Origin: Perkinsus marinus ATCC 50983
Lineage: Eukaryota > Perkinsozoa > Perkinsida > Perkinsidae
DNA: 64,000 nucleotides
Direction: 5' to 3'
NCBI RefSeq assembly: GCF_000006405.1
Contig: NW_003208655.1
Coordinates: 372,001-436,000, forward strand
Both the position numbers and the translations under genes were made by a program. The notes beneath the pieces are model-generated. The model was not told the origin of the DNA and searched no databases. It worked only from the letters and a program-made list of their open reading frames with translations. Of the stretch, positions 1 to 64,000 are shown one piece after another (within the stretch, counting starts at the first letter, position 1; each line of letters starts with the position of its first letter).

Positions 1-190
1 AAACATGCACCCAGCCGTGTCCGAATATGCCAGAGATTAGGCGACCTTTGGACAAGTCAACTCAGACACAGAGCTGTCAACGGCCTTTTCGACGAGGGAG
101 AGTGTCCAAAGACAGCCCTAGATCCCGCTCTGGACAGTTTGTCCGAACTTGATACTTGAGCCTCCTTTCGCCAACATTTCGCCACATCGC

Positions 191-357
191 CAGGATGATA
201 AATAAGATCAGAGGCTTTAGAATTTCCAAACCTAATGAAGAATTTTCCGTACCGCCTGGGGCTGAGGAAGCCTCGAGAGCCACGTCGTTCAAGGAAGGGT
301 TTTTTTCCTCAATTTGAGTAGCAGCACATGATCGATGCAACATGCAAACTCTTTGTG
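191..357. repeat. Dispersed repeat, copy 1 (partner at 6391-6560)
   Basis: About 165 bp are nearly identical to 6391-6560 in the same orientation, from CAGGATGA to CAAACTCTTT. Differences are scattered substitutions plus an indel at the T-run near 301. This copy is the body of the spliced-leader retrocopy. Confidence 0.85.
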
Positions 358-420
358 GGGTTGCGATGAGGACGACGGCGTCGACATTGGCTAACGCGAG
401 GCAGAGGAGAAGAAGGAAAA

Positions 421-441
421 CTTGAGCCAAGATGGCTACAG
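421..441 (-). other. Spliced-leader relic
   Basis: The minus strand reads CTGTAGCC, ATC, then TTGGCTCAAG. The dinoflagellate and perkinsid spliced leader is, from memory, DCCGTAGCC ATYTT GGCTCAAG, so about one base differs. It is not followed by the GT donor that a spliced-leader RNA gene would have. Instead it runs straight into transcript-like sequence, as expected when a trans-spliced mRNA is reverse-transcribed and inserted. Confidence 0.75.
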
Positions 442-451
442 TTAGTGACAA

Positions 452-1324
452 ATGAACTATAGCTACCTCGAAGTAATCATGCTCTAAGTTCCGCTACGTG
501 GCTGCGTACTACTAGATAAAGCGCACGCCCTAAACCCTTACAGCTTTCTCCCCCTTCGTGAGCGGCCATAACGTGAGGAGCTTAAGGGTCCGAACGCGGG
601 CACAAAACGGTCCGAACGTAGGCAAAGCTTGTAATGGGGGGATGAGCAAGTCTTACCGCGGGCCTCAGGCCCGCTTCTTCGTACTAGACGCCCAGACCCT
701 CCATCATGTGCTACGATCCCTGATAATCGAGCGATAGATAGGATATATTACTCGACTTGCGAGACACAAAGCGAGGTATATGTGTGTTACATATATACAT
801 CACAATGCTGTGAACAGAAGCTCAGTTGCATTGTTAATGATAAATTCAACATGTATAGGATCATGGATATCTGTATATCGTTCAAAGTCTGCTTTTCAGA
901 TGGAGATAGACTATCTCAGATAGTAGATGAGGCTATAATGGAAATTGACATGGTGCTTCAAATCGATATCAGGATTATATGATATAATGATATATAGATA
1001 TAATTTATATCTTTCAAACATATTTGCTGCAAAGTTCTACATCAAGCTGATCGTTAAAAATGATTTCGCGGCCCGGGCAGTGTCCCTTCATTGGGACCTG
1101 CCCGGGACGCATGCAACTTACATCTCCATTCTCAAATGTCTACATCCACATTCAGGCTGATGGCGCAATTATAATGTCTTACATGCTGTATAGAGGGTCA
1201 TTTTGGAGCATTGTATGTGATGGGCCGTCAATTTTTTGTCTCATGTGTGTCCTTATGATTGACCACTTCTCAACTCAGTTCATTTGACTTCGTGTTGATG
1301 ACTAGCAGCTGAGCTGCGAGTGAT
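452..1324. other. No gene seen
   Basis: Short frames exist (for example 782-982 and 1060-1287), but none has convincing codon bias, domain signature or splice-linked neighbours. The segment 1066-1105 contains GCCCGGGCAG with an inverted partner, a small hairpin. Nothing else is supportable. Confidence 0.4.
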
Positions 1325-1557
1325 CCTAGATTCTGTGAACTATAGAGTTGAGGAGCGTGGACGAGATTTGAGGGCTCATGTCAGCGATTGCTGAACTTTG
1401 GTGTCTCGAATATCATATCCATGGCTATTCTGATACAGTTCAAACATACACCTAGATTCTGTGAACTATAGAGTTGGGGAGCGTGGACGAGATTTGACCG
1501 TTCATGCCAGCGATTGCTGGACTTTGGTGTCTCGAATATCATATCCATGGCTATTCT
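1325..1557. repeat. Tandem duplication, 126-bp period, two copies
   Basis: The block beginning CCTAGATTCTGTGAACTATA at 1325 recurs at 1451, and both run through to CATATCCATGGCTATTCT. A few substitutions separate the copies. The minus-strand frame over the pair repeats the peptide RIAMDMIFETPK, which is a by-product of the duplication. Confidence 0.85.
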
Positions 1558-1745
1558 ATGGAATATCATATTCTGTTATAGTAGTTGTGGTCATGGTGGT
1601 CACGGCCTGTTACGACTAGCGTTGAAGTAGTGCTCGTCATATTGAAATAGCCGTAGTGGTGCGATCGCAGCAACAGTTGGTGTGGTAGCCGTACCTGCAA
1701 CTGTGGACTATATGTCATAGTTCTCAGTCATTGGTTCATCAACGT

Positions 1746-2535
1746 ATGCCCGGTCCGCTCGTTATCAAACTACGCTACCGCAAACAAGTCATCCGCAGGA
1801 GGGTGGAGTCGACAGAGTGCAATTCATACTCGCATGTATTGAACCTTATCACCGAGGCCTGGCCTGCCCTTGTAGAACAACAGTTCTCCGTACACTACGT
1901 CGACGATGATGGCGATAATTGATGTGCAATCTTTCGGGGATGCCGTTGCTTTAACCCGAGATGGAATGACAAGCCTGCAGCTCTTCGTAGAGGTGAGCCG
2001 CGCCTGCATTCGATACGTCACGTAGCCCACCTCGTCCTACGAAATCTTGTCAGACTCCTCAAGAAGCTGCCTCTCGCTGTACCCCTCTGAGCGCTAGCAG
2101 CGAACGCTCCACTGAATCCTCCATCGCTGACCTAAAGACTGATAATCCGCCGAAAGAGTGAGCCCACCACCATCGGATAACCAATGGCAACCTTTTGGTT
2201 TCAGGTGGTCTTTAAGGGCCCGCGTGACTACCACACCAGTTATCCGAGAATTTGAGCGCAACAACTTTAAAGGCAGCTACTTCACGGTCAATCTCACCAA
2301 AGTATCGGTGAGTTTAGATCAGCTCACCTCATCAATTAAACCAGCGGCCTCAGCTGGCTTGACTTCAAAACCCTGCTCAACTGAGCAGGTTGCGATAGTC
2401 TTCTCAGCTCTTCGAAGACACTGCGAACAGCTGGGGATCCATCATATGCCTACAACGATAGTTGGTGATTCTGCCGACACGTTTTCGAAAGCATATGAGG
2501 AAGTAAGCCGAGCACCTGTCGCGCAAAATATATAA
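1746..2535 (+). pseudogene. PB1-domain protein with apparent frameshift
   Basis: The first exon (1746-1992) opens MPGPLVIKLRYRK and continues to YVDDDGD, matching the PB1 fold: a basic cluster in the first strand (RYRK...RRR), a conserved W, then the acidic Y-x-D-x-DGD loop. Immediately after DGDN the frame hits TGA. One base over it continues as DVQSFGDAVALTRDG...LQLFVE, the expected last helix and strand of PB1. A one-base frameshift, real or from assembly, is therefore likely near 1918-1922. Exon 2 (2054-2157, starting TPQEAASRC) and exon 3 (2205-2535) join in phase through GT-AG introns of 61 and 47 nt. The C-terminal part beginning WSLRARVTTTP is not recognised. PB1 pairs scaffold proteins, as in autophagy receptors and kinases; the partner is unknown. 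Confidence 0.55.
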
Positions 2536-3005
2536 TAATTTTTACAATATCTTATATAATATTTTTTTATAATAATTTTTATGATAATTTTTGTGATAAT
2601 TTTTACAATATTTTTTATAATAATTTTTAATTATTGTAAAATTATTCTTCAACTTACTCCTATAATGTAGGTACTAATTTAAGAAAACTCAATATTCAAA
2701 TAAAACTCTAATTGAAGAATAAAAACGAATATAACCGGAATGGAAATTAAAACAACGAGTACATTTCTTTTCGAAAAGATCGGCATAAAAGTAACGTCAA
2801 ATACAGTTATGCTTCACATTTGTAAAATTGTCATAAAAATTAATGTAAAAAGCATTGTAAAAATTATTGTAAAAATTATGATGAAAATCATGATAAAAAA
2901 TATCACAAACATTATCATGAAAATTATAATAAAAAATATCATAAAAAAAGTTGTAAAAATTATTGAGAAAATAGTAATATTGTAAAATTATTTTACATAT
3001 TATTA
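2520..3005. repeat. AT-rich minisatellite arranged as imperfect inverted halves
   Basis: 2530-2640 is made of variants of ATAATTTTTATGATAATTTT. 2818-2990 is made of the complementary type (AAAATTATGATGAAAATCAT). The two halves could fold back on each other. The 81-residue Ile/Lys-rich frame at 2740-2985 is translated repeat, not a gene. Confidence 0.7.
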
Positions 3006-3867
3006 TTGAAATTTATTCCAAATTGAAAAATAGAAAAAATGTAACCGAAGCGTAAATCAAAGTAATAAGTACGTTCAGGATTATTGAGATTACATTAACG
3101 TTAAATATAGTTATACTTCAGATTTATAACCAGTTAAATCCCGTCGGGCTAACAGCCCAATTTAAGTGGCCCCTCAATCAACATCTCGAATATCGGCTGT
3201 ATTGTTGGGTCCATATGTACCGCCGGGTTGTGGCCCATGCGAGCTCATATATAAATGTTGAAAGCGAAGGAACACGCGAGAACGCTAAGACGAAGAAGGG
3301 AGTAACTTGTGATTCCGCCTTACATGGATTACATGGAATCCTTCGATCTGCATGGTGGCACTTCCGATTGTATAGTACGAGCGAGTAGGCAGTCATATAC
3401 AGAGAGGTCAAAAGGTTGCTTGTGAGACATGAGCCATACAATTTTGACAAACTCAACACAGCTGTTACAGATCAAAAACACAGCTCGACCCGCCCAATAG
3501 GGACTTCATACGGAGTGGGGTTGCCATGTCGTTCTTACCCGAATGGCGAAACTTCGTTATTACCACACGGAGAAGACGGTCACTATTTGAGTATCTGCCG
3601 AAAATATTGTAGTTTGTATTCTGAGCGTATTCTACTATTCCAATAATAGAAACAGCCGAATAATTGGAAAAGAGTTAGTCCTCAAGCTCTTAGTCCTCAA
3701 GACTTTCATCTACGACGTCGACAGGAGAAGCACGGTCATCATTTTCCTGCGATGCTTCTGATCCGCAGCAACAGCGGCTTCGACAGCCAGACGACGTTCG
3801 CGAACCGCTGGTGGTTCTAACCCCCGGAATACCTGTCGCAATAATAATGAACAATTCATAATGCCAT
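3006..3867. other. No gene seen
   Basis: Frames of 76-93 residues on both strands lack recognisable motifs or consistent splice partners. CTCAAG CTCTTAGTCCTCAAG near 3680 is a short local duplication. Nothing else stands out. Confidence 0.35.
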
Positions 3868-4164
3868 CTACATTACAGAACCCGCCAATCCGCCTCGATC
3901 AACGCCTTGATTTCTTTCATTCTGTTGTTGTGATCGCTGCTGTTGGTGCGCTAACTGTTGCTGTCGCTGCTGCTGCTGCTGTTCTCGCTGTTGCTGCCGT
4001 TGTAACTCTTGTTCCACCTGTTGCTGTTGTTGTTGCTGCTGCTGCATCAGTTGCTGTTGTAGTTGTTGTAATTGCAGCATTTGTTGTTGCATTTGTTGTA
4101 TTAGGTCGTTTTGTGGTTGTTGCTGTTGTGGTGGTGGTGCATTATTAACCTGGAAGCAGGGCAT
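3868..4164 (-). CDS. Polyglutamine ORF, possible exon of a Q-rich protein
   Basis: A 98-residue frame begins MPCFQVNNAPPPQ and is then about half glutamine, with several uninterrupted Q runs broken by Leu, Met and Arg. It ends GLAGSVM. Q-rich tracts of this type are common in protist transcription and RNA-binding proteins. The CAG/CAA mixture (CTG/TTG on the plus strand) could also be a plain trinucleotide expansion. No flanking exon could be joined with confidence. Confidence 0.3.
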   Translation of the reverse strand: MPCFQVNNAPPPQQQQPQNDLIQQMQQQMLQLQQLQQQLMQQQQQQQQQVEQELQRQQQREQQQQQRQQQLAHQQQRSQQQNERNQGVDRGGLAGSVM

Positions 4165-4481
4165 TATTTAATAAGAGTCACGCCGCGTGACTCACGCGCA
4201 TGCAGTGCACGAAGGATATTGATACATTACCGGCTGTACTGCGATACGGTGACCGTATTACGGTCACGATTTCCTTGGTTGGCAACTTGCTGTACTAGGG
4301 CATGTGAAAAAACAATGATACGTCGAAATAAGCGTCCGACTCGTGCATACTTGGTTGATTGACATTTTGTCATTGTGGGCCCTGGATCCGTGCTGCTCTA
4401 ATACTGAGGTCATTAGCATTTCGGACAACACGTCTCAATCTGCAACCAAAATACCTCATTGAGAAATTTAAATGTCTCACC

Positions 4482-5241
4482 TCATGGCCTTGTATTGTAT
4501 GACCTCGGGAGTGGTATTGAACCGTCGCCGAGAGCAGACATGCAGTTTTGACTCAGTGATAGCTCCCTGCTCATCAGCACTGCTGATTCAGCAGTTGCAG
4601 CCACTCTCCCTGGTTTTACCCAGGCCGTAGCGACCCATCCACCGTGACTATTAACGTAGGCTAACATCTCCCTAATCTCCGGTCGTATTGCCAACCCACT
4701 CCACTGGCAAGTCTCCTACAAAAAAACGAATTGAAATACTTACGACAAAAACGATCTCACCAAAGTTGCTGCGTCGTCTACGAAATAGACTGTTAGCTGA
4801 TGCGAGGATATCGTGACGGAGCGGTTCAGGGTGGGAGTCTCGAGGACGAACTGCACCACCCATTTACTCTTCGTCGGATCCGTCGCGACACAGCCACAGC
4901 GTTTAAAAGGTGGACCTTGTGCATCGCACAAGGGACCAAAGCAGCAGTCCTCTATAACAGTCGCCCTCAGCAAGTTGACGGATTCCACGCGAAAGTTATA
5001 AACTATAACGAGTAGAGCTCTCTATTCCACGTGGTATATCCGTCAAGACCTCATCGACCGCAATAGGAATCAACCTATCGGGCAAAGACAGCAACTTGAG
5101 ACCGTTTTCCAATCGACCAACTGTCGATGGTTCGATCAAAGCTGCTGTGGACCCTGGAAAGAGGTCACCAACAAATTTGAAAAGGTCGTCACTCTGGCTA
5201 CTACTGTAACTGATGACCACCCCCTGAAGAAATCTTAACAC
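4482..5241 (-). CDS. Hypothetical protein, multi-exon, not recognised
   Basis: Three minus-strand blocks look coding. 5241-4996 has LFKFVGDLFPGSTAALIEP and alternating hydrophobic residues. 4988-4740 has a Cys-rich patch (CCFGPLCDAQGPPFKRCGC) followed by KWVVQFVLETP. About 4709-4482 ends LPRSYNTRP. A 28-nt candidate intron (GTAAGTATTTC to TTTTTTTGTAG) separates the last two. The joining frames are not fully consistent, so a decayed gene is possible. The Cys pattern could bind zinc, but I cannot name the family. Confidence 0.35.
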
Positions 5242-6390
5242 TACTTCAGCACTACTATCGGAGCACTATTACAGGTTCTCCGCTGAGGACGTCATAGCAC
5301 AGCAACCATCTATGGTAGGATTGCTCAGCCATAATCCTCTTGTTCTCCAATGAGTAATATAGAGACATTTCCGAATTCCAACTCGCTGTTATTCTTCCCA
5401 TTCTTCAACCACGTAGATGCGAGGGAGAGCCCGCCGAGTATAGTATTATGTAGGCAAGCTACTTCGTCGAGAATTAGGACCCAATTGTCTTGTATTGTCA
5501 TTGTCGGATTCCCGTAGCACGTAACTTGAGTGCAGGACCGCGGAAGAACTCGAGGTTATCGAGGGTCAACAAACGAACTTCACACAATCCTGCAATACGA
5601 TTCACTTCATTCGATTAAAACGGAACAAAAGTTCTCCTCACACTGTGAGGCTCACAGTTAAGTCGGGCTATTTCGGAGCCTTCGAATTCTCGTAGTGGTC
5701 CAATGAGCTTCATACCTGGGAGAGTCTTGGAAACTGCCTCCGGATGGCTAGACGACATGCAATCTGCGAGTCACCCATGGGAGTTTTGCTTCATATGCGA
5801 TGATTTACTGAACACAGACTCCCCAGCATGTTCCCGTGATAGCACCGAGAAACAGCTAACCGATGCGTAACGCATCATGCGTTTCCGATACGGTGTTGAT
5901 CCATTGGAACATCGGAAACTGAACGATTTCACGTTTTCAGGTCATTAACAGTGCGAGAGGCTCTCGCCGAGAGCCTGGGGAATAATGTGCTGTTCAACGA
6001 ATAATGGATCATCCAAAGTGGACCAGTCCCTTTTACACATTTACACATTCAGACGCATTCTCCCGCTCAAGGTTATTAACTCCCTCTAACGGCTCGTAGT
6101 AGCAAATTGCTACTAGCAATGCTAACGTCATAGTGTCAGATGGATGACGAGAACGAAAACCCGCTTGGAGAGAGTGTGAGGACTTGAAGTGTTAGACTTT
6201 CCTAGTCAACTCATTAGCTATCGCAACTCAATGTTGCACACGACTTCGGAGTTCTTGACTAACATAATCGGTGTTGTCAATAGTAGGTGGAGAAGCAAAC
6301 TCCAGGAGCCTATTTCATAGGATACCTTAGATCAGAGCGCTCATGAAACTCGAAACTTTCTGATGTAAGGCGTCCTATGAAATAGGTTCC
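5242..6390. other. No gene seen
   Basis: No frame of useful length or quality is present on either strand. Small direct and inverted words occur (for example GCATCATGCG near 5870), but nothing supportable as a feature. Confidence 0.35.
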
Positions 6391-6560
6391 AGGATGAAAA
6401 ATAAGATCAGAGGCTTTAGAATTTCCAAACCTAATGAAGAACTTTTCGTACCGCCTGAGGCTGAGGAAGCCTCGAGAACCACGTCGTTCAAGGAAGGGGG
6501 CCCTATTTTACTCAATTTGAGTAGCAGCACATGATTGATGCAACATGCAAACTCTTTCAT
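6391..6560 (-). pseudogene. Diverged copy of the 191-357 retrocopy body
   Basis: On the minus strand the frame KEFACCINHVLLLKL followed by PSLNDVVLEASSASGG corresponds to the retrocopy at 77-441, and it stays open across the point where that copy is shifted. There is no spliced leader upstream (6561-6600). It may be part of the parental exon, a second truncated retrocopy or a duplication. Confidence 0.55.
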
Positions 6561-8132
6561 AGAACAGGCCGGCTGGGAGGTGACATCTCCACCAGCCGAT
6601 AAGTGGTGGACATTAAAACTTGCATTCCATTCATCAAGGGCCCTAGTTTAAGAAGTAGGGGAGAAAATTTAAAATCTGAGGACAGCATCAAAATTTACGG
6701 TAGGCAATTAGAGGACAGCGCTCACGAAGTCCGAGTTCGATCCGCAGCAAGGGCAATTCTCCTATTAAAATTACCGCGCGCCACGAAATTGCAAAGTGTG
6801 CAAATTGACGTGCTGGAGGTATCGGCAGATTCGCAGTAAACAAGGACCTTCCGGGAGTGGTATGGCCATGTTGGGATTCCCTCTAAAATATAAACTATTT
6901 TCGGCTGTTGCAGTTTAAACAAAATAGTGTTGCAGTTCACACAACGTAGCACCCCGCACGGACCTGCTGAGTTTCAGACTTGAGACCTTGAGATTGCGAG
7001 GCGTGAATACTAACTAGTAGACTAATGTCTACTACATTGGTTTTTTGTTTATACGAAGTCATCAGGTTCCACTGTGATGACCGGCTCTACTGACCTATAT
7101 AATGTTCGGAGTATATGACTCAATATGAGTGAGGTCGGATACTCTCTGCCTGCCATCGACCCAAATCCACGAATGCTGATGGCAACTCCTACACTACCGC
7201 GATACGCAATGCTCAATAATAGTATCTGCATGTTCATCAATGGCACAACTGTTAAAATTCATTCTATCAAGATTTGAACTCGGATTACCGGAACGATATA
7301 CTGGAAGACTAACCGGTCGACTATATCACTTGTACAAACTCGAAATTCTCTGTTAGAGTCGCCGGATTTTCAGAATAAGCTGTATCTACTTGTAATCACT
7401 CGAGTGTCGGCCCCGAGTCCAGATCAGAGGCGAGAGAAGGTTCCATTAAGTTTCGCCTAATGGTGATAGCACTTTGTTGTTTCCAACGAAAGTGTACATT
7501 TGCGTTAGTAGTAGTCTAGAGGTGTAGCAGACGTTGAATCTCGTGGCGAGTGACGGAGCGTGCCTCAAAGTAGTTTTGAGGACAATCAGTATGGACGGCG
7601 GACCAAGAAGCGACGCACAGCAGCAGCAAAAAGAAGAGGTTATAATGGGGAGGGGGTTTTCTGTGCTGCATTTGGTGATGCCGGGGTATTTATATAGAAT
7701 AGATAGTATTATATACTCGGTAGTGCTACAGTAACTTTATCATATCTATTACTTATATTGTTTTTAAATGAGGCATTTTGATGGTTCACTATGGATAACG
7801 AACCTCCACTGAGTGGCTTCAAGTAAAGCGCATCGGAAAATCAAGAAAAGCGATGGCATCACTGATAAGGAAATCTAAGCTGGTTACAGCACGTACAGCT
7901 GAGTCTCTGACCGCGGAGTCCTTGTGGTTGGAGTATCATGGTTGTGTTAGATGCAGCGTCCTCGAGCTAATGGTAGAGTGAGAGCTTGGACGGTCGAAGA
8001 TGTTAGACGACTCTTCACCGGCGATGCAGCTAAGGAGGCTAGTGAGGCCCCGAAGCAAGGGAATCGAAAGGGTAGGAAGCCTCTCGGGAGCTAACGTGTC
8101 ACAATTCAATAGGTGTTGGTCGTGGGGCTGCG
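6561..8132. other. Intergenic region with an intron-type GC core
   Basis: 6767-6790 contains the recurrent core ACCGCGCGCCACGAAATT, and 6730-6750 has a tRNA B-box-like GAGTTCGATCC. A 66-residue frame at 7534-7734 contains a short Q run but no recognisable domain. 7936-8132 probably includes the 5' leader of the UBR gene, with a possible trans-splice acceptor AATTCAATAG ending at 8112. Confidence 0.35.
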
Positions 8133-11100
8133 ATGAAGCGGAACTCTTTAGTAAGTCACTCAAGCATGGGTTATGATAGCTGTGCTATCAGTCGACTACT
8201 TTGAAAGTAGAGGAGGCGGTGCCTGAGCTGATAACGGGGTCACAGAGGGACGTGTCTCTGGCGATAGGAAGACTGGATAGACTCGTGAGCACTCTGGGTT
8301 GGGTTGGAGGATGGGAGGTCCTTGCTCAAGGTTTTCGGGCCTGGTCGATCGCCGGCCGAGTTGGGCGCAGAAGAAGTCGTGGGAGTTTGTCCTGTCACGT
8401 GGGGTAAGGGAAGATTATTGTTATTCTTCAGAAAGGAGTGGTATAAATTTAGGTACTGGAGGGATTGCCTTTCGGTGTCTTGATTGTGAGCTGGACTCGA
8501 ATTGTGTTGTCTGTCCGGACTGCTTTTATGGAGGCAATCATGAAGGACATCATGTGAAGTTGATAAGTAGAGTGTGACGGTAGGGGTGGTGGGGAGTAGG
8601 CGTTGGTGTGGTATAGGGACCGTTGGTGGATGCTGCGACTGCGGCGATGAGGCGAGCTGGAGGAAGAGCGGGTTCTGTTCAAAGCACCAGGTGGGATTCG
8701 AACCAGGGCGGGGGGGCTAGCGAACCGCCGCTCTTCCCATTTGGCTAGGGTCTCGCTAAAGAAGACGATAGTAGAGCAGCCTTCGAGGCCATGCCTCGGG
8801 AACAGCAGAAAAGAATGTAGTATATTGGGGTCAACTTCATCAGGGTTGCCTAGCTCTTCGTAAACTGAACTTTATATTCCGCTGCTGTTGCTACTAAACT
8901 TATCTAAACTATCTGATATGCTCGGAGCTCTTATGGTTCTGCCCGTTCCTCTTTAGTGAAGCGTGCGTCCCTGCAGTGCTGAGGTTCTTGATACGTCTTC
9001 TGCAGAGGAGGCCGGTCGATGTGATGGTTGTGAGGGGCATCACAGCTTGGCTGCTACGTCAAGCAAAGGTCGGTATCGCTCTCGCTGCGTTCGCAGGCAT
9101 TCATGTAGGCGTCTCTGGGCTTCCGTTACTTTATCACTGAGAGGCTGTCGAGGCCGATAGAGTCCAGGGGCTCTGCTGCTAGTGAGTTCTCATGGAGTAG
9201 GTGGGGGTCTACTACCGCATGTCAGGTCTGCTGAATGATATGGTGATGGCATTCAACGAAATGGCTAAGGAGAAGTTAGTGCGTAAAGTCGGGGATGAGT
9301 TCAAGCAGGTAGTAGTAGAGAATAGTGATGGGCGTGGAAGTAGTGGTCTCAGACGAGCTCAGAGGCGGTCGAGTCGGGTGGACTGCCCCTGACGGCTTTA
9401 CGGTTTGGTGATGAGGATGATGATGAGGACGATGAGGATATGGAAGGTCTTGAGGACATAGACGGGCTCGAGGACATGGACGGTAAGCGGATGATGAGCT
9501 CAGTATAGGGGGAGGGGGCTTGGCTGTTGTGAAGGGTGTGGGGAAATAGTATACACAGGGACAACCACGTGTGTTGGTGACGATGTGTTAAATCTGAGGA
9601 GATTCGGGAAAATTTTGGTTGGTTTCTGTACACTTCTGCCTTGGTTCGTATTCGAGCTCCTATGAGTAGTGAGGTCAGCTGAATAGAGGGAACACATATT
9701 CCAACGCTGGTTGTGATCTCCGGCTGTTGTGGTAGATTTCTTGGCGATGCTGCCTGAAACTGGTGACGAGCGAGTCGTTGCTGCTTTGGAGGCTGCTATG
9801 GCTGCGGGAGGAGAGCATGGCGTGGCGGGGAATGCAAACGAGAATTTGGGTTAGTGGGGAGAGCTGTGGACTGTCACGCTGATGTCCAGAGTTCAATGCT
9901 TGGCCTTGGCATATTTTACATCTTATCAGAGCACGCGCCCGACTCTGCCACCGACGATGCAGAGGAAGCCGATGGAGTTGAGGAGGAGGACGGGGAACCA
10001 CTGCGGCAAGAGGTTGATGGAGATGTCCTCATGCGGACTATGGAGGACCTACTCTCACAACAGAGGGACTCATTTGCTATGAATCCATTCAAGAGAGTAA
10101 ACCCCCTTTTCCTCCTCTCCAGTGGACGCTGATCTCCCTCGACAGGTCCTCCAAGCGGTTAACGACTTCATCCTGATGATGTCTCAACTCTCCCCCACCT
10201 TCAAGCTGCAATTTACTCGAGTCTTCATGCGGCACTATGACGAGATTTCTAGGTAGCACCTGCACTTGCCGGGCTCCTCCTCTGTCGCGAGGCCTGATGA
10301 TGATGATCATCAGTTTTAACGTGGAGCAGTACCAAGCCATGGGGACATCCAGCTCGAGTGCTCAGAGTGCGCAAGAGGACGAGGAGGCCCCACCGGCAGA
10401 CATTGCAGGGATGTCGGTCCAGCTGCTGACGATACCCGAGATATGCCTGGCTCTGATGAGGCCCCGGGGGATAGGGCCAGATAAGGGCAATTTGTTGGAG
10501 GTGAATGCAGTGGCGTTGGAGGAGTTGTGGAGTGATGCTTTGGGACCGTTTAGATTCTCTTTGATCGTCTTCACTCGCTGTTCGAGGGGATTTATAATCA
10601 CCAGAATCGGACGCTGGAGTTGTCAGTGCTGATGGGTTCTGGTCCAAGAGAATTGGATATGACCATATGGCGGGTGACGCATGACATCAGCTATGTGGGT
10701 GCAGCCTTCCTCTGTGTGCGTGGCAGAGACGCTTTTTCATAGGTGCTCTACCACCCCCAGCTCTGTGAGGTGTTCCTACGCAGTCCACAGCTGCAGCGAC
10801 AGCTTCTGGCCAGTGCGTCGTTGATGAGCTTTATGAACCCGCAGGAGAGGGCGTTGCTTGAACACGTTACTTATGAAAACAAGTAGGGGCATTCACGAGG
10901 TGCTTTCGATCGGATATGTGTGCTGGTCAGGGCGTGGCGGACAGCATTCAAGTTGGAGGGCGGTCTGGCGTCTACCTTGCGGAGTCTGGGCTCGTATTGC
11001 TCGAGTCCTGAGAGAAGCATAGATTCTCTCATGGGCTTTTATAAGGAGCTCGTGAGCGCTATCATGAACCGGTATAGTGAGGAAGTATCTACGCCTCTCA

Positions 11101-14100
11101 CGAAGGGGAAGTCTTTCCACTTGCCGTTGATAAGGTCGAGGGATCCTTTGGAAGGCATCGGTGGTTTATATAGGTGTTGTGGTTAGGCTGCTTACATCGT
11201 GCGTCAACTTCGACTTGCTGCTGTCGGCCTCTCCTGAGGATATGCATAAGTGGCTGAAAGTATTCCCAGTAGAGGCCCTCCTCGTGATGATGAAGGAAAC
11301 GATCGGCGTGTTAACTCTATCGGGTGAGTTTGCCGCTCCCCTGTTCTCGGTGGATGCGTTGTAGGTGAGATTCGTGATAACCTGTGGGTTCGCAATGGAG
11401 GGACGATGCAGCAGCAACGTAGCGAGTACTCTAACATGGGCCTGAAGAGCTCTGACCAAGCCTCGGTAGGCCTTCCCTCTCGGACGAGCACTGATGGCTT
11501 CTCGCAGGTCCAACTGTGTCTGGTTCTATTGGGGGAGCATTGGAAGCACGAGTCCCCTGGAAGAGTGCAGCCCTTGATAGCAGTCATGTCGGGGGTCCTT
11601 CAAGATCGGCCGGTGTCTGCGAGCGAAGCTGAGGAAATCAGATGCAGGCGAGAAAAGCGTAGCGACGAGGAGAGGTGCTCGTGTGTGCTGGTTTCGTCTC
11701 CATACCACATTTCCGTCACTTCAGCATAGAAGTACCACCTGGGATTACTGTATGGACTTGGATGAAGAGCAAGCATTTCGAAGATGCTGACTGCATGCGA
11801 ACACTCTGGAGGAGGATCGTGAGGTGGGGCGCCTTATAGGTGCATTTCATCACTAAGATCCATTCAAGGTCGAGTTTGTTACCGTCCGGTGACTCCCTCA
11901 ATTCGAGTGATGGACGAAGCGATCGTTGCTACGCTTCGGTGTTGCTTGAGCTTCTGCTCAGCTGCGTGACGAGTCCATACTGGGTGACGATGAAACAAGT
12001 ATTCAGACATTCGCATGAGAAGAAGTAAGTTGTAAGTGTGGCTGAGTCTTGGTCCTGTAGCCGGTGTGGTAAAATATGCACATGGTCAACCACATGTGTT
12101 GGTGACAATACTGAGAAAGTTTTTGGAAATTCCCATTAGTTTCTGTACATTCCTCTCGAATTCGTATGTAAATTCCAAAGTTAGTGAGGAAATTCTTGGA
12201 CTCAGCTGAGGGGAGCGAACCTATATTCCAACACTGCCAGTAGATGTTGAGATGTCAGAAACCAATGTCCCCCGGAAGGCACTGAGGAGTACGATGAGGC
12301 TGCTTACCTGGCCAGACGGGCCATCGTCCAGGTATGGAGGATGAGTTCGCTGTGGAGTGGTTGGGCGCACTGTGATGATGATTAATGCTATAGTGGAGTT
12401 GTCGAGCTCGGGAGTAGATCCTGGGACTGTTCGGTTTGGAAGTATATCAGTTAACCGCGCGGGTAAACCACCTTTAGTGTGTTTGGAGTATTAGTATTGT
12501 TGATAGCGGTGACGCTCATCATCGTCGTGGGTATTGACCACTTTTGTTCTGTTCTCTCAGGTGTTGGCATATAAGAACTTCACTTTCGGCCAGTTAGTTC
12601 TGTACCTGCCTGGTCCCTTGCGTTCTTGTGAGGCAGTGATCTCCTCGGAATTGGAGCTACTCGGTGGGCATGATGTAGATTCTGTGGTGACACGTGATAT
12701 GCTTGGTGTCATGATCAGCTCAACGAGTTGGTACCAGCAATAGTGGTAGCAGTTCTAACACTAGGGAGAGGGTTCGTTCGGAAGACATCATCGGGGAGGA
12801 AGGGACTACTCCTGAGGAGAGTACGGGACGAACGATGTAGGGGGAATGAGCGCTTGGTCATGTGGTTGGAGCCAAGCAGGAGACGGTGGAGATAAACAGT
12901 GTTTTGGGAAATTATGCACATGGTCAACTATGTCTGTTGGTGACAATACGAAAATTGTGAGGAGATGCAGGGAGATTTTTGTTGGTTTTTGTACACTTCT
13001 ATACTCAAATCTATAAACCTGGGAAACTAAACGCATATTTCAACAGCGGAGATGTGTATTAGATCTATTCGTAGAGGAGAGCTGTGACTCATGCGTATGT
13101 TCTGAGGGAGATTTTTCCGGTTTAAAAAGTGCCTCAAGAATTACTCTGTCGTATGCGAATCATAGAGGTCTGCTGTTCGCGGGCATCGACCAGAAGGCTT
13201 CCGGGTGGTATTAGGTACAGTTTGAAGAAGGGCAGTTGGTCCTACTACGACGCTTACTGCTCGGCCTTTGGTAACTCCAAGCAACGAGAGGCCGCTATGG
13301 AGCATGCGTTGTCCAAGGCTGAGGTGAGGCTGTCTTGCCGCTCGAGGGGTTACCAATGTTGTCAGGTGGGAATCATTGGCCCGAGTAATGAGATAGAGAT
13401 CCTACCATCGATGCTTCGTAACCTAGTTGACGCCATCATCGAACCAGTAAGGCGAAGGACCGTTTGGCTGGGTCGTAACGGATTCCTCCTCTCCTTCCTG
13501 TAGTTGACCTATGCTAAGTCGACAGGGAATAGTCCACGCCCATTTGATGTCTATGAGCTCATATTTGTTCTCATCAAGGCCAGGACGTTCGAGCTCCATG
13601 TAAGTCCCCTTGACCGCAACTCGTGAAGGGTCTATGGCAGGCTACGGCCGCTGCTGGCCCGATGTCGATGTCCTCGGCTAAGCTCTCGGCACTGGACTGG
13701 ACCATTGGTGTGGCCATCCGGCTGGCAGATTTCTTGGTAGGCTGTGTGATTTATAGATCGCATCGTTGCATCCTCATGTGACAGGCTCAGTCGATCCCTG
13801 CGGAGATGGTGACGGAGACAGCTGTGTTGCACGGCTATCATGGAGTTGGCGCGGTGGGAGGGTTTGAGTATTGGCCCTTTTAGTGACGAATTCACCTTCA
13901 GATTGCCACTGCGCATGACTTGCACGTAAAGCAGGAGCTGAATGGCCGCTCAGGGTTCGTTCTTGGTTATGGTCGCGGTGGGAGGTGAGCTCCTCCTTAT
14001 TGTGCACCTACAGTGTGGAGCATCTGTCATCAGGATCGACGTCTATTTCAAACCGGAGGGAATCTTCCGTCTCAAAGAAGAGAATGTCCGGTATGATGAC

Positions 14101-16999
14101 GACAAGCATGCAAATTGGTTACAGCTGATGCGCTCAGTGAGTCTCCTGGTTCTCGTATCGATTCACCAATTTTCTCGGCTCAGGCTCTACAGGAGTTGTC
14201 GGGCCTGGACGAGATACTCCCTATACTCGGGCGTACTGTGAAGTCGGTGATGAGCCGACGGGGTGCTGCTGAAACGCCACCCCCGAGGGGGACACTCGGA
14301 ACGGAGTCATCGTCGTGAGGCTGTCGTGGGGGCGTTGTATGTCGGAGCGGTGATGTGTAGGTCCGGTCCGAGAACTCGTCAGCGTCGTCTGGAGAGCGCT
14401 AAAAGAAGGCAAAAACTGATCATCAAAGCCATGAGGCGGCGACAGGAGGAATTCTTGAAGTCGATGAAGCAGTTGAAGGAGTCGGACTCAGTTGGGGGCC
14501 GGGGAAGTGGTAGAGGGCTGCTCAAGCGGTTGTTCGGAAGCCAGGAGGAAGCGCGGTCAGAGTTGCCGACCAGTGCAGGTGGGCTGGTTGATAGTCATTG
14601 TGAAAAGTAGCTGTCATCATTCCAGGAAGCTTGGGAGCTGCTGTTGCTGCTCCTACGGCATCAGCGGAGTCGGACCAGGAGTGCGCCTTGTGTAGAGAGA
14701 CGGACACGATAGAGAACCTACAGCGGACAGGCCCTCTCTGTGTTGTGGCCTATGTAAGGGGACGCTCTGTGGTGGGTGTCGTTATGTTATGCTCTGATTG
14801 ACGATCAGTTGGGCCGAGGAAGAGTGGCTGGGCCGGGGTTGGACGGCAAGGGCATTGGAGCGTATATCAATAGCTGTGGCCATATGGTGGGTTATGTGCT
14901 CTGTTCGGCCTAACTACTGAGTTCGGCTCAGTAGTAATATTATAGGACCACGTCAGTGTAAAGGCTGCAGTGCCTGAGCTGCGTATCTCACAAGTCGGAT
15001 GTGTATAGGGTAGAAAATTTTGTCGCGGCCGAACCACAGGGACTGAGGGTTTCGTCATCTAAGGACATGTATGTGTTTATGTAGCGATTGTCTTTAAACC
15101 ATAACAGGCGCTTGTTATCCTATTGTGAAAGGCTGCAATATTATTTTTCCGTGAAGGTGCATTCGAAGTGTTGGAGTAAACATCGTGCAGCGATCCGTAT
15201 GCGTCATGAGGGCCATCACGACTTCTTCTTCGTCGACGTGGAGAAGGGGGAGGCGCCCTGTCCTATGTGTAGGTCGCGCTCGCTCGATAAAGTCCTTATT
15301 TGCTGCCTTCAGGTCGTTCTCTAGCGAACCTCTGCCTGCCCTATACCAAGCTCAGCGTCCTGACGAGCGCAGGGGATAAGTGGTGGACTCCTTGGGACCG
15401 AGATTCGATCGGTCCAGATAGGGTGGCGCGCGCCATGGCTACGTGTGAAATGAACAATCTTGTGAAAGCGTAGGAAGTGTTTTTTGTGATGAGTGTTTGA
15501 GGGCATTGTCATTCAGGGTATGGGAGTCTCGAGATCGGTCCGATGTAGGAGAAACCAACAGTGGTGAGAAGAAGACGAGGGCGGGCATGCTCTTGAGCGT
15601 TGCGTAAGTACTCGATCACTCCTGTATTTAGGCATCATAGCAGTGTGGGGATATATGTCCGGTTTTCTCGGTATATGTCTTTTTATTCAGGTACAGCCAT
15701 TTATTGGGAATTATGGCCACTTTGCCGTCAGTGTTGGTGGAATGTGCATGTAAGTCTCTTTTCTCGTTTTTACAGTCTCCGGTACTCTTGCATTTTTCGG
15801 GGGGATCTGCCTTGTTGTTATCGTGCTAACTCAGGCACGGAGCCTCAACATCAAGTGCCAACTTTTGCGATACTACTGCGCGCACTGGCTGCTGAGCTCA
15901 TGACGGGCGATAGCGACTTGAAAGGAGACAACCGAGGGATGGATGTGAGTTGTTGTTACGCTGATCATGCACTTGTTGACTATACTATAGATCCTCGCAC
16001 GTATTGTGGGTCGACGAATGACGCAGACCAAGTTGTCGGAGGAGCTAGGGCAAATATGGCGAGAGCAGAAGCAGGATGGGCACGATGATGGTGAGCACCT
16101 ATCGATAACGGCTAAGTCGACTGGACTTCCTTAGAATCGGCCATGGAGCGCTTGACGGAGGTCGGCATGATGGCATGCTGGGCTGTGGCATCCCTGAATA
16201 GTCTTGACGAAGCTGACCTCAATCGACTGCAGTTTGCAGGTTAGCTGCCTCATCGTGGTGTATGGAGGTATGGAGTTGTTGTTGTACTTACTTAGGCTTG
16301 GGCGATCCGAAGGAAGCGTGGTATACAATATGCAGCGTTCTGGAGATAGCAGACCCTCTCTACGGCATGCATGTGGATTTGAGCAGCCTTCGATCGGTGT
16401 CGACTAGGCCACGACCAATGTTCAGCTCGGAGATGGTTACGTTCATTGATCTCCCTATCGGTAGGTCCCTGAGCATTGTCGGTCCACCACCTGGATGAGG
16501 GATCTCAGATATGTTGGAGCTTGTCCGTGAAACCCTCTCACGTGAATGCGGCAATTGTCACTCTAAACCCCTGGATCCAGTGGTATGTCTACTATGTGGA
16601 GATGTAAGTGGTTTCGTGGACTCTCGAATTTGAAGTGTGTATTATGCCTCAGGTTTTGTGTCTGGACGGCGAGTGTTGCCGAACGCCTGGACAGACCGAA
16701 GGAGAGTGCACTCGGCATGCTCGAGCCTGTGGAGGTGGCCAGGGCCTTTTCATAATGCCCTATGCCTCAGTGGTACGTAACAGTAGGAGGCGAGAAGGCT
16801 CTGTGATGATTAACTCGCCGGCTATTGTTGAGCTTGGTCGTATTGTGTTGTGCAGATCCTTGCGGTAGCTGCTCCGAGGAACTGCATCTGGGATGGCCCG
16901 TATGAAGACTCTCATGGTGAAACTGACAGTTATTTGCGTCGGAATATGACGGATTTGAAACTATCCAAAAGACGATATGACCAACTCAAGTCTGCGTAA
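8133..16999 (+). CDS. UBR1/UBR2-type E3 ubiquitin ligase (N-recognin)
   Basis: The start ATG (8133) is chosen because MKRNSL joins in frame across GTAAGT...CAG (8151-8191) to STTLKVEEAVPELI. The zinc-binding UBR box then spans tiny introns (about 28 and 60 nt): FRCLDC, NCVVCPDCF, NHEGHH, GGCCDCGDEASW, SGFCSKH. All the usual ligands and the DCGD substrate-binding segment are present. A long, poorly conserved helical middle region follows. A split RING-H2 comes next (ECALCRETDTIENLQ near 14680, then HSKCW and CPMCRSRSLDKVL near 15150-15290). The C-terminal autoinhibitory domain closes the gene with the Cys-rich LCLDGECC...ECTRHARACGGGQGLF near 16650-16750 and DSHGETDSYLRRNM near 16910. Stop TAA is at 16997. 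In the family, this enzyme recognises destabilising N-terminal residues and ubiquitinates the substrate in cytosol or nucleus. Three copies of a dispersed repeat sit in its introns. The internal exon chain is not fully resolved. Confidence 0.85.
8691..8761 (-). repeat. Antisense tRNA-like sequence forming a UBR intron
   Basis: The intron starts right after the UBR-box SKHQ codons with GTGGGATTCGAACCAGG, the reverse complement of a tRNA T-arm (B box GGTTCGAATCC). On the minus strand an A-box-like TAGCCAAATGGGAAGAGC lies upstream at tRNA spacing. The T-stem and acceptor stem do not pair well, so it is not a working tRNA. The 3' end is inferred (AG at 8760-8761 or slightly later). Confidence 0.5.
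9541..9704 (+). repeat. ~170-bp dispersed repeat R2
   Basis: It carries the family landmarks in order: CAACCACGTGTGTTGGTGAC, a G/A-T-rich middle with TTTCTGTACA, a CTCAGCTGA-type word and ATTCCAACGC. It lies in a UBR intron. Confidence 0.7.
12068..12236 (+). repeat. ~170-bp dispersed repeat R2
   Basis: One of the most complete copies. It has ATGCACATGGTCAACCACAT, TGTTGGTGACAAT, TTTCTGTACATT, CTCAGCTGAGGGGAGCGAAC and ATATTCCAACACTGC. It lies in a UBR intron. Confidence 0.8.
12906..13046 (+). repeat. ~170-bp dispersed repeat R2
   Basis: It shares TGCACATGGTCAACTATG, TGTTGGTGACAATAC, GGTTTTTGTACACTTCTA and CATATTTCAACAG. It is shorter at the CTCAGCTGAG end and lies in a UBR intron. Confidence 0.7.
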
Positions 17000-17528
17000 G
17001 AATCTTTATTGTCCATCCGGGCTCAGACGGTCGCCTTGTTTTAGTTTTATCCGCGGCACCATTGATAGCGATATTATAAAGAACAACGAGAAGACTGGCC
17101 GGTTCGTACCAAGAGCTCTCTAATATCTCTTCCTACTGTTCAGCTTACTTATCGTTATACAGTTGCTACAGTATTGTTACTCGTTTCGTATTATCATTAT
17201 GATCAAGTCTTGTTCCAGTTTGCTATATCAACGCAGTGGTTATTGGCGATAGGGCTTACGGTTAATATATGTCTCACACGATATTTACTAGACACCCCGT
17301 AGAGATGTTGCACTGTTGCTTGCTGGTCCCAGAATTCACATCATGTTCATCATTGCTTTCATCAGCCTGTCTGCGCAACCTATGCGGTAGAGCTGGACAT
17401 GCAGAAGTGTTTTTCATGCAGGTGTCATTTACATCCACATTGCCATTGGCCGAGCCTTATGGGATGTCTGTATGCTTCCTAACGTAGAGGTCTTATGATC
17501 ATGTCGGTAGTCATGTGCATATAGAGAA
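17000..17528. other. UBR 3' flank, no gene seen
   Basis: The region holds a short frame (17269-17487) with no recognised motif. The UBR transcript end presumably lies here, but no polyadenylation signal can be defended. Confidence 0.3.
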
Positions 17529-17579
17529 TTATTCCTGTTACAGTGAGAGCTGTAACAGCTCTCACTGTAACAGGAATAA
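17529..17579. repeat. Perfect palindrome, 25-bp arms around one base
   Basis: Left arm 17529-17553 and right arm 17555-17579 are exact reverse complements around A17554. Immediately after it, the arm word CTCACTGTAACAGCT recurs and makes a second small palindrome (GTAACAGCT C AGCTGTTAC). As RNA this would fold into a long hairpin. There is no T-run to suggest a terminator. Confidence 0.85.
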
Positions 17580-17689
17580 CTCTCTCACTGTAACAGCTCA
17601 GCTGTTACTAGTAGTGCGACGCGTTTGAGGAGTACCTTTTCTGTACGAGACTATCTACACCGTCTCCTCCTTTGCTTAGTCGGAGTCGA

Positions 17690-17721
17690 AAAATTATGTC
17701 GCGCGCCACGAAATTATCTGG
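17690..17721 (-). repeat. Intron core motif A (context unclear)
   Basis: AATTATGTCGCGCGCCACG, followed by AAATTATC, matches the recurrent core in the antisense direction. Flanking exons could not be identified. Confidence 0.55.
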
Positions 17722-17886
17722 TCTAGCGCAAGTCTAATTGTGTGTGAAGGTGTCATCGATCGGGTCGATGTCCACCAAGAAGGATGGTCTGTCGGTTGTG
17801 TTGATCCGCTGAGGCATGCGAAAGCAGTAGGAGTTCATAATGACTATACTCGTGTGGTTAGTGGCAGTGTTTGATCTCAACAATTG

Positions 17887-20187
17887 CCGGCGCTACTCGC
17901 TGCACTACGCGTTCCACTGCTCAACTCTTCTACACCCAAGCTCAACAGAAGGAACAACAACAACACGCATAATACTGTAAGGCGGCAAGACAGCCATACT
18001 AGTCTAAAGTCATCATCTTGGCAGGATAGGAGGAAACCGAGACCAGCAGAAAGAACTTTGTTAAGCGGGAGTAGTCCAGCAGGGGTTGTCGCCACCTCTA
18101 GGGTGTACTCAAGTCGGAATAGTAGCAGCTACACTAGTGTCACCAGCAGCTCGTTGAATAGTAGCGCATTCAACTCACTAGCAACAGTAGAGGAGTCCAA
18201 AGAGAACAGCATGCCTACTGTAACTACTACCGACCGCGTACAGGCTAGTAGCTCTGCAGGTGAGTATTGGTGGGATCTTCCGATTTCTAGTTAGTATTAG
18301 TTTCGATATCGTCACCGATCGGACGAGAATCGACATGTGCTGGTGGTGTTGATGGTATCACAACACCGCCTACTGATACTAGCAATGGAAATCCAGCCGG
18401 CGGAACTGGGAGGCTCAAGGTTTATCGAAGTAGTGCTCGGCGGCGGGCTTTGGTGGTACAGTACACCCAGTACAGGGGTAAACGTGCTTACACGGCACTT
18501 GGGTTTGGGGTTATAGCAATTGATAGCTTCGAAAGTGTATACCATGTTTAGTACTTACTGCACTGTGGCTGAGTGCATGGTATAGCACCCGAGGGACCTC
18601 CGGGAGTCGTACCTCTGATAGCCACACGATGCATTAGTTATGGGCGTACTGATCTTTGGAATACGAACTGTACGATAACTATCGTCTGCAATGGGGACTG
18701 TAATGACTGTGCGTAACGCATCGTTGGATATAGAACAGTGCTGGTTCTGACTCAGAAACGGAAAGTGGTGGAGGAACGAACGCGATGTCGCGAAGTTTTA
18801 CGGCACTTTATCATCGAAAGTAAGTTACCTAAGAGGTAGTCGGCATTCTCGTGATGCTAGTGATATTTTTAGTGCACCATTGAACGAGCTAGCGCTGATG
18901 AAATCATTTTTTGCCATGGAGAATCGACGCCTTCAAAGGGTAGTATCTGGAGTCACGCATGAAGTCTGGCACGATAGATTCACATGGGCCATAGAGGGAA
19001 CGTGTATGCACACTGTCTAGAAATCCCGAGAGTGGGAAATCTTTGAGAAAATTTGTATCCGTTTCCGCGTATCGTGAGGCTGACGTTGCTTCTGTTGAAG
19101 TGTAGATTGCTGAGTTACTCCTTCGTTGGTCAGGTTCTTGGTGGTCGAGCAAGAGCCCGTGGTAGTGGGGGTAAAGCCTTGAAGGTTACTGTGGTGTTTT
19201 TGGTCATACTGTTTATACTAACGCAGTTGGCGTTCATGTCGAGTACCAGTGATGAGAAAGATGTAATGTGATGATTTTTGGAATTCTCCACGATTTTCTG
19301 ATGGCTTTTCACGTTGTTTGGTGACACTGGATTGGCAGTATATGATGTCGCTGTTGTCAGGCTACGGACCTTATACATTCCTCATGGGTACTCGCCATCC
19401 TTATAATCGCTACTACAGTGGTATGCGGGGTCACTGTATACTCCTGTTATCAGACCCCTGAGCACGTAACGGGAAAGTTGGCCTTGGCTGTGTTGTATTT
19501 AGCGATGATGTGGTAATGAAGGTTCTGTTGCTATTTGGCTTGAGGGTGGCTTGAATAGGTACCTTTGGGTGTTCGACTATCAGGCAAGGCGACCGAGTTT
19601 ATTCTCTGATTTAACCTCAGGAGAGACGACAGTGATTGGTGAGTGCTTCGCTCCGCTAGAGATTGTGATTTTGTTTGACTTAGGTTGGTTTTTGGCCCTG
19701 GAGTTCATCATCTTTGTGGCGTACGTTATCACTCATTGGTTCTACCCGTTTATAGTACGACTGACGACGGTCTGGTGGGAGGAGGTGGTAACTGATCTCA
19801 GGTGTCCAAACTGGAGTTGTGGCCTACGGGGGCGAAGCTCTGGTTCCGATTCCGGCAAGTTGAGTCGCCACATAGAGATTCTGTGAAGTTTTCCTACCGC
19901 CCCAGTGGAATATTCGGTCGGCGATATATCTTCACTTATAGCGGCACTGTCGATAGGTTGGTGGATAATTTCGTGGCGCGCGGTAATTTTATTTCATCTT
20001 AGGGATGGATATCCGCATGGGTATGGGGTGTGGTCCGACGATTCGTACCATGGAGAATGCCTCCTGGGTCGATGGCGACACGGAGTGCCTGTCGGACCGT
20101 TCACATCCCGAGAACGAGGTGAGATTTCCAGTGGTGACAGGCTACTCTCTCTCCTTCTTGTTTTAACCCTAAGCGATACTAGTGTGT
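17887..20187 (+). CDS. Hypothetical membrane protein, multi-exon
   Basis: The first coding-looking block (17884-18294) is Ser/Thr/Asn-rich and low-complexity, ending ASSSAGEYWWDLP. Later blocks include SSARRRALVVQYTQYRGKR (near 18440), a hydrophobic segment VTVVFLVILFILTQLAFM (near 19180), a second hydrophobic stretch FDLGWFLALEFIIFVAYVI (near 19680) and FSYRPSGIFGRRYIFTYSG (near 19900). I infer an integral membrane protein with a long polar N-terminus, but the family is not recognised. Exon boundaries are guesses. An intron at about 19930-20002 contains the recurrent GC core. Confidence 0.35.
19965..19992 (+). repeat. Intron core motif A
   Basis: AATTTCGTGGCGCGCGGTAA lies just before a pyrimidine-rich ATTTTATTTCATCTTAG acceptor. 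It matches the cores in the ATP10, tomosyn and DRC1 introns. Confidence 0.65.
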
Positions 20188-20197
20188 GAATCCGCAT

Positions 20198-20615
20198 ATC
20201 TGAAGTTCTTATGGAGCTCTAAGTACTACAACGTAGATGTTTGAAGTAGTTTAGAACTCTATATTCGCCTATCTGAGGTTCGTACAGGGCTCAAAGTACT
20301 ATACCGTAAATACTTGAAGTAGTTCAGAACGCTATATTTGCCTATCTGAGGTTCGTGCAGAGCTCAAAGTACTATACCGTAAATACTTGAAGTAGTTCAG
20401 AACGCTATATTTGCCTATTTGAGGTTAGTACAGGGCTCAAAGTACTGTACCGTAAATACTTGAAGTAGTTCAGAACGCTATATTCGCCTATCTGAGGTTC
20501 GTACATGGCTCAAAGTATTATACCGTAAATCCTTGAAGTAGTCTAGAACTCCATATTGGCCTATCTGAGGTTCGTACAGGACTCAAAGTACTATACCGTA
20601 AATACTTGAAGTAGT
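20198..20615. repeat. Tandem repeat, 73-bp period, six copies
   Basis: Units beginning TATCTGAGGTTCGTACAGGG start at 20198, 20270, 20343, 20416, 20489 and 20562. The first unit is the most diverged and the last is truncated. The central word AAAGTACTATACCGTAAATA is conserved. There is no open frame through the array. Confidence 0.9.
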
Positions 20616-20799
20616 CCGCAACTTCTCGATGCCGTACTTTAGTAGTCCTTATAATCCCGGAGGCTGGATTTCCCTGCATTGTAGGTAGTGGTGCGATGTC
20701 CTCGTCGCAACATATAGCCTATTGTACTTCTCGCCTGGAAGCCTTGGACCAGAAGTACTGTATACCAGTGAGGTCTAGTCAAGGCTTGCGGTAATAACA

Positions 20800-21152
20800 A
20801 TGTGGAAGTGTCATCAACTTATCGGTGTTGAGAGTGCCAGCGTTGTAAACACAGATCTCATTTTGGCGCACTTGAAATATGTGAATCAGAGATGCCAGCC
20901 GAAATGGGGGGGCCTATATTTGATGATCATTTGTGGTCATCACGTTCTTGAGATGTCCATCGAAACGAAAAATTGTAAGATTTATGGTATGATCGTTCAT
21001 GGATGAGCAAGGTGTTAGTGGATAATACGCAACACTATTTTGCAGCGCATTTCGTTAGACTTGGACAGAAACATGATGTTCCGACAGTTACGGAGTATGT
21101 GGCGTCGAAGCCTCGACTGGTGGTGGCTTTTTTGAGCATCTTCCTACTATAG
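20800..21152 (+). CDS. Two overlapping small ORFs, unknown
   Basis: 20800-21006 encodes 68 residues (MWKCHQLIGVESASVVNTDL...IYGMIVHG). 21003-21152 encodes 49 residues (MSKVLVDNTQHYFAAHFVRL...). The frames overlap by four bases and both have a protein-like composition. They could be one gene with a frameshift or separate exons of a larger gene. No family is recognised. Confidence 0.25.
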
Positions 21153-21269
21153 GAGAGCACATACTTTTCGAGAGCCTCTCAGGGGTAGGAGCTCATCACA
21201 TTGCTTGATGGGATGGCCTTGCCTTAGGCAATCGCGGAAGTCCGGGCATCTAAAGCACCCGCCAAGATA

Positions 21270-23556
21270 ATGGCTTCTGATGATGGTAAGTAGACGGTTG
21301 GCAATGGTTGGTCGCTTACCGGTTGGGTCAGACCAAGGGAGTTTCGATGATGATGACGCCAGTAGTACTGCTCATCGAGAGTATGCGGCCCAAGCCCAGG
21401 ACGAGCTCAATATGGATCTGGAGTTCACAATAGGTAGCACTAGTGTTCTTCCGAGTCATCAGCCCCCTCCATGGCTCCATTAGATGTAGTTGGTTACGGT
21501 AGGATGAATATTCATGTTGGTGTCGTGACTACTGCTAGTAGTGAGAATTGCGAGGAAACCATTACTAGTATCATATTTGTCGGGCATTGGCAATTTACTA
21601 TTGTTCACAGAGATAAAAGCACCAGTGCTGCAAAATAAATTATGTACTCGCTGTCCTCGGCTGAGCTCAATAGTTTCCTCACTAATCATAGGAGTTTATA
21701 TACGAATCGAGAGAAAAATGCGAAAAGTGGACAGAAACTAACAGAAATTCTCCAAAATCTCCCCAGAGGTCAGATATTGTCACCAACACTTGTGGTTGAT
21801 CATGTGCAAATTTTACCACACTGAAAAGCACAGGGATACTTCCAGAAAAAGGGCTTTGGCAAAAGCTCGTTTTAGTGCCTTGTTGATATCAGAATTCTAT
21901 TTGTGCATTGCGATTTATTCTCGTCGTATTCAGTGAACGATGATGAGCTGGGCGTGCTGACGGAGGATCCTCGAATGAATAATGGCGTTAGCGAGACCTG
22001 TGCTAAAGGAACTATTGAGTATCATGCGCTTGGTAACAGGATCTATTTACGTAAGGAGGATTACATGAAGATCCCGTAATCCAACTACCCGGGTTCGACC
22101 CCGGCACGTGTCGTTTTTCTCAGGGCTCAACTTACCGAGGATCGTGGTGAAGCGTTGATCTTCTTGCATGGTTACAACTGCAGTACTGAGTTCGCCCTGT
22201 GTAAGCTTGGACAACTCATAGCTCTGGGGAGGATACCGAGGTGAGATTGACATACCACTCGTCCTTGTCATCCTATCTGTTCGGTAGGAGCATCTTACCG
22301 ATAGTGTTCTCACAGTCGACTGGACAAGCTCTTATGTACTTCCAGTCTAAGGATGCCGTAAGGTCTCATATGACGACCGCATCTCTACAGTGGTGGTAGG
22401 TACCACTGTTTGGTGAGGACTGCGCAAAGTTAATACGGCGACTAGGAGAGTGTGGTATCACCAGGATCCATGTGAGAGTTCTTACAGGCGTATAGTACGT
22501 AGCCTTATACTTACCGTTGTTGTTGTTTTTAGATTCTCACTCACTCCATGGGGGCGAGGCTTTGGTTTAGCGCCTTCCACGATTTGATCAGAGACGGCTA
22601 TCTCGATGAGGTAGTCGATCAGTCAGCAGCAATCCGTCAGTATTGGCTACTCTCAGACTTTCCGTCGCTCCTCGTCGCCGTTCATCCCCTTGGAGCCTCA
22701 GATAGAAGCCCCTAGGCCGCTGGAAATGGCTGGTGATGACCTCGCAAGCATGGAAGGAGGAGAACGGCGATTGCTGAACATTCGCAATGTTTGCCTGATG
22801 AACCCAGACTACGATCTCGAGGACTTCAAGACCATCGACGTGCCACTGCTCGAGAAGTGCGGTTTTGGTTCTGCCATGGAGTTGAGGTTCTTCGATGTAG
22901 ATATGTCGCGAGAACTACCGTCTATGCTGATAGAAATGATGGCGCATTGTTCTGGGCTGAGAACTTCAACCGGGCTAAGGCCCTGGGTCGGCACACCGAC
23001 GATGTTCGAGTGAGTCAACCTCGAGTTCGCCGGTGGCATTGGTCGAAGTTAGATGCCGACGATCCCGGGTGGCGAGTCGAGTAGACTCCTCAGCGAGGAG
23101 GCAGCGCCTAGCGGTGTCTCTCAGCCTTTCTCGAGTATTTCTCGTCAAGCTGAGGCAGGTGTGGTATGGTATTGATCAGGTGCGGCTACGACAAGTCGGG
23201 GGACCAAGAAGCGTGGTCCTCTTTGTGAGCGAATCGATGTCATTGACTGTACTGATATGGACCAGAACGTAAGTGTGGGGTCATGCAGAGAGGCGCCCTT
23301 TGATGATGATTCTTCGTAGGTACACTCCCTGCGACATAGTTACTTCAACTTGAATATGCAAATTGTTGGTGATATAACCGACATAATACGTTCAGAGCTA
23401 CCAGCCCGACTTCGCAGTCGCAGCCTGGTAGTCGGCAGTACTCTCCGCTGCCAATGCTGTGATAGTCGTCGTGTTCAGGTTCGCCGAAGCCCTGGTTCGA
23501 ACGTTTATTCATTCCTATCGCCTCCGTCCTTCCTAAACGCCGACCGAGGATTCTAA
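21270..23556 (+). CDS. DUF900-type alpha/beta hydrolase
   Basis: MASDDG joins across GTAAGT...GGGTCAG to an Asp-rich exon and then to NDDELGVLTEDPRM. The hydrolase core follows: ALIFLHGYNCSTEFAL (oxyanion strand, the DUF900 HGYN/HGFN signature, near 22155), ILPIVFSQSTG, RRLGECGITRIHV, then ILTHSMGARLWF near 22535 with Ser of HSMG as nucleophile. NVCLMNPDYDLEDF and a frame-shifted exon end reading YADRNDGALFWAENFNRAKALG match the D-x-D-x-AL segment. IDVIDCTD and HSYFNLNMQ (near 23350, probable catalytic His) follow. These predict an esterase or lipase-like enzyme; the substrate is unknown. The start ATG is the first in frame. One intron (22051-22123) is tRNA-like and another (about 21470-21940) contains an R2 repeat. 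Confidence 0.75.
21640..21823 (-). repeat. ~170-bp dispersed repeat R2
   Basis: Inverted relative to the UBR-intron copies. It contains CTCGGCTGAGCTCA, GGACAGAAACTAACAGAAAT, ATATTGTCACCAACAC and GTTGATCATGTGCA. It lies in a hydrolase intron. Confidence 0.75.
22051..22123 (+). repeat. 73-nt intron containing a tRNA T-arm-like hairpin
   Basis: Splicing GTAAGGAGG...TTTTTCTCAG restores NRIYLRAQLTEDRGEALIF in frame. Inside is CCGGGTTCGACCCCGG, a perfect 5-bp stem with a B-box-like loop, plus a second hairpin GGATTAC...GTAATCC resembling an anticodon arm. Confidence 0.6.
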
Positions 23557-23774
23557 TTGATTGCCGCTTTACCCTGTGCTATGTTGTACTCCTTTTCATC
23601 TGTCCTATCTCACTGTAGTCAATATCGCGTTAAATTTGATCGTCATTCTGTAGTCCGCTGAGGGTTGGAGTTGCTCGACCGAAGCCTTGGCGAGATTTCC
23701 ATCACTCTTCTTGTCGTGTTCCAGTTTCACCATCATTGTCCCTCCAGTAGTACTAACATTTTTATCTGTGCAGT

Positions 23775-24893
23775 ATGGGAGCATCCCCGTCCACACCTGC
23801 GATGTTGTCTACTGGGCCTCAGTCCAATCTCTCCATACCGTCTGATGTGCTACCGTCCTCGGACAATAACGACATTCTAGCCCCCTATAGGGCTCTACCC
23901 ATGGACCTGGCCTCCATCGATAAGGCTTTCGATAGACATCAGATCGCACTTAATGAGCTGAAACGAAGTGTGTGGAAGTTTCTCGGTTACCGAAGACCAC
24001 GGCGCCTGGCACTAGCTCAGCGAATCGAGACGGGTCTGACCATCCTAGGGGGTATGACGATGAACAAGGACGAGTTGGTGATGCTTCATCGAGTCTCGGC
24101 TGAGGTGGGCGGCGAGGAGGAGGGGAGCCACTGTCAGATAGCGACGATCGACTGCACTAAAACGCCTCTGCAAATCTCACCGGTATATACCAAAGACGAT
24201 ACTGATCTTGAAGATATCAGTACTGACTCTAAAGGGCGTATTTACTTCCTTAGCAAAGACCATATTTATCGTCTGAATGGTGAACATGAACCGGTGGAAA
24301 TAGTGACAAATGTTGCGGATTTGGTGCCCGCCTACAGTCTGGACTACATCGAGTGCTACGACGGATACATCTATGTCTATGAACACGTGGAGCAACTGCT
24401 ATTAAGAGTGCCTGAGGAAGGGGGTGCTTGTGAGAAGGTCTTCGACTTCGACGATGCGTGGAAAATCAGCGCGTTCGACGTCCGAGTTCGCAACGGAGGA
24501 GCAGAGATGCTCAGCTGTAGCAATGATAGCAACACTTGTATACAGTGGAGACGAGCGAAAGAAGATTCTCCTCGGGCCATACAAGTGGCTTGTGCGACTC
24601 GGTGTCGCTTTCTAGACCACCCTAAAGGAGATCTGGCCGTTGTTGGTTGTTGCCGGCCTTGCTCTATACAGATCATCGACCTCGTTGAGAACACTCAGCT
24701 GTGTTCCGTTCAGTTGCCAGATGCTCGCAGTGTGTGCTCAGTGCTGGCTAATACCAGTGCTAGCGAGATTTACGTCACTGAATGGCGAGTGAATCACACT
24801 TATATGACTCAGTTTTTTATACACTATTATGATGGAGATTCTGAAGAGGTTTCTCCTGAGCTTGTCGAAAGTCCTTGTCAAGTTGACGACTAA
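23775..24893 (+). CDS. Single-exon 372-residue protein, possible beta-propeller
   Basis: This is the longest intron-free plus-strand frame in the window. The first ~60 residues are polar and disordered-looking (MGASPSTPAML...). A helical segment follows (IDKAFDRHQIALNELKRSVW). From about residue 120 there are repeated strand-turn units such as DISTDSKGRIYFLSKDHIYRL, YIECYDGYIYVYEHVEQLLLRV and NTSASEIYVTEW, resembling NHL or six-bladed propeller repeats without a clear family match. The ATG lies one base after TTTTTATCTGTGCAG, a good splice acceptor, so the mRNA may be trans-spliced right at the start. Function unknown. Confidence 0.7.
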   Translation: MGASPSTPAMLSTGPQSNLSIPSDVLPSSDNNDILAPYRALPMDLASIDKAFDRHQIALNELKRSVWKFLGYRRPRRLALAQRIETGLTILGGMTMNKDELVMLHRVSAEVGGEEEGSHCQIATIDCTKTPLQISPVYTKDDTDLEDISTDSKGRIYFLSKDHIYRLNGEHEPVEIVTNVADLVPAYSLDYIECYDGYIYVYEHVEQLLLRVPEEGGACEKVFDFDDAWKISAFDVRVRNGGAEMLSCSNDSNTCIQWRRAKEDSPRAIQVACATRCRFLDHPKGDLAVVGCCRPCSIQIIDLVENTQLCSVQLPDARSVCSVLANTSASEIYVTEWRVNHTYMTQFFIHYYDGDSEEVSPELVESPCQVDD

Positions 24894-25012
24894 CGGTCGC
24901 TGTTCTCGAACTTATAAAATTCTGACATCCCTTGCGAGTTTTCACCTCAGTTTCGGTCCTACTTGTTGCGTTCCTCCGCTAGGGCTGAGCCCCATTTGGA
25001 AGTGCGTTTTTA

Positions 25013-27143
25013 ATGTCGGCAATATCGGCTCCATCGATACCTCAACAACTTGGTGTGCTTAGTCGGTATCTAGGTCGTCTCGCGTCTACCGACCCCGATC
25101 AAGTATGGGAGGCTTCTAGGAAGGTCCGTGAAGTTTTGAAAGGCGAGATGGTCCCACTGCCCGAGCAGGAGGAGGATGAGGAGGTCGCGACGGTTGATGT
25201 CTGCGAAGGTGGGAGTTTCTCATACCGCTCCTCGAGAAGATCACCATCGTTTCAGGCCGACCAGAAGACAGTGTGAAAGCTCTGAGTGCTATCACTGCCA
25301 CCTTTAAGGCCACAAACATGACCGATGCCGATACGTGGACTTCCTTGTTGAAGCATCTCGGAGTTTCCACCTCCTCAACTGAACCTAACCAATGGTATTC
25401 GTCTCCTTCGACCAATCGCCCAATTACCGCCGTCCCTGTTCAGGACCCCAGAGCTCCTCTCGGGGTCCATAAGCATCCAGAAGAATGCTCTCCAAGGTGG
25501 CTTCCTCGATACACAGCTCCTCGCTGCGACCGTTGATACCATGGCCGCGCTGCCTCCGGAGGATGTCTCCGTCTGCGATCTGAATACGATGGTCTCGATT
25601 CTTTCTAAAGTCGGTGTTGCTGAACCCGACATTTTGTATAAACTACGACATTTGTGGCTGGGGAAGCTGTCCGATATGGATTTAGGTAGCGTTAGAGTCA
25701 CCGATCAAATCTGACGGTATACGATTGATCTCAGGAGCAATTGTCTCTATATTGGACCTACTCGGACATGCTAAGGTGCCCGACCATGAAATTTTCCTCA
25801 CAGCCAGCGAGGTAAGATACTTCCATACTCGATGCCGTTGAATATTCATCTCAGGTGCTCCAGCTGTCCGCGGACGTCTTCACCTTGCCCCAGTGTATAT
25901 CTCTCCTTCGTAGTTGTGCTCGCTGTGGGGAGTTCCACGTGAGAGAACCAGCATGTTACGGCTCCGACGAGACTGCTGATGTTTCAGGTCCGCCTTTTCC
26001 ACTGCATATTCGCCAGAATCGTCACCCTCCTGCCCACGGCTAGTAATTACTGTCAGCTCATTGAACGCCATTCATGGGCTTTTAGATATCTCTGTGCATG
26101 CGTGCGGCGCCATCTTGGACTCAATGGCTTCCTTGAGAGCACGAGATGACCGAGTTGTGCTAGCCACGGTAGCCCTCATCGCCGACAGCTTATCGAACTA
26201 CTACAGCTCCTCTCAGGCACTCAAGCTGAATCAACTCCTGGAAACGAGTCATGATAGCGGTCCCGATACCACTCGATCTCCACTTCTCGATTTACAGTAG
26301 CCTCATCGCTGCTCTATTTCAACAGTTCTATGGTCTGGTTGATAGTCATTTATACAGGCACGTCTCCTCTTGCCTCCGAGCCCTCTCAAAGCTCGGTTTC
26401 GTACAGCCATCGACTTTGGAGAACCTCATGGCCACCTGCCGCCGCTGTCTGTCTTCCAATACGCTCACATTGGATCTCGGCATAGTCGGCTTACTATCCC
26501 ACAGGTGAGGCTTCCGTCCAACTTGGGCCATTTTCGATGCTTCCTTGCTGCAGTATTAACAGACTCGGGCTGTACGATCCTGTCGTGACCTGGCATCTTC
26601 ACAATGCAGTACGGCGCTCTTTGGATGACCCCGACGTTGAAAAGCAAACAGATGTGAGTCTTCCAATAAGACTGTTCGGAAGGTTCTTCCAAGTAGGCCC
26701 GGTTGGTCGCGGCACTCTCCGCATGCTATAACTGCATCGGACCCCTTCCCGAGGAGATCGAGCAAGATTTCCAGTTGACTGCAGTTAGAATAGTTAATTT
26801 AATGCTGCAGAGGCACAGAGAAAAGGGCACCGAGATGAAATCTCGGACAAGGTAAGTACGTGAGTTCAGCGGCTTCCCATCGTCGTTGTCAGAGTGAGCA
26901 TCCACACTGCATTACTCGCTATCATCCCTCACGATCCCTCCAGAGTCGCACCAGAGGCCGCCGAACTCGACCCGAGGGCAATAGTGTAAGAGGAGCCACT
27001 GGCAGCAGCGATGCAGTGTGGCCCTCAGGACCTCTGCCGTCGAGGAGTCTAGTTCTGGTCTGATGAAGGAGGTTCTGCAAGCAGTCAAGGGTCTACGAGA
27101 TGGACTCTCCGTACAAGAGGAGGTGAATTCGCCTCAAAGTTGA
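25013..27143 (+). CDS. Multi-exon helical-repeat-like protein, unknown
   Basis: It opens MSAISAPSIPQQLGVLSRYL. Several exons are rich in amphipathic helices: EDSVKALSAITATFKATN; TQLLAATVDTMAALPPEDVS; VCDLNTMVSILSKVGVAEP; LRHLWLGKLSDMDLGSV; INAIHGLLDISVHACGAILD. The period and the W/L pattern recall organellar RNA-binding helical repeat proteins of apicomplexans (RAP/heptatricopeptide type), but no RAP domain was seen, so this is only a suggestion. The last exon ends EEVNSPQS with TGA at 27141. Introns are short, with GT-AG ends. Confidence 0.45.
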
Positions 27144-28102
27144 AAGTCTTCCCACCGTGGTGAATCAATCCTATCCAGATACATGCTCCACCGTTCAGTA
27201 TTGACCTCGTGCTGCGAGGGGACATCGATTTGGTACCATCCCTCCTCTTATATGTATTTCTTTTTAATGACTTCCGCTTCAGGACCCCAACTGACTATCC
27301 TTGAAGCGCTACTTGTCGGATATTGCAACGAATTCATGTTTCGGAATGATGTATGCATATTCACCCTCGGTTTCTGGCCTTCCATTCTTGTTATGTGGCG
27401 ACAGTATCAACGCGCAAATTTCTTTGGCAAGGACAGTCGCTATGCCCGCAGATAGGGAAATCACATACATGAGCAAGCACATCGATTTGGCGATTTGTTT
27501 CACGTAAGCGAATAAGATAATGTAGCCACGCGATTCGAATCAATTCCGCGGATAAAGAGATCCTCAGTTGCTGCCCGAGCGCATTGCGCCCGATCTTCAT
27601 GCTGTGTCTGTCCATCAGGGACGTCTACGAGCTCTTCAAAGTCCACCACGTTTTAACGTCTTTGCCCCTACCATCGATTTAAACTCGTCGATAGGGTTGC
27701 GGAAAAGCGAGTAGGGCTCAAGTTAGAGAACTTGTGGGCAGGAACGGATAGGATAGAGGGGCTGCCCTTCAGAAAGAGCTAGTGGGATGGCATAGTGGAA
27801 AGCTGCATCATCGAAACTGCTACTCCAAATTTTCGTCACTATATGTGATTTCCTTATTCACTGAATCGGTGGCCTTAACCGCGAAAATAATTACTGGAAA
27901 ATGGGCTCATCCACAGACCCCACAACTATCGCCATCATGAGAACCATAAACCTCCCAACCCTGCTGGACGCCCCCCTCCCTTGCATTGAAGACGACCCAA
28001 CACACAATTATGCATAATCAAACTGAGTGGTAAGTGTTTTCGAAAGGAAGAGACAATTAATCAACTTAGTAGGAGATGAGTATACAATATCGTTGGAAGT
28101 CT
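27144..28102. other. Intergenic, no gene seen
   Basis: Short frames on both strands (for example 27183-27455) contain no motif and no consistent splice partners. The Mpo1-like gene A transcript probably ends here. Confidence 0.35.
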
Positions 28103-28801
28103 TTATTCCTTCTTATCGCCCTTCCTGCTCTCCTTTTGTCGCAGACCAGCCTTCTCCAGTTCCTTTTGAGTTAGCAGTACAAGCTCATCATCTAAGTCGG
28201 GATTGTAGCCAGCACGGAACATCACCTACAACAACGATCGCTCCCCCCTCCCCTACACTGATAGAGACCTACCTGTAGCCATACGAAGAAGACGGCAGCG
28301 TGTATGGATTGGAAAAAGTTGTCAACAAGTGCGGGTCTGCGACGCTCTAGGAAACCATGACCGATGAATTGCAGTATCCAGGCCGTAGTGAAGAGAGCCC
28401 ACGCTTGTGGAGTGTATCTTAGCGGTACGAAGGCAGAGAATAAGTACCTATGAAGAATAAGTATCGTCAGCTCTAAATCGATCGAGATAGGAGCTCACAT
28501 GACCATCATTATGGGGGTATAAAGCAGCGCTGCTGGTAGATCCATGTAAAGGAAACTCAACACATAGAAGGCATGGACGAGGGTGGCCAGAGTGATTTTC
28601 CCATAGAGTGCTGGAGTATAACTTCTTAACAAGAATAAGGATGTCGAGTATATGAGGGGAACACATACCTGACAAGAATTGGGTATCATTGAAAAGGAGC
28701 ACTGTAGAGAGACAGACCATGTGGATGGCCTTATTCCACTTATTAGTGTGATAGGCTGCATAGAAGGGGTAGTTCTTTTTAATGTCAAAGTAGGAGGACA
28801 T
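28103..28801 (-). CDS. Mpo1/DUF962 family protein, copy A
   Basis: Exon 1 gives MSSYFDIKKNYPFYAAYHTNKWNKAIHMV. The YHxxxxNxxxH pattern is the family signature, and the His residues are iron ligands in yeast Mpo1. Exon 2 gives GKITLATLVHAFYVLSFLYMDLPAALLYTP (membrane segments). Exon 3 gives PQAWALFTTAWILQFIGHGFLERRRPALVDN with the second H-x-x-x-E motif, then AAVFFVWLQ. The last exon is charged and ends RKGDKKE (stop 28105-28103). In yeast, Mpo1 is an ER dioxygenase that alpha-oxidises 2-hydroxy fatty acids. This assignment follows the family; substrate is inferred. The neighbour at 29382 is a paralogue with the same exon layout. Confidence 0.8.
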
Positions 28802-28805
28802 TGTC

Positions 28806-29381
28806 AAGACGGAAAGAAGAAAGTCTGTCTATTTCACAACATCACCGTGGAGTAGCCGATTACGCTCCGCGCACGCCAATCTAATCGATTTTTCCTCGTG
28901 GCCCGTCGTGATGTAAGCTCTTGAGTTCAAGGTGCACCCCAAAGCCCCTTTTTGGTGGACGAAGCCCCAGTGTTAAGTGTAGCTCGACCTCTCTAACGGT
29001 CGGCGCTCGGACCCTCGGATGTATCGACGTGCTCTTACGATTAAGCCTTCTTTAGCTACTCGATTGACTGAATCGCGAAGGAGCACACAGGAACATCCAG
29101 TTCTGTGCGGCATGTTGAAAATCATAATATCGTTACGCGAAATCCAAAGATCTTAATCTATGCGTAACTGCTCCTACTACAGGAGGTAAGCGACAATAAG
29201 ATTGCTATTAAACAAGTGGTAAGTGTTCACCGACCAAGACATGATCGAACTCACGGGAGAAGATAAGACTATCAATTGACAATAGTTCAAAGCCAAAGAG
29301 TTTACGAGAACTATATAAATATTCGATCTCCAGCGATAATGTGCCGACACTAGAGCCTGAATGCTGTCTTATATCGAATCT
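28806..29381. other. Intergenic between the two Mpo1-like genes
   Basis: No gene is visible in these ~580 bp. They must contain the 5' end of copy A and the 3' end of copy B. Confidence 0.4.
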
Positions 29382-30249
29382 TTATTGGTCCTTCTTCTCC
29401 TCTGCAGCTACTAAGCAGTCTATTTCCCTGTGTAAATGCTGCTTATAGCCGAATTGGAATATCAACTGAAATAACAACCAATACCTCCACTAACCTACCA
29501 TGTTATGACTTACATCTAGCCAAACGAAGAACAATGCGCCGTGGAAGCCTTGAACGAGGAATGGTCCGAATGGTGGAGTCTTACGCTCGAGGTATGCATG
29601 AGATAGTAATAGTGCTACCCAACAGCAGACCAACACACCAGCCACCAACATCCACTCCTCTCCATGGAGCATATAAACTGCTACATAGTACCTGAGTGAT
29701 GACCAAGTGGCGCCAAATTCCCCTCGGATAAACGCTTTCCATGCTGAGCATGGAGACACAGACTTACAGGCGTACTAATTTTCGGCAAAATTCAAGGCAG
29801 AGCGTATGTGTTCCTGATAGTCACAGAATCGGCATTCACTACAATGCCACCACCAGGCTTCGAACCGAAGACCATTGAAATATTATCCGATCAGCTAACC
29901 AGTCAACCAGTCCTCCCATAATATTACATCAGCCCCATAAATGGCATGAATAAAATACCAGCGGGGATCTCGATGAAGAGGTAACTTATCATGTAAACCA
30001 TATTCATCACGACAGCGAAATTAACAGACCCATTGCCACCCAATGCTGGTAGGAAGTGGTTGGCAAAAAATAATAGACAAATATAGTGGACCGGCTCAAC
30101 AATCTGAATACGAAACAAACAGTACTAGCCAACAACCATGAGGAACAACTACTCACCAAATGAACGATCCTGTTCAGTGGAGTCCTATGGTACTTAGCGA
30201 AGGCGACGAAGTCCTTACGGACATCGAAGTAGTCATTTATTGATTGCAT
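29382..30249 (-). CDS. Mpo1/DUF962 family protein, copy B
   Basis: MQSINDYFDVRKDFVAFAKY leads into HRTPLNRIVHL, the H-x-x-x-x-N-x-x-x-H signature. The next exons are VEPVHYICLLFFANHFLPALGG...NMVYMISYLFIEIPAGILF, then YYVAVYMLHGEEWM...LLLSHAYLERKTPPFGPF (second H-x-x-x-E motif), FFVWLD, and a last exon LIFQFGYKQHL...EEKKDQ (stop 29384-29382). Exon phases match copy A at each junction that I could place. The second intron (29692-29937) is much longer than its counterpart and contains a tRNA-like sequence. Same predicted role as copy A. Confidence 0.78.
29840..29925 (-). repeat. tRNA-like sequence in Mpo1-like copy B intron
   Basis: On the minus strand an A-box-like TGGTTAGCTGATCGG is followed at tRNA spacing by CGGTTCGAAGCC, a B box. 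Stem pairing is poor, so it is a degenerate or tRNA-derived element rather than a functional gene. Confidence 0.45.
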
Positions 30250-30563
30250 GTCTTTAAGAGGAAACTGCAATCAACACAACGGAAAGGGACACGTTCACAT
30301 CCTCCGACTGAGGCTATTGTTAGCGTTGCCTGCGAGCTGATCGTTCCGAGTTATCCTTCAGATCAATAAAGAACAAGTCGTGATATAGTTCAGCACCACA
30401 ATGGGAACTTAACACAAAGCTTATATAATCAACACCACTGAACAGTGACAATACATGAGGACATACACAGAAGGATCACCGAGACATAGTGCGACTCAGC
30501 CGAGCACCTGATAGTAGCGAAAGAAGGTTGATGTCGGCCAACAATGCCTCGCAATCAAAGGCA

Positions 30564-31679
30564 TCAATGCTTACTCAAAGGTACAGTGGACTTCTTAGAC
30601 TCCGTCTTACAAATTGGCAGCTCTCCTTTTCCAGCAGTATCACCGTCAAGTTGTATGGGCCCACCAATTGACTGCAGAGCTCGAATAACTTGCCTTTTTT
30701 TCCGCACCGTGGACACCAGCGGAGCTTTCCGATGATGCTCCCGCATGCCACTTTCCTCACCAAATTTACGAAACTTCAGTGTGTAAACGGCGGACGGGTT
30801 GACCTCGCAATTGGTTTGAGGGTAGCAAGTTCCATCCAGTCCTCTGAATGCATGTGCGTGTACTCCTTGAGCTAACTTCGCAGCCTCCCGTTTGGCCACG
30901 TGGCTCCAGTCACCCCATCCACGTCTCACTCGAGCCCCAAATACCAGGCCTTGCTGCTCGTAAGGATGATGAACAGGGGATGACTCCACACCAGACGGAT
31001 ATAGAGATGCGATGGAGGTCTCATGGAAACTGGAACGGATCACATCGGTCACGAAGTTACCTACAACTTACTTCTGCGAACTGCGGAAGCCTCGACCGTT
31101 GTTGACCGGCAGAAATATCGAACAAGGCCTTCCTTGTCTATCCCGGGCTCCAAGTGGATACCCGAAGGCCTCGAGGAAGCATGAATCCGCTCCGAGCATT
31201 CCACTACTGCTAGTTCGACTAACAACAGCACACATCGGCGTGAGAATTCAGAAGAGACCCACTCGCTGCCTAGGAGCTTCAACTTGTGTATCTGGTCGTG
31301 TCTATGGACTGCATGAGCCGAGTGAGCGGCTGTTCTCCGCACAGTGTGTTGACCCCAAGCGGTGATGTTGGAGTCCAGGTTCCATCGGTCCCCTGGGGCC
31401 TGCCATGAACAGCACGTCGGTCGAGGTTGGACTCCCTCCCGCTAGGCAAGATCTGGTCCGATATCCTACCTGTTTGACGGGATTGTTGGAAGATAGGTCA
31501 TTCATAAGACCTCCGGAGGAAGCATAATCGGTTGTGAGACCGAATGATGCTGACAGTGTACCACATCCCTTCGACATCGGGAAAAGGAAGGGTTGACTGG
31601 AAAAACTGGAAAAATCTCGCACGCCTACACAGCGCAAGATACTTAGCGCTCGCCAGAAGAAATAAAATGAGTGAGTCAT
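30564..31679 (-). CDS. Hypothetical protein, unrecognised
   Basis: A 162-residue frame (31052-30564) contains GARVRRGWGDWSHVAKREAA and NCEVNPSAVYTLKF. An alternative frame downstream (CGSIIGKLRWCPRCGKKGKL) has a two-pair Cys pattern that could be a zinc ribbon, reachable by a small intron. An upstream frame (31679-31302) begins MTHSFYFFWRALS. These may be exons of one gene or chance frames. Confidence 0.3.
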
Positions 31680-32444
31680 GACATTGGATTATATCATGAT
31701 AATCCATGATACCACCACACCTGAGGCAATCCGACGGGGCGGCTATGCCACAGCCGCGTGATACGCCTTAGTATGATCGACTTCTCCGGGTGGGGCGACC
31801 ATGCCACAACCCCAAGATATGCCCTCGTGCGGTCGATTCCTCCGGGAGGGGCAGCTATGCCACTACTCTAGAGATACGTTCTAGTACAATAAATTCGGTC
31901 AGAGGCAGCTCTAATTTCGGCGAGTCGCGGAAATACTTGCGCGCTATTAGGATCGATTCCGCCGAGTGGAATCCGGTCGAGGGCAGGTCTTTATAGAGAC
32001 ACTTGCAGTCCACACGGAGCATTCACACCTGGTTATAGGCTGTAACCAGCTATAACATTATAGCTCATGGGAATCAGCTAATACTAGGATCATTCGGCTG
32101 CCGAGTGTTGAAGTGTGTGGCTAACGGGATGGATGTTCTACACGGTGCGAAGTTATGCATCACGCTGAATAGTATTTCCACTCAAACTCACGAACTCAGT
32201 ATAGGCATACAGTACTCTTCACACCACACCGGTTAATGGGGTGTCTACATCCATCGTATATATCCTATCGAGCGAACATAAGAGGCGACAACAGTGAAGT
32301 CCGACAGGCAGTAGCGCATGCTGTTAGACAGGGGAGTATACAATCATCAGGCCTAGGTGACAGAACGCCCCAGGCTTCCACCCATATTTCAAACTTACAC
32401 ACCACGGATTTCCGGAGGAAAATGGTCGTCCCTTAGTTACTAGA
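31680..32444. other. Intergenic with local GC-rich imperfect repeats
   Basis: 31735-31990 contains related words (GGGGCGGCTATGCCAC, GGGGCGACCATGCCAC, GGGGCAGCTATGCCAC) about 60 bp apart, a degenerate tandem array. A hairpin GGTTATAG...CTATAAC is near 32030. No gene is seen. Confidence 0.45.
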
Positions 32445-35400
32445 ATGGAACTCAAAATAGCTTGCAGTGGATTACAAAAACGGTCGTACTGTCGCGTGAA
32501 GGTCTACCAAAAAGCTGGAGCAGAGAAATATAGGCTCGTGGGTGAGAAGTATTGGCGGTTCATCTGAAAAGATGGTTACTCTTAGGAAAAACAGAGATTG
32601 TCCCTGATACGCAGAACCCCACCTTCGCTCAAGGCATCTTCCTCGACTTTCTCTTCGAAGTGCAGCAAAAAGTTCGCTTTGAAGTGTATGCTTTGTATGC
32701 TTTCTCATTGGTGACTGAATTCCGAAAGATACCACGTGTCTCCAGAAACCGGTACATCGAATGAAAGTGACTTTCTCGGGCTTACTGAAATGTACCTCGC
32801 TGAGATAGTAACCAGCTCAAGGGGAGTGGTCACACGAGATATGGAACACCCTACAAAATCAACCACAAATGGTAGTCAATTTGTCAAGCATGTGACCAAC
32901 ATGGGAGAATCAGGCAAGATAAGTATCATCGCTGAGGAAGTCCAGGCGTCAAAACGGACTGTGAAATTCTGTATGCGATGGTGAGTCCAAGAAGTCCAAG
33001 GAGTCCACGAACTGAGAGTCTCATTGTTCAGTACTGGCTTACGAAGTCGAGGATACTTCTTGAAGTCCTGCTATTACATAGTGGTCTCACGCACAATGCC
33101 GACAGCTGAGGTATAGTAGTGGATGAAGAGTATATCACGTATGGAGGTAGCCTTCAAGTAGGCACGGACAGGAGCGTCCCTGCCTCTTGTGTATAGATCC
33201 GAGGATGTTGAAAATAGTTCAGAGCCTAGTAAGCCTCCTCACTCTTTTCTGCGACATGCCGTGCTCCCCGATATGCTCTTCCTTGTTTGCCTACTATTCT
33301 TACCAATTCTTATGGAACGAATCATCCAAACTGCAGAAGCTCGTATGACGCTATACTGTAGTCTCTCGCAAGTGACGCATCGATACACAGCTCATACTCT
33401 CTCGTCTTCATGATCATGACTTCCCTCTAGGCTTCGCTGCAGCAGACTTGTCCATAGAGAGTCTTTGCCGCGGCGACTCCTCTCGGGAGATAGTGAGTGC
33501 CGCTACAGAGGCCGTTAGACGACAACTACTGTCCCCTCTAGTTGTTCCAAGTGATAGATCAGAAGAGATCTGGAAATGTTGTTGGCTCTGGATCGTGTGT
33601 CCTTGCTGACCTTGAGTCCGCCTCACAAAAAAAGGTAAATATCCCGAATTCTTGCGTGACCTTGACGTCTCTGGTGAAATCGATCCCATAGTGTCCGCCG
33701 GCAACACCTTCCCTTCACCCAACATCTTCCAGGTTCCTGTTGTAATAAAGCTACAGCGATCGGGATATAAAATCGTTGAGGCGGGATTGATCATACTAGA
33801 AGATGTTGGTAAGTTTGGAGGCTGAGCATCTTAGTCAATCCTAAGTCAGCTCAGTATTACTCGATTATTCTCGTCGCGGCAGTTCTTGTTGAGCTCGTCT
33901 CTCAGAGTTCTTCCAACACGTGTCTTTTATGGAATACATAGAAGGCGGTTTGGAGATCAACCTCATCGTAACTAGCATTAAGGCATCTTGTGCCATCGTA
34001 GGCTCCTTAGGTTGCGTTAGACTTTACATTATCCAACGGCGACCCCAACCGTCCCGAGTCGTTACATTACTATGATCCACGAAGCGCCAACGGTCGGGAA
34101 TACTTTTTAATTAACTGATTTATTCTGATTCATCCTCAACAGATTACGCGATGGCAATCAGATCTGTGGGAGAAATACTCGAACACTACGATCGCGGTAG
34201 GTGCACTGAGGGCTCTTGCGATGGTCCACATCCCTCAACTGCAGATAAGAAGTATCCTGTCTACGGTTTTGGTGCCAAACTACCGCCGGACTATACCCAT
34301 ACAAGCCACCTGTTTGCATGCAATGTGAAAGTGTAGCCAATGAGCAACGGCATTCCCTTTGTTAGGGAAATTACTTCCGCCCAGAAGTGGTCGGCGTTGA
34401 TGGAATCCTTGACGCCTACCGCAAGGCTCTCAAGGTGGTCCACTTACATGGCCCGACCATGTTCTCTGAGGTGAATGAAACGAGTATACGCATCAGAAAT
34501 TACAGCTCTGTAGACGATACAGTTGGCATCGAACTGGGCCAGGCAGTACAGTGTTGAGAGAAGTGACGAACAGAGGTAAACTTCATGCGATGATGAGAGA
34601 CAACTACAGACCAGCGTGCGAGATATGCTGTACGTAGGTATTTCGTATTATTGATCATCACAGACGGAGTCATTGTGGACCTCCAAGCTTCTATCAATGC
34701 GATTGTAGACATATGTTGACTCGAGCGTTCTATGGGCTTGTCGTGACACCTCTCTTGCCAACTGATATCTATTGACATCTCCTTCCCTATACTAGTCTTA
34801 TCAGGTTGACGCATCGAAGGCGCCACTATCAATTATCATTGTTGGAGTCGGTGATCAGGACTTAGGCTTGATGGTCAGTTCTCCCTCTCTCCAGTGGGAG
34901 GCTGCCTCGGTTTGACTTCTTATCTTGACCAGATGAGGTCGAGTGAACCTCAGCAGTAGCCTTTTAGGACGTACTCGACGCTGACGATCACCCCCTAGTG
35001 TCATCATTCGATCATTCAACTATGGACAGAGACATTGTGCGTACTCAGACTCTGAGGCTCAGAGTGTCTGTGACCATTACAGCGCCCTTAAGGTGCAATT
35101 TGTACCTTTCAACGAGTTCAAAGACAAGCCGTACACTGAGCTCGCCATGGCCACACTCGATGAGATACCACGAGAAATAGTGAACTACTACTACAAAAAG
35201 TAGGAGGAAATCGTGAGATCACTGCAACCCACGCAGAGTCACTGACAGTCTGTCAGACATGGAGTTCCTCCGCGGCCTCGGCGAGATGCTGTTGACGGTC
35301 TCGACGGTGAGTATAGGGAGACTTTCGCGTGTGCAGCATATGCCTTCCAGAACCCCTCAATAGTGATCTCTTCGAAACACCAGAATGCATAGAACGACAG

Positions 35401-36841
35401 AAACGTCGGTGTTTGAGAGTTCTACGCGAAGTACCAGTTCAATGCCAACTGCTCTTCGAGAAGACTCTTCGCAGTGTGGGTTGGACACGGATGAAGCAAC
35501 CCGATTGATTGAAGATTCGTTGCCATGTATCGATGATGAGTACCTCGAGGTATGTATTTGGCATGAAGAAATGTAGACTGTCCTCACACTAATGATCATT
35601 TTCCCTAAAAATGGTGGAAACTGGGTAAACACCATTGATTACCGCATTTCTCTAACTTCCCAGCCGGAACGAGGACGGATTTGCCATTTATAGGCGTTGG
35701 CCGCACGCGCTTCTGAGGACAACATAGGCGGTCCCTTCGAACGGGTGAGTCACTCTTTCCGAGGTGGAATATTCTTCAGAGCTACAATTTTTCTGTGAAA
35801 TGCTTCAAGCAAAATTCAGCATTGTTTTGACGTAGAAGAAGAGTTACCATCTAAGTCAACAGAGGAGCATATATCGCTCGCTCTCTCGATCCTACACTCT
35901 TGGAAGGCACGCCCTTCACTAAGTTTCTTCTGAAATCAAAACAATACAATGTGGTTCTTGCTCACGGAATATCTCTGTTCGGGTTGGCACATAGTCTCTG
36001 CTCCACTTGCAGGCCCTTTCGTCGACATTTAAGAATAAATCATATAGAACATGTGAGCACTCATCATCTTCAAATCAATTGGCGTGCCGCCGTGTCTCAG
36101 CCGCCGTACCGAAGGTGTCTTCCGCTCGTGTTTCAACACGAGAAAAACTGTCCGTACATGAAATGGCCGGTGGTTCCTGGGGACAAGACAACAACATGAA
36201 GTCGGCGCCCGAGAACGGGTGTTCTCACATCAGTTAGTATCAAATGGAGTTCACTGAGCGGAGAGGTTCTCTGAATTGCAGTTTCTGAATCACTTGGGCC
36301 CAAAGCCACGGAAGGCGTTCCATCGAAAGGTGTGCACACGGTAGACTGCCTAGTGTGTTTCTCGCTGGTGTCAGTTGTGACTACTGAGTAGTCACAACTG
36401 ACGTTCAACTGGGAGGTTTCACGACCCCACCCATTGAAAGTGCTTGGCCCCAGCTACGCACGTGCTTAGGTGGTAGGAGGAGTCGGCGCCGGCACAGCAA
36501 TCATCGACGGAGATCTGATCCGAGACGCTCCCGCTCCCGTGTGGATAAGGACAGTAGTCACACTCTTCCTGGTCTGGACGAAGTGAGGAGAAATCGTTCG
36601 AGCGATTGGCTACTTATGATTTTGCTCAGGAATCAGGCATGTGTAAGGTGTGCTTCGAGAATACTACTAACACTACTCTACTACCATGTGAGTTTAACCT
36701 GAACTATGTAGACATCTTTTTTGTTCAGGCAAACACCAATGCATGTGCTTCGACTGTGCTACTGGCGTCAGAGACAGCAGCGGCAAGTGTCCATTGTGTC
36801 GTCAGGACATCGACGCTGTTATCGAGGCTATACACTCTTGA
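32445..36841 (+). CDS. Copine with C-terminal RING finger
   Basis: The ATG (32445) opens the first C2 domain: [20 protein letters not shown], then [23 protein letters not shown] and [15 protein letters not shown] across tiny introns. A divergent second C2 follows ([26 protein letters not shown] near 33750). The copine/VWA domain is clear: [120 protein letters not shown]. After a Pro-rich segment and Ser-rich exons, 36640-36841 encodes a C3HC4 RING (CKVCFEN...[21 protein letters not shown]) ending in TGA. Copines bind membranes in a calcium-dependent way; RING adds ubiquitin-ligase activity. The 1.3-kb link between VWA and RING rests on weak exons, so two genes remain possible. Confidence 0.78.
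36370..36402. repeat. Perfect palindrome, 16-bp arms around one base
   Basis: GTCAGTTGTGACTACT (36370-36385) is followed by G36386 and its exact reverse complement. It lies in an apparent intron upstream of the RING exons. Confidence 0.8.
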
Positions 36842-37538
36842 TCATTCTTGCCGTGCCCTATATTTCTCTCCACGTTACCCACACGTGTTGCCTATTGTAT
36901 GTGCGTCTCGGTAGAGTAATGACTGAACGCAAGGCGTCAGCGTGTTGCTTGTTAATCAGTCTCCGATTCAGCACGTGTGGTTTAGCTTGTGTAATGTCAC
37001 AGCCTGCTTTGTGCGTGCATCATCCATACCGGGTCGAGATGGGATCAGTTGGAGCAACGTTGCAACGACCGGGGGGAAAGACCACCGGATCTGAGTTCTT
37101 GTGTGTTTTTTTCGAGGAAATCCCCTATGGAAGAGCTGTTTGATAAAGCTCGAGAATGTTTTGTGCAAACGAACATGAAACAGACCTTCATGGTCACGCT
37201 CCGCGAGACAGTTGATCATCGACTGTTGATGTGATGACGTTGGCATGCCGCTCAGTTGCCTCATTCGATAACAAAACCACGTCAGGCGTGCTAGGCAAGG
37301 TGGCCGAAACCCATCGGAATTCTCTCATGATTGTGAAAGGGGCCAGCGGCGAGAGTTGGAGAGACCCATTACTCAAGGGCGGGCCTTTCGTTCGATCAGA
37401 TGGGCACTAGTGGTGTGTAACACAACTTCAAAGGGAGGACACTTTTTCCGCAGCAGCCTGTAGATTTCTTTGCTGCCGCTGGGGACTAGCTCGCACGGCT
37501 CAGATGGAAACTATGATAGCAGTTGTTTCGAGTTCACC

Positions 37539-40500
37539 ATGGAATACCATGAGAGCAAAGCTGAGCAGTTACAGGTGAGCACATCTTCGGATCACTGCGA
37601 TTATTCTTATCTTCACATAGGAACACGATATGGTCCCTATCGACGATACTCAATTCGAGGAAAATGAACAAGTTGTTGCTAACAGGGCAGAGCCCGAAGC
37701 CACTAGGTAAAGGTCTCTCCGCCCAATGCTCACTCAGCTGCCATCAATACAAGTTATATGAACTCGTGAAAACCAATGCCCAGTCTAATACAACTCATCG
37801 AACCCCGGGAGCACAATCGGGAGATGGTATAGACGTCGTAAATCAGGATGGCCTCCATTTCAGGCAGTCTATGGACCAAGATAATAGCAGTGAACCGAGT
37901 GGGACCCAGTCGGAAGGTCAGAGGCTGCTCAGTAGGCCGTTAGGTCGGGCAGTCCTCCGAGTCTATCTAGACTGATTATATCTCAGTTCAAGACTCAAAC
38001 TCATCTGAACCTGAAGACAGGATCTGTCACCTACCTCACTTCATAGACAGATTACTACTAGAACAGTAGGACAGTCCGGAACAAGAGGATCATTCTGATT
38101 TAACTACAAGATTACGCATAGGGGGTCGTGTAGGTATCTTGAACGTGAGTTCCTCGTTCGGCTACCCTTCATGGTATGGTTGCCCATACTGCTCATATTA
38201 GTAACTATGGAGTATCCCACTGGGATAATGTAAACATGTCGAATGAGCCATCTGGATCATTCGGAGATCTCAGGTTTGAAATTCACAGCAATCTCCGTAA
38301 TCATCTAGGCCTGGACGATGTGGCCGAGGCGACTACCTCGGACACTATATACAGCTTCCTAACAGACACCTTCATACCAGGCATGAGCGGGATGAATCCC
38401 GCCGACGATGAGTTTGTAAATAGCACCATGACTGATGATGGTAAGGCGCTGGTCGTCCTGTGCTCGATCTTCATCACTTGTATCGTCGCTGATTCATCAT
38501 CATCATCATCGTACTCTTACTATCGGAGACCAGGGGATACTTCACTGTGAATCATGGCTGAGCGGGATGGGATTTTTCTTGGAAATTCCCATCTTTGTCA
38601 GGGTTCATCGAACTGAGCCAGAAGAAACCATACCGTCAAGCGACTGCCCTCGTGACATACCCTATACTCTACATAGTGGGACGACTTCCTAGTGCCTGAC
38701 CAATGATTGAGCTGTCCAGGTTCGCGGCCCGGATTCGACAGGCAAGTGCAGTGATCTTGGGGAATTCGGTCAAGCGTAGGAGTACAACCCTGTACTCTCG
38801 TAAAGATTGGCCTCCGTATAGGTATCAAAATTTCTTCCGAACATTCTATTACTGCCACCTGCTGCCGATGAGCCCAGTTGGAAATACATCGTCACAGTCT
38901 ACTTCAAATTCAACAGAGAATAGCACTGCTACAGGGTAGCAAAAACCCGATCAGCCTCGGTCTGCCCTTGCCATGTACAGCTTCCAATGCGGCGACGATC
39001 CGAGCTCCCTTCCGGACTTGCTCCGGTGTTTCGATAAGAGTTCCGATACTGGTAGACCTCAACGATCCTCGAAGGATCATCCTTCTGCATAGCTATGCGT
39101 CCGGTTAGACAGTCTGCCAGCCTACCAGTCGAGTTGGCCAGTACAGAATCATATAGCTCGCGTGATGGTGAAGTCGGGGGTCACCAGGCAGGCAGCCGTT
39201 GATGTGGTGAGGTTCTTCCCACCTTTGGTAATCTAATATGTAACGCAGTCAGGCGCCTACGGTAGATCGGATTGCCTTCTACAAGGACAATAACTGGATC
39301 GACGGCTCGGCCTCGGCAGTGGGTACTCTGACCACCTTCTATACACCCGTGGCTGACATCTACACCTTCGTCTCTGTAAAACAAAGTTCTTCTGCCTGAG
39401 TCGTGTCGATGCCCAACAGTGCAGGTGTTCTACGAGATAAGCGCAGTGGGCCACATTGAAGGCTCTGTGTACCTCAATTCGTTCAAGGATGTCAGCCCTG
39501 TTGGTAACGATCTATCACCTGCCACCCCTAGTTTGCCACTGTCGGATCTGTGGTCAGCATTCTGGTTGGTCGGTATGCTCTTGGCCATCGGACTCACACT
39601 AGTCCAGACCGGAATAGACATGTTCCGGGCCTTCCATCCAGGCCACCTTGCCAGGGGAGTCGGAATGAAGGAGTACCTCCTTGGTGAGCACAAGGACTGA
39701 GCTGCCTGAGCTCTCCTGACTCGTTAATCTAACAGGAATGCATGCCGTCCACCTAGGGATCCCAGGCCATTCGAACGAATCTACCAACAAGGATGGCGGC
39801 GGCCCTATAGCCGCTGAAGAGTTCGCTGTAGGGCTACACACCTTGCAGGAACAGCACTCCCTTTTAGAGCTCCGCAAATGATGAATACCATGCTGCGCTG
39901 CGCAAGAGGAAGAAAAACCTCAGGGCTTCAGCGGTAGGCGCTTCCCCAGGCTCGTTACTAATCATTCATTTCTTGAGGCAGCACCAACTCGTCCGATCGT
40001 TTCCAATCAGATCTTCGAGTCCCTGTGTGACCTTTTCGTCTTGTCGACCTTGATCCTCAAGCTAGCCGCCTACTTGCCGTCAGTGGGATTGACCGTACCG
40101 ACTGTGAGATGCCGGGCGTCTCGTATCGATTTGTTAGGTACCATCCTTTCTGGGTACGCTAGAGTTCTCCAAGGTTGCTCTTAGTCTCCTTAGTTGGGAT
40201 CCCCACACAGAGACCGCCCAGTATCTGGCCGACCTGCACCGAGCATCACAAATCGAGACGTAGATTGACAGAAGAAAGATATTTGGTGATGTCGTTAGTT
40301 TCCATCAGATTAGCCGACAGCCTTCGTACACTGACAATGGTCACTCTATGTGTCTGCTGTAGCCGTTTCGTCTTCTTTCTGGCTACTCATCCAAGAGTAG
40401 CTATCCTTGCCGAGACTGTCAGGTCTGGACACCACTTGATGTGTTCAAGCTTAACCATATCCCTGTCAGGATTGGCTCCGATGATATGTTTCATTTCTTC

Positions 40501-42662
40501 ATTCTCTTCGCCACACTCTACTCCCTCCTCGCTTTCCTGGCTCGTTGGGTCTTCGGTGACTCCCTGGCTCAGTTCAAGAGCTTTAACGCTGCACTTTACA
40601 CGCAGGTGAGTCACCCTTGCGGCATGTTTAAGGCGACAACCCTTCAGTTCCAAATGCTGATAGGGGAGTGGCCGTTTGACGACTTTGATGGTTACGAGAA
40701 CCAAGGCGTGATGATCTTTTATATGATCTTATTCGGAATAGTCATGTTCTTCATGGTTCTCAACTTTTTCCTCGCTATTGTGGTGGACAGTTTTGAATCG
40801 ACCAAACAAGAGATAGAAGAGTGAGTAAGGCATGCCAGGGTGACCCTTGGCTGATCCACCAGCTTTCTGGCTCGCCATTGGTACATATCAATCAAGGCTT
40901 GTTCGAGGCTCCCATAGGAATTACCTTCTTGACAGCATTCGAATGAGGTTCCCTATATTATCAATCAGGCTGTAGCTATTGAAACGATAACAGCGGTTCG
41001 GGTGTGGCCCTCCCTCGTAGTGGCAAAGTGAAGTGGAGTCTCCACTGTAGACCCGAACGCATGGTCCGCTACACTGGGCTGGATCAGAATGCCACTCAGC
41101 ATAGGCATCGCGATCTGAATGCTAGCGTTGAATTATTGTTCAATAGTGTCAGAAGGCATACAGTGGCTGGAGGCCTACTGCTAGATACAAAGTGGAGGGT
41201 TCTCTATTCTCCGATGTATGGCACCTGATGGTTCAATTCGTTATGAGGCAGGTGGGCTCAAGCAAATGATTCATTAACGAACCAACACCGGGCTCGCAGA
41301 TGAGGCAATGGCCGTCTCGGGCAATTTTCGTCGAAAAACTTTCCAAATACCGCGAAGATGCTGCGAGACAAGTAAAACTCCTGTTTCCCTGAGGAGTTCA
41401 TCACCGCCTTGCAATTAGACTGGTGCTGCCCTCCCAGATGAGAGCGGAATAGTGGTACAGACCAGTGAAACCAAAAAGGTATCCCTAGAGAAGTTTAAAA
41501 CGTAGGGCACCCCATGGGTCAACTTTAAAGATGGACAAGTCACCCCGCGATAGGTATTTCGACTCGCCTGCAGAGAGGGAGGGGGTCGAAAGTATGTTTC
41601 ATTACTATCACGACCACTTCGCACAGGAGCCGGAGGACTTTCTCCATCCACTGTTCGGCCGATCACAGAGTGTTAAAATACAGATGGCCTCAGCGGTAAA
41701 GCTGGGCATCCTTATCAGGGAGCACAGATCTCGCTACCAGGTCCAGGATATAGGCTCACTCGTGAGCAGCATAGCAGTTGAGACAGATCAGTTCATGACC
41801 GAGATCCGAGATCGGGTTGCCATGATGTCGCAGAAAAGTGAGCGTCTACTGATCATCCTGGGGGTCTATTGTGGCCAGGCGCTGATATGGTTCGAGAGGT
41901 CACTAAGGAGAAACTGGAGAAGGCGAGATTGAAAGCAGACTTAGCAGTTGCAAACAAGAAACTGCTATATGTGAGTTTCTCTGGATGACGTTCGTGCGCT
42001 GTGAGCCAGTAAGCTCAGTTGGAACAAGAAAATGGACAACTCCGCAAACGGTTGGATATCATCACTTCAGAGAGCGCAACAGCGGGTACTCCCTCTACCA
42101 GCGTTGTTTATTGTTGCAGTCTCAACTTAGATGATATAAATGAAATCGTCGACCCCATCGAGCGGAAACTGGCTCTTCTCGATTTCGTTATTAAAGCTGT
42201 CAACAAACAGCGTGCTCTGTTCGCATCCAGAGTGGCAGGAAATGTAAGCTCATAGCTAGTCCGTAACTATCACTGACTGTATGCCCGTGAGAGCTAAATG
42301 CATTTAGGTCGCCTTTTTTTCCTGCAGTTACCCCTGCCGAAGCATACGTTGGAGTCGATCTCGACCGGGATGACCTTTGGAGTGATCTCCATACCACACA
42401 TCCATCACATTTAGCTGGTTGGGCTCAGGTCCCCCATCCTGACCAAGCACTTCCTCCAGCGCTACCGCCGAGTGTGGCAGCAAAGAGGCATCAGAAGGCA
42501 CTTCTGAGGGCAACCAGGAGGAGCCCACGGCACATTAGGCCTCAGGGAAAGGCCACCTTGTCACGGAAGAGACTAGTGAGCACTTTGAAACAAGTGGAAA
42601 CCACTAGATCCCATTCAGCTACCCGCTCGCGCTCGAACAGCATCACCGACCAAGTCCAGTAG
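37539..42662 (+). CDS. Polycystin-2-like (TRPP) cation channel
   Basis: The start is set by MEYHESKAEQLQ, which joins in phase through a 45-nt intron to EHDMVPIDDTQFEENE. The first membrane helix is LVRLPFMVWLPILLILV near 38165. It is followed by the extracellular polycystin (TOP) domain: FEIHSNLRNHLGLDD, YSFLTDTFIPGM, AFYKDNNWIDGSASAVGTL, FYEISAVGHIEGSVY. Helices then include LWSAFWLVGMLLAIGLTLVQ, FVLSTLILKLAAYL and DDMFHFFILFATLYSLLAFL. The pore region is FQMLIGEWPFDDFDGY, with FYMILFGIVMFFMVLNFFLAIVVDSF as the last helix (40700-40800). Candidate C-terminal exons form a coiled coil (EVTKEKLEKARLKADLAVANKKL; AQLEQENGQLRKRL). Polycystins pass calcium in cilia. The 3' limit at 42662 is approximate. 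Confidence 0.8.
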
Positions 42663-42849
42663 GGCGGCATCCGACCCGGCCGTTTCGTCGCCGGAGTGAG
42701 ACAAAGGACCCCTGCATTCGGCCAGTTGCACTGGTCCCGTTTGATATGTTCTGTTAGAGCCAGGGAGGAGCCTATCAGGACTGGACAGGAAGGAGATCCT
42801 CCGGAACCATTATCAAGGAGCCCCACTCTCACACGAGCCCCTACAGAAG

Positions 42850-44557
42850 TGAGGCATGATGTGCACGAAAATGGCGACACCAGTATTGTATAGGAAGCAC
42901 TTGGACCATCAGAAGATCCATCTCATGATGAGGGTGGAAATAACGCCGAAGAAGGGCCTTTTCGATATCACATACAGCGGCGAGACGGCCATTACGACTA
43001 TGATCCTCAACGCCGTCCTTCCGGCTTTGCAGAGTGAGGGAGTATTCTGTAAGGGGATTAGTGGTACCCTTCAGACGGACCACCAGTAGTGAAGAATCCA
43101 AGAAAGATGATGCCCCCAATGAAATCGTAAACTTTCGCTGTTTGACGGTCACGAGCCGTCTGTATATTGTAGGCTCGAGTGACTGGGGAGGACGCTCTTC
43201 GTCAAGACAGCATCCTGGACCCCGGGGCGCTCGGCAGTGAGGTTTCCTTGAACGCCGAGGGCTATCATCTACTGATGCAACAAGTAGGTTAAGTAGACTA
43301 CGGCTCAGAACCATATCAATATCAGATTTACCGTTTCCATTGTACTGAGTTCCAACTCCTCATCTTCATGGACCGGTTGGCTCAAAGCATGGATCTCGAG
43401 ATTGTTGATCATGATGCAGCTCATGATGCTGTAGCACTACGAAATGTTGAGTATTATTCCGAACGCCCTACAGGTTTCCGACCTTCTCACGAACATGAGA
43501 GAGCCCATAGAGAGGGAAGCCAGTCGGGGCTTCGCGCGACTGCGCGATCTAGTGATCGACGCTGCATGGACTCAGCGGAGACAGAGAGCGTTTTTATAGA
43601 CACTTGTTTGCTGAGTTCCAATGGGGTTCGTCGCGGCTCGTCGTGGAATAGATCCACTCTGCGACTCCCGAGAATGGGTCCTTTCAGTCTGAGACTTCTA
43701 CTGCTCATCACATGCCCGGCATTATCTGTTCAACCAACGACCTTATCAAAGAGCTGGACAACTTCATCTGGCTGCATCGGCTAAGTGATGCTTTCGACCA
43801 ACTACTCCGTTACTCTTATCCTGCGCACCTCTCCCACAAGTTCGTGCGTGATTTTCGCTACATCTCGACGCACGTCACCTCTTACGAGATGAATGAAGGG
43901 TTACTGATGGCGAAACTGAGAGAGCGGGGGTATCCTCCCCAGCAATGGACGCCTCCCTTCGTGGGAGTCCTCGGATGGTTGCTGAACATTTCCGAGAAAG
44001 ACCGCTTCGCAGCATTGTCAGAACTCAGTGTTGGTCACACTGAAATCCTTATAACCGAATTCTGCAGAAAGGAAAGGCTTGACGACCACATCTCTGCCCG
44101 TCTCCGACACGAGATAGCTTACGACGCCGTTCCCCACGATATCTACAGAGCCATCAAGGACAAGTCAGTCCAGCCTGAAATCATACAAACTCCGGTTGTG
44201 GATCACTCTAACGGCGCAAGAGAAGAGACGGTTGATTGCAATGCGTCAGAACAGCAGAGACTGGAAGGTCCTCGCCGATCAGTATTATTGAAACCGCGAA
44301 CTACTGGTATATCTAAACCCATTCGTTGTAGTTCGCATAAGGGAGAAGAGAGGAAGTCAGAGACATCCTTCAGCAAACAGACACGTGCTCTGGCTCCACA
44401 TGGCAAAGAGCAGGAGCATCGTAGGCCATCCTCGCGCACAGGAGTTGAAGCTCGTGTGAGTGCCGATAGAGAGAGACGCACCCCAGTCCAGGTTAAGTCT
44501 GAGAGCTCCGACCGCACCCCCCAGCGCGCATGGTGGCAGCAGTATGATCCATTGTGA
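42850..44557 (+). CDS. Hypothetical protein, helical with a basic tail
   Basis: Short exons (PGALGSEVSLNAEGYHLLMQ near 43230; MDRLAQSMDLEIVDHDAAHD at 43368) precede a long exon opening after TTTCAG near 43687 and running to the stop at 44557. The long exon has helical sequence (LIKELDNFIWLHRLSDAFDQ, MNEGLLMAKLRERGYPP, VGVLGWLLNISEKDRFAALS) and then a Ser/Arg/Lys-rich tail ending WWQQYDPL. No family is recognised. It could be a separate gene or the 3' part of the polycystin locus. Confidence 0.5.
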
Positions 44558-45524
44558 GCTGGTATACAAGCATTCATATTTTGTTCATTTTGTGTGATTC
44601 ATCTAGTAGATGCGTCTTGAGGGATCCGTTCCTCTTATCTGTAGAGCAAAGACGCTTCCCCATGATATGTTTTTTTGGTAAGTAGAATTTTTCTAGTGAA
44701 CTTCCTGTTGACTTTGGCAGTGACATCATCCGGGACAGACGGCCATGATGAAAGATGACACCAATCAAGATTGAATCGCGTCAATGATAGTGAGACCCCC
44801 TATCGATCGTGTTGAATTTCGATGCTTGCTCGACATTCCCATTAAGTTGGGGATGAAGTCTTGCCGAGTGATGGCCTTCATCATCCCAGGAATATGAGAA
44901 CCCCTCCGCCGCATTCAAAACTATCCAAGTTCACCCTTTCGTTCCGCCAAGTTCACGGATTTCCCCTCCATGTAGTTCATTCGTGGTTGCATTTGCGATG
45001 CGCCTCATTCAACCGTAGGTGAAAGCCAGTCGGAGAGCTTCTGATCACTTCTGTTTGTGCGAATTCCCAAGTGTCGGGCACTCGAGTATTGGCCCGTTTC
45101 ATGTACATACGTACCGAGTATGCCGGCTTCAGTGAATGACACGAGTTAATTGGTGTCATTGTACGGGCTATTTTTGACCGAGGTCTAGCGAGACGTAATT
45201 GTTCACATCTGGTCTAGTCTGTGTTACAAGACCAGCCACGAGGGATCGACCACCTTGCAGTTGCCGAAAGCCACGAAACACGAACCCACTGCCTCTGCCA
45301 CTGCCTCTCCCAAACTCGCAGGTCAGAGGTTTCGCCCTGTGCATTATAGTCTACGACATTAGTTTCTGGTAGCACTGTGTTCCAGTAACACCTTCCATAC
45401 AAGCATGGGAGTATACGACCACTAGACAACACCACATCTGCTGAACTTCTCAACTTTCGTGAGGAAAGGTTCACTTGTCAAAATGAAAAGCATCAAGTGG
45501 GTCAAATCACACAAAATAATACTG
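44558..45524. other. Convergent intergenic region, no gene seen
   Basis: It lies between the 3' ends of a plus-strand and a minus-strand gene. Minus-strand frames of 60-86 residues are present but featureless. Confidence 0.4.
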
Positions 45525-48500
45525 TTAAATACCAGCAATAGTAACTCGTCTCTTTTCGTTCTTCTGTTGTCTACCCCTACCAGGTCGTTGGTCTATAGCA
45601 GCGTTCTCTGACGAGGAAGACCTGCCAACTTTGGGCACTGCTAACAAGCCTCTTTCCGAGTCCTCATCGTCGTCATCTGACTCAGCCGAGTGGGTTATTG
45701 TCGGAGCCACTGTAGAGCAGTAGTACGTGTTACCTTGAGATAACATAAAGTTTATGTTTATGTCATAAACGCTACAAGACAGTAGTGAACCTTACTGCTG
45801 TAGTCTCGCAAACGACTATGTTCTCTCTCTCTGTCGACAAAGTAGGTGACCATCATTCCTTTCCCTTTGATTTCCATCAACCCACGACAAGTAAGATCGA
45901 ACGAGCCTCTCAACTCTCGTGCAGTTTCTGCTGTACAATGTACTCTCATCTCCTCACCATGGGATTCCATCCTGAGCGAAACTCTCCCAATAAAGAGCCC
46001 AGATGTTTCTCACCTTGAGGCAGTATTCACACAATCTCCCCAAACATCATAGATGAACTTCTTACGGCCAATCACACCAGCAACACAGTGACCACTATGC
46101 ATACCAACTCGGATCCTCAAGGGCTTCCCCAAATGATCCACCAAACCACAATCATCAACTATGCCTGGGTCTTCCAACACCTACAAAAAAGACAACCGTC
46201 AAGGCAGCCCCCGTGACGACAAGGCTCACTTCTATCATCCGGAGGCCCATCCTAGCAGCCGCTTGAGCATGCATAGGATTAGGGTTAGGGAGACCCGCCG
46301 CCGCCATATACGCATCTCCAATCGTTTTGATCTTCTCCAACCCACAGTCTTCGGCCATGTCATCAAAGAGTGTAAAGAGCTCATTCAAGAGCTGTACCAA
46401 CTCCTCAGGGGTGATGTGCGAACCAATAGTAGTAAAACCAACAACGTCAGAGAACAATATCGATACAGACGAATACGCTTCAGCAAAACCAACAGTCATT
46501 TGATAGTTCAACCGCTGCGACGAAGTAATTGCAGATCCCCTGTCATAATCACGCTGCGCGAGCTGCTCTTCTTGTCGTAGCAAATCGTCCTGGTTTTCTT
46601 TCAACTGCCGAATGATCGACCCCGGCAACACATTAGAGAGCAATCGTTCAGATCGATCGGACTCCGTGGCCAAGGTGAGTGAGAGAACATAGTCCTTACG
46701 GCAGAGGGACTCGTACATATACTGCACTGTGGCTATGAGAGCCACCGAACCGACAAACAATAACAAGTCCGGCGCGGGCGAGTCGAAGAGAACAGTGTTG
46801 ATCGCAGGACTCTCCACAGCTATCCATCGTAGGGATAAAATGCAAATAAAGAAATATATCGCCAGAACGATAACATGGACGAATCTGAAAACAAATAGTA
46901 CAAAGGAGCTTCGCTCCGCTCGAATTATCATAATTCTTCCAACAATAACCTATAACTTCTACTCCAGATGAACAACTAAGTCGAGACTTACCGTAGGTTG
47001 AATATACCCGCTATAGCAGCAACGATAACAGCAAAAGTAAGCGGTTCGTGTATTTTCCATGTATAATAGTCCAGGACCTGTTGACAATGATGATGATGAT
47101 GACGATGCGAAGGGAAGCTTCCTGACTTACCAGAGGCGCGGTATACATCCACACAATTACAGCCGTACCGCAAATTGCACCAAAACCAAGTTGCAACATG
47201 AAGTAGTTCTCGAGGAACCACAGTGACGTGCTGAAGAATACCACTTCCATCTGAGAAAAAGGCGGAGCGATGCAAATCAGAATCCTCAAATCGTATAAAA
47301 CTCACCACTAGTTTTATCAGAGCCGCGAAAATGAGGAGGACCGTCGGTTCCCCTATAAACTGCCTCACAAATGTGATGCTGTAATCTTTATTATTATTCA
47401 GTTCGAAATGCAGCCATACATATAGCATAATACACGCTACCGCGAGGAAGCAGTACCAATACGGGTACTTCCGAGCTCGTATAGCAAAGTCGACCTGAAT
47501 TGGCGAAGGTGTGGTATCATCACACCCTCACCGTCTCACTTGGAACCCCTTCTCTAGTGCTGCATCGTCTGTGTACTCCAACGTAAACCAGTGGGTCGGT
47601 TGTCCAAATGTGCTCCACAAGGACTTCAGCTCGAGATTAGTGTATGGGACCTAGTTATCATCATCACCAGCTCAGCAGTGTTGGAGGAATATATATTCAC
47701 TCTCCTCGGCTGAGCTCAGGAGTTTCCAGAGCTACAATACGAGAATTTACACACGAATCCGCGTAAAAATGTACAAAAACCGACGAAAATTTCCCAAAAT
47801 TTTCCGCATATTTTCCCACTGCTCTTACCTGACTCCACCTATCAGCCGATCCCACAATCTCCCCACCAAGTAAGAATCGGACTCTCCAGGGCAACAGGCG
47901 CTTCACTTTAGCGTAAAAGCCATGAGCTTTCATTCCACCACTGAAAAATACCAACAATAACAACACACGTGAACAACTTGCTATCTTGCATTTCCTCAAC
48001 GCTTTCACTAATCCGATCCTCAAGAAATGATGATGTGTTTTTATATTCACCCTCACCGTCGTTGCCGAGCATGCCTAGCTTCCTGAATAATTCTGCGACA
48101 CTTTTGTTTGATATTGCCAATTGACGGTACGCGGGATAAGGTCCTTCTCGCAGGTGCATCCTGAGCAGTTTGTAGCAGTGTTAAGGAGTAGGAATATATG
48201 TTCGCTTTCCTCAGCTGCTGAGTTTAGGCGTTTCCTCACTGCATATAGGAGCTCATATACGAACTACAGTTGCAGTGTACAGAAACTCACGAAAATTTTC
48301 CAAAATTTCCTCGAAGTTTTCATATTGTCGCCTACACATGTCGTTGACCATAAGCATATTTTTCCAAACTGGTACAGAAACCAATGAAAATTCCCCGAAA
48401 TTTCCACATTTTCACGAAACTCAATTTTCCACGTATTTTCCTAGGAACACATTCTTCGAACAGTTTCCCATGTGAATGCCATCATCATATTATGAACATC

Positions 48501-49465
48501 TTTTCCCCATTGTTATCAAACTCTGGGGAAGCTACCTTGTTCCCATAACTCTACTCACCTTCCCACCCATCTGTTGAATTACTGACTCGGAAATCCCCGT
48601 ACCTGTTATACGATATAATGGAGTTTCACCACCCTAGTGATATGAAAAACACATTTCACGACTACTACAGCACACTGCGAATATCGCGTTTTTCACCAAG
48701 TTTTACTCCACTTCACGTAAAACGGGTGAAACTCGAATATCGCGTTTACAATGTAACAATGGCTATGAACATGTGTTGTGATGAAAGCACCCGTTTGAGA
48801 CTGTGATGATAGCGACAACTTGTTCACTATAATAACACCCATTCGCATATCAGATCGTCGCGTACTGTAAACTAGCACCAACACTTCTTCCCTCCCACCT
48901 TTCCTCGCCGCCAACGCGTCGTCCAACAAAGCAGTAGTAGTATTAACTTCCTCTTCATCAGCATCAACGTCATTCGCCTCCTCTGCAAGTGGCAAACATG
49001 TATACCTAAACTGGCGAATTTCGTGGCGCGCGGTCAGCGATGATGAGAAGGGAGAACTGACCATAAAACTGCTAAGAATTCCGTAAGGGTGTTCTCGAAA
49101 ATGTGCTCATCAATGCAGATAGGCTTGACCAGCTGTGGAGGTGCTGGAGATCTCCCGGAGTCTGCCGCTTCAGAGAAAGATCCAACCTGAAATTGTGGTA
49201 TGAGTGCCGAAATATACGTTCGCTTTCAAAAATTATACAAATTTACACGCATAACGGTAAAAATGTACAGAAATCAACGAAAATTTCTCAAAATTTCCCT
49301 ATAATTTTCATATTTTCACCAACAAACGCAGTTGACCATATGCCCACCTCCCCATCATCATCATCATCCATGTTGCTGCTATGTGGCCGCGACAAAATAC
49401 GACCGTCATGAACCCGCACCTCCTCCATCTACAGAGAGTAATGCCGACACGAAGTGATCGGAGTG

Positions 49466-49510
<45 letters not shown>

Positions 49511-50466
49511 CCACACGATACATCCTGTCCACTAATAAATAGTGTATTTTCTCGAGATCTCCATCATAGCACAAATCGAGCAAATCATCAACAGTATCAT
49601 TCACACTGAAAACTTTCAAACAAATGTCTTGCAGGTCCGAACTCATCGCTCGCCGTCGTTGTTGAAGAACTTGGCGTAATACTTCCTCTCCACTTCTCGT
49701 CCCTGAAAACGACCGTACATGAGCAACAATTATGTAATACTCACCTAGTGCTGGTGATGACCCCATACGACTGGGTAATATCGGCAGATTGCGGCTGACT
49801 ACGTCCGTGGGATGTGCCGAACGACTCTACCATAACAACAATAATCAATCATGCATATGATAAACCACGTATGTTGGTGACATTATGGGAATTTTGATAA
49901 AATTTTAGCAAATTCTCAGCGATAGTTGCGATTTCCTAACCGAACTCGTATATAAACTCTTCTAATTAGCCAGGAAACTCCTGAGCTCAGCCGAGGAAAC
50001 CGAGCGTATATTCCTCCAACACAAACAACAACTCGTCTCCGCTCAGGTCCACGCTGCTTACCGATTCCTCTCGACTACTGCTGCCTCTGGCACTAGCCGA
50101 GCTACGACGAGTCGAAACGTGACCAGCTTCACCTGAGAGACATCTATACATGAATGATGCACATCGTGCAACACTTCGCTCCGCTGTGCTATAAACGGAA
50201 ACGTGAAATGCTAGTGATTTTATGACGTGGCTTTTTCTCACGTGCTGAGATCAATACGTACCGACTTCGCAGGACACGAGGCGAATGTAGATAGAGTGAT
50301 AAGACTCACTTGGTGAGCCTCCTGGTGCCGCAGGACTAGACGATCTTCTTAACCGAGAAGGATCAGTAGTTAGCAATGATGATGATGCTCCTGATGATGG
50401 GGGTGGAGGGGTTAGGGAAGTTGTTTGTGTGGATGATTTCCGTCTTGTCTCCATTTCAGACGACAT
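45525..50466 (-). CDS. Transmembrane class III adenylate cyclase
   Basis: The catalytic domain spans two exons (about 46490-46240, then 46180-45830). It has [11 protein letters not shown] with a metal-binding Asp, [50 protein letters not shown] and a METHionine-starting [11 protein letters not shown], ending [15 protein letters not shown]. Lys in KIKTIGDAY and Asp in YDVWGD are the residues that select ATP; guanylate cyclases carry Glu and usually Cys there. Asn and Arg of NTASR are present. Upstream are membrane helices ([53 protein letters not shown] and others), preceded by [17 protein letters not shown], a segment common before the helices of protist cyclases. The N-terminus from ATG 50466 is Ser/Pro-rich. 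The tail is acidic, then basic, ending RRVTIAGI. The product cAMP would act at the membrane or cilium. The link to the 48-50 kb exons is less certain. Confidence 0.75.
47679..47823 (-). repeat. ~170-bp dispersed repeat R2
   Basis: It has TGTTGGAGGAATATATATTC, CTCGGCTGAGCTCAGGAG, GTACAAAAACCGACGAAAAT and a T-rich end. It lies in a cyclase intron. Confidence 0.7.
48175..48370 (-). repeat. ~170-bp dispersed repeat R2
   Basis: It has GGAATATATGTTCGCTTTCC, TCAGCTGCTGAG, GTACAGAAACTCACGAAAAT, ATATTGTCGCCTACACATGT and GTTGACCATAAGCATA. It lies in a cyclase intron. Confidence 0.75.
48619..48734 (+). repeat. MITE family M1, complete copy
   Basis: It begins TGGAGTTTCACCACCCTAGT and ends CGTAAAACGGGTGAAACTC. 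The 11-bp terminal inverted repeats flank an interior with GAATATCGCGTTTTTCACC. It lies in a cyclase intron. Confidence 0.85.
49016..49035 (+). repeat. Intron core motif A (cyclase intron)
   Basis: AATTTCGTGGCGCGCGGTCA lies, in gene sense, as TGACCGCGCGCCACGAAATT directly before CGCCAG, the acceptor of an exon starting [12 protein letters not shown]. The intron from GTCAGTTCTCC is about 50 nt. Confidence 0.65.
49203..49350 (-). repeat. ~170-bp dispersed repeat R2, diverged
   Basis: It has ATATACGTTCGCTTTC, GTACAGAAATCAACGAAAAT, CATATTTTCACCAACAAACG and GTTGACCATATGCCCA. The CTCAGCTGAG block is missing. Confidence 0.65.
49467..49510. repeat. (CTA)n microsatellite
   Basis: About 14 uninterrupted CTA/TAC units. 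Read on the minus strand this gives the Ser run seen in a chance frame. Confidence 0.9.
49852..50025 (+). repeat. ~170-bp dispersed repeat R2
   Basis: It has TGCATATGATAAACCACGTA, TGTTGGTGACATTATGG, CTGAGCTCAGCCGAGGAAAC and GTATATTCCTCCAACAC. It is inverted relative to its neighbours. Confidence 0.7.
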
Positions 50467-50534
50467 AGTAACTATCAACAACATGCTGTCCTTGCAACGC
50501 AATAGACGCTGAATAACAGCAGATAAAAAGGCGG

Positions 50535-53095
50535 TCAGAAAAATATCCACTTTTTATGTTGTTTCTTATTCACGCCTCTCGCCAGCCTCAACATCTCTTC
50601 AGATTGTTCACTCATCTCAGCCGACTTCGCCTGAATACCCGCGAGCTTCTCCTGGTTGTTTGCGATCTGCGCCCGCGCACGCCCAAGAATATCTTTCGTA
50701 TCTTTCGCCGTTGATCCCACTGAAGTACTATCCTCCATCGAAACTCTCATCGAAACACCATTTTCAGAAGCTGCCTTCGCCCCCATCAGTTTATCCCTAA
50801 TGTGGCCGAAGGTACTGCTAGCAGTAGCGACCGCCCTACTAGCCGCTCTCTGACTAGCTTCTATCACAGCCCCCTGACGTATCTGCTCCTGCAGCCTCGA
50901 AGTGACCTCCATGGTGGACTCCAACACTTCTAATCGAGAGTGATACGCTCGCTGAGCTAGCACGACTTCAGCTTCATCATCCCTCGCCTCGTCAATAGTG
51001 AAAATCGAGATACTGACCCTAGACATTTGACTGTAAAACCGCAAGATTCGTCCACCAGTGGTAACCCAAACGAATATAGGATCCTCATCGGGTATTCCTC
51101 GACCAACAACCACACCATCTTCACATCGTATCAGTTCAACTACACCCTCCTCATTGGCAACTACTAAACATCGACCGAAACCCGTCCCAGCGTCCTCGAC
51201 AATTCGAGCCGCCACTATATCGCCTCCCTCACACGCCAAAACTGTCCACTTCTGCGATTCCACCAACCCAAAGCGGCGAACCGTTATCCCAGGGAATTGC
51301 GCAACGAGACCATCTACAGTAGCCAGGTCCACTTTAGGAGCCGCATTTGCAATGAGCAAACGTTGGTCGACTTGGACACGCCGACCGCTATCGGTCGTTA
51401 TGATGAGGTAGTTGCCGATCGCTTGAAGGGCATGAATGAGCTCGTCGGAGTCGTAGACCTTAGATTTCGTGGCGAGTGACAAAACCGAGCCATCATAATA
51501 GCCCGCGTAGATGGTACCAACGCTGAGATCAGAACAAAGGGCGGTGATAGGCTTATCGGAGGGTAAAGTGAAAAGGATGGAGACCTGTCGAGCTGAGTAG
51601 ATGTAACAACGCAGTCCATGCTGACCGCCACATAGGATCACTCCTTCCCATCTGCCGAGGTCCCAGGTTCGAATCTCAGTGGCGGCATCTTTACACAACT
51701 TCTTCAACACTTTCTCTGTTGCCACTCCCTTAGGCAACTCACACACCACACTTCGGCTCGTTGACCTCCAAGGACGCATCGAGAGCTCCCGAACGAACCC
51801 GAAAACTTCCAGCTGTCCGGTTTTGGCTTCCATCAACGTGATCAACTTTTCGCTCGCCCTGTCAAATTGCGCAGCAACAACTTCATAAGGTTCAGATGAG
51901 GTCCGATTGGCAGCTTCTGAATCGGTTGACCGGGCAATTTTCAGGATACCTACAAGTGGTAGCAATCACATCAACAACTACTTCTTCGCCCGACCGGTAG
52001 CCGCATCGAAGTGGAACTCGCCGAGTGAGGTCGCCACCGATATGATACCATCCCTCCGGAACATTATATCAAAAACGGTTTCGGCTTCTCGAGGGAAATC
52101 GATAGAAGTGCCATTAGGCATTTCCATCCACAACTGAGCAGCCGCAGATGGAGCAATAGCAAGCGAGGATTCGAACCTACGTCGTTCTCTGGATTCACCC
52201 AAACTGTCAGCCACGCGTTTGGTTGGAATTCGCAAGCAGCAATACAGCTAGCGCCGTGAAGGGCAGCGTTAATGCCGGCCTTTTGGTCAGTCAACCATCC
52301 TCTACTTGACGGGGAGTAGAATCGAACCGGGGACCTTTCGCATGATGAACCGACCATAATCCTACTAGATCACATCTTACTTTTCATTGCCGATCATCCA
52401 TATTGATCCCTCCTTATTAGAGGCTAAGACCGTGACCATGCCAGCACCCCCACTAGCATTATCCAAAACTAGAGTAGTCAGATAAGGCCGACCAGCGTCA
52501 CTCGCATCAACTACCTACAAAGGTGAGCAGCGAAATTGAAAAATACCAAACTCAACGAATAAGTTCCATAAGCTTGGCAGTGCGTGCTTGGGGTATAGCC
52601 TCACTCTTATTCAATCAAGATGTGTCTGCACACACGCAGGTCCACCGTGGCATCAACCAAAACGAACGGGAAAGACAACTGACTGATTTCAGAATAAAGC
52701 ACGCTGGAGAATCACTGATTTCCGCTTCGCTTCGCTCAAAATCAGAATCGACTTGATCTGTTTCAGATCATCCAATGAGAGAAAAAGCCACTCAGTTTTC
52801 TCATGTGCATGCGTGCGCAGCACTACTCGTTATATCCATTCAGACTGAAAACATGGCATTTGTATTCTACGCACTTTGACAGCTAAATCAATTTTATGCA
52901 TTAAAAATGACATCTGTGGGTTTCGAACCTGGGTATCCACTCATCGACGAAATTATGCAGCCGAGCAAAGACTCCCTCCTGCTCACTTTAACATTCCCTG
53001 TGGAAGTCCCCACTAGGCACATACCCGTCCTGCCAACCTGAGCCAACTTCACCACAGTCGACGTTTGGGAAATCTCTAAAGCGAACAATCTTCCC

Positions 53096-53150
<55 letters not shown>

Positions 53151-53326
53151 CCAACACCAACACCAACAACAACAACAATAACAACAACAATAACAACAAT
53201 AACAACAACAATAACAACAATAACAACAATAACAACAACAACAACAACAATAACAACAACAATAACAACAATAACAACAATAACAACAATAACAGCAATG
53301 ACAACAATAACAACAATAGCAACAAT

Positions 53327-53380
<54 letters not shown>

Positions 53381-54140
53381 AACAACAATAACAACAATAA
53401 CAGCAATGACAACAATAACAACAATAGCAACAATAACAACAACAACAACAACAACAATAATAATATTAACAATAACAACAGCAACAACATCGCCACACAA
53501 CCCAGATAAACCTACCAACGACTATCGGCTCCGCCAGACCAGTAGAATCTTTCGCGTGCGCAAGATTCCAAACATAAACCACCTAAGCGACCATAGACGG
53601 TACCAAATAGAACGATCGGCTTACGTTAGCGACCGAAGCAATGACAACCCCTCTTCCTTCTAGGGCGAGTACTTCATGAACTTCTCCGGGAAAAGGTTGG
53701 CCCGGCAAAACCTGCATAACAAAAACTGCTTCGCTCCGCCCAAAATGAACGGCAGATCTCCTACAACATCCAGCTGGTCCGTATAAACCTTCAGGCCACC
53801 CCCTCGCAAAGGGAAGGCGACACATCCAAGTTCCCCATCGACTGCTGTACACTGGTAACTGACCAAAATATCGTCACCGCGCCACGAAATTATCAACTCA
53901 CATCCATTTATCGCATATCCCCACTCGAGCAATGGTGACCTCCTCCCTCATACCATCCCTTCCACCCTTTACCATCACATCCACTCCTGTTGAGGCACCC
54001 CCAAGTAAAACTTGAGACCCCTCCTCATCAGACAACACCAACGATGATGACGATGAACTACTCGAACTTCTTCCATCACAGGAAGACGATGACCTGCTTG
54101 AAAAGATACCATCACACATCCTATCATCACTCCAACGCAC
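50535..54140 (-). CDS. Tomosyn/Lgl-family WD40 protein with SNARE-like tail
   Basis: The 5' exon (from about 54140, start uncertain) is Ser-rich and ends VTIARVGICDKW. A 43-nt intron joins it in phase to YQCTAVDGELGCVAFPLRGG. Propeller-like exons follow: LAQVGRTGMCLVGTSTGNV, LTTLVLDNASGGAGMVTVLA, AWLTVW joined to LWMEMPNGTSIDFP, then a 476-residue frame with repeated strand units (ITALCSDLSVGTIYAGYYDG, LIITTDSGRRVQV, CLVVANEEGVVELI). Its last ~60 residues (DILGRARAQIANNQEKLAGI...MSEQSEEMLRLARG) align with the R-SNARE-like coiled coil of tomosyn. Lys is at the central zero-layer position instead of Arg. Tomosyn/Sro7 proteins bind Q-SNAREs and regulate exocytosis. Stop TGA is at 50537-50535, 69 bp upstream of the cyclase ATG. 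The alternative is a generic WD40 protein with a coiled coil. Confidence 0.6.
51652..51696 (+). repeat. Candidate 45-nt stop-free intron carrying an antisense tRNA-like B box
   Basis: On the gene (minus) strand it reads GTGTAAAGATGCC, then GATTCGAACCTGGGACCTC and GGCAG. Its length is a multiple of three with no stop, so the long frame reads through it. Splicing gives KKL joined to WEGVILCGGQHGL. Whether it is intron or coding cannot be settled here. Confidence 0.4.
52134..52198 (-). repeat. 65-nt tomosyn intron with tRNA-like B box
   Basis: Splicing GTGAATCCAGAG...GCTGCTCAG joins WLTVW to LWMEMPNG in phase 0. Inside is GTAGGTTCGAATCCTCGC, a perfect B-box sequence. Confidence 0.6.
52302..52380 (-). 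repeat. 79-nt tomosyn intron that is nearly tRNA-shaped
   Basis: The intron runs GTAAGATGTG to CAAGTAG. It has an A-box-like TGATCTAGTAGG, an anticodon-like loop ATCATGC (T33 then CAT) and a B box CCGGTTCGATTC at canonical spacing. The acceptor stem does not pair. It looks like a decayed initiator or elongator Met tRNA copy acting as an intron. Confidence 0.6.
52905..52986 (-). repeat. 5' part of a tomosyn intron with tRNA-like B box
   Basis: The intron begins GTGAGCAGGAGGG just after the GNVK codons. It contains ATAATTTCGTCGATGAG and then CCCAGGTTCGAAACCCACAG. The first word resembles motif A, and the second is a B box. Confidence 0.5.
53098..53485. repeat. (AAC)n-rich trinucleotide array in a tomosyn intron
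   Basis: About 385 bp of AAC/AAT/ACC units with internally duplicated sub-blocks (an AACAGCAATGACAACAATAA word recurs near 53292 and 53399). Poly-Leu, poly-Val and poly-Thr frames across it are artefacts. On the gene strand it is a TTG tract ending close to the acceptor of the next exon. Confidence 0.9.
53859..53901 (-). repeat. 43-nt tomosyn intron built around core motif A
   Basis: The gene strand starts with a perfect donor GTGAGT, then TGATAATTTCGTGGCGCGGT, GACGATATTTTG and GTCAG. Its removal joins two coding segments in phase. Confidence 0.75.
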
Positions 54141-54210
54141 CGCGAAGATTCCGCTACCGCTTCTACTGCAGCTCCTCCCGAGCCGGGGACTTTCCTAAAA
54201 GATACCACAA

Positions 54211-54336
54211 TGGAGTTTCACCCTAGTGATATGAAAAAACACCAGCGAAAAACATATTTCCCGACTACTACATACTGTGAATATCGCGTTTTTCACCGAG
54301 TTTTACGCCACTTCACGAAAAACGGGTGAAACTCCA
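54211..54336 (+). repeat. MITE family M1
   Basis: TGGAGTTTCACCCTAGTGAT to ACGGGTGAAACTCCA, with the interior GAATATCGCGTTTTTCACCG. Both terminal repeats are present. Confidence 0.85.
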
Positions 54337-54773
54337 ACGATTAAATCTATCAAGAAAATTTTCATCTCACCTGGCGAACAACGAGTCGATCCCCTTAGTG
54401 TCAACAGTCGGGACCGCAGGACGTTCATCAGCGGTCCGCCGTTTCCTCGCATCAGTAGATGATGCTGCTTTCTTTTTAGCCTTTCGGAAATCCGAAATTA
54501 AATCCATTCAAAACTGTGTCAAGCTACAGAGCGCCCCAAAAAAAATATCAAAAAAATCGCGAAAAATACCAAAAAAGCGTCAACTCAGAAAAAAAAATCG
54601 TGAAAAAAATCCAAATTTTCCCATCTGAGAAAAAATAACTGGGACCACGCCAAAACCAATAATTTTTCCACCAAGTTTTCCCAAAATTTCCGAAATTTCC
54701 CGATCAAACCAATTGAAAAACTCCATAGAAAACACACCCAAGCCCCTCGAAACAGTAAAAATGTATATTTTCA

Positions 54774-56913
54774 TCATCGTTCATTTTTCTCGTGAATAAG
54801 TTGCCGCAATAACGGTAATGCTGTTCTCAACGTTTTCTCCGTCGGAAGCCCCACTGCATGCCACCTTATATAACCAAGTCGATCCACCATTAAAACTAAA
54901 AAGACGTTCTTGCTGCTGACAAAATCCGACTCTTGCATATGTGTGAACTCACCCACTGGTAGACCTGGATTATATAAATGCAATTTTGGTATCAAATCTC
55001 GTCTCCATTTTCCACGATAAACGTAGGTGTTCATCAGCTCATCTCGGCCTTCAACCTGAAATGCCCAAAAATATCTTGAGGTTCAACCACGTAAGATTCA
55101 AACCTGGTCCCGTAAAGTCAACTTCGTCAGAGGATGCGTCCTCCTGTTAATCCAACCCTCATGAAAATGCACCTACCAAGCCGACTCTCCGTCACGCGCC
55201 ACAAAATTATCACCATCACCTGCACCATTTGCGTCGTATCCTCTTTCCCCTCCAAAATCGGCCGCAAATTTTCCTTCCACATTCTAACTCCTGAGTACAG
55301 TGACGACAACGGCTGACCTGGGCGAAAAATTCCGGAAAAAAACCAAAAATTTTTCGACTCACCCGAAAATATATGCATAACCGTAATCTTTCCCTCCAGC
55401 TTGTTAAACAGCGTACACGGTTTAGCCGTAAAACGCCACGACTGACTCTGAGGCTGGTATATCTACGAAATAACAAAGGTGCGGTATTAACCTCATCCGT
55501 ACCATAAAATTTATCGATATAAANNNNNNNNNNNNNNNNNNNNNNNNNNNNNNNNNNNNNNNNNNNNNNNNNNNNNNNNNNNNNNNNNNNNNNNNNNNNN
55601 NNNNNNNNNNNNNNNNNNNNNNNACCCGTTTTACGTAAAGTGGCGTAATACTCTGTGAAAAACGCCATATTCGCGGTGATATGCAGTACTCGTTACACAT
55701 ATTTTCCACTACTATTTTTCATACCACTAGGGTGGTGAAACTCCATAAAAAACTCCCCCCTCACTACCGGGTCCACATACAGGTCCATAGGCCATCGGTA
55801 AGCAACTGATCTCGGTATAAGAACGTTCGTCCAATTGTATGCTGCCGTCTGCCCTTCATGATACGGTTCGATCTTCATACTACACGAGTACCTTACAACA
55901 CTAATAATATCTTCTAGATCTACCATAACTCGACCAACTTCGGTGACATATTTATCGGCTCGGCAAATCCCAACGATCGACGAACCGCATCTACTGCCAG
56001 TCCGAACGGTCCAACCTAATAGTAAAAATCATTGGCAAAAAAATACCACCCGCACCGCGAAGATTTCAAGATACTCCCCGAAAATCCCTATCGTCCAATT
56101 AAAGGGAAAAAAACCAAAAATCACAGCCCTCAAAAGTCAAAATCATGCAAATTTTCCGTCTATAAAAAAATTTTTCCACGAAAAAATCCCAAAAAAATAA
56201 AATCGACACTGTACGAATTTTACAGCAACATATCCAAAAATAATATTTTTTTCCAAAAATTCTTATTCTACTGCCCAACGCTCAACTTTACACACTAAAG
56301 AACTTCACGATTCTTCCACTATTTTCCAGAACCGATTCACGATTTCGCTCGCCCGACAAATCTTAATTTCACAGAACTATTCACGTGCTACGGAAGGCTT
56401 AAACGGCGATCAATTTTTACTGTATAAATTTCGTGCCGTTTTTCGTAACTGCGATATATATTCCCTATTACAGTTACTGAGAACGGTATGATGGGTGTGA
56501 AAGTTGCCAGAAAAATTGCCGATATTTACCATTTTTCCGACAAATTTCGATACGCAATGAAGTAAAACTAATAAATGTGGTATGAGATGAACGGTAGATG
56601 GTAAAAGCTTATTATTATACAATGGAGTTTCACCACCCTAGTGATATGGAAAACACCAGTGAAAAACGTATTTCACGACTACTGCGCACCACGAATATCG
56701 CATTTTCCTCCCAGTTTTACGCCACTTCACGTAAAACGGGTGGTGAGACTCCAATAGTACTCCAATTTCATTTTCACATACCACAAATTCAACCTCCCCG
56801 ACCACTACCATAGGCCTCCTGGCATCCCCCTCAGCCAAGACTGCCGCTTCTCGCGATGACCCTTTATAAAGGGAACTTCTTACAGCACTACCACCCGAAA
56901 TGTTAGACCACAT
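54774..56913 (-). CDS. ATP10-like mitochondrial ATP synthase assembly factor
   Basis: The last exon (55055-54774) encodes VEGRDELMNTYVYRGKWRRD...NVFLVLMVDRLGYIRWHAVGLPTEKT, the family's C-terminal V-D-x-x-x-x-IRW-x-x-x-G signature. Upstream exons join in phase through introns of 48 and 47 nt: VHFHEGWINRRTHPLTKLTL and GQPLSSLYSGVRMWKENLRP. Before that lies FTAKPCTLFNKLEGKITVMHIFS, the L-x-GK-x-T-V strand. ATP10 acts in mitochondria on subunit 6 of ATP synthase in yeast. Candidate N-terminal exons (55926-55760; MWSNISGG at 56913) are less certain. A 100-N gap and three MITE copies fall inside the locus. One intron carries motif A and the next a B-box-like sequence. Confidence 0.62.
55056..55103 (-). 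repeat. 48-nt ATP10 intron with tRNA-like B box
   Basis: Splicing joins LTLRDQ to VEGRDELMN in phase 0. The donor side reads CCAGGTTTGAATCTTACGTG, a one-mismatch B box straddling the exon end. Confidence 0.5.
55173..55219 (-). repeat. 47-nt ATP10 intron built around core motif A
   Basis: GTGATGGTGATAATTTTGTG, then GCGCGTGACGGAGAG and GGCTTGGTAG. It joins TTQMVQ to VHFHEGW in phase 0. Confidence 0.75.
55524..55623. other. Assembly gap (100 N)
   Basis: Exactly 100 Ns, the usual placeholder for a gap of unknown size. The right flank is the internal part of a MITE M1 copy, so the assembly probably broke in this repeat. Confidence 0.95.
55624..55746 (-). repeat. MITE family M1, abutting the gap
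   Basis: Inverted copy: ACCCGTTTTACGTAAAGTGG to CTAGGGTGGTGAAACTCCAT. One end is lost in the gap. Confidence 0.8.
56623..56754 (+). repeat. MITE family M1
   Basis: TGGAGTTTCACCACCCTAGT to AAACGGGTGGTGAGACTCCA. It lies within the ATP10 locus near its candidate first exon. Confidence 0.85.
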
Positions 56914-57094
56914 AGAGCGAACCTAAAGTGAAATGCAAAACTACGAGGGTAAATACTGCATTGAAAATCGATTTTTTTTTCTCATATCCTCAAAAATTTC
57001 AGCACGGACGCATAATAGCGCCAAAAATCTCAAATCACAAGGAAGATATATGATAGATGATTCACTTGGTTATTCTGAGATTCAGTCTGACGGC

Positions 57095-57262
57095 CAACTT
57101 CGTATGTTGGTGACAATGTGAAAATTTGGAGAAAATTTAGGGACAGTTTCCTTGGTTTTTGTGCACTACTACCCGAACTCGTATGTAAACTTGCATAATC
57201 AGCTTTAGAAACTCCCAAGCTCAGCTGAGGGGAGCAGACATATATCTTCCTACTCCAACATT
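57095..57262 (+). repeat. ~170-bp dispersed repeat R2
   Basis: It has CTTCGTATGTTGGTGACAAT, GGTTTTTGTGCACTACTA, CTCAGCTGAGGGGAGCAGAC and CTACTCCAACATTGC. Confidence 0.75.
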
Positions 57263-57340
57263 GCTAAGATTCATTTCTTGCCACCCGTAAAAGATTCACT
57301 AAACGCCCAGCTGATGACAACTAGCGTAGATTAACTCGAA

Positions 57341-57470
57341 ACAGTGTTGATAGCTATGTTCGCTTTCCTCAACTGACACACGAAAAATCATCAAGAATTT
57401 TCCAAAATTTCCTCAGAATTTTCATATTGTCACCAACACACATAGTTGACCATGTGCATATCCCCGCCCC
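57341..57470 (-). repeat. ~170-bp dispersed repeat R2, partial
   Basis: It has AGTGTTGATAGCTATGTTCG, TCATATTGTCACCAACACAC and GTTGACCATGTGCATA. The inner block is deleted. It lies 80 bp from an inverted copy. Confidence 0.7.
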
Positions 57471-57893
57471 ACCACAACACTGTAAGAGGATTACTACCAT
57501 CGGTGCTAAGGATGCCGTTTTCATGTTAGTTTCCATAGACTCCCCGAATTTGATTCCCTCTACACCATTTTCAGCCGAGGCTTCGATCAGCGCGCCCTCG
57601 GACGATCGCTGAATCTTAGGGGAACTACTACTAGAGCTCATGAGAGTATCTAAGGTTCAACTAGACTGCCGACAGAAAATAAGATACCTTTACTATTCCT
57701 CACACCTAATATACGTTTCTATTAACCTTAATGGATGTCGCCAAACATAAGACTAAATTATCACGAACCATTAAAACCATACCACATCACGGCGAACTCT
57801 TCTCACTTCACGCCATGACTCCCTATAGACATAAAGGCGTTATGAATGAGCATCCCACTACTGGTTCAACAGACATTTCACTATAAACATCAG

Positions 57894-58013
57894 TGGAGTT
57901 TCACCACCAGCCGTGATATGAAAACACTAGTGAAAAACATATTTCACGACTACTACAGTATACCGCGAATACCGCGTTTTTCACCAAGTTTTACGCGGCA
58001 CTTCACGTAAACC
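57894..58013 (+). repeat. MITE family M1, 3' end missing
   Basis: TGGAGTTTCACCACCAGCCG to CACTTCACGTAAACC. The right terminal repeat is absent. Confidence 0.8.
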
Positions 58014-58240
58014 ATTATTACCAGTATTACATACCGTAACATTATAAAAGTTATCTCCCCCTGAGTTCTCCCCAAAATTTCTACTACCATTGTTCACTAC
58101 GGAGCTCAGCGTGGTCAACTTCCGCCGTAGTATTAGCCGACAGACACTCCCAAGATGGACGGGGCGTAAGGTAGATTGTGAAATTATCATCAGCAACTGA
58201 TACGAGAAGAAAACCAAAGACGCCATTTTAGGGCGCGCGC

Positions 58241-58267
58241 TTAATTTCATGGCGCGTGACAAAATTT
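58241..58267 (+). repeat. Intron core motif A, upstream of the first DRC1 exon
   Basis: TTAATTTCATGGCGCGTGAC precedes an AG about 15-30 nt before the first coding exon, so it may be in a 5' intron. Confidence 0.6.
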
Positions 58268-58303
58268 GTGAGCAGTATTTGAGTTTCCATACCGATCAAA
58301 CTG

Positions 58304-61300
58304 ATGACAATGGACGAAGTAATAGCGATCGTCGCCCGTACTGATGCTGATCTCATTGAGGAGGTCACCAACATCAAAGCTGAGGCGGATGACAGCGAAA
58401 ACAGCATAAGAATAGAGAATGAGAACGCGCGGATGGACAGGTACTGATTCTTGTGTGGATTCACAAAAATAAAAAAAATATAAACAAAAAAATAAAAATG
58501 TACAAGTCGAAATATGCACATGTTTACCGACGACGTGTGCTGGAAATTTTTGCGAATTCTCTTTTATTTCTGTACATTTCAAAGGGCCTTGGAGGGGATT
58601 TCAACTCGGGAGCAATTCTTCACATTTTCTTCCTCCACAAAATTATATTGTTACAATGGACAATCGAATTCAATGCCAACATTAACTTTCCAACGTTTCT
58701 AATGACCATTTCTAATAATAAGCTCGCTCTCTATCACAACTACTTCATCGTTGATAAAAATACTCGTATAATTTCGCAAAGTTTTTCTTTTTTTTTCTGT
58801 TTTGTCTGGCTATTCACGCCGGGAGAAGTCATTGGATCTGCGAAATTATCAGACCAAAAATGGAGCTTCACCGATGTGAAAAACCCGTATATTCGCACTA
58901 TACAGTAGTTGTGAAATATATATTTTTCACTAGTGTTTTTCATTTCACGGCTGGTGAAACTCCAATGGTCGTATCGCGTAACTAGATTTTCGACTAAAAA
59001 AAGGAAAATTCTCAACGCAACAATGGACTTTTGAAATGCTATGTATAGTATCGGGATCTTGCTGAAAGGTGGATAATAACTCCTCTGAAAAATGCTGACG
59101 AAAATCGGTAAATAAATTACATCTATTGTAAATCGAAACTTAGCAGCAAATATTCATTTTTCAACGACAGCAGTTCGTTATAATAGTTTTATTTTTTACC
59201 ATTTTTTCCACCACGCTCAATTGATATTTTTAAAAAAATTTTGAAAAAATTGCAAAAATTTTGCCGGAAAATATCGTTTTTTCCAGATATGAAGCACTTC
59301 AAATAGAAGCGGTTACATCTAATAGGAAGAACGCAGCAGTTGATATGAAGTGGGCAGACTTCGATCGGATTAAAATTGCCCGAGTAGTATTAAAAATGTC
59401 CTCGCTAGGAATCGTACCCGGGACCTCCTCAGGAACTAGCCAAGGAGTTGGAAATGCAGACCAAAGCCTGTCAAGCTATTATCGATTCTAAAGTGAGGGA
59501 GATTTTTGTCACGCGCCATGAAATTATTCGTCCTTAGGATCGCCGAATTCGAGAATTTCTGAGTGAACTTGAAGACAAAAACTACTCATACGTGAAAGCT
59601 ATGGAGCGGGCAGAGCAAGACGTAATGCACTCTGGAAAAAATTGTTGTTGTAGTAGTAGAAACAGTGTTGGAGTAGGAATATCTGTTCGCCTTGCTCAGC
59701 TGCTGAGCTTAGGAGTTCCGAAAGCTGATAGGAGTCTGCCGAGAAGAATGCAGAAATTTATGAAATTTTCCCAAACTTTTCTCGGAATTTTTTCCACACA
59801 CTGGGTAGTGGTATGGAATAAAATCAAGTAAAACACGATGTATGGAAATTTTTGGTTTTTTGTTGCAACGAAATTCCCTACATTGAAAACTCTAACAAAG
59901 AGAATGAAATTTCGATCATCATTTTTGTGAAATTTCCAAAATTTCCGGAAAAAATCAGTCGTGAATTTTTTTATTGCCGAGAAATCAGTCGATAATTTTG
60001 GGGCGCGTGACGGTTGGCTATAGGTTGGGAAAATGTCGAAGTTGATAACAGCGAATATAAGGAAGCAACGAGACGTCCATAGAAAACAGCTGGAATCTTT
60101 CGAACGTCTTTTGGAGAGAGAAAGAGTTGATCTTTTAGACAAGCAAAAAAGAGAAATGGATGATCTCTTTGAGAAAAGGCGACAAGTAATATCATGTTTT
60201 TAATGGAGTTCCACTAACGGTGATATGAAAAAAAAACACGGGAGTTTTACGCGTTTTACGCGAAGCGGCGATATTCGCGGTGATATGCAGTAGTTGTGGA
60301 ATATATTTTCCAGTAGTGCTTTTTCATATCACTAGGGTGAAAACGCGATTAGGAATGAAAAAAACATATTTCACATTTCACTTTGCGGAAAACAATTTTC
60401 GTTGCCGAAAAATATGCGAAAATTTTTATGGAGTATTACGCCACTTCACGTTAACTTGTGTGAAGGCGTCGGGTTAGCTGCTGCGATAACGGAATTGCAT
60501 TTTCTACGTTGGAGTTTCACTTGTGAGATTAAAAACAGTAGTGAAAAACATACTTCACAGCTAACGTATAGTGAATAACGCGTAAATTACGTCATGTGTC
60601 TTTTTTACGGAAAATTTGCCGAGAAATTTCAATTTACTTTACATCGCGTTTTTCACGTGGAAAAGTTCCAATGATGAGAAATACGGACTATGTCGGGTGG
60701 TTTTTCTTAGAGGGAAGAAAATGAATTTTTCGACCAACGACAGGAACGTGAAAAAGGATTCCAGCAGAGGACCGACGAGTTATTGCATCGGGTAGGACAA
60801 GGGGAGAAAAGTGGGTAAAAAAATCCGTAATTTTTTTCATCAAATTTTCGAAAAAATAACTTGCTTAGTCCGCGTGTTATTGCCCATTTTACTTGAAAAA
60901 AATTCGATGATTTTTTTGGTAAAAAAATTTGAAAAAATTTCGCAAACTAGGCCTTCTCGGAGAAGGGGCGGAGCTCGGCATCCGGGTTCGATTCCCATGC
61001 CTGGCATTTTTCTGCAAAAATATGTTTTTTGCACGGAAATCTACATGGTCCGGGCGGAACCCTAATTTCGTATTTTTCCTAGTATCCCCAGAGCGAGAGC
61101 TATCGAATGGTGTATAGCATGTGATCATAACCTCTCTAGATCGAGCTGGATAATTTGTACGCACGCACGCACGCACAAAGTGTTAGTAAAGTGAGAGAAT
61201 ACGCTCCGCTCGCTTCGCTCGCTCCGCAATTTGAGTTTTTATGTTTCTATGGAATTAGCAGTAATGAATTCGTGATCGTTCCGAGATGAAGTCGGGCGTT

Positions 61301-64000
61301 TTCACTCAGTGTAAAATCGTTGAAATTTTTTCGTAAAAAAATAAATTTTCCGTTCCGAAAATATTTTTCTCATGTATTAATTTCCTTTCGAAAATTAATT
61401 TTTCCGTGTATTTTTTTCCGTTTCGAAAAAATTTTTTCCCAAGTCAGGACCTCGACGAGTTCAATAAAGCGAAGATATCGTTGGAAAATTCGATAAACGA
61501 ATTGGAGGAGCATTCTGAGCGAACAATGGCAACTTATCAGTTAAATAAAGAGAAATTGGATTACAATTTGCAGGTGGGAAATCTTGGAATCTTGAGAGCT
61601 CTTGCATTTCCTCAACGAAATGTGTTGGTGATATTCATGGAAAATGCTCTTTGGTTTTCGTATGTCAACTTTTACAGTGGAGTTTTAGGCGTGATATGAT
61701 GAAAAACATATTTCACGTTTCACGTTGAAGTGCGTGAAAAATGGATTTTATTTTTCCGGTTGGTGAAATTGAGTTTTAGCCGTTATGTGGAAAACGCTAG
61801 TGAAAAAAACAGATTTCACATTTGTGAATATTACGTTTTTTGCAAGGGAAAATTACGCCACTTGTCGTAAAATGGTTGAAACTCTCGAGCTCAGCTGAAG
61901 GAAGCGAACATATATTCCTAAACGGTGATAATGGAGTTTCACCACCCTAGTGATATGAAAAACACATTCCACGACTACTACAGATATCGCGTTTTTCATG
62001 GAGTTTTACGCGCCACTTCACGTAAAACGGGTCGTGCAACTTCAATTTTGTCGGCAGGTTCTCGCAGAAAGAAATAAGGAGCATACCGCTATTGAAGCCG
62101 CGTATAAAATGAAGTTGGGGAAAATGCGAAATGCTAAGCAGAAGATATCTCAAAAGTGATTTTATGTATTTCTACGGTGAATTGTTATATTGCTGACAGT
62201 GAATTTCTGGAAAAAATAGGAACACGAAACGAATAATCGTTCGACTGCGCAGGGAAATTATGTGAGAAATCGGATTTTTTTACCCGTTATTAATCGTCGG
62301 TATGATGTAAAAGGGTAAATTTCGCGTTTTATCGTTATTGACACGCGTGAGCGAATAAACGTTCGGGTTAATTTAGAAAAATTTTAATCACCGGAAAATT
62401 CACTATGGAGTCTGTCAACTTGTACGTGAGGGGAATGGCAATCGTCTTGAAGGTTTGCCGAGATGGAGGCGACTCTGCGGAAGGAGAACACTGACTTGAC
62501 TGAAGACCTCGACAGACTAATGCAACAATATCGGCAAGTATTGGAGAAGACGCAAACTTTCCAAGAACAGGATGAGAAAAAATTTTCGGAAATTTGGGCG
62601 AATAACGAGAGGGAAGTCAAAAGTTTGGTGGAAAAGGTCTTGGATGGTGATAGGATTATACATGAACAGGTGAGATTGAAATTATGAAATCGATCACTGG
62701 GGCGCGCGCGGTTGTTGTAGGGCTTAGGGCGGCTGGAATATAAAAAGAAGTGGGTGATTTTTTCCTGCTATATCGAAAAAAAGGGGGAAATTTTTTGACG
62801 TCGAAATTCGAAATTGATGGAAAATTTAACCCATGTGCATTTGGTTTTCTTTTCTTGTTAGTTGTTGGGTCTCGATTGGGCAGTGCCAAGCGTGGAGCAA
62901 ATGCAGCAGGAGATAGAGGTTATGAGCGAGGCAGGGACGGTGACGGGGAAGGCCTCTACTGCGCTGCTGAGCAGTGAAAGCGGTCGTACTGCTAGTTCAG
63001 GAGGAGGAAGATTTTCGGTAAGAAATTTCATGGGAATCGTAAAGGTTGTGTTTTTTTCGATTTTTTTTCGGGAAATTTTTCGGGTAATTTTCCAGGTTCG
63101 GCTCGCGAATGTTTTATCAAAGTTTCACCCGTTTTATGTGAAGTGGCGTAATACTCAGCGAAAAACGCGAAATTTGCGGTGATATGCAGTAGTCGTGAAA
63201 TATGTTATTTCATCGTTGTTTTCATATCACTAGGGTGAAACTCTTATTTTTTTTAAGTTTTTCCGAATTTTCTGTGCGATTTTCTTTCATGCTGGACTCG
63301 TGAATATTTAATTCTTTTTGCATTTTTTTGCAATTTTTTGCGATTTTTTTTGCATTTTTTGTCAATTTTAGGGTAGCAAAGTGAAAGCAGTGATGGATTG
63401 GATTCGCGAAGAGGCCGCATTCTTACTCGACATCAACGTGAAGGAGCAATGCAAGGACCTGCCACCTGAGCACAGGGCTGTTGTTGAGGTAAAAAAAATT
63501 TCCTGATTTTTTTCCACAAAATATAAATTTTCAGATTGATGCGATTCTACGGGCGATTGGTTGTGATGATCAACGCGACATAGACTTGCTAGTATCCCAA
63601 TTTTTCCGCGGCCAAGATGAAGACGATGAGACGTGTTTGGTGGAAGCAGACGACATTTTGAAATTAATAACGGAATTTATGGTAGAAAAGGAAAATCTCA
63701 AATTGGCTGAAGTGGCACCCGATAAGTATGTTGGGGCGAAAATTTGAAAAATTTTTGGTAAAATTATTTTAATTAGGAAAAAGAAAGGCCAGAAGGGTGG
63801 AGAGAAAACTGATGCGGAAAAAGCAGCCCGAAGGCGTCGAGAAGAGCGGAAGTATCTTGAGGTTCGGTATGAAAGATACGGATCATGCCCGATTAGGTTC
63901 TGGGAGAGAATTGGCCATGCGTTGCCGTCAATGAATGTTCGCCTCCATGAAGCTGTGGAGAGCTGTCTTAATCGACAGCTGAAGTTGCTGAACTTACGTG
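58304..64000 (+). CDS. DRC1: Dynein regulatory complex subunit 1 (partial at window end)
   Basis: Thirteen exons join in phase: 58304-58440, 59287-59383, 59433-59492, 59538-59621, 60024-60185, 60711-60792, 61448-61573, 62058-62155, 62453-62669, 62862-63017, 63372-63488, 63535-63725 and 63777-64000. Diagnostic segments are VTNIKAEADDSEN, DRRIREFLSELEDKNYSYVK, ATYQLNKEKLDYNLQVLAER, KKFSEIWANNEREVKSLVEK, DGDRIIHEQLLGLDW and RFWERIGHALPS near the C-terminus. Most of the protein is coiled coil. DRC1 is a core subunit of the nexin-dynein regulatory complex that links axonemal doublets, so the organism builds motile cilia. The first exon may not be the true start. The last residues lie beyond the window. 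Introns range from 45 nt to over 800 nt, the long ones filled by MITEs and R2 copies. Confidence 0.88.
58505..58585 (+). repeat. R2 fragment in a DRC1 intron
   Basis: AATATGCACATGTTTACCGA, GTGTGCTGG and TTTATTTCTGTACATTTC match the left half of R2. Confidence 0.55.
58861..58964 (+). repeat. MITE family M1, diverged
   Basis: TGGAGCTTCACCGATGTGAA to GGCTGGTGAAACTCCA. Terminal repeats are intact, the interior is shortened. DRC1 intron. Confidence 0.75.
59384..59432 (-). repeat. 49-nt DRC1 intron with antisense B-box-like sequence
   Basis: Splicing joins FDRIKIAR to ELAKELEMQTK in phase. The gene strand contains GGAATCGTACCCGGGACCTC, which resembles GATTCGAACCTGGGACCTC in the tomosyn candidate intron. 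Confidence 0.6.
59493..59537 (-). repeat. 45-nt DRC1 intron built around core motif A
   Basis: GTGAGGGAGATTTTT, then GTCACGCGCCATGAAATTAT, then TCGTCCTTAG. It joins IIDSK to DRRIREFL exactly where the DRC1 family is continuous. Confidence 0.85.
59664..59805 (-). repeat. ~170-bp dispersed repeat R2
   Basis: It has CAGTGTTGGAGTAGGAATAT, TCAGCTGCTGAGCTTAGGAG and GCAGAAATTTATGAAATTTT. DRC1 intron. Confidence 0.65.
59991..60012 (+). repeat. Intron core motif A at a DRC1 intron 3' end
   Basis: GATAATTTTGGGGCGCGTGA lies 10 nt before the CTATAG acceptor of the exon beginning VGKMSKLITANIRK. Confidence 0.65.
60204..60342 (+). repeat. MITE family M1, rearranged
   Basis: TGGAGTTCCACTAACGGTGA at the left; CGCGGTGATATGCAGTAGTT and ATATCACTAGGGTGAAA at the right. 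It looks like two half-elements in opposite orientation. DRC1 intron. Confidence 0.65.
60511..60670 (+). repeat. MITE family M1, long variant
   Basis: TGGAGTTTCACTTGTGAGAT to TTTCACGTGGAAAAGTTCCA. The interior has extra A/T-rich sequence. DRC1 intron. Confidence 0.65.
60955..61015 (+). repeat. tRNA-like remnant in a DRC1 intron
   Basis: CTAGGCC pairs in six of seven positions with TGCCTGG. CCGGGTTCGATTCCC is a good B box. The spacing is about 12 nt too short for a full cloverleaf. Confidence 0.45.
61678..61768 (+). repeat. MITE family M1, diverged
   Basis: TGGAGTTTTAGGCGTGATAT to CGGTTGGTGAAATT. It is directly followed by another copy. DRC1 intron. Confidence 0.6.
61769..61884 (+). repeat. 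MITE family M1, diverged
   Basis: TTGAGTTTTAGCCGTTATGT to CGTAAAATGGTTGAAACTC. Adjacent to the previous copy. DRC1 intron. Confidence 0.65.
61875..61925 (+). repeat. R2 fragment in a DRC1 intron
   Basis: GAGCTCAGCTGAAGGAAGCG and AACATATATTCCTAAA match the right end of R2, wedged between two MITE copies. Confidence 0.6.
61932..62045 (+). repeat. MITE family M1, close to a DRC1 exon
   Basis: TGGAGTTTCACCACCCTAGT to GTAAAACGGGTCGTGCAACT. It ends 12 nt before the acceptor of the exon starting VLAERNKEH, so it supplies most of the intron 3' end. Confidence 0.8.
63120..63243 (-). repeat. MITE family M1
   Basis: AAGTTTCACCCGTTTTATGT to ATATCACTAGGGTGAAACTC, inverted relative to the others. DRC1 intron. 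Confidence 0.8.

What the first reader, a model, noticed from the sequence alone, without database searches (positions are those of the whole stretch)
53859..53901. Candidate introner family: a ~20-nt GC core shared by unrelated tiny introns
GTCACGCGCCACGAAATTA or its complement sits inside introns at homology-supported junctions in tomosyn (53859-53901, 43 nt), ATP10 (55173-55219, 47 nt) and DRC1 (59493-59537, 45 nt). It is also at intron ends near 19965, 49016 and 59991, and in less clear settings at 6767, 17690 and 58241. The introns are otherwise different and occur in both orientations of the core. A core repeated in unrelated introns, with coding sequence seamless around it, is what intron-generating elements (introners) leave behind.
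Basis: partly seen in the sequence, partly recalled or inferred. Interest (0 to 1): 0.88.

Follow-up and report, generated by a model that had tools for sequence, protein, structure and literature searches.

The report
Intron-dwelling 20-base DNA motif
A 20-base DNA word is scattered in about 1,500 places in the genome of a Perkinsus-like marine parasite, often inside tiny introns and in either direction, and it stays intact while the DNA around it changes, which suggests a working DNA signal more than the footprint of a jumping intron.

Summary
Genome-wide there are 1,598 matches to a degenerate form against 46 for the reversed control. Intron seams are backed by homologues for tomosyn and DRC1, PRP16, 4 of 13 introns of a DBP5 gene and 2 of 5 called introns of another gene. 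The ATP10 seam is weak. Against an implanted-motif control, about 45% of 93 sites (30-51% over six thresholds) lie in introns of 36-80 nt, versus 3-7% of random positions. A donor word precedes both orientations in excess genome-wide.

The introner reading is only partly supported. Similarity stops at about 20 nt and does not run to both splice sites, the published criterion. Lengths are those of ordinary introns. All 11 allelic sites that could be aligned carry the motif on both copies. The motif changes less than its flanks in alleles, paralogues and arrays.

Best explanation: a selectively maintained, strand-indifferent DNA element, probably a protein-binding site, hosted preferentially by introns. 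An ancient, eroded introner origin is not excluded.

The parts
53859..53901 (-). 43-nt tomosyn intron; motif 53873-53891 antisense to the gene (one-base longer spacer form)
   Evidence: Seam matches P. olseni protein P0002; splice score 12.3
55173..55219 (-). 47-nt intron of an ATP10-like gene; motif 55191-55208 antisense to the gene
   Evidence: Splice score 9.8; Pfam ATP-synt_10 spans the seam only at E 0.066, below cut-off
59493..59537 (+). 45-nt DRC1 intron; motif 59508-59525 in sense
   Evidence: PDB 7ju4 DRC1 aligned across the seam, E 8e-6; Pfam NYD-SP28 8e-13
19967..19984 (-). motif copy, ACCGCG variant, in a candidate 42- or 46-nt intron of a + strand gene
   Evidence: Splice score 8.6; gene prediction; no homologue checked
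49017..49034 (-). motif copy, ACCGCG variant, near the 3' end of a candidate 56-nt - strand intron in the tomosyn region; could also be coding
   Evidence: Splice score 10.2; not resolved by a homologue
51463..51480 (-). motif-like copy (GTCACT variant, 1 mismatch in the 12-mer) inside a tomosyn coding exon
   Evidence: ORF 50535-51965 aligns to P. olseni through this point, SLATKS vs SLATKF
7537..7554 (-). degenerate motif copy in a candidate 52-nt + strand intron
   Evidence: Splice score 6.6, weak
6773..6790 (+). motif copy, ACCGCG variant, context unresolved
17698..17715 (+). motif copy, GTCGCG variant, context unresolved
58243..58260 (-). motif copy, context unresolved
59994..60011 (-). 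motif copy with 1 mismatch in the 12-mer; candidate 63-nt intron of a + strand gene, weak
   Evidence: Splice score 6.2

Best explanation
The core is a bipartite, about 20-bp, strand-indifferent DNA element: a short left module (mostly GTCAC, GTCGC, ACCGC, TTCAC or TTCGC), a spacer of 1-2 bases, then CGCCACGAAATT (with CG also TG or CA at one point). It is held in place by selection. It is most likely the binding site of a sequence-specific DNA-binding protein. Copies are tolerated, and used, inside introns, where they do not touch the protein, more often than in other non-coding DNA. Shown: copy number, anatomy, intron enrichment, both orientations, discrete variants, and lower change than in the flanks. 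Inferred: that selection is the cause, that a protein binds it, and that binding acts on chromatin or transcription of the host gene.
For: Information per position drops from 1.3-2.1 bits in the core to below 0.4 within a base or two on both sides (69 sites chosen for up to 2 mismatches). Left-module variants are discrete, not a smear of decay (first 100 places listed of 512 and 513). Both orientations are used: the donor word GTGAG lies upstream of antisense copies 66 times and downstream 22, and upstream of sense copies 48 times and downstream 15 (haplotype copies included; binomial p 3e-6 and 4e-5). Close neighbours do not share orientation (7 of 13) or variant (5 of 13; 34% expected), so they do not look like local copies (first 100 of 1,598 places). 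Allelic pairs differ at 2 of 200 motif bases versus 28 of 523 flank bases, p 0.004, or 2 of 128 versus 20 of 331, p 0.03, without the four sites chosen for exact cores on both alleles. In paralogue pairs L019/L029 (two sites) and L007/L047 the core is kept (one difference in all) while the adjoining intron side has diverged; L011/L038 share only the core and 26 bases on one side. In three tandem arrays pairwise core differences are 1.5, 4.2 and 4.2% versus 7.7, 18 and 37% in spacers.
Against: No protein or activity has been identified. Binding sites are not usually concentrated in 50-nt introns. Paralogues and arrays were found through their cores, so their conservation is partly ascertained, and the allelic test rests on 2 changes. 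About 20 near-invariant bases is more than a factor would need for about 1,550 sites in 54 Mb. L011/L038 keep some flank with the core.
Confidence: 0.5

Rival explanations
1. Ancient introner family: an intron-creating element once inserted in both orientations, and only the core has been retained while the rest of each intron eroded.
For: Among introns up to 80 nt, core introns are hardly longer than others (medians 48.5-51 vs 48-49; 50 vs 49), so the core does not look added to ready-made introns. Intron enrichment is about 7-fold. In antisense the core often supplies the 5' splice site itself, GTAATTTCGTGG. Several introns of one gene carry it (4 of 13 in DBP5).
Against: Similarity does not reach both splice sites. 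Lengths are not constant. No clear target duplication. No empty allele among 11 sites. Erosion alone does not explain why the core is conserved.
Confidence: 0.27
2. A very short, recently active mobile or templated insertion of about 20 bp that lands anywhere and survives best in introns and intergenic DNA.
For: Both orientations; many near-perfect copies; discrete variants could be subfamilies; coding depletion (at intron penalty -3, 5 of 84 hits, or 10 of 84 with cores masked, against 32% of bases).
Against: Insertion into existing introns would lengthen them by about 20 nt, which is not seen. Flanks have diverged more than cores. No presence/absence polymorphism in 11 allelic sites.
Confidence: 0.12
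3. An RNA-level splicing signal of the intron.
For: Strong location in introns; varied but often 5'-proximal placement.
Against: Donor words precede both orientations at similar rates (66 vs 48, p 0.11), and homologue-backed introns exist in both, which an RNA motif would not explain; arrays and a coding copy exist as well.
Confidence: 0.06

Closest known systems
Introners / introner-like elements (Gozashti et al. 2022, PMC9860276, passages seen)
   Same: Shared sequence in unrelated introns, large copy number, aquatic protist, element may supply the 5' splice site
   Different: Introner similarity extends to near both splice boundaries; here only about 20 nt are shared, lengths vary, and no clear target duplication or empty site was seen. 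The word Perkinsus does not occur in that paper's main text
Amoebophrya introners (PMC7789003, passages seen)
   Same: Related alveolate; repeated introns
   Different: Those are defined among non-canonical introns and carry inverted repeats of 8-20 nt and direct repeats of 3-5 nt at the ends; here introns are GT-AG by model, with one internal core
C. elegans PATCs (PMC7725773, search listing only; intron location recalled)
   Same: Non-coding DNA signal that acts on expression of the gene carrying it
   Different: PATCs are periodic A/T clusters, not a fixed 20-bp word
Long bipartite protein-binding sites such as CTCF, REST or yeast Abf1 (recalled, no call)
   Same: About 20 bp or bipartite, orientation-free, dispersed; GTCACnnnnnACG fits the recalled Abf1 consensus RTCRYnnnnnACG
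   Different: No such protein is known here and the fit may be chance; those sites are not known to me to be concentrated in tiny introns

Membership tests
[quoted passage not shown]
   Outside the ~20-nt core no position exceeds 0.4 bits except the C/T before it, over 69 sites, intronic and other; non-core parts of 43 candidate core introns share no 8-mer in more than 3 introns
Introner (PMC9860276) | Copies in introns of unrelated genes | tested here: met
   Tomosyn, DRC1, PRP16, DBP5 and a conserved Perkinsus protein
Introner (PMC9860276) | Target-site duplication and/or terminal inverted repeats (present in many but not all families) | tested here: inconclusive
   In-register repeat 2.7 vs 2.1 nt, biased by selecting high splice scores; no terminal inverted repeat follows from the single core
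Introner (PMC9860276) | Recent insertion: presence/absence between alleles, isolates or paralogues | tested here: not met
   11 of 11 sites with an aligned allele carry the motif on both, checked both ways; one further site had no aligned partner. Four sites in three paralogue pairs carry it on both, but those pairs were chosen by the core. Other isolates not available
Introner (PMC9860276) | Spliced out as an intron | tested here: inconclusive
   Protein homologues run through seams; no RNA data
Protein-binding DNA motif | Short block, sharp edges, orientation-free, allowed variants at fixed positions | tested here: met
Protein-binding DNA motif | Conserved relative to flanks | tested here: met
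   with the ascertainment caveats given
Protein-binding DNA motif | Bound by a protein | not testable with these tools
   no binding data

The most novel reading that the evidence does not exclude
This genome carries a new class of intron-resident element: a strand-indifferent double-stranded DNA signal of about 20 bp, in roughly one in a hundred short introns by my estimate and in several introns of some genes, kept by selection and using introns as its main home. Its introns may even have been born with it, which would join intron gain and gene regulation in one element.
Probability: 0.3. Interest if true: 0.85.

Novelty: new variant of a known kind. Interest (0 to 1): 0.63.

Why it matters
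Short introns are usually taken to be passive once their splice signals are set aside. Some 1,500 copies of one conserved, direction-free 20-bp word, about half of them packed into introns of about 50 nt, would mean that introns can host a DNA-level signal system in a close relative of dinoflagellates, where transcriptional control is poorly understood. It also gives a clean test case for telling introners from functional intron motifs.

Tried and rejected
tRNA introns: two sites (L044, L046) looked like tRNA arms beside the core; ARAGORN found no tRNA gene in 11 loci, and I judge the neighbours to be tRNA-derived repeats. A longer element with the core as terminal repeat: little flank information and no fixed inverted pairing (neighbours 7 of 13 in the same orientation). 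Local tandem copying inside genes: neighbour variants match no more than by chance. Spliced-leader relation: SL sequences as printed in PMC9399869 (passages) do not resemble the core by eye. Gene models: the first run ended in an error after training, the next was strict and left 63 of 84 hits unlabelled. Over five settings intron calls ran from 15 to 55 of 84 hits (14 to 47 with cores masked) and coding calls from 3 to 6 (8 to 15 masked), with 25-36% of bases called coding. I therefore used the implant control. Print: six words of the core in the held library, 0 papers; intron-motif-gain wording, 0 papers; Perkinsus with promoter, motif, genome and intergenic, 20 papers, 12 listed, listing seen only.

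Counts left out: L005 (overlap) was dropped; L005, L043, L048, L032, L034 (overlap or allelic) and L049-L051 (arrays) before the 93-site count. The loci were chosen because they hold exact cores, from the first 100 of 761 places.

Full report
What the sequence is. The window lies in a 54.46-Mb genome of 347 contigs. A tomosyn exon matches Perkinsus olseni at 64% over 70% of the query. A DBP5 query gives P. olseni at 87% over half of the query and P. chesapeaki at 64%. Another gene matches P. marinus at 79%. So this is a Perkinsus or close relative and, by these figures, probably none of those three species. Several contig pairs are 94-96% identical over kilobases and look like haplotypes.

The observation. 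The core is present as reported. Eight window matches with up to 3 mismatches compare with 0.01 in shuffles. Allowing the left-module variants, there are 11 copies. Genome-wide the 19-mer with up to 2 mismatches occurs 761 times with 0 control hits; the 12-mer CGCCACGAAATT 794 times with 0; a degenerate 19-mer with up to 2 mismatches 1,598 times against 46. Haplotype contigs inflate these counts.

Anatomy. In 69 distinct sites from the fetched loci and the window, information is 1.3-2.1 bits per base over the core. Outside it, only the C/T just before it reaches 0.98 bits; every other position is below 0.4. These sites were chosen for up to 2 mismatches, so the sharpness inside the core is partly by selection, but the flat flanks are not. 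Open-position searches, of which the first 100 places are listed, show that the left side comes in a few forms: GTCACG, GTCACT, GTCGCG, ACCGCG, TTCACG, TTCGCG, and forms with one more spacer base (for the loci); a few listed places fit none of them. The CG of CCACGAAA can be TG or CA.

Introns. A home-made gene model put 15 to 55 of 84 hits in introns depending on its setting, 14 to 47 with the cores masked; coding calls were 3 to 6, or 8 to 15 masked, while 25-36% of bases were called coding. Because that is unstable, I scored each of 93 sites for an enclosing GT-AG intron of 36-80 nt and compared it with the core implanted at 3,000 random places and 267 times in predicted introns. The estimates at six thresholds are 0.51, 0.45, 0.48, 0.46, 0.40 and 0.30 of sites in such introns (bootstrap limits together 0.18-0.70), against 0.03-0.07 of random places. 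Genome-wide, the donor word GTGAG within about 30 bases upstream exceeds the same distance downstream in both orientations: 66 vs 22 antisense, 48 vs 15 sense.

Homology-resolved cases. Aligning a P. olseni protein to L025 gives a DBP5 gene with 13 GT-AG introns; four carry the motif (46, 72, 190 and 47 nt), three antisense and one sense. No listed copy lies in its exons, and a fifth copy lies about 60 bases past the stop. A P. marinus protein aligned to L020 gives five called introns, two adjoining ones probably being one; two of 53 and 47 nt carry the motif with exact seams, and a third, imperfect copy lies upstream of the aligned start. PRP16 in L006 (sense, 124 nt), tomosyn and DRC1 add three. 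ATP10 is plausible only.

Conservation. In four haplotype pairs, 11 motif sites have an aligned partner and all 11 are present on both, whichever allele is asked; one site of L034 had no aligned partner. Motif bases differ at 2 of 200 and flanks at 28 of 523. Leaving out four sites selected as exact on both alleles, 2 of 128 against 20 of 331. In paralogue pairs L019/L029 (two sites) and L007/L047 the core is kept, with one difference, while the adjoining intron side is scarcely alignable; L011/L038 share the core and 26 bases on one side and may not be gene paralogues. These pairs were found among exact-core loci, so the identity of the cores is ascertained, but its survival beside diverged sequence is not. 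Three tandem arrays show the core changing less than the spacers (pairwise counts, not independent).

Against a recent introner. Similarity does not reach both splice sites, the criterion used in PMC9860276. Core introns have ordinary lengths (10-90 percentile 45-61 nt, others 41-65). Direct repeats at the ends are slightly longer than in other introns (2.7 vs 2.1 nt) but the sample was picked on splice scores. In favour of an old introner origin: lengths suggest that the core was not added to finished introns, and antisense copies often bring their own 5' splice site.

Clustering. Of 95 listed sites (the first 100 of 1,598 places, one array of five removed), 24 lie within 2.5 kb of another against about 8% expected from a minimum span, yet neighbours agree in orientation in 7 of 13 pairs and in variant in 5 of 13. 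So some genes collect the motif, but not by copying from next door.

Reading. The combination of sharp edges, free orientation, permitted variants, and resistance to change fits a protein-binding DNA element best. Why introns are favoured is not explained. The role (chromatin, transcription, silencing escape) is inference, and the binding protein is unknown.

The allele test was run both ways, masked gene-model counts, threshold ranges and list caps were added, the strand of the candidate intron at 59994 and the distance past the DBP5 stop were corrected, and the L011/L038 caveat was added.

Noticed in passing
window 48617-48734, 54207-54334, 55624-55746, 56616-56743, 57931-58011, 60268-60342, 61930-62032, 63121-63243: A dispersed repeat of about 120 nt in eight copies on both strands, also in many fetched loci; looks like a small non-autonomous element.
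   Followed up: no
window 20190-20615: Tandem repeat with a period of about 73 bases near the motif at 19967.
   Followed up: no
L049 (C126), L050 (C43), L051 (C104): Minisatellite-like arrays with periods 58-59, mostly about 42, and 45-64 nt, each unit carrying the motif or a near copy; C34 ends in copies of its 12-mer about 1,526 bases apart.
   Followed up: partly
window 51463-51480: A motif-like sequence inside a tomosyn coding exon, encoding SLATKS; P. olseni has SLATKF there, which the motif could also encode.
   Followed up: partly
L023, L044, L046: tRNA-like arms (GGTTCGA...CC) in non-coding DNA, probably a tRNA-derived repeat; no tRNA gene was found in L044 or L046 (L023 not scanned).
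   Followed up: no
C52/C69, C13/C79, C45/C103: Contig pairs 94-96% identical over kilobases: the assembly holds both haplotypes in places.
   Followed up: partly
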